A DNA stretch of 26,141 nt from positions 1 to 26,141 of the IMG/VR virus record IMGVR_UViG_3300025107_000012; one strand, given 5' to 3'. This document shows positions 1 to 26,141 of the stretch, piece by piece. This stretch comes from a virus. Position numbers and translations under genes: made by a program. Within the stretch, counting starts at the first letter, position 1; each line of letters starts with the position of its first letter. The notes under the pieces were generated by a model that searched no databases, had not been told where the DNA came from, and saw only the letters and a program-made list of their open reading frames with translations.

Positions 1-2636
1 AGTCCTGATTGTGACGTTGTATTATCAAATAGTTTTGCAACACCTCTTACCCCAATCATTCCCTGTGTAATTGATGAATCTAGTGTAATAAACCCAGAAT
101 TAATATCTAAACCACAATGCTGCGTTGAATTAGTCATATTTTTTAAAGTTAAAACCCCAGAAAAATCTGTAAAATGTACTGTTGCTAAACAACTATTAAT
201 ATCAACTATAGGAGAATCTATACCATTTGACCCTACACAATTAACAAAACTAAAACGTCGATCAGCTTGTTGTCGAAATTGTATGTTGCCCATTAGATGA
301 CAATTTATTATATTAGCATCACCACCAGAAGCGCATAAACCAGTAATTTCTGAAAGATGTGAATTGTGTATATTCATTCTTCCGCCACAAATACCTGAAA
401 CACTAACATCGTAAATATTAGCCCCTGTTGTTATACAACCTTCTCCTAGAATTATACTAGTTGAATCTCTATCCTCACCACGAATATTAATAAAACTGAC
501 ATCATCATTATCTACTAAAATAAGTTGCCCTATAACAAATAATGTATCAAACCCTCTAGTTTCAATAATTATAAGAGCATCTAGTAAATTGTTTACTGGG
601 TAAGAAGAAGTACCTATAGGGTAACTTATACCTGCTTGTCCATTATCTATATCTATAGTAACTCCTCCACCGAAACTTGCATATTGAATCTCTGCTCCTA
701 TTTCTTGCCCAACAGAATAAGCTATGTTACTCTGATTCATTAATCCTTCTACATTTAAGGACGTAAGACTAGTGGAATTATTTACAAAAATCCCTGCTCC
801 GGACAAAATAAAATTACCTGCTGTAACACTAGAAGCTAATTCAAGACCACCGGCAGATAGTAAAAATTTAAAATCTATTGGCTGTGTGCAGTTATTAATC
901 TTTATATGTCCGCAAAAATTTCTAAAATTCATATCTGTGCTAGAACCGTCAAAATCAACTATCGTGATTGGAATTGTATCAGTAGGCAATGATACACAAT
1001 CTAAAACATTTATAAACCCTGAAAATAGGGGTGAAATACGTATAGTTCCCATCAATTGACAATTACTAACAGTTAATACTGCGTTAACTGGTATAGGTGT
1101 TTCTCCTGCAATATCTTTTAATTTACAATTAAAAAACCCCCTAATTCCTTGCTCAACCCCCGTACAATACGCATTAAATACTTCACAATTAATTGCAAAA
1201 CTACCTACCTCAAATGTAAATATAGTATACTGATTACTATCACCATATAATTTGTAACCATTTATAAATACAGAATTTGAAAAAGTATAACTAGAAAAAA
1301 AATATAAAACCTTAAACCCTTGAATAGTTGCTATGGTTAGTGCGTCTGTTAAATTATTAACTGGATAGGCTACAGTACCAACAGGATAGACTGTACCTGA
1401 ATAGTCTGATGCTGTATTTATTGACACCTTTCCGTCAAAAGCAGCTAATTTTAAAGAAGCAGCAACAGTATTTACACCAGTAAAAGGGATTAATTCAGTA
1501 TTTAATACTGCCGACGAAATTGTATATTTACTCATCAGCCCTTCAGAAATAACTATAGCACCATCTGTACTATTATCCTCTAACATACCCACACCACGAA
1601 GCATTATAGTACCACTAACAATAGTATCCTGCAAAATAATAGCACCAGAATTTAAATCTATAGATATACCTTCAGGTCCGCTTTTATTAACTATCTCTAA
1701 AGCCCCATTATATCCTCTAACCCCCAATGATTGACCAGCCCCTCCCATATCTATAGTTGGTGGATTTTCTGAATTTGTACTACCGCTCCAACAATCCATA
1801 AAAAGAGCGTCAGCATTACCACCTAGGAATATAGTACCTGAACTAAGAAGACATTGCCAAACAAAGCCATTAACATAATATAAATCACCAATAACTCTAC
1901 TTAAAGTAATAGTATTTCCACCATCTAAAACTCCAGTAATAGAACAAGTTTGAAACTTAGAATTAGTAACAGTAGCTTCGTCTAAAATAGTAATAGTAGT
2001 TAAAATTTGATCTTGGCCTATCAGTAACATATTAGAAATAACATCATCTACACCAAGTGTTATATTTCCAATTATGTATAGAGAAGAAAAACCTCTTTCT
2101 TGTGCTATCTGCATAGCATCAGTAATATTATTAACTGGATAAGCAGCAGTACCTATTGGATACTCTATACCAGAGTTAGAACTAAGAACATCTACAACTA
2201 CCCGCTCAGCATACTCCATACGTTTAACTGCTGCAATCTCTGACTCTGCTCGAACAAGTTCAGATGCCGGAGGAGTTATATAAAGCTTAATTGCTTGAGT
2301 TCTTGTGCTTGTATCAAAAACATCAGGGTCAATGTCCGCATTATCTGTAATAGCCTCGCCTTTTACTTCTATAAGTATATTTTCATCGTAAGGTATTATC
2401 CTAACACCGTCTAACAAAGTGACATAACGGGGGGTGTATTTACCACCCCCCTTATAGTCATTACCATCAGCCTTCATAAAAGGAGACCATTTTCTAGAAG
2501 ACTCGTCGGTGCGTCTCCAGTAACGATATTCCCTATAAATATCCTCTATCCAGTGAAATGTTTCTACTCCTGACGCTAAATAGATACGCCTATTTGGACC
2601 GTCCCAACTAGATACTACTGGATTTGATACACTCAT
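1..2636 (-). CDS. Long beta-helix virion structural or fibre protein, 3' end cut by window edge
   Basis: An open frame runs on the minus strand from an ATG at 2636 (upstream AAGGT as a weak ribosome site) to position 1 with no stop, giving at least 878 residues. The N-terminal 160 or so residues are not repetitive. After that the protein consists of modules of about 255 residues, each opening with a YPxGTxxYPVNN signature followed by DA and a GF pair. Two modules are complete and a third is incomplete. Each also carries a late segment of the RGVxxLxDN or SGAGIFVNN type. The short alternating hydrophobic strands with many Gly, Asn and Thr turns resemble right-handed parallel beta-helix proteins of phage fibres and spikes. 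It is the last gene of the structural run and follows the 491-residue structural gene by 31 nt. The fibre or receptor-binding role is inferred; another surface structural protein is possible. Confidence 0.8.
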   Translation of the reverse strand, partial: MSVSNPVVSSWDGPNRRIYLASGVETFHWIEDIYREYRYWRRTDESSRKWSPFMKADGNDYKGGGKYTPRYVTLLDGVRIIPYDENILIEVKGEAITDNADIDPDVFDTSTRTQAIKLYITPPASELVRAESEIAAVKRMEYAERVVVDVLSSNSGIEYPIGTAAYPVNNITDAMQIAQERGFSSLYIIGNITLGVDDVISNMLLIGQDQILTTITILDEATVTNSKFQTCSITGVLDGGNTITLSRVIGDLYYVNGFVWQCLLSSGTIFLGGNADALFMDCWSGSTNSENPPTIDMGGAGQSLGVRGYNGALEIVNKSGPEGISIDLNSGAIILQDTIVSGTIMLRGVGMLEDNSTDGAIVISEGLMSKYTISSAVLNTELIPFTGVNTVAASLKLAAFDGKVSINTASDYSGTVYPVGTVAYPVNNLTDALTIATIQGFKVLYFFSSYTFSNSVFINGYKLYGDSNQYTIFTFEVGSFAINCEVFNAYCTGVEQGIRGFFNCKLKDIAGETPIPVNAVLTVSNCQLMGTIRISPLFSGFINVLDCVSLPTDTIPITIVDFDGSSTDMNFRNFCGHIKINNCTQPIDFKFLLSAGGLELASSVTAGNFILSGAGIFVNNSTSLTSLNVEGLMNQSNIAYSVGQEIGAEIQYASFGGGVTIDIDNGQAGISYPIGTSSYPVNNLLDALIIIETRGFDTLFVIGQLILVDNDDVSFINIRGEDRDSTSIILGEGCITTGANIYDVSVSGICGGRMNIHNSHLSEITGLCASGGDANIINCHLMGNIQFRQQADRRFSFVNCVGSNGIDSPIVDINSCLATVHFTDFSGVLTLKNMTNSTQHCGLDINSGFITLDSSITQGMIGVRGVAKLFDNTTSQSG
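588..2162 (-). repeat. Three tandem protein-level repeats in the long fibre-like gene
   Basis: Three matching 36-base stretches lie at 2127-2162, 1353-1388 and 588-623. On the minus strand they encode YPIGTAAYPVNN, YPVGTVAYPVNN and YPIGTSSYPVNN. The spacings are 774 and 765 nt, both whole numbers of codons (258 and 255). The similarity continues into the following helix (DAMQIA, DALTIA, DALIII, then GF). The DNA copies share only patches of identity, so this is an old internal duplication of a protein module rather than a recent DNA repeat. Confidence 0.85.
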
Positions 2637-2667
2637 CTGTTTACCTTATTACTTTATTTAAAACAAA

Positions 2668-4143
2668 TTATGCATTATTCTCTACACCAGGAGCACAAGC
2701 GAAAGCTACTGTTGCTGATTGAGTAATTGTATAAAGTGTCTTAGCTTGAGTCGCCCCACCATCGCCTTCACAAAGAAAAACACAGTTTTTATTAGTATTA
2801 GCTGTACCACCTACTGTGTCGCCTGTATAGTCAAACGTGAAAATAATCTTATTGGAAACATCAGCAGTAGAAGCCATGCCTTTAACTTCTACTGCTTGAT
2901 CATCCTGTACTGTAATGGCCCCTGATGTATTGTAGTCCGCAGCAAAAAATGAGTGGTACCATGCTTGAACATCTGACTTAGCAGCAGAACCAATATCTGC
3001 CTCAACAGAAACAGAGAATGAGTAAGTTTTAAGGTTTCCACTATCATCTGTAAAAACAATTCTCTGCTGGTCAGCGGTTGGGACGTTATATAGATAAAGA
3101 CCTAACGTATCAGCCCCTGATCTTGTTACAACTTTACCAGCAGCATTGTATGAGTACCAGGTATTAACCCTCTTACCATTAGTAACAGTCTCTGTTCCAA
3201 AATCAATATCATTATCTGTCTGAGAAAGAGCATCCAGAAAAGCCACCATCTGATCAAGATTTCCTGTACCACTATTTGTAAGAATCCAAGTAAAATCACC
3301 AGCAGCCTCAACAAACTCATCTCTATTAACTGGCGATGCTAATTTTTCTAAATGCATACCTGTCCATGGGGCAATTTGAGCACCACCATAAACATCTACT
3401 AGAGCATAATCACCTGTTGTAAGATGAACGCTTTCGTTAACAGCAAAACCAGTAGAATACCCACCAAGTTCCGCAATACCAAGATCGGTAGTAGTTACTT
3501 TACGATCATAGTTGTTTCCAAATGTACGTACCGACACCGCTTGATAAGTTCTAGTATCAAAATCACCAGCTGTAGTGTCGGATGGAGTATTTCCAGTATC
3601 TCCATAAACCTGTACAGCCTCATCTATCTGTCCTGGTTTGGCATAATCATAAGGGGCTCCGCCAGCTGATAGTTGGTAATATGGCTGTGAGGCAACTTCA
3701 ATGTTAGACAAGCCTTTATTACCGAAATAAATACGGTCAATTCCTTGATTAGTAGCATACTCAGTCCAACCTGAACCACGAATAATAGCACGGTCTGCAG
3801 TAGAAGCCGGCTTACGTGAGTTAATAAAGTTATAAGCACCACCGAATTTGAATGTACCAGAAGTCCAACGGTTGAACTTACGAAGTTCTTCATTTGATGC
3901 CCTTTCTTGGTTTTCAAAAGCATAAATAGCCTCGAACTTGATGCCAAGAGTTTCATCAAGTGGGTTATCCTCCAACCCACTACCAAGATCTACTTGAGTA
4001 AGCTCTTGTTTAGTAATGAATTCAATTGTACCGCTTACTGTATCAAAAAAGACGTTGCCTGTTGGCGTATCACTCCTTGATCCAGAAGACGTAACTAGGA
4101 GGGTATCATAGTTACTTAGGTCGATTAATGTTGCTGTCGCCAT
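2668..4143 (-). CDS. Virion structural protein, 491 residues, function unknown
   Basis: The ATG start follows GGAGATGTAAAA, and the stop of the upstream gene is 2 nt away, so the two are probably translated together. The 491-residue product is rich in Gly, Thr, Asp and short beta strands, has no signal peptide or membrane segment, and shows no catalytic motif. Its composition, its size and its place between the 729-residue structural gene and the long beta-helix gene point to a virion component such as a tail, fibre or appendage protein. I recognise no specific family. The last 90 or so residues include a Gly/Thr-rich stretch (DYTGDTVGGTANTNKN) that looks like a separate beta domain. Confidence 0.75.
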   Translation of the reverse strand: MATATLIDLSNYDTLLVTSSGSRSDTPTGNVFFDTVSGTIEFITKQELTQVDLGSGLEDNPLDETLGIKFEAIYAFENQERASNEELRKFNRWTSGTFKFGGAYNFINSRKPASTADRAIIRGSGWTEYATNQGIDRIYFGNKGLSNIEVASQPYYQLSAGGAPYDYAKPGQIDEAVQVYGDTGNTPSDTTAGDFDTRTYQAVSVRTFGNNYDRKVTTTDLGIAELGGYSTGFAVNESVHLTTGDYALVDVYGGAQIAPWTGMHLEKLASPVNRDEFVEAAGDFTWILTNSGTGNLDQMVAFLDALSQTDNDIDFGTETVTNGKRVNTWYSYNAAGKVVTRSGADTLGLYLYNVPTADQQRIVFTDDSGNLKTYSFSVSVEADIGSAAKSDVQAWYHSFFAADYNTSGAITVQDDQAVEVKGMASTADVSNKIIFTFDYTGDTVGGTANTNKNCVFLCEGDGGATQAKTLYTITQSATVAFACAPGVENNA

Positions 4144-4145
4144 TT

Positions 4146-4514
4146 TTACATCTCCTTAGATATAAGTTTAATAAGTTTATCAGAAAGTCGTTCATTCTCT
4201 TCCCGAACCGTTTGTAGCGTTCTTTCATAATTACCTATAACCTCTTCATATCTTCTCCGAGTATCTTTTCTACCAAATTTAATACCCTCATTGAACGCTA
4301 TTAATTCAAATTCTCTCGCAAAATCTAAAATCTTAAAAACCTCTTCCTCTGTAAGTTCACTAGGAAGTTCAAAAAGATCTTCACTAGTTATATTCTTCCT
4401 TACTTTCCACATACTATTTCCTTTACTGTCACTATACTGCGTAACATGCGCATGTTGTAAATGCACTAAATCATTGTTAACAACAGGCTCTACTTTTTTT
4501 ATTTCTGTTTCCAT
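4146..4514 (-). CDS. Small charged coiled-coil protein, function unknown
   Basis: A 122-residue protein starts at an ATG preceded by AAAGGAG with 8 nt spacing. It is charged and has no membrane segment. From about residue 83 to the end it reads as an amphipathic helix (RRRYEEVIGNYERTL, then ENERLSDKLIKL) likely to form a coiled coil. It lies 13 nt after the 729-residue structural gene and 2 nt before the 491-residue one, so it is in the structural operon. A chaperone or linker for neighbouring virion proteins would fit, but nothing in the sequence shows this. Confidence 0.7.
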   Translation of the reverse strand: METEIKKVEPVVNNDLVHLQHAHVTQYSDSKGNSMWKVRKNITSEDLFELPSELTEEEVFKILDFAREFELIAFNEGIKFGRKDTRRRYEEVIGNYERTLQTVREENERLSDKLIKLISKEM

Positions 4515-4527
4515 TATTACTTCTCCT

Positions 4528-6717
4528 TTACATGTTTGTATCTACTATTAAATTAGCATAAAAATCACCATTACTTGTAGGCATTGTATATTGTTGCCCA
4601 AACTCTACATAACCTTCTTTCATTACTTGTATATAAATTAAATTATCTGCTTGTCCATTATAAACAAAAGTAGATGAATCATGTGTTTCTATTCCGTCCA
4701 ATTCAGTACCAAAATCAGGTGGTGCAGATTCATAATCATATATTCTTATTTCAGCTCCAACAAGCGTAACATTTGCTGATATGGTTAAAGATACTCCTAC
4801 ATAAGGAGACCAAGTATTTCCGGAATCATCAGTAAAAAAGTCTACATTACCACTACTAAAATTAGTAATAAATACACCTTTTGAATTACTACGCTCTGTA
4901 TAAAAACCAGAAGTACCAAGATATAAAGCTCTTACTTGGCTAGCACGGCCCCATTCATGTATTATTTCACCAGAGGCAGATAAAGATGTTTGAGAGGTTA
5001 GTGCTGCTAAGTAGTCATATATTACTTGCATTGTTTTATTATTACCGTCTACCCACATACTAAAATTTTGTTGGGTAGAGTCTGTGTAAGACGCAGACCA
5101 AGTTCCAGCTGTTCCACCGGTTCTACTAATGGATTCTCCATTAGAAAAGTTATTAGAATCTCTAGTACTTAGATGTACTGTACCAGCAACTGAATCCCCG
5201 TCTACTATTTCTGTAACCACACCATCGGCACCAGAAGTTTCTCCAGTAATTACCATACCTATTTGTAAAGACCCAGTACCTCCTGTATAATCTATAATAC
5301 AAGATGTATTTGTATCTTTATACCAGACAATACCACTACCATCAGAAAGAGCTGTAGCTTGTGACGAAGCAACAATATTACTATCTAAATTTAATACAAT
5401 AACATTATCAAAAGCCTCATTTGATACTAAGGTAGATATAAAAGGAGTATACCCCCAACAATCTATTCTTATAGCGTGTCCACCATAAGTAGTGGTGGCT
5501 GAATTTGTTAGATGTTTTTTATATGTAAAAACACCATTAGCAATACCATTACTATTAGTGTAAGTTTCTAAAACTAGATCTGCTAAAATAGTGTTTTCAT
5601 AAACTACAACAACTGTATTAATAATTATACTTCCGCCTGAATCTTTTACAATAACATCAACACTTCTTTGATCATATACACCATTAGAAGTAGATGTTAA
5701 CCAACTAAAATCTGAATAAGTAGTAGCAGACCAAATAGGATTTATTACATACCATGTTTTATTTGAATTAATAACAAGCAGTGCTAGATTATTGACAAAT
5801 ACTATATCTTTTGTTGTTAAAGTTTCAGTAGTAGTACTACCATTAGCTGTAGTTAAACCAGCAGTTTGAGTAAGAACCAAACCATCTATAACAGTGTTAG
5901 CGTCTATACGAATAAGCTCGTTAGCACCAGATCTACCAGATATAACGCAATCATATAAAAATGATCCAAAAAACACTGAGCCGTAGGAATTATTTAAAAA
6001 TTTAGTATTACGATAAATTACAGATGACCCAGAGGCATTTTCGTAGAATAAAGTTTTAACCTGTGACCATAATAAAGAGTCAACAATTTCACCTTTTGCC
6101 CCTGAAAGAAACTGTATGGATGGCTCACCATCTGTATTTTGTGTATGAACACAAATACCACCACTTAAAGGAGTACTTCCTACCTCTCTCAAATACCCCA
6201 TATCAAAACGAGCATTATTTTTTACTAAAAAACCTTGTGTTGAACCACCATCATAGGTATCTGCAGCTTCTCCAGCACCCATATAAAGTCCAGCAAGGTC
6301 TGTTCCATTACCTATATTAAGAATACCAGTCCATTCATATAAACCAGACCTGGCATTAAGAGCAATACCTGTATTAGCACCACCTGTTTCTAAATCATCC
6401 ATATCATATGGAACATGTATAGTATCACTAGAAACAGGATTAGCACCCCAATCCCTATGAACTGTTAGAATCCTAGTAGTACCTGTTCCTGCCGACTCAG
6501 AAATACACATACGTCTTTGTACAGTTCCAGCTATATTAATTAAAATAAGCCTACCTACATAGTTTGGATACTTAGTACCAAGAAACCCGGTATTTAAAAC
6601 AGACAAAGTGTTAGATATAATTACAGTATTATTGCCTGTCTGTTGAGACTGTGAACCAAGAGTCTCTGTCATAAGATAAGTTAAAACTGTGCATGGTTTT
6701 CCTGCAGTTATTCCCAT
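4528..6717 (-). CDS. Large beta-rich virion structural protein, 729 residues
   Basis: The ATG start is preceded by GGAG at 6 nt. The 729-residue product is rich in Thr, Ser, Asn and Gly. Residues 100-330 or so contain many short strands and resemble a beta-helix or beta-solenoid with hypervariable surface. Around residues 480-540 a segment of the type TGETSGADGVVTEI, followed by GTVHLS and FSNGESIS, resembles small beta repeats found in phage structural proteins. The last 100 residues (ANVTLVGAEIRIYDYE, later VMKEGYVEF) resemble immunoglobulin-like beta-sandwich domains common in phage appendages. No enzyme motif was seen. A tail or head fibre or surface protein is likely, but the exact role is unknown. 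Confidence 0.75.
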   Translation of the reverse strand: MGITAGKPCTVLTYLMTETLGSQSQQTGNNTVIISNTLSVLNTGFLGTKYPNYVGRLILINIAGTVQRRMCISESAGTGTTRILTVHRDWGANPVSSDTIHVPYDMDDLETGGANTGIALNARSGLYEWTGILNIGNGTDLAGLYMGAGEAADTYDGGSTQGFLVKNNARFDMGYLREVGSTPLSGGICVHTQNTDGEPSIQFLSGAKGEIVDSLLWSQVKTLFYENASGSSVIYRNTKFLNNSYGSVFFGSFLYDCVISGRSGANELIRIDANTVIDGLVLTQTAGLTTANGSTTTETLTTKDIVFVNNLALLVINSNKTWYVINPIWSATTYSDFSWLTSTSNGVYDQRSVDVIVKDSGGSIIINTVVVVYENTILADLVLETYTNSNGIANGVFTYKKHLTNSATTTYGGHAIRIDCWGYTPFISTLVSNEAFDNVIVLNLDSNIVASSQATALSDGSGIVWYKDTNTSCIIDYTGGTGSLQIGMVITGETSGADGVVTEIVDGDSVAGTVHLSTRDSNNFSNGESISRTGGTAGTWSASYTDSTQQNFSMWVDGNNKTMQVIYDYLAALTSQTSLSASGEIIHEWGRASQVRALYLGTSGFYTERSNSKGVFITNFSSGNVDFFTDDSGNTWSPYVGVSLTISANVTLVGAEIRIYDYESAPPDFGTELDGIETHDSSTFVYNGQADNLIYIQVMKEGYVEFGQQYTMPTSNGDFYANLIVDTNM

Positions 6718-6757
6718 TAATTACTCCAAATAACAGTATAAACACATAGTTGCATAA

Positions 6758-6955
6758 CTACCCAACTGGATTAGGAAAAGCCACCAAACTTGGTTTAAGT
6801 ATAGTTGCATTTATCCCAATAGAACTTATAGTAACTTCGGCCTTTAAGTTTTTATTACCAACCTCCTCTGAATATAAACTTGGGTGGCATACAGCTACAG
6901 CATCCGGATCACCTCTAAAATCATAACCAGCCCAGGCAAAGTATAGAATATTCAT
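6758..6955 (-). CDS. Small protein of unknown function, coupled to the upstream gene
   Basis: The 65-residue frame begins at an ATG that shares one base with the stop of the upstream gene (TAATG at 6953-6957), a typical arrangement for translational coupling. The product begins MNILYFAWAGYDF and has a beta-like second half (AEVTISSIGINATILKP). It has no recognisable domain. Its place inside the structural operon suggests a small virion component. The coupling is the main reason to call it real. Confidence 0.6.
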   Translation of the reverse strand: MNILYFAWAGYDFRGDPDAVAVCHPSLYSEEVGNKNLKAEVTISSIGINATILKPSLVAFPNPVG

Positions 6956-7500
6956 TAAAAAGGGCCTCCTATTTTATATGGGGCCTTATCGTTGGTACTT
7001 CTATAGTGAGCGTAAACTATTCCTGAAATAGTAGTATTACCCCAATCAGGATCATCATCATTCTTTATTCTAGTAATAATATAATCTGTAGCTCTTTTTG
7101 GAACATTTCTAGCAATTTGAGATAGAGTAGCATCATTATCACCACGTATAACATCCTCTATACTTAAATTATAATGCCTATTTTGTTTTATTAATGCATA
7201 AAAATTATCTAAATTAATATCAGTAGAACTAACCAAAACTTCTTCAGTAGAAGTAATAAAACCATCAGACATAGCATAACATATATAACTACCTTCCTCA
7301 GGAATACTCAGTACAGTCTTATATATACCAGAAACAACTGTAGATTCTGAAAGATAACCATTAATTGCTGGATTAAGTTGGGTATCATCTATGTTTCTTA
7401 CATCATAGGTTACTATTGCATCAGAAACCAAACTGCCTGTAGCCTCATCTAATAACATTGCTGTTATAGGAAAGTTTTCTGATACACCAACCTTTATCAC
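6955..7500 (-). CDS. Virion-associated protein with an N-terminal Ig-like beta domain
   Basis: The 181-residue frame starts at GTG (7500), supported by AGAGGT about 5 nt upstream; no ATG nearby has a comparable site. Residues 1-95 form a beta-sandwich-like domain with the pattern VTYDVRNIDD, later VSGIYKTVLSIPEEGSY, as in immunoglobulin-like or carboxypeptidase-regulatory-like domains of phage structural proteins. The C-terminal 80 residues are more polar and end in PYKIGGPF. It lies between two small structural genes, 27 nt after the upstream one and overlapping the downstream one by a base. A surface or fibre-base role is inferred. Confidence 0.7.
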   Translation of the reverse strand: MIKVGVSENFPITAMLLDEATGSLVSDAIVTYDVRNIDDTQLNPAINGYLSESTVVSGIYKTVLSIPEEGSYICYAMSDGFITSTEEVLVSSTDINLDNFYALIKQNRHYNLSIEDVIRGDNDATLSQIARNVPKRATDYIITRIKNDDDPDWGNTTISGIVYAHYRSTNDKAPYKIGGPF

Positions 7501-7527
7501 TGTTACCTCTTATATAAAAATGTAAAA

Positions 7528-7797
7528 CTAAACAACATCCAATTGATAGTTTACAGTTAAATTATCATCCGCCGTAGGGTATATGTATATAAATGTTATT
7601 TCATTACTTCTTGTCTGTTTAAAATCGTTTGGAGATATTAATAATTGGCCATTATACGATATATTTATTCTATCTACTTTATAATTGTAACCTGTTGTGT
7701 ATACCTGATTAGTTCCATCTTTAACTCCTATCAACTCCTCAGAAACAAGCACAGATGTAACGGATGTATTTAATGACGGCTTCCTAAGTACAATCAT
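7528..7797 (-). CDS. Small beta-rich phage structural protein, 89 residues
   Basis: The ATG start follows TAGGATATTTTAAT. The product contains the pattern ELIGVKDGTNQVYTT, then INISYNGQLLISPNDF, then NEITFIYIYPTADDNL. This matches a small beta domain repeatedly seen in phage tail and fibre proteins (a GxxDGxNxxFxT strand, a VYxNGxxLxxGxDY turn, then an ITF strand). That assignment is from memory of the family, not from a search. Its neighbours are structural genes, so a minor virion protein is likely. Confidence 0.7.
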   Translation of the reverse strand: MIVLRKPSLNTSVTSVLVSEELIGVKDGTNQVYTTGYNYKVDRINISYNGQLLISPNDFKQTRSNEITFIYIYPTADDNLTVNYQLDVV

Positions 7798-7843
7798 ATT
7801 AAAATATCCTAAACTATTTACAATTATTTAATGTCTATAAACA

Positions 7844-8308
7844 TTATCTAGAAACAGTAAGATCTTGTATTCTTTTTCTTAAAATTCTACACAAACTATC
7901 TTTTCCTGCTCTAGGTGAAGCTTCTTGTAAAGCGTACTTTAAAAGCTTTAGATCAGTCATATTTGGCAATATATCTCTGGCCTGCCTAACCGATAACTGT
8001 ACAATATCCTCCACTTCCATATTTTTTGGTGATATACTTTTAGCCCTATTAGCAGCAGTAGTAGTGGCTATTACTTTATCAGCCTCCTGTTTTTCTGCTT
8101 CAGAAGTACCTAGCACTATTTCCCATTTATTTTTATCTGTTAATTTAACTGTTTTTAACCACGCTATAAAATCCTCACCCTCAGGAAGCGCATACTTCTT
8201 ACCATACTGCTCATACAACTCATCCAAAGATACTGTAGCGCCCGGGCCAATTGCCCTTTTCATAGCATGTGTCCACATTGAACTTTTATTTTTTATATAA
8301 CCTTTCAT
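7844..8308 (-). CDS. Conserved-looking phage protein of unknown function, 154 residues
   Basis: The ATG start has AAAAGGAGAAGTTAA directly upstream, a strong ribosome site. The soluble product has a compact N-terminal part with the patterns PGATVSLDELYEQYGKKY and EDFIAWLKTVKL, then a linker rich in Ala, Lys and Glu, and a C-terminal helical part (VEDIVQLSVRQARDILP, later RAGKDSLCRILRKRIQDL). It lacks metal-binding clusters, nucleotide-binding loops and membrane segments. Its position just after the capsid block suggests a role in head completion or virion assembly, but I do not recognise the function. Confidence 0.7.
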   Translation of the reverse strand: MKGYIKNKSSMWTHAMKRAIGPGATVSLDELYEQYGKKYALPEGEDFIAWLKTVKLTDKNKWEIVLGTSEAEKQEADKVIATTTAANRAKSISPKNMEVEDIVQLSVRQARDILPNMTDLKLLKYALQEASPRAGKDSLCRILRKRIQDLTVSR

Positions 8309-8352
8309 TTAACTTCTCCTTTTCTTTTTTGTTTTATTAAATAACCTTGTCC

Positions 8353-8667
8353 TTAATCTACCTTTTTATATCTATCAAATCTATCTATTATAAAATGTAA
8401 TAAATTTGACATTCTGTGAATAATTAAACCATAAAACAGCCAATTAAAATATCCATATACACCCGTTAAATACAAAACAGATAAAGCAACACCTACCCAT
8501 ACAGACAAACAGTAACCGCAATCAAAAAGTTTATGTAAAAAATTAAAAAATTTTCTAGCTCTTCTATTAAAAAAATACCCCCTTACCGGGCTAAAAAATT
8601 CAGACTTTGTAAGTAATTCAGTTATAGCCTCAACTAATATAATCCCTAAAATAAATTTAGTTAACAT
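8353..8667 (-). CDS. DUF1360-like small membrane protein
   Basis: A 104-residue protein with hydrophobic segments near residues 3-18, 53-68 and 72-86. The central motif FDCGYCLSVWVGV matches the signature of the DUF1360 family (CxxCLSVWV next to a membrane helix), found in phages and in some bacterial membrane proteins. The biochemical role of the family is not established. The ATG at 8667 overlaps the 3' end of the Vsr-like endonuclease gene by 11 nt, and its ribosome site (AGGGAA) lies inside that gene. Expression is thus probably coupled to the endonuclease gene or to read-through of the terminator behind the capsid gene. Confidence 0.7.
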   Translation of the reverse strand: MLTKFILGIILVEAITELLTKSEFFSPVRGYFFNRRARKFFNFLHKLFDCGYCLSVWVGVALSVLYLTGVYGYFNWLFYGLIIHRMSNLLHFIIDRFDRYKKVD

Positions 8668-10174
8668 CTATTTCCCTATAAACATTAAGAAGGTTAGTTA
8701 ATTTATAAACATATGTCCTGTGACCACAATCCCAAATACGATCATATCCTTGTGCTTCTCGCAGCTGCCACTCGGTTTTACCAGTTATTCTTTCTTCAGG
8801 AGTCTTACGCAAAGACAGATTTCTATACCTAACCCCATTTTTAGTATAATGAGGTGTATATTTAGTATACTCTTGAAGCTCAAAACCAATAGATTCATAT
8901 ACTGGCTTAATTATATTAGCATAACGCATATCACAGTAAGACTTTATCATATCATAATTGTTTTCTACAGCAAATTTAATAACACGTTTAAATAATTTAC
9001 CTACTCCACCAATTACACTGACAAATCTTTTAGTACAAAATCTTTTTAACTCTAGTACTTTACCATTTGATGTATGTTTTCTGGAAGGAATACCAACGCT
9101 ACCTATAGCTACTAATTCTTTATTATAAACAAGCCCCCAAGCCTTTATTGCCGTAGATTTACCTTGTATATGATTTTCTATAAAAAATTTATTTGCCTCT
9201 GAAGAGGTTAATTCCACTATATCACATTTCCTGGCATAAATTCTAGCATTATGAATACCTAAAGCATTTAGTATTCTAGACATAACTATATCAAAATTAT
9301 TATTTAGTTCATCTTCAAATACAGTAATAAGTCTTATTTCCTCGTTAAAGCAAGCGACCATTTTATTATAATGATATGAACGTTCCTTACCTGAAGCGTC
9401 TCCGTGCCAGTACAAACCACACAATTCGATTGCTAATTTATTATCAGGAAAATAGATATCTAATTCTCTTGGTAATAATATAGTTCTGTTGTTATATTCT
9501 ATATTTGTTTTAGGGTAGTTTTGTAGAAAAAAGTCTCTAACTTTTTTTTCTAAACTTGATACGTAATCACCTGAAGCATAACAATGTAGACATCTACTAT
9601 TATTACCGTCTTTGAAGTTATGAAAACTAGTTAGCCACCTATGTCCTTTTGGGCACTCCAAAAGAAGCTTTGTACTATTATTAATATAGTCGTCTGATAA
9701 AAGTTTATAGTTATTTTCTTCAATGTAATTCTTTACATATTCAAAAGTTAAACGACTTGGTTTTCCTGAAATGTACTCTTTGGCGTCTGGGTACTTTTTT
9801 CTATAATACTCTGCCTTACTTAAAAGACATTTTTCTTTATTATTTTTATAATAGTTTCTACCCTTATCCAACATATACTGCTTCGATCTTCTGGCCTGTA
9901 TTCTTTGATTTTTTATAAAAACTCTAACTTTATCACATTCTTTGGCACCACAATACTCTTTTTGTGGATAATAAGTTTTAAATTCTATAGAACAGGCTTT
10001 GCATGTTTTTATAAATTCAATTGGATGATTTAATCTGTTCTTTTTTGCGTCTAATTTAGTTTGAAGTAGCTTCTTTCCTGTATCCATACAGTTTATGCAG
10101 TACCTCTGTTTTGGGCTAGTTGGGTAGTATTTTATAGAACATAAATCACATATTTTTTCTTTATAACTAGCCAT
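8657..10174 (-). CDS. Vsr-like free-standing homing endonuclease with zinc fingers
   Basis: A 505-residue protein. The N-terminal part carries three probable zinc sites: C9/C12/C26/C29, C58/C61/C75/C80, and a CPKGH plus CLHC pair (C174, H178, C195, C198) of the kind that precedes nuclease domains in phage homing enzymes. Residues 233-290 contain ELDIYFPDNKLAIELCGLYW, with E237, D239 and E250 as candidate metal ligands. This is the pattern of Vsr/EDxHD-type nucleases of the PD-(D/E)XK fold. The C-terminal 190 residues (ELKRFC, GGVGKLFKRVIKFA, CDMRYAN) probably bind DNA, as in related phage endonucleases. It begins 9 nt after the HNH gene and overlaps the DUF1360-like gene. The expected role is to cut genomes lacking the element and spread it. 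Confidence 0.85.
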   Translation of the reverse strand: MASYKEKICDLCSIKYYPTSPKQRYCINCMDTGKKLLQTKLDAKKNRLNHPIEFIKTCKACSIEFKTYYPQKEYCGAKECDKVRVFIKNQRIQARRSKQYMLDKGRNYYKNNKEKCLLSKAEYYRKKYPDAKEYISGKPSRLTFEYVKNYIEENNYKLLSDDYINNSTKLLLECPKGHRWLTSFHNFKDGNNSRCLHCYASGDYVSSLEKKVRDFFLQNYPKTNIEYNNRTILLPRELDIYFPDNKLAIELCGLYWHGDASGKERSYHYNKMVACFNEEIRLITVFEDELNNNFDIVMSRILNALGIHNARIYARKCDIVELTSSEANKFFIENHIQGKSTAIKAWGLVYNKELVAIGSVGIPSRKHTSNGKVLELKRFCTKRFVSVIGGVGKLFKRVIKFAVENNYDMIKSYCDMRYANIIKPVYESIGFELQEYTKYTPHYTKNGVRYRNLSLRKTPEERITGKTEWQLREAQGYDRIWDCGHRTYVYKLTNLLNVYREIDVN

Positions 10175-10183
10175 AAACCCTCA

Positions 10184-10999
10184 TTATAATTTACTTAAAC
10201 TACTGTAAGAACAATCATCATCATTACTATGTATTTTGTTGTGACAAACACTACAACATGCCAAGCCGTTATCTGAATCAAGCGCCCTACAGGCGTCTAC
10301 TTTTTTTGGAATTATATGATGAGCTGTAGAAGCAACACCGCCACACAATTCACAAACATTAGTGTATTTCTCTAAAATAATTTTACTCCAAACCCTAAGC
10401 GACGATTCACTATAATTAGAATTATTTCTGTGTTTTCTAGGATTTTTTCCTTTTGGATAATACTTTTTATGAAATATAGAACAAAGGTCTTTGCATTTAT
10501 CTGAACAATAAAACCTACTTTCCCTATCTGTGTGGCCTAAAATAAATTGTACTCTATTATCACAGTTTACTCTTGTTGGCCTAAACCACTCTTTACAATA
10601 AAAGCACCTCACATTAAGTATCCTAGAATCCTGTAAATCAGTTTGTATCTCTTCAACTATACTGAGTTTATCACAAAAGGTACTATATAAAGGAATGTTT
10701 AATTTAACTACATCACCTTTAGACATACGCCTAGCTATAGCCTCACACTCTTGCTTAGTTTTTATTCTACCAGTAGACAGCAACCTCATTTTATTTATAT
10801 AGTCGATGTCTTTGCAAACACACCCAGCGCAACAGTAACTAGAATTATACGAAGTACGAGTTAAATATGCACTACCACACACAACACAGCTACTTTTAAA
10901 CTTATAGTAATTGCTACCTTTTCTAAAAACATCCCTTTTATACACATAAGAAAACTTATCTAAAATCTCAAAACCATCTTCATCTATAGGTATCTTCAT
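10184..10999 (-). CDS. HNH homing endonuclease with N-terminal zinc clusters
   Basis: A 271-residue protein. The C-terminal HNH domain has C216 and C219 (CELCG), H227-H228 (AHHIIP), N244, and C249, C252 and H257 (CSVCHNKIH), a full zinc-bound beta-beta-alpha nuclease centre. Upstream are further cysteine pairs that probably bind zinc (C38/C41 with C56/C57/C60; C132/C135 with C165/C169/C173). The gene follows the terminator behind the capsid gene by about 170 nt and precedes the Vsr-like gene by 9 nt. Its ribosome site (AAAGG) is weak, as is often the case for homing enzymes. Both flanking virion genes look intact, so it is a free-standing rather than an intronic endonuclease. Confidence 0.88.
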   Translation of the reverse strand: MKIPIDEDGFEILDKFSYVYKRDVFRKGSNYYKFKSSCVVCGSAYLTRTSYNSSYCCAGCVCKDIDYINKMRLLSTGRIKTKQECEAIARRMSKGDVVKLNIPLYSTFCDKLSIVEEIQTDLQDSRILNVRCFYCKEWFRPTRVNCDNRVQFILGHTDRESRFYCSDKCKDLCSIFHKKYYPKGKNPRKHRNNSNYSESSLRVWSKIILEKYTNVCELCGGVASTAHHIIPKKVDACRALDSDNGLACCSVCHNKIHSNDDDCSYSSLSKL

Positions 11000-11226
11000 A
11001 AACTAAACCTTTGTGTATAATATAATCACTCTATGTTATAAAATAAAGCAATAAAATATAAAACAAGTAACCAAATAACCCTTACTTATGTATAACTACA
11101 AAAACAAGACCGGTTTGGATAAAAATACTTTATAATTACCAAAAAACTCTTACTTTTGTTTTTTGTAAAAAAGTACCCTACTCCATCATTAATGAAGTAG
11201 GGTACTGTTATTACTTCATTTTTTTA
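11000..11226 (-). other. 227-nt intergenic region behind the capsid gene
   Basis: This is the longest gene-free stretch in the window. It holds the terminator at 11172-11206 and then about 170 nt of very AT-rich sequence before the HNH gene. On the minus strand there are several possible -10-like TATAAT or TATACT variants and weak TTGTTT or TTGCTT boxes, but none forms a convincing pair with 17 nt spacing. A promoter for the endonuclease genes and later structural genes would be expected here. I could not place one. Confidence 0.5.
11166..11206 (-). terminator. Strong intrinsic terminator after the major capsid gene
   Basis: On the minus strand AGTACCCTACTTCAT pairs with ATGGAGTAGGGTACT, giving a 15-bp stem with one G-U pair and a five-base loop. 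Six T residues follow immediately (the A run at 11167-11172 on the plus strand). The hairpin starts about 20 nt after the capsid stop codon. It should end most capsid transcripts and reduce expression of the downstream endonuclease genes. Confidence 0.88.
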
Positions 11227-12297
11227 TTATAGAGAACGATCTATAATACCCATTCCTAGCATACGAGAGTCCAAACACGCAAATCCCAAATCAGCCCACC
11301 CAAAAAATCCTTGCTTTTGTTTACGTAGTAAAGTAGGGTCATCGTGAGCCTCAAACTCTTTTCTGATCGGCATAACAAGTGAGTCATTAGTAGTTAGATC
11401 AAAACCAAGCACCTGAGTCTCGCCCAAAGTGTTAATAGTCCCATCAGCATTAACCAGATTTGGGTTTTCTATTGTGTAGGAATTATAAGCCTCACTACCG
11501 TCAGCAATAAATTTACCAAAACTAGAAGCATTACCGTTAATATTATACATACCGGTTGCACCTAAATGCTGTACCTCATGTAACTGCACATTCCAAATAC
11601 TTCCCATACCTGAAGCTTGAAATATTTCTCTTCTGGTTACTGGATCGATATCTGTATCTGTCCACTCACGTATATCAGCCGCATCTTCTGGGCTAACATA
11701 AAGATCTGTTAGTTTACGGCCAGTTCTCTTGAATCCTACAATCATCTTGTTTATCAATTCCTTCGAAAGATAACCAGCTCCAGTAGAAGCCGGATTAATT
11801 TCATAAATAGGAGCAGGTCTAGCACCTAATAAACCTTTACCAGAAAAAGAAGTTGTTGCGGCCGGCATAATTACTCTCCAACCACATTCTTCTTCATAAT
11901 TTGCTAAGTCTTTAGCAGCCCTAGCAGCAGCTTTTTGTGGAATATCAATTCTAGAATCTCTAGCATATGTTATCTTCCAATCATAAGCTGTATCAATTGT
12001 GAATGTTGGTACAAACACCTCTTCCCCTATACCCTCAATAAAGTTCTGAGCAATATAACCTAGTCCTGGTAAAACCCACACTGGAATCTCAAAATCCTCT
12101 GCTATTGGATAAACAGCCTGAGCACCAGGAGCTAAACGTTCTACAGCAAAGAGATGTCTCATGATAGACTCTAATTCAATTTTTTGAAGTATTGGTACAG
12201 TAAGAGCTGAAGCAAAAGCTCTATATGCAGCCAATCCTTCAGGGGTATGAACTTCTGCGGTTGCCCTAAAAAGTTCCTGCATTTCTTTTCGTTCCAT
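11227..12297 (-). CDS. Major capsid protein, HK97 fold
   Basis: A 356-residue protein started by ATG with TAGGAGG upstream. The length, absence of cysteine-rich or membrane segments, and order of elements fit the HK97-fold major capsid proteins: a short helical N-arm, an E-loop-like region (PIAEDFEIPVWVLPG), a spine-helix region with charged Ala-rich sequence (AAARAAKDLANYEEE), and a beta-rich P domain ending in FFGWADLGFACLDSR. It lies after portal, protease, scaffold and decoration genes, the standard head-gene order, and a strong terminator follows. The sequence most resembles large-capsid myovirus versions in my recollection, but the assignment rests mainly on context and overall pattern. 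Confidence 0.85.
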   Translation of the reverse strand: MERKEMQELFRATAEVHTPEGLAAYRAFASALTVPILQKIELESIMRHLFAVERLAPGAQAVYPIAEDFEIPVWVLPGLGYIAQNFIEGIGEEVFVPTFTIDTAYDWKITYARDSRIDIPQKAAARAAKDLANYEEECGWRVIMPAATTSFSGKGLLGARPAPIYEINPASTGAGYLSKELINKMIVGFKRTGRKLTDLYVSPEDAADIREWTDTDIDPVTRREIFQASGMGSIWNVQLHEVQHLGATGMYNINGNASSFGKFIADGSEAYNSYTIENPNLVNADGTINTLGETQVLGFDLTTNDSLVMPIRKEFEAHDDPTLLRKQKQGFFGWADLGFACLDSRMLGMGIIDRSL

Positions 12298-12326
12298 AAT
12301 TTAAATTCCTCCTAATTTTTATAGTT

Positions 12327-12356
12327 ACGGATACACCTATAGGTGTATTAATCCGT
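12327..12356 (-). other. Hairpin between the decoration and major capsid genes
   Basis: A perfect 18-base palindrome (ATACACCTATAGGTGTAT, 12331-12348) lies within outer arms ACGGAT (12327-12332) and ATCCGT (12351-12356). Only one of the nested pairings can use all of these bases. It starts just after the stop codon of the 205-residue gene and about 30 nt before the capsid start codon. No T run follows on the minus strand, so it is not a standard terminator. RNA processing, protection of the capsid mRNA, or a protein-binding site are possible. Confidence 0.5.
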
Positions 12357-12358
12357 TA

Positions 12359-12976
12359 TTATACTAACAGTTTAATTCTGATAGGATAAAGAGTAGTATT
12401 GTTAATGTTGGCTGAACATTTAGTAGTACTTGCACCTTTAACTACTCTAGCTACAATAACATCAGAACAACGTTCCCCGGCAGTATCAGAACCATCTGAA
12501 CTAACAGTACTATTTGTTACTTTTGCATCTTGAGCTGCTGGGTACAAAGCCAAACCAGGAGTCATAGCCACACTAGGTGTAGTATCACCTACACAAGTAT
12601 AATGCACTGTATCCCAAATACCCAAATGTGCAACACCTACTGGTACTGCTTTAGTGCCTGTAATAGCACCAGATCCATTATAGGTGGGTTGAGCAATAGC
12701 GTCACTAGAACCTAAATCACCAGGCATCATAAATCCAGCAGGGTGTACTTGATGATAGCCAGTTTTAACTTTTTGCATTAAAAATCCAAATGGTGCCTCA
12801 GCAGTACCATGTGCCATTTTTTGAACTTCTGATTCTTGATTAGTGGCTCCTGTTACCAACTCTACAACTGCACCAGCATAAGCAACCACACCACCAACAC
12901 CGGCAGAACCAGTTCCAGTCTGTGCTTTATAACTACAAAATTGATTCTCAACTACAGGATGTCTTGGTATAAACAT
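12359..12976 (-). CDS. Probable head decoration or capsid-associated protein
   Basis: A 205-residue protein with ATG preceded by AAGGAGGATAAAGGAT. It is rich in Gly, Ala, Val and Thr with short predicted beta strands (GVGGVVAYAGAVVELVTG, later SDVIVARVVKGAST) and has no enzyme motif. Genes of this size and composition placed directly before a major capsid gene and after the scaffold usually encode head decoration proteins or capsid-stabilising proteins. That role is inferred from position and composition. It is separated from the capsid gene by 61 nt containing a palindromic hairpin. Confidence 0.65.
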   Translation of the reverse strand: MFIPRHPVVENQFCSYKAQTGTGSAGVGGVVAYAGAVVELVTGATNQESEVQKMAHGTAEAPFGFLMQKVKTGYHQVHPAGFMMPGDLGSSDAIAQPTYNGSGAITGTKAVPVGVAHLGIWDTVHYTCVGDTTPSVAMTPGLALYPAAQDAKVTNSTVSSDGSDTAGERCSDVIVARVVKGASTTKCSANINNTTLYPIRIKLLV

Positions 12977-12990
12977 ATCCTTTATCCTCC

Positions 12991-13707
12991 TTATACTTCT
13001 TCGTTTTCTTGTTTAAAAACGGCGGCCATGGCTTTACCAAGATCACCGTATTTTTTAATTAAATCGTCGGACGGAGAGATCTCCAAATTCATAGCAGCCG
13101 CCAACGCCTTTCCTGTATCAATATCAGCCGGAGCAGTAGCAACACTTCCCTTGGCTTTAGCTTCGGCTTCGGCTTTAGCTTTGGCCTCAGCATCATCAAG
13201 CTTTTTAGCTTCTTCAGCCTCATGTAATTTTTTTGCTTCATCGAGCTCAGCCAAAACAGAAGCCCTTATAGAAATAAGTTCATCTTTATAGGCAGAAAAC
13301 TCCTCATCGCTCATCGTCAATACTTTAGCACGTTGGGATTCTTTATCTGATCTAACTACGCCAGCAGACTCCAAATCAGACATTCGTTCCGTGGCTTTCT
13401 TATCCATTAACATATCTTCTACTGTTTTTTCAGCTTTTGCTGCTTTATCTTTAGTAACCTCAAGCTCAACCTTCGCCGCCTCAAGCTCAGATTTAAGTGT
13501 TAAGGCTAGTTTTTCAGATCCAGCTAGCTTTTCTGTTATAGTAGATACTTCTGTATTTTTTTCCTCCAAAGTAGTAGTAAGCTCTTCGATGACTTTAGCA
13601 GATTCCCCTAGGGCATCTTCAGTCCTTCTACGAGCATCCGCCTCTTCCTTTTCAGAAAAGATAGAAGCTACAACCGCTTCGATGTCTTTTTTCATTTTAT
13701 CGTCCAT
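12991..13707 (-). CDS. Capsid scaffolding protein
   Basis: The ATG at 13707 (8 nt after GGAGG) is preferred over an in-frame TTG one codon earlier, giving 238 residues. The product is strongly charged and almost entirely helical, with long heptad-like runs from residue 20 to 180: EELTTTLEEKNTEVSTITEK, then Ala/Glu/Lys repeats such as AEAKAKAEAEAKAKG. It ends in a short globular tail (DLGKAMAAVFKQENEEV). Long coiled coils and a small basic or globular C-terminus are typical of phage scaffolds, which guide capsid protein assembly and then leave or are digested. The protease gene is two genes upstream and the capsid gene two downstream, as expected. Confidence 0.85.
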   Translation of the reverse strand: MDDKMKKDIEAVVASIFSEKEEADARRRTEDALGESAKVIEELTTTLEEKNTEVSTITEKLAGSEKLALTLKSELEAAKVELEVTKDKAAKAEKTVEDMLMDKKATERMSDLESAGVVRSDKESQRAKVLTMSDEEFSAYKDELISIRASVLAELDEAKKLHEAEEAKKLDDAEAKAKAEAEAKAKGSVATAPADIDTGKALAAAMNLEISPSDDLIKKYGDLGKAMAAVFKQENEEV

Positions 13708-13801
13708 CAAAACTCCTCCTTATATACTATTTATATACAAGCTTTAATTTAATTTAATTTAGGTACCAACCTTATTAAATGAACTATTTATTCCTTTTCC
13801 A

Positions 13802-13821
13802 AGTTTAATTTATATTAAACT
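13802..13821. other. Small AT-rich inverted repeat upstream of the scaffold gene
   Basis: AGTTTAAT and ATTAAACT are exact inverted copies separated by TTAT, within the 118-nt gap between the 141-residue gene and the scaffold. The stem is all A/T except for one G-C pair and is not followed by a T run on the minus strand, so it is unlikely to terminate transcription on its own. The rest of the gap is AT-rich with a TAATT triplet repeat and no clear promoter. Confidence 0.3.
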
Positions 13822-13828
13822 AATAAAG

Positions 13829-14254
13829 TTATGGAAGCGATTGAGACGCTCCAGAATTACCTCTACAATAAATAGCTTCAATGTATCTTGAACTTGATGC
13901 AGCACCCATCATAAACTTAACATCAAAATCAACATTGGATATAGTAGATGAAGATTTAATTTTTACTACATTATTCACAGTATCTTTGTCTATCCAAACA
14001 CGTACTGCTCCGGTATCACCAAGTGGAGTAACCGTAACGTTAGCATTAGAAGCAACCGTCATACCGTGCCAACCAATACCACTAGCTACTGTTACTTCAG
14101 TACCTGACATGGATACAGTATCAGCCCAAATTACAGGCACTGTATGGTTATTACCCATGTTTTTATAGATAACCTTTAAGTTATCATCTCCGCTGAGCTT
14201 GGTGATCTTAGGAGTACTGGATCTAGTGCCAGTTTGAGCTTTTCCTAAAGTCAT
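13829..14254 (-). CDS. Small beta-rich head-region protein, function unknown
   Basis: A 141-residue protein with ATG preceded by AAGGAGGAATTTTATT. It has alternating polar and hydrophobic strands (TVPVIWADTVSMSGTEVTVA, later VRVWIDKDTVNNVVKI) and no cysteine cluster or membrane segment. It lies between the protease and the scaffold, where phages often encode a small virion or decoration protein. A head-associated structural role is a reasonable inference; nothing identifies it further. Confidence 0.65.
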   Translation of the reverse strand: MTLGKAQTGTRSSTPKITKLSGDDNLKVIYKNMGNNHTVPVIWADTVSMSGTEVTVASGIGWHGMTVASNANVTVTPLGDTGAVRVWIDKDTVNNVVKIKSSSTISNVDFDVKFMMGAASSSRYIEAIYCRGNSGASQSLP

Positions 14255-14268
14255 AATAAAATTCCTCC

Positions 14269-15420
14269 TTATTTATTGTTCTTTAACATACTTTCTGCTT
14301 TGTCTAAAAGACTTTGCAAATTATAAATCTTGCTTTTACGCTGATCCTTATCATTCTTACACTTTATTAACTTCTCGGTATAAGCCTTTGCGGTATTACG
14401 AGCTACAGTTCTTAGACATTTTGGATCTGTTGTATCTCTAGAAAAAGAAGTACATCCTGTTTCAAACAAAGAGCACCAATCAGTATGTAATACTTCTGAA
14501 TTTTGATCCTTAACTGTAGAGTTTATAACCTCTTTTTTGTAACTAACACAAATTCCAACTGTATCATTAGATTCCAATGCCGCTTTATCATCACTTGTCC
14601 TTTTCCCTACATTATTATTTTTATAATCCTCTGTAATTATAGAGGATACATTATTAGATTTATTTTTTTCTAATTTATCATAATCCAACACTATTACAGC
14701 ATTATCTTGCTTGTTATTGGCAGTCTCTAAAATTATAGACGGTGGATTAGCTGGATTTTTTACAATACCACAGCCAGAAAAGCATATACTTCTTAAAACT
14801 CTAGTAACAGTACCTTTGGCTACCTCAAGTCCGTTTTTTATTACCTTTGCCATTTTTCCAAAGTTATTATTTTTGCTAGCATCAAAACCAAGCATTTCGG
14901 CTTCCTTCTTTGACAGTATTAAATCACCTATCTTTACATCGTACCCTTGATAATAACACTCCATAGATACTTTCCATTTTCCAGAAGCAACCTCTTCAGC
15001 AATACTTGGAAATCTGTTTTTATATACAATTCCAGCTATAACTATATGCATATCCTCTTTATCCAATAAAGCAGTCTCTTTACTGGCTAACTCTTTAGTA
15101 TCCAACCTATCTCCTGATTTACTAGTAAAAGCGTAATCGTATATATGCCCAATTATATCACTTTCTTCATGCTCAACATCCAAAGCCTTTGATGAAATAG
15201 TATCCTTAGCCAATACGAGCTCCGATGGAGTAAAAAAAGCATGATTTAAGTTTTCGCCCGAAGAAACAAAAATGGCCGTAAAATACTGTAAATCTATTTG
15301 TCTTTCTTTTTCAGACGGTAATGCAATTACGGAGGATACCTCCTTTCTTAATTCATCTGTTTCCTCTAAAAGAGATATACTGGATTCCAGATAAAATCTA
15401 TTATTTAAATTTGTACTCAC
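14269..15420 (-). CDS. Prohead maturation protease, serine type
   Basis: The start is placed at GTG 15420 because GGAGG lies 8 nt before it. An in-frame ATG 15 nt upstream has no ribosome site and would put that GGAGG inside the coding sequence. The product is 383 residues. Residue H84 in the motif DVEHEESDIIGHI and S152 in WKVSMECYYQ match the catalytic His and Ser of phage prohead proteases (herpesvirus-assemblin-like fold). These cleave scaffold and head proteins before DNA packaging. The third catalytic residue is not obvious. The C-terminal 170 residues are charged and less ordered and may act as a scaffold-like extension or be autocleaved. The gene sits between portal and scaffold, the usual place. 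Confidence 0.82.
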   Translation of the reverse strand: MSTNLNNRFYLESSISLLEETDELRKEVSSVIALPSEKERQIDLQYFTAIFVSSGENLNHAFFTPSELVLAKDTISSKALDVEHEESDIIGHIYDYAFTSKSGDRLDTKELASKETALLDKEDMHIVIAGIVYKNRFPSIAEEVASGKWKVSMECYYQGYDVKIGDLILSKKEAEMLGFDASKNNNFGKMAKVIKNGLEVAKGTVTRVLRSICFSGCGIVKNPANPPSIILETANNKQDNAVIVLDYDKLEKNKSNNVSSIITEDYKNNNVGKRTSDDKAALESNDTVGICVSYKKEVINSTVKDQNSEVLHTDWCSLFETGCTSFSRDTTDPKCLRTVARNTAKAYTEKLIKCKNDKDQRKSKIYNLQSLLDKAESMLKNNK

Positions 15421-15472
15421 TATTATATCCTCCATATTATAATTAAACTGTTCTAATTATTAAGTAGTTAGT

Positions 15473-17398
15473 TTATTGTTCACGTCTTATTCTACTTAAC
15501 TCATATAAAAAAGCTTCATATTGTTCGGAATCCATATTTTTTACAACATCTATTATAGTAATAGAAGATTCTGTTTGTTTAGGATTCTTAGTTGTTTGTC
15601 TTACTATCTTATCTGGATTGTTTTCTTTTGTCTTCTTTGTTGCCGGCTTACCTTTAGGTCTTCCAGAAGAGGGTGTACCAACTGGGGCCCCTTGCGAAGG
15701 CTGTGACTTAGCTTGTTGCCAAGGCGATCCTAAAATGCCAAAAATTCCATCTTCTACCAGAGGTATTTCGTTAGTCATGTTCTCTAATTCATTAGCATAG
15801 TCAAAACCTAATGCCTCTAGCGCAGTTTCATAACTTAACATCCTTCTATCAACTAGTTGAGCAAGAGTACTCATATATAGAATAGTATCTTTAAGTATAC
15901 CTTCATCCCATCTAACTTTTGGAAATCTATCAAAACCCATAGCCTCGGCTATAAGCCTGTACTCTTTGTATATCCAGCGAGTAACTTGTCGTCTGGCGTA
16001 ATTAATTTCCTCCATAAGCCCCTTTATTACTAAAGAGGCTTCGGCAGTACTTATATCACCAGTACCGTCTATAAAAGCCCTTGTAATAGCTAAACCACCT
16101 GTAATATCATCATTAACTTGAGCATACTTCTCTTTACCTAAAATACTTGAAATTTCTGGACTAACTATTTTTTCTACCTTCAAAGTGTGATTCCACACAA
16201 CATCAAAAGATTTTGATGGTGTATTAAATAACTGAGCTATCGCTTCAAGTTCTGCCTCTTGTTGCACAGGAAACTCATCAGAACCAATAGTAATTTTTAA
16301 AATATAGTTAGAAATACCATCCAAAGTACTTAAGTCTGCCTCTTTTAATGCTTTTTTATATTCAATACTATCAAATATTCTTAGAGATCTAGGTTTAGCA
16401 TAACGCTCATATGGTTGCTTTCTGTAAAAAATGTTTCCTACTAATCTAGAATCTAGTAATACTTCACCGCCTTTTTCTGAAGCGCTTTTTATATCTGAAG
16501 GTAGAGATTTTAACATTGTTTTTTCTTCCTCAGAAAGATCTTTATTGTCTTTTTTAATTGTAGCTAATAATTCTGGAGGTAGTTTTAATCTAATAGATAA
16601 TTTACTAAACAGCAAACTGCCATCTATAGTAACTAATTCAGGATTTAAAACAGTGTAGGATATAGGTAAATGTCCTTTTGACCATATATTTTTCTTTGCT
16701 GATTGTTCTAATTTAGCAAGCTGTAGCTTATCAAAGTTTTTATCTTTTTTTACTTCTTCTAATAATAAGGCTAATTCTTTTTTAAAAGAGGCCTCTATAT
16801 CTTCTAGTCTACCTTTGGCTTTTACTTGATCTACTTTTTTTGCTTTTTTTCCTGGCGCCGGAGAAACTATTGAAACTCTAGGTTCATATTTAGCTATAGC
16901 CTTGTATGTACTTACATTTCCTGTTTTAAAGAATTCAAGAAATACCCATTCCAACACCTCATCAAAGCCCACATCGAAAGCCCAAGTGTCGTAGAAATTT
17001 TTTATATCATGGTCATCAATATCATGCTCAAAACCTTTAGCAGCCATTGAGGCTAGTAAATTAACAGCACTTCCTAAAATAGGTTCCGTATAGTAGTATT
17101 TATTGGCCTTTTTTATAGCCTCTGTTGGACTCAGATCAAAAGGATCTTTGGCTGATAAATCTAAAACACCCCTACCTACAGAGTCTCTAGTTATAGTAGA
17201 AGCTTTTTCCCTAAATATATGCGGAATAATAGCAGACTCTGGTTTAAGATATGCTAGTGCTTTTGTGTTTTTTTCTGTTGGGTTTAAAAATAAAGTAGAA
17301 GTACCATTAGTCTCATTTATTTCAATATTCCTTATTCCAACGTCAGGATAACGAGCCCTAAGCTCTTCTGTAATCTTATTTGCTGTTTCTTGATCCAC
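15473..17398 (-). CDS. Portal protein
   Basis: The start is GTG at 17398, with GGAGAG about 7 nt upstream. The 641-residue product fits the size and layout of phage portal proteins: a mixed N-terminal region (SPTEAIKKANKYYYTEPI), a central alpha/beta wing and stem part, and the helical crown-side motif LSYETALEALGFDYANELE, which strongly resembles the conserved C-terminal helix of portals. The last 80 residues are a basic, Pro/Lys-rich low-complexity tail followed by a short helix (SEQYEAFLYELSRIRREQ). Twelve copies would form the vertex through which the terminase pumps DNA. It lies between the 110-residue gene and the protease. Confidence 0.87.
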   Translation of the reverse strand: MDQETANKITEELRARYPDVGIRNIEINETNGTSTLFLNPTEKNTKALAYLKPESAIIPHIFREKASTITRDSVGRGVLDLSAKDPFDLSPTEAIKKANKYYYTEPILGSAVNLLASMAAKGFEHDIDDHDIKNFYDTWAFDVGFDEVLEWVFLEFFKTGNVSTYKAIAKYEPRVSIVSPAPGKKAKKVDQVKAKGRLEDIEASFKKELALLLEEVKKDKNFDKLQLAKLEQSAKKNIWSKGHLPISYTVLNPELVTIDGSLLFSKLSIRLKLPPELLATIKKDNKDLSEEEKTMLKSLPSDIKSASEKGGEVLLDSRLVGNIFYRKQPYERYAKPRSLRIFDSIEYKKALKEADLSTLDGISNYILKITIGSDEFPVQQEAELEAIAQLFNTPSKSFDVVWNHTLKVEKIVSPEISSILGKEKYAQVNDDITGGLAITRAFIDGTGDISTAEASLVIKGLMEEINYARRQVTRWIYKEYRLIAEAMGFDRFPKVRWDEGILKDTILYMSTLAQLVDRRMLSYETALEALGFDYANELENMTNEIPLVEDGIFGILGSPWQQAKSQPSQGAPVGTPSSGRPKGKPATKKTKENNPDKIVRQTTKNPKQTESSITIIDVVKNMDSEQYEAFLYELSRIRREQ

Positions 17399-17416
17399 TA
17401 TATCTCTCCACTAAGT

Positions 17417-17749
17417 CTATTTGTAATTAAATCTAGAAGACCGTTCATATACACTTATATCAGAACTAGCCCCAGTAGTACTAACTATATAAAAAGAAGC
17501 GTCCGTAGTGTCTTCCCACTCGCCACCATTACCTGTAATGATATAACCATCGCTAGCCTCGGAACCAGAAGCTGTTACTAGCGATACATCAACGGAACCT
17601 ACGTTCTTAATTTTTATATAATTCCTTCGGCCTAAAGAAGCAGAAGGTACTGGTATAGGAGAGGTACCGCTTACAGTAACTCTACTTATATTTATTTTAT
17701 CTCTGCTGTCCTGTCTACCGTACTTATCGTCCATACTATTAAAGCTCAT
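17417..17749 (-). CDS. Small beta-rich virion protein, function unknown
   Basis: A 110-residue protein with ATG preceded by GGAGACTTCAA. From residue 35 the strands are NYIKIKNVGSVDVSLVTA, GYIITGNGGEWED and SFYIVSTTGASSDISVYE. This pattern matches small single-domain beta proteins often found in phage head and fibre regions. It lies immediately upstream of the portal gene, with 18 nt between them. A minor head or decoration role is inferred from composition and position. An alternative start at an internal Met (residue 6) is possible but has no better ribosome site. Confidence 0.65.
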   Translation of the reverse strand: MSFNSMDDKYGRQDSRDKINISRVTVSGTSPIPVPSASLGRRNYIKIKNVGSVDVSLVTASGSEASDGYIITGNGGEWEDTTDASFYIVSTTGASSDISVYERSSRFNYK

Positions 17750-17769
17750 TTGAAGTCTCCTTTACAAAA

Positions 17770-18732
17770 TTAAAAAGGCACTGATATACCAATGCCATAT
17801 GATTTTTCACTATTTGAATTAATACTAAACGTAGGTCCTACAAATAGATTTTCTACTAGTGGTAAAAAATTACCAACATTATAGCTAAATGGGTACATAC
17901 TTATAAAAAAAATATCTTTTGATCCCCCAGCGGCCATCCCAAAAAATCTCCAATCTATATCACGCTTTGTTCTTCCATAAGAAAATAAACTAACATCTAT
18001 TGCTGGAAATATATCAACTGTGTCAATTATACCAGAAAAACCTATCCTAGGTCCCCATCTAAATTTCTTTTCCTGAAGCTCTCCTTTAGCCCAATTAACT
18101 GTTTTAACATTAATTGGAAATTTTTTACCTTTTGTAGAAGATACAAAATTATTTTCTATCCACATCTCAACATAACGTTCTTGTCCTTTATCACTCTCAG
18201 ACTCAACTATGTTTACTCCTACATCTAACGGAAAGGATTGTGAAGAAAACTTATTATCCTCTGAAGCATTTGGACTAAAAAATACCCTAGCTACTGGAAA
18301 AGACTCACCGTTAGATGCTGAACTTTCTACAATAAAGTCATACAAATCTTTTTTGTTGTCTTTTGGGTCTACATACACAGTACCTACTCTAGGATCCGAA
18401 TTAGTGTGACTTTGCAAACTTCCTACTATCTTAGCAACTTCCAATATTTTTTCATTATTTAGTTTTGCTTGCTTTATGGCAATGCTGTTGTTTTTTTCCA
18501 ACTCTTTTATAAGGCCTTTAAGTTCCTTGTTATTTTCTGACAGATGCACTTTAATTACATTTTCTGCTATATGCTCTATAGTAGTCTCATCATAGCCAGG
18601 TTTATCGTTGTTATTGTTTCTATCAAAATATTTTTGAGTATTTATCCATAAAAACACACATACAAAAATTACAGCACAAGACTTAGTAATGTCCCATAGA
18701 CTTATTTTAAACTTATTATTTTCAAATAACAT
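17770..18732 (-). CDS. Membrane-anchored coiled-coil protein with barrel-like C-terminus
   Basis: A 320-residue protein, ATG preceded by AAAGGGG. It has a short Lys-containing N-terminus, one membrane helix at about residues 17-31 (KSCAVIFVCVFLWIN), and a charged helical stretch at 50-108 that can form a coiled coil. A beta-rich middle follows, then a C-terminal part (225-320) of alternating strands such as RIGFSGIIDTVDIFPAIDVS, ending in YGIGISVPF. A final aromatic residue after an alternating strand is typical of outer-membrane barrels. The layout suggests an envelope-spanning protein, possibly for lysis, next to the holin-like gene. This is inference; a virion protein or ejection component is also possible. 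Confidence 0.65.
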   Translation of the reverse strand: MLFENNKFKISLWDITKSCAVIFVCVFLWINTQKYFDRNNNNDKPGYDETTIEHIAENVIKVHLSENNKELKGLIKELEKNNSIAIKQAKLNNEKILEVAKIVGSLQSHTNSDPRVGTVYVDPKDNKKDLYDFIVESSASNGESFPVARVFFSPNASEDNKFSSQSFPLDVGVNIVESESDKGQERYVEMWIENNFVSSTKGKKFPINVKTVNWAKGELQEKKFRWGPRIGFSGIIDTVDIFPAIDVSLFSYGRTKRDIDWRFFGMAAGGSKDIFFISMYPFSYNVGNFLPLVENLFVGPTFSINSNSEKSYGIGISVPF

Positions 18733-18750
18733 AAAGCACCCCTTTATTAC

Positions 18751-19104
18751 TTACTTGTCTGTATCAAAACTATACATACTATTTACATTACTAATATTAC
18801 GCATAGTAACTGCGCTTCCACAATCCTCTGGATCATTTTTTTCTACCAATGACGTATTCGCTATGATTCTACCTAAAGCTAGAGTAACAAACCCACCAAA
18901 CAGTGCACTTAACCCTACTGAGTCACTTATCCATGGTGCTCCTGTTTTTTCATTTATGTGAAACATTCCATAAATTACAGGTATATATAAAAGTACCATC
19001 CATTGATACTTTACAGAAGCTATGTTTCGTAATAACTTCATAAAAAACAAATCCCAAAAAGGCCATTCTTTTATAGTTAAGTCGCCTTCACCTGTTTCTA
19101 TCAT
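18751..19104 (-). CDS. Two-helix membrane protein, holin-like
   Basis: A 117-residue protein with ATG preceded by AGGAG at about 14 nt. Two hydrophobic segments lie at residues 33-50 (YQWMVLLYIPVIYGMF) and 63-82 (VGLSALFGGFVTLALGRI), with a polar tail of 35 residues. Size, two helices and a charged tail fit class II-type holins, which open the inner membrane at the end of infection, but no signature is decisive. It lies between the large terminase gene and the barrel-like membrane protein, so a lysis cassette is one plausible reading. No endolysin is seen in the window. Confidence 0.6.
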   Translation of the reverse strand: MIETGEGDLTIKEWPFWDLFFMKLLRNIASVKYQWMVLLYIPVIYGMFHINEKTGAPWISDSVGLSALFGGFVTLALGRIIANTSLVEKNDPEDCGSAVTMRNISNVNSMYSFDTDK

Positions 19105-19156
19105 AATAATTAATATAACTCCTAATATTTATAGTTCTATTTTATAAGAGGTTACT

Positions 19157-22100
19157 TTATTTCTTTTTACTTAAAATAGCCATACTTAATCCCTTCTTAG
19201 TGGAACTATGACTAGCGCCTGTTTTATCTAAAACTGTCCAGGAACTTCCTGGGTGATGTGACCTAACCATACCACTAACATTATGAAGTACAGGATCAGT
19301 ATCCCCCTCTATCTCCTTTTCTACTAAACGTATACCGTATCCAGCCAAAATCAAAGCAGAATATAAGTCCTTGTTTTGTCCTTTTTTAGGAGTATCAAAA
19401 TGCATAGCCCCACCAGAAGTTGGTGTAACTATAATATTAAGCATTTGTTTTTTTAAATCTTCTACAGTCTCATATCTAATAGCCTCCATATCTATAGTAG
19501 ATACTGGGGGTTGTGGGAACAATAATTTCTTATCCTCCAACAAAGACAATGTAGCAAAATTAGCATCGGTTATCCAGGATGTATTAAAATTAACCATCTC
19601 AAGAATATGTCTACCCTGCATATTTCTATGTTCATCGTTAGTTCTGTCTATAATAGGTGTCTTTCCACCATAACCTTCTTCCAATAAATCCATTACAGCC
19701 TTTCCGCCGCCGCCTTTATCCATAAACAACCTTATAACTCTATAGTTATCACAAACATCCTGGATGGCGGATGTTAGTTCTTGGGTAGTATGTTTTTTAA
19801 GTTCAATTACATTTACTATTCTATTGACAGTTCCTATTTTAACTATAACTACACCACAACTGGCACTACCTGCTTGGTTTGGGTCAACTCCAACAATGTA
19901 TTGACCTTCCCTATCACCCGCCAGCTCTATATAAAAATTGGAACCCAAAGTACATGATTCTAACAAAGATGCTTTGAAAAAACCATCAGAATCTGAAACC
20001 ATAGCAGCCTCGTATTCCATACGAAACTCATGATTAGACATAACTCTTTTAGCTTCTTCAATATTATTTTTATCTAAAAACCCTTCTGGCAATAATGTAT
20101 ATGGTATTTGGTGAACAACAAAAGGACACTTAGAACTCAATAGATCACATTCTTCCATCTTTTTCCAATAAGCTCGCATCCTATTATACATATGATTGAA
20201 CTTATAATATCCTGAAGAGGTCATTATCATTTTATTCACCAATTCATCTTCAAAATCACTATCAATTGCTAAGCCTGCCTCAAGCAAAAGTTTTTTTCTT
20301 TCTAAAGCACGTACTTGTTCCATAGGATCCTGTTTGGTGGCACCCATAGGGCGTAAAACCATATCAACTATTTTGTTGGGAACCTGTGCTAGTTCATCTA
20401 CACATACCAAGTAAAAACGAGAACCACGTATTTTTGAACCATCATTACCTATTGGTAGTGCCTCTATAAAAGAGCCATTTTTACCACCAACAGCTTTAAA
20501 TTTTAAATTATGCGTATCTGCTCCGTGTGTAGGAGGACCAACACACGCTTCTCTAAATATAGATGATTTTGAGTATAGTTTTTCAATCTCACTAAACATC
20601 ATTTTTGCTTGTCTAAAAGACGGGGCTATTAACCCAACTCTGTAACCTGGGTATAATAAACAACTTAGAGCAGATAACAAACCTTGTAAATATGTATTGT
20701 GGTTTATAAAACCATTTGCAAAGTAATTAGGCTCTATGCTACATACCTCATCCATCTCAAAATCATAACAATCACCCTTCCAATCATCTACATACACTAC
20801 TGTATCAAAAAAATAGTTAGTTTTTAGAATATCTAAAAGTAGATTAAACTTGTCAATAAAATAACTATTTATTGTATAAGTACTTGAAGATATAATTTTT
20901 ATAATATCATGAATAAAGATACTAAGTGTAGAATAAGTTACTTCTTTTTTATTGCTTTTTTTAAATAATAAAAATTTTCCTGGAAAATTGTTACAATTCT
21001 TATTATTAAGTAATAGTAATATCTGTCTTAAATCCCAACAAATATCTTTTATATAAGGAATAGTATCTTTATTAACATTTAACTTCTTAGACTCAAAATA
21101 TTCATTTAGTATTTTTTGTTTTCTAGTTAACCTAAAACCAATTAACTCTTTAAACTTGAAAGCGTCTTCTGAAAACATATCAAGTAAGTAAGCTTTTCCA
21201 AAATTAGATTTGGTTTTTTTCTTCCTTAATCTGGCCACTATTCCAAAATTAAGAAGCATCAATTGTATCTCTATTAAAAGTTTTTTAGACACAGAACAAC
21301 ATGACACTCCGCCAGACCTTTTATCAACAGTACCATCAGTATCAAAATATCCCTGTAAAAAAGCTACTTGTGATTGTCTAGTAGAAGTTCTAATTGAATA
21401 TGGTACTGATTTATTATAAGATAAAACCCTAGCTATACCGTACTTATCAAAAAACCATGAAAAATTATTATTACTAAAACCTATTCTTAGAGTACAATCA
21501 CCACTTTCGTACGATACACTGTATGGTATATTATTACGTATACAGTATTGAGAGGAAAAGGATAATATTTGTTCATCCTCAGATGTCAAAGAAAAACTGT
21601 TTTTGTTTATACAACCGTCTCCTATCAATAAACCTATTAAATAAGCGTCATCTAAAGAAACTAAAGTATAACCAAAAGAGTTGTTCCCCCTCTGTAAGCA
21701 CACTTTATCGCCTGGAATAAAATCTTCTAGTTTTTTATATATAAATTCACCATCTTTATTTAAAGTAAGTAGTGGATGGTGATTACTGCCTTTACTAATA
21801 AATCCATTATTAGTTTTTAGTTGCTTACCTTCTATACCCTTTTCTAGACACAATCTTTTTGTACCCTTAAACCCATTTGAAGTATGTATATTAATATTCC
21901 AATCTATAACTTCTTCTTCACCGTCACGTAAATATGATGGTATAGGCGGTAAAATTTCATTTAAATAAACCAACCCTTTGTTTTTTTCATTAATAATACT
22001 TGATGTACAAACGCTTTTACCGAAACCTCTACCACATACAGCAATAACATAATCCTTAAACCACATGTCCTCAAAAACTACTCTTTGTATTGGAGCTAAA

Positions 22101-22213
22101 TCTACTCCTAATAGATCGTACACTGCCACGCATGGATTCTGTCTATAAAAAGCTATTAACTGAGCACCTTGGCCCATAATAACATCTATTTTTTTATCTC
22201 TATCAATAATCAT
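19157..22213 (-). CDS. Terminase large subunit precursor containing an intein
   Basis: A 1018-residue precursor; removal of residues 69-506 leaves about 580 residues, normal for a phage large terminase. The ATPase part has Walker A GRGFGKS (61-67), Walker B FYLVCVDELAQ (D606, E607) and the coupling motif TSSG (665-668). The RNase H-like nuclease part has D777 (YIVGVDPN), D832 (IRLFMD) and D949 (NKDLYSALILAG) as the metal-binding acids. The enzyme cuts concatemeric DNA and pumps it through the portal. The ATG overlaps the end of the small-terminase candidate by 11 nt. The intein splits the P-loop region two residues after the Walker serine, so the precursor should lack ATPase activity until splicing. 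Confidence 0.95.
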   Translation of the reverse strand: MIIDRDKKIDVIMGQGAQLIAFYRQNPCVAVYDLLGVDLAPIQRVVFEDMWFKDYVIAVCGRGFGKSVCTSSIINEKNKGLVYLNEILPPIPSYLRDGEEEVIDWNINIHTSNGFKGTKRLCLEKGIEGKQLKTNNGFISKGSNHHPLLTLNKDGEFIYKKLEDFIPGDKVCLQRGNNSFGYTLVSLDDAYLIGLLIGDGCINKNSFSLTSEDEQILSFSSQYCIRNNIPYSVSYESGDCTLRIGFSNNNFSWFFDKYGIARVLSYNKSVPYSIRTSTRQSQVAFLQGYFDTDGTVDKRSGGVSCCSVSKKLLIEIQLMLLNFGIVARLRKKKTKSNFGKAYLLDMFSEDAFKFKELIGFRLTRKQKILNEYFESKKLNVNKDTIPYIKDICWDLRQILLLLNNKNCNNFPGKFLLFKKSNKKEVTYSTLSIFIHDIIKIISSSTYTINSYFIDKFNLLLDILKTNYFFDTVVYVDDWKGDCYDFEMDEVCSIEPNYFANGFINHNTYLQGLLSALSCLLYPGYRVGLIAPSFRQAKMMFSEIEKLYSKSSIFREACVGPPTHGADTHNLKFKAVGGKNGSFIEALPIGNDGSKIRGSRFYLVCVDELAQVPNKIVDMVLRPMGATKQDPMEQVRALERKKLLLEAGLAIDSDFEDELVNKMIMTSSGYYKFNHMYNRMRAYWKKMEECDLLSSKCPFVVHQIPYTLLPEGFLDKNNIEEAKRVMSNHEFRMEYEAAMVSDSDGFFKASLLESCTLGSNFYIELAGDREGQYIVGVDPNQAGSASCGVVIVKIGTVNRIVNVIELKKHTTQELTSAIQDVCDNYRVIRLFMDKGGGGKAVMDLLEEGYGGKTPIIDRTNDEHRNMQGRHILEMVNFNTSWITDANFATLSLLEDKKLLFPQPPVSTIDMEAIRYETVEDLKKQMLNIIVTPTSGGAMHFDTPKKGQNKDLYSALILAGYGIRLVEKEIEGDTDPVLHNVSGMVRSHHPGSSWTVLDKTGASHSSTKKGLSMAILSKKK
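20696..22009 (-). mobile_element. Intein with LAGLIDADG homing endonuclease in terminase Walker A
   Basis: It covers residues 69-506 (438 residues) of the terminase precursor. Splicing features are present: C69 as first residue, a block-B-like S143-x-x-H146-P, a block-F-like CYDFEMDE, and the end ANGFINHN with penultimate H505, N506 and T507 as the first residue of the C-extein. The joined extein reads GRGFGKSV-TYLQG, a normal P-loop. Two LAGLIDADG helices, LIGLLIGDG (D199) and FLQGYFDTDG (D291/D293), indicate an intact homing endonuclease. This element is visibly more AT-rich than the flanking terminase sequence, suggesting later arrival. Confidence 0.93.
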
Positions 22214-22745
22214 CGTTATTTGCTTCTGCCTTTTTTATATCATCTACATCATACCTATTTCCTGGAGTTTTAGTTAGTTGTTCAAGTGCGATACCCTGTT
22301 CTAGTTTTAATTTTCTAGCTCTATCTTCCATTGCATGTTTTTTAATATTGTCAAAAGCTACAGCTAGGTCTACAATAGATAAACCTTTAAATTCATTAGG
22401 ATCCAGCCTATCTCTTCTCCGTAAAGATAAACTTTCTTTTATTTTTTCTGTTTGTTTTCTTAGTTTTTCTATTGAAGTTGATATATCTATTTGTCTATCT
22501 GGTTTATCTTTACTTGTTTTTAGTAATCTTATTTCCAACACTCTGTTCATTGAAAGGGATATTATATCATCTAGGTCTGCTGAAGATAAATCATCTTCAT
22601 CAAAATCCTTAATATAAATATCAACCAACGTATTATAAATATCTAATTCCTCTTCATTAAATAGATCTTTTGCCGGAAAAATTTCTTTTAATAGCTTTTT
22701 TGCTGAAGGAGGGCTTTTCGGCCTTCCTGATCCAGAACCACCCAT
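22203..22745 (-). CDS. Terminase small subunit candidate
   Basis: A 180-residue protein with ATG preceded by AGGAGA. The N-terminus MGGSGSGRPKSPPSAKK is typical of many phage small terminases. It is followed by acidic helical sequence (NEEELDIYNTLVDIY) and a charged coiled-coil-like region (IEKLRKQTEKIKESL). Small terminases recognise phage DNA and stimulate the large subunit. The 11-nt overlap with the large terminase gene strongly supports this role. I did not see an unmistakable helix-turn-helix, so the call depends on N-terminus, size and position. Confidence 0.72.
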   Translation of the reverse strand: MGGSGSGRPKSPPSAKKLLKEIFPAKDLFNEEELDIYNTLVDIYIKDFDEDDLSSADLDDIISLSMNRVLEIRLLKTSKDKPDRQIDISTSIEKLRKQTEKIKESLSLRRRDRLDPNEFKGLSIVDLAVAFDNIKKHAMEDRARKLKLEQGIALEQLTKTPGNRYDVDDIKKAEANNDDY

Positions 22746-22758
22746 ATTGATTGGTCTC

Positions 22759-23169
22759 CTAAAATAGTTTACCTACAATTATATTATTTAATATACAATA
22801 CTCTTTAAGTTCTAAAATAAATTCAGGAGTAAGTTCGTGACTAAATAGTTCTATGTTCTGACCATAATCAATTTCTATTTTTCTTATATTACTCATGGCC
22901 CGTTCAGTCTTTACATCATCACATTCATCTATAGCATCACTAGTAGAATTTAACCACTTACAAAGACTATCATCCGTTACCCTACAATACTTATCTATAA
23001 TCTCTTTAGAAACAGGATGTTGTCTTCTAAAGTATAATATCAATGTCCTGGATATTTTATCTTTAGTTTCCTGTTTATGTTTTTGTCCTATTTTTGAATC
23101 ACTAATAGCTTTCTTACTAGCATCACTCAATTTGAAACCTAAAGGTCTACCCCTTCGCCTAATCCTCAT
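22759..23169 (-). CDS. Small protein with a NUMOD3-like DNA-binding motif
   Basis: The start is placed at ATG 23169, which has TGGAGGA 5 nt upstream; an in-frame start 21 nt earlier lacks this. The 136-residue product begins MRIRRRGRPLGFKL. Residues 14-41 (LSDASKKAISDSKIGQKHK plus ETKDKIS) match the repeated pattern of the NUMOD3 motif, which binds DNA in GIY-YIG and HNH homing endonucleases. No nuclease domain follows. The C-terminal half (DECDDVKTERAMSN, then IELFSHELTPEFILELKE) is unrecognised. It overlaps the zinc-ribbon gene by 11 nt and is just upstream of the small-terminase candidate. It could be a remnant of a homing endonuclease or a domesticated DNA-binding protein. Confidence 0.65.
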   Translation of the reverse strand: MRIRRRGRPLGFKLSDASKKAISDSKIGQKHKQETKDKISRTLILYFRRQHPVSKEIIDKYCRVTDDSLCKWLNSTSDAIDECDDVKTERAMSNIRKIEIDYGQNIELFSHELTPEFILELKEYCILNNIIVGKLF

Positions 23170-23491
23170 TAAGTTCCTCCACTGCAGCATACTGATTACA
23201 TTGTGAACAAATCACCCCTACCGTATTAACACTTACATATTTTACACTACCACAACTTTGGCATCTGGCTACTTTTTGTCTAGTGGCTTTTTTTGGTTTA
23301 GAAAAAGAAAAAGGCAGATTTTTATTATCATCCACCAGTTTACTTTCTTTATGAATATGCTCTCTGTGTTTTTTTAAACCAATAGTTGGCTCGTACCGTC
23401 TTCCTTTCTCTCCTGGAGATAATTCACGACCTCCATCCATTACTGAGTTTTTTACATATTTAGAAATAGCCTTAATAGCTTCATTGTTCAT
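23159..23491 (-). CDS. Small zinc-ribbon protein
   Basis: A 110-residue protein, ATG after a GGGG ribosome site. The N-terminal 70 residues are basic and polar. A zinc ribbon follows with C77, C80, C95 and C98 (CQSCGS and CSQC), and the tail is acidic (AAVEELNED). Such ribbons bind nucleic acid or protein, for example in transcription or late-gene control factors. The specific role is unknown. It overlaps the NUMOD3-like gene by 11 nt, so the two are probably translated together. Confidence 0.7.
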   Translation of the reverse strand: MNNEAIKAISKYVKNSVMDGGRELSPGEKGRRYEPTIGLKKHREHIHKESKLVDDNKNLPFSFSKPKKATRQKVARCQSCGSVKYVSVNTVGVICSQCNQYAAVEELNED

Positions 23492-23512
23492 ATATAAACC
23501 CCAATATTTATT

Positions 23513-24082
23513 TTATCTTTTATAATTAACTTCAATAAAACGCTTACTAGCAATATAATCTGAGAGATATAGACATAATTCCTCAGGCGTATATTCACTT
23601 AATGGTTTTTTCCACTCACCTGACCCCCATAAACCATAATGATAACCGCAACAGTTATGAACAACGGTATATTGCTCATCAGTAAGTATACCAGTATCTT
23701 GTTGAATCATTGCTACATGCTTAGCGGCTAAATCTGGATGGTTTTTAACAGTATGCCCAGTTTTAATTTTTCCTTGTTTTAAACCGTCATGTAAAAGAGC
23801 AGATAACAACAATAAATCCCTAGATTCCTCAATACCCATAGCCCTACATAAATCATAAACAACAGTGAATACCTTCTTAGTGTGTTTTAAATTTCCATCA
23901 GAGGTCAAATCTGAAACCGGATGGTACTTCCCACTAGAAGAGGAAGCACAATCATTAAAAAAATATGAGGGAAGTGTTACTATAGCCAGTCTAGCAAATT
24001 CCCTAACACTTTTATCAAAAATTAAACCTAACTCATCTTTAAATAACTCTATTTTCTCTTCTGCAGTTAATTCCTTTGCCAT
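23513..24082 (-). CDS. HD-domain phosphohydrolase
   Basis: The start is placed at ATG 24082 with AAAGGGGA 5 nt upstream; a longer frame beginning 45 nt earlier overlaps the previous gene and has no ribosome site. The 189-residue protein has the HD metal set: H67 (NLKHTKK), H98-D99 (ALLHDG), H115 (NHPDLA) and D175 (YLSDYIASK). Phage proteins of this type are thought to hydrolyse nucleotides or nucleotide-like signals; DatZ of 2-aminoadenine phages is an HD enzyme of similar size. Substrate cannot be read from sequence. It lies three genes after a MazZ-like pyrophosphohydrolase, so a shared role in nucleotide-pool control is plausible. Confidence 0.8.
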   Translation of the reverse strand: MAKELTAEEKIELFKDELGLIFDKSVREFARLAIVTLPSYFFNDCASSSSGKYHPVSDLTSDGNLKHTKKVFTVVYDLCRAMGIEESRDLLLLSALLHDGLKQGKIKTGHTVKNHPDLAAKHVAMIQQDTGILTDEQYTVVHNCCGYHYGLWGSGEWKKPLSEYTPEELCLYLSDYIASKRFIEVNYKR

Positions 24083-24101
24083 ACAAATCCCCTTTAACTC
24101 A

Positions 24102-24332
24102 CTATCTAGCTTTAATAGTAAACTCATCTGATTCCATATTTATCTTTTCTATAGTTGTAGACTGATGATTTGGGTTATACCCAGGCTGCGGAAAAGAACC
24201 ACCATCACCTCTATAACTTCTAGACACACCTTCAAACTTTATAAATCTGTCTTTCTTATCTTCAGATAGTGGGTATCTGGTTTTATACTTTATAAAATAC
24301 GGAGTTGCAAAATCCTCTATAGCTATAGGCAT
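24102..24332 (-). CDS. Small polar protein, function unknown
   Basis: A 76-residue protein with ATG preceded by GAGGAGACATAAAA. It is polar, with aromatic and Pro/Gly-containing stretches (YFIKYKTRYPLSEDKKD, then GGSFPQPGYNPNHQS). No membrane segment, zinc cluster or catalytic motif is visible. It ends 19 nt before the HD phosphohydrolase start. The strong ribosome site and tight spacing support a real gene. Confidence 0.6.
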   Translation of the reverse strand: MPIAIEDFATPYFIKYKTRYPLSEDKKDRFIKFEGVSRSYRGDGGSFPQPGYNPNHQSTTIEKINMESDEFTIKAR

Positions 24333-24383
24333 TTTTATGTCTCCTCAAAAAAATATTTTTTTTATTTTTATAATTACTATTAC

Positions 24384-24674
24384 TTATATAGTTTTATTTT
24401 CTTCATCCAATAGTTTCTTAGCTGATAATTCACTAGCATGAGTTAATTTAGCAGCATCTATTGTTTCTTTATTAGCCGACATAAAAGACATTACGTCCAT
24501 AGCAAAATCAGTTACACTATCCCCCTGCCATTCATAATTAATGGATATGTATTCATTTTCACCTTTTTTAACACCAATAGTAGCAGCATTATATCCACTT
24601 TTGGATTTAGAAATACTAGTATACATAATCTCTGAAGCGTCAACACTTATATTTAAACCCTTTTTTTCTGCCAT
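24384..24674 (-). CDS. Small protein of unknown function, 96 residues
   Basis: The ATG start follows TGGAGG with 9 nt spacing. The product has two-part character: residues 1-50 are beta-like (NISVDASEIMYTSISKSKSG, then ATIGVKKGENEYISINYEW) and residues 53-96 are helical (VTDFAMDVMSFMSANKETI). No known motif was seen. It lies between the MazZ-like gene and the 76-residue gene in the same operon. Confidence 0.6.
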   Translation of the reverse strand: MAEKKGLNISVDASEIMYTSISKSKSGYNAATIGVKKGENEYISINYEWQGDSVTDFAMDVMSFMSANKETIDAAKLTHASELSAKKLLDEENKTI

Positions 24675-24691
24675 TTTTTCAAATCCTCCAT

Positions 24692-25009
24692 TTATTTATC
24701 TTTTATTCTATCATCATAGTCAATATTAGTTTTAGCCAAACTTAAGAGAGTAAAGCATCCCCAAGCCGCATGAGCCAGATGAGGAAGACCGCTTTCTTTA
24801 TCACTATCTTCACCCCTAAACCAAGCCCATAGATGTCTCATAATGGCACCAAATACTCTGTTCCATGATAAACCCTTTCTCCAGTTATTATCATCGTATT
24901 TTTTACTACCAAAAGTATAAACCTCTACCAACGACTCTAGCGCGTCTCCTGGAATAAGATCATATCTAAGTTTACCTTCATCATATTTTATTCCCCCTTC
25001 CTTTTCCAT
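24692..25009 (-). CDS. MazZ-like nucleotide pyrophosphohydrolase (DUF5664 type)
   Basis: The start is placed at ATG 25009, with GGAG about 10 nt upstream; an in-frame GTG 15 nt earlier has no site. The 105-residue product matches the DUF5664 (dATP/dGTP diphosphohydrolase N-terminal) signature almost throughout: KYDEGKLRYDLIPGDALE (8-25), VYTFGSKKYDDNNWRKG (30-46), RHLWAWFRGE (58-67) and ESGLPHLAHAAWG (72-84). The conserved Glu, Asp and His residues bind metal in this MazG-superfamily group. MazZ of cyanophage S-2L converts dGTP to dGMP in 2-aminoadenine synthesis, but many phages without modified DNA carry related genes. No PurZ or specialised polymerase is in this window. Confidence 0.85.
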   Translation of the reverse strand: MEKEGGIKYDEGKLRYDLIPGDALESLVEVYTFGSKKYDDNNWRKGLSWNRVFGAIMRHLWAWFRGEDSDKESGLPHLAHAAWGCFTLLSLAKTNIDYDDRIKDK

Positions 25010-25037
25010 AAAACAATACTCCACTATTTTTTAGTCT

Positions 25038-25463
25038 TTATTCAATATCTTTTAGCCAATCACTTTTGGAAACCTCAACAAGCATAGTAATATATTCTTC
25101 CATAAGAATATCTCTTTTATCCATAAGTTCTGAGATAGATAAATTATACTCATTACTATTTATAAGTCTACTTAGTACGTCGATCTTGTACCTAGTAGTT
25201 TTCAGTATATGTACAGCATCTAGTACTGAAATTTCAGACTTACCTATAACAATAGAAGTGTCCGAATTTTCTTTATCTAGCAACGCCCTATGGCTCTGAA
25301 GTTTATTATACATATCAAACAACTGGTTTATAGTGTTTGTATAAACACTAGCTTTAGTTTTAGAATCTATATCACTCATCATCAAACCTTCTAGATAACT
25401 AGTAAGCTCTGATATCTTAGTTTCTATATAGTCCTTTCTTATTAAAATTTCACCTATCAACAT
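25038..25463 (-). CDS. Helical coiled-coil protein of unknown function
   Basis: The start is placed at ATG 25463, with AGGTG about 12 nt upstream, rather than at an in-frame GTG 15 nt earlier. The 141-residue product is charged and helical throughout: DYIETKISELTSYLEGL, NTINQLFDMYNKLQSHRALL and SISELMDKRDILMEEYITML. No membrane helix, cysteine cluster or catalytic motif is seen. It overlaps the upstream zinc-ribbon gene by 7 nt. Confidence 0.65.
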   Translation of the reverse strand: MLIGEILIRKDYIETKISELTSYLEGLMMSDIDSKTKASVYTNTINQLFDMYNKLQSHRALLDKENSDTSIVIGKSEISVLDAVHILKTTRYKIDVLSRLINSNEYNLSISELMDKRDILMEEYITMLVEVSKSDWLKDIE

Positions 25464-26141
25464 ATATAAGTACCACACCTACTACAAAACTTAGCTACAG
25501 ATCTAGACCGTTTACCGCAGGTTGAACAAACTAATTTAGTATTAACCGTTACTACTTTATTAATAGTACTCTTTGTAATAAAGTCAACACCCACTAATTT
25601 TAAAGTAATTACAGTAGATTCAGACTCTAAATTACCAACAATACCAAAATCAAAAGACTGTGATACTTCAGAACCTTTAACTGTAATACCATCATTAGTT
25701 TTCGAAGCAGTTGGTGCGCTAAAACAACAAGCAGAAGCACCATTACCATATTTAGATCTATATTTTATATTAGAAACGTTATTAGGAGTACCATCAAAGG
25801 TACCATGAGTCCAATAAGGTTTGCTTATAGGTGTAAGCCTAGTCCTTGGCTCTTCAAACTTAAACTCTACTCGAACCAAACCGTCTTCTACTCTATCACC
25901 TCTATATCTAGAAATCTGTTTTGTTTTTTCAATAAACCTAAATTTATTTTTAATAGTGGTTCCTGACATAAATCCTATTAAATCAAAAGTTTCATTAGGC
26001 TCTATTATCAAAGCTTTTCCATCTAAAACAACAACGCCATCTATTTCTACAGTTACCACTGCTCTACTAGAGTTTTTATTTTTTAATAACAATGAATATT
26101 CAGAACCAAAAGGTATGGATACTATACCTCCGGCCTCTCTA
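25457..26141 (-). CDS. Beta-rich protein with C-terminal zinc ribbon, 5' end cut by window edge
   Basis: The frame is open to the edge of the window. An internal TTG at 26092 could be taken as a start but has no support, and the upstream in-frame sequence (EAGGIVSIPFGSEYSLLLKN) continues the same domain. I therefore treat the gene as truncated. The visible part has strands (VTVEIDGVVVLDGKALIIEP, later GLVRVEFKFEEP) resembling small phage proteins I have seen with a PFGSEY strand and a terminal zinc ribbon. The C-terminal 23 residues hold two CxxC pairs (CSTCGK and CSRCGTY) plus a final Cys. A zinc-stabilised adaptor or structural protein is possible; function is unknown. Confidence 0.75.
   Translation of the reverse strand, partial: REAGGIVSIPFGSEYSLLLKNKNSSRAVVTVEIDGVVVLDGKALIIEPNETFDLIGFMSGTTIKNKFRFIEKTKQISRYRGDRVEDGLVRVEFKFEEPRTRLTPISKPYWTHGTFDGTPNNVSNIKYRSKYGNGASACCFSAPTASKTNDGITVKGSEVSQSFDFGIVGNLESESTVITLKLVGVDFITKSTINKVVTVNTKLVCSTCGKRSRSVAKFCSRCGTYIC

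Follow-up and report, generated by a model that had tools for sequence, protein, structure and literature searches.

A homing-competent-looking intein at the Walker A Lys/Thr site of a large terminase from an uncultured tailed phage

Terminase inteins are the commonest inteins in mycobacteriophages, where one of them, TerL1-a, sits between the invariant Lys and Thr of the P-loop, a 'classic' P-loop insertion (Kelley et al. 2016, PMC5050341). The same work assayed splicing for five of the seven types of TerL insertion, found that TerL inteins splice in reporters, and showed that two of them, at the other TerL sites b and c, cleave alleles lacking an intein (PMC5050341). Both this kind of element and the Lys/Thr P-loop site in phage terminases are already known. 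Here we analyzed a viral contig of 26,141 bases (the whole stretch, referred to as the window), whose minus-strand ORF at 19157–22213 encodes a large terminase of 1018 residues interrupted by an intein. We consider it very probable that a homing-competent-looking intein has entered this terminase gene, which belongs to an uncultured tailed phage, between the Walker A Lys and Thr; the boundary, the intact residues, alleles with and without the intein, purifying selection and an apparent trace of recent transfer are seen in the sequences.

The PHROG search of the precursor identified it as terminase large subunit (1.4e-20), phrog_2 being the best terminase PHROG, and Pfam gave weak matches to Terminase_6N and Terminase_6C, each below its cut-off. 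The protein has Walker A GRGFGKT once spliced and Walker B FYLVCVDE, and portal and head genes lie nearby. The first-pass annotation had described a large terminase with an endonuclease-bearing intein in its P-loop, and this description was borne out by Pfam, PHROG and the predicted fold. The features of the locus are as follows (a slash marks a splice junction, and site a is the Walker A Lys/Thr site).

19157–20695, stop codon included, minus strand: C-extein, rest of the ATPase and RNase H-like nuclease (Pfam Terminase_6C, 0.0014, 19.0 bits against a cut-off of 22.6; PHROG terminase, 1.4e-20).
20693–20695, minus strand: Thr+1, the Walker A Thr once spliced (DNA junctions, spliced alignment).
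20696–22015, minus strand: intein with corrected boundary, 440 residues from S1 to N440, SVCTSS...INHN (intein-free relatives, DNA junctions, spliced alignment).
20696–20782, minus strand: C-terminal splicing blocks WKGDCYDFEM...NGFINHN (D418, H439 and N440 in 20 of 20 aligned inteins).
20825–21670, limits approximate, minus strand: homing endonuclease region, about intein residues 116–397 (Pfam LAGLIDADG_3, I-DmoI fold match).
21332–21361, minus strand: second LAGLIDADG motif FLQGYFDTDG, acid D227 (aligned inteins).
21614–21643, minus strand: first LAGLIDADG motif YLIGLLIGDG, acid D133 (aligned inteins).
21776–21787, minus strand: splicing block N3 (B), S77-N-H-H80 (H80 in 20 of 20 aligned inteins).
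22007–22009, minus strand: codon of the first-pass 'C1', a variable intein residue 3 (comparison of relatives).
22013–22015, minus strand: Ser1 codon AGC, putative first splicing nucleophile (with window and L011 counted, 19 of the 21 site-a inteins have Ser here and the other two, L004 and L041, have Cys).
22016–22033, minus strand: first part of Walker A, GRGFGK, which the intein splits at K/T (alignment and DNA junctions).
22016–22213, minus strand: N-extein of the large terminase, residues 1–66, ending in ...CGRGFGK (gapless spliced alignment with five intein-free relatives).

The insertion site was read from relatives with and without the intein. By scanning viral contigs with the precursor, 41 related loci were obtained, several of them intein-free, and a second scan with the spliced alignment added more; because the searches were biased, the occupied and empty counts should not be taken as frequencies. 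Fifty distinct rows with a readable site were intein-free at site a (6 of them carrying an intein at a second site and 44 carrying none) and all read GK[TS][FY] with nothing extra (among others, GRGFGK-TFTLG, SRGLGK-TYLNG, GRGYGK-SFLLG and GRGFGK-TFLSG); occupied rows numbered 19, to which the window and L011 were added to give 21 inteins with a readable start. Since GK is directly followed by [T/S]-[F/Y] in every readable intein-free relative, the insertion falls between the Walker A Lys and Thr, the same P-loop allele as that of TerL1-a. When joined at GK/T, the exteins of the window align without gaps around the site with five intein-free relatives (59–64% identity overall), so that the insert is exact and in frame. 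At the DNA level, the occupied L010 and the empty L031 share 84% of bases on one flank and 80% on the other, and their similarity breaks at the Lys codon with an ambiguity of four bases. The intein thus covers precursor residues 67–506, and the spliced protein has 578 residues.

Comparison with intein-free homologues, which had been set as the check that could refute the first-pass reading, left its C-terminal junction (HN/T at 20695/20696) unchanged and moved the other: the start had been placed at residue 69 (Cys, 22007–22009), whereas the true one is residue 67 (Ser, 22013–22015), and the lengths become 440 instead of 438 residues for the intein and 578 instead of about 580 for the spliced product. 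The Ser of the precursor 'GKS', two residues past which the intein had been located, is the intein's own residue 1, and the Walker A Thr after splicing comes from Thr+1. Joined at GK/T, the exteins give a normal P-loop; the earlier junction would leave an extra S-V. The corrected junction removes an error that would aim a redox experiment at the wrong residue.

The endonuclease region gave a Pfam LAGLIDADG_3 match of 6.8e-23 on the precursor, and both motifs are present with their acidic residues D133 and D227, in agreement with the previous statement that both LAGLIDADG helices look intact. The AlphaFold2 model had a mean pLDDT of 85 and a pTM of 0.88 (only about 60 pLDDT for the first 20 residues); its best solved matches were the Tli VMA intein 7qss (4.6e-21) and PI-PfuI 1dq3, with PI-SceI and I-DmoI entries lower, and by sequence the family profile matched PI-PfuI at 3.1e-18. 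Splicing, DNA cutting and the chemistry of the window intein we infer from the family. Ser1 would attack the Lys-Ser bond (N-O shift), Thr+1 would take over the N-extein, Asn440 would cyclise, and the exteins would join to give GRGFGK-TYLQG, a normal P-loop. The LAGLIDADG domain would cut intein-free terminase genes at the Lys/Thr site, and repair would copy the intein in.

The relatives at site a comprise empty alleles, alleles occupied by an intein with an intact endonuclease and alleles occupied by one with a dead endonuclease. Judged by motifs, the endonuclease is intact in 13 aligned inteins (window included, divergent L041 left out) and broken in six by loss of one or both motif acids or of the second motif (L017, L019, L020, L025, L038 and L039), and all six broken inteins keep S1, H80, D418, H439 and N440. 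L017 is 99.9–100% identical to L007 except for an 84-codon in-frame deletion that takes out the second LAGLIDADG motif. The extein tree does not separate occupied from empty alleles: the two kinds are intermingled across it, the state changes at least six times on branches with good support, and sister pairs such as L002/L030 and L010/L031 consist of one occupied and one empty allele. L009 and L018 have 89 of 90 bases in common at the 3' end of the intein, as well as the first 20 C-extein bases, after which identity drops to about 63–77%; L018 starts only 90 bases inside the intein at a contig end, so the comparison rests on those 90 intein bases. With their C-terminal exteins otherwise about 69% identical, this pattern looks like recent homing with co-conversion. 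dN/dS in the pair L006/L007 was about 0.10 for the intein and 0.09 for the extein, and wherever there were estimates for both parts, constraint on the splicing part equalled or exceeded that on the endonuclease part, though many dS values were near saturation. The empty allele closest to the window (L044) is only 71% identical and is therefore too far to prove a recent gain in the window's own phage.

Further intein sites were found in the relatives, namely site b (FRQ/S, about 29 residues downstream) and site c (DG/S, before K-I-R-G-S-R); the site c intein has Cys1 and the site b inteins have Ser1 or Cys1. A terminase carries up to two inteins, and the window has site a only. Two-intein terminases (a+b or a+c) are L013, L014, L019, L021, L025, L028, L034, L035, L038, L039 and L042, in which the second inteins lie about 29 and 86 residues from site a in the spliced protein. 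They suit tests of interference between neighbouring homing sites (PMC10643990), and within one set of relatives every stage of the homing cycle is seen, with empty sites, invaded sites, decayed endonucleases and double invasions.

Since the intein splits Walker A, it is reasonable to infer that the unspliced precursor is unable to package, and the P-loop location thus supports the earlier claim that splicing is required for terminase activity. That annotation had gone further and proposed that splicing acts as a late on-switch. As an explanation of the element, this would make the intein a beneficial regulator, whose slow or conditional splicing (dependent on temperature, ATP, DNA or the redox state of, for example, C416) delays terminase activity. 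Such a role is consistent with the expected inactivity of the precursor, with purifying selection acting on intein and extein alike, and with the P-loop intein of archaeal RadA, which splices conditionally through intein-extein contacts (PMC5790916). However, very close relatives (L031 beside L010, L030 beside L002) have the same terminase without the intein, and many other close relatives also lack it; the intein is therefore dispensable and a switch unnecessary. Purifying selection on splicing is to be expected for any intein in an essential protein, its maintenance is explained by the essential host protein, and retention of the element is explained by the homing cycle. No regulatory signal was found, and terminase is already a late function. 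We therefore regard regulation as improbable and keep to invasion by homing.

Ser, rather than Cys, most likely initiates splicing of the homing intein, as judged from the residues at the two candidate starts. Residue 3 of the 21 site-a inteins is Ser in 12, Tyr in three, Asp in two, Cys in two (the window and L021), Ala in one and His in one, and is therefore not a shared nucleophile. The first-pass annotation had taken this Cys as residue 1, and an intein starting at Cys69 of the precursor, with the redox state of Cys1 switching packaging on late in infection, would fit the Cys found there in the window and in L021 and the response of other Cys-dependent inteins to oxidation, as in the DnaB intein, an oxidative-stress sensor (PMC6195587). 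Yet most relatives have S, Y, D, A or H at this position, and the spliced product would keep S-V, two residues found in no intein-free homologue. The spacing of block A to N/D-S/T-L and G14 is canonical only if counted from Ser: N/D-S/T-L at 5–7, G at 14 and E at 20 then match the Cys1 intein L041, CISGDSLVPTSEGFFEIGEL, in a register hand-adjusted past residue 7. With its boundary already refuted by the comparative data, this explanation is highly improbable, and redox control through 'C1' has no basis since that residue is the variable residue 3. We also considered and rejected redox pairing with the Cys in the VCGRG of the extein, where A, C, M and other residues occur whether the intein is there or not. 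That the insert is a non-functional fixed insertion or an assembly artefact has a negligible probability and is refuted by roughly 20 homologues in other contigs that carry an intein at the identical position, along with the open frame, intact motifs and low dN/dS.

The alignment places the window intein, by its sequence, as an apparent Ser1/Thr+1, class-1-type LAGLIDADG intein with oxyester chemistry. The nucleophiles would be Ser1 and Thr+1 (all 21 site-a inteins have Ser or Cys as residue 1), accompanied by S77 to H80 of N3, D418 of C2 and the terminal H439-N440; the N3 S-x-x-H, HN and +1 Thr had been read correctly before, being present in the alignment of site-a inteins. Pfam Intein_splicing matched the precursor at 4.5e-6 and 27 bits, below the curated cut-off of 35.8. 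In class 3 inteins, Cys replaces the block F Asp as internal nucleophile (compare PMC7891396); here Asp418 of block F is kept in all aligned inteins, and the conserved Cys416 sits two residues before it. An apparently variable residue 1 had suggested an intein of class 2 or 3 that lacks the nucleophile; this reading was discarded once the boundary was set at GK/S, and the Asp at F:4 also speaks against class 3.

According to PMC10189870, an NX-motif histidine with Arg/Lys before it is shared by inteins that combine Ser1 with Ser or Thr at +1, with exceptions in 2 of 58 inteins. No conserved NX histidine was found in residues 46–70 across 20 aligned site-a inteins, in an NX register set by hand alignment, and activation of Ser1 must therefore differ or splicing could be slow. 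A W-x-G-D-C-Y-D-F motif at window positions 20768–20782 (minus strand, residues 412–416) is conserved, W412 and C416 included, in every site-a intein except the divergent L041; a scan for the GDCYDF block over Herelleviridae helicase inteins returned nothing. We tentatively raise, as a rather unlikely reading, that this phage Ser1/Thr+1 family dispensed with the NX histidine and that Ser1 is activated otherwise, perhaps via H79, E58 or W412/C416. If true, the family would splice by a chemically distinct form of the oxyester route. The absent histidine offers a cheap test of Ser1 intein activation.

Around the terminase, a portal-like gene (15473–17398, minus strand) and a major head-like gene (11227–12297, minus strand) were found in the window. 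The only named relative of both in the phage collection is Bacillus phage G (497.5 kb; 23–25% identity), and TerL relatives occur on contigs of up to 228–234 kb; therefore, the source is probably a large phage. Among phage records there are no close DNA relatives of the window. An intein-free relative, L043 (QNDS01000009.1), belongs to a MAG labelled Candidatus Fermentibacteria; it and the IMG/VR contig L049 are both 32,411 bases long with the same extein end in a duplicate check, so that this MAG is weak evidence on the host, whose assignment is uncertain. Beside the head genes, positions 8657–10174 (minus strand) encode a free-standing HNH/homing endonuclease of 505 residues (phrog_559, 2.6e-72), with a weak CapR match below the Pfam cut-off; its gene is a second selfish element in the contig. 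The ORF at 22203–22745, with no family match, is in the likely small terminase position, and directly upstream of it, positions 22759–23190 (minus strand) encode a protein of 143 residues in which Pfam places a weak NUMOD3 motif (0.0041, below the cut-off). Neither group I introns nor other Rfam RNAs were found in the window.

Compared with known systems, the window resembles mycobacteriophage TerL1-a in its host protein and its insertion between Walker A Lys and Thr, but TerL1-a belongs to another phage lineage and another terminase family, the window terminase being phrog_2 with weak Terminase_6C. In an isolated phage, Psychrobacillus phage Perkons (MT325768, QJI52506.1), TerL is interrupted at the identical Lys/Thr position by an intein-like insert (RGFGK/CQVGDT...HN/TMIE) which, unlike the window intein, has Cys1; identity over the aligned part is only 25.5%. 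In the PHROGs, phrog_9666, of unknown function, matches precursor residues 65–510, across the intein (1.7e-24). The Ser1/Ser+1 or Thr+1 class 1 inteins PolB16 OarG and Psp Pol-1 (PMC10189870) have oxyester nucleophiles at both junctions, the N3 His and the C2 Asp in common with the window, whereas the site-a family lacks their conserved NX histidine and has a conserved internal C416. PI-PfuI (1dq3) and the Tli VMA intein (7qss) combine the splicing and LAGLIDADG folds as in the window, but come from archaeal hosts and other host genes, at 16–19% identity. The locus and its relatives thus add a well-sampled uncultured phage lineage to the terminases invaded at Walker A Lys/Thr.
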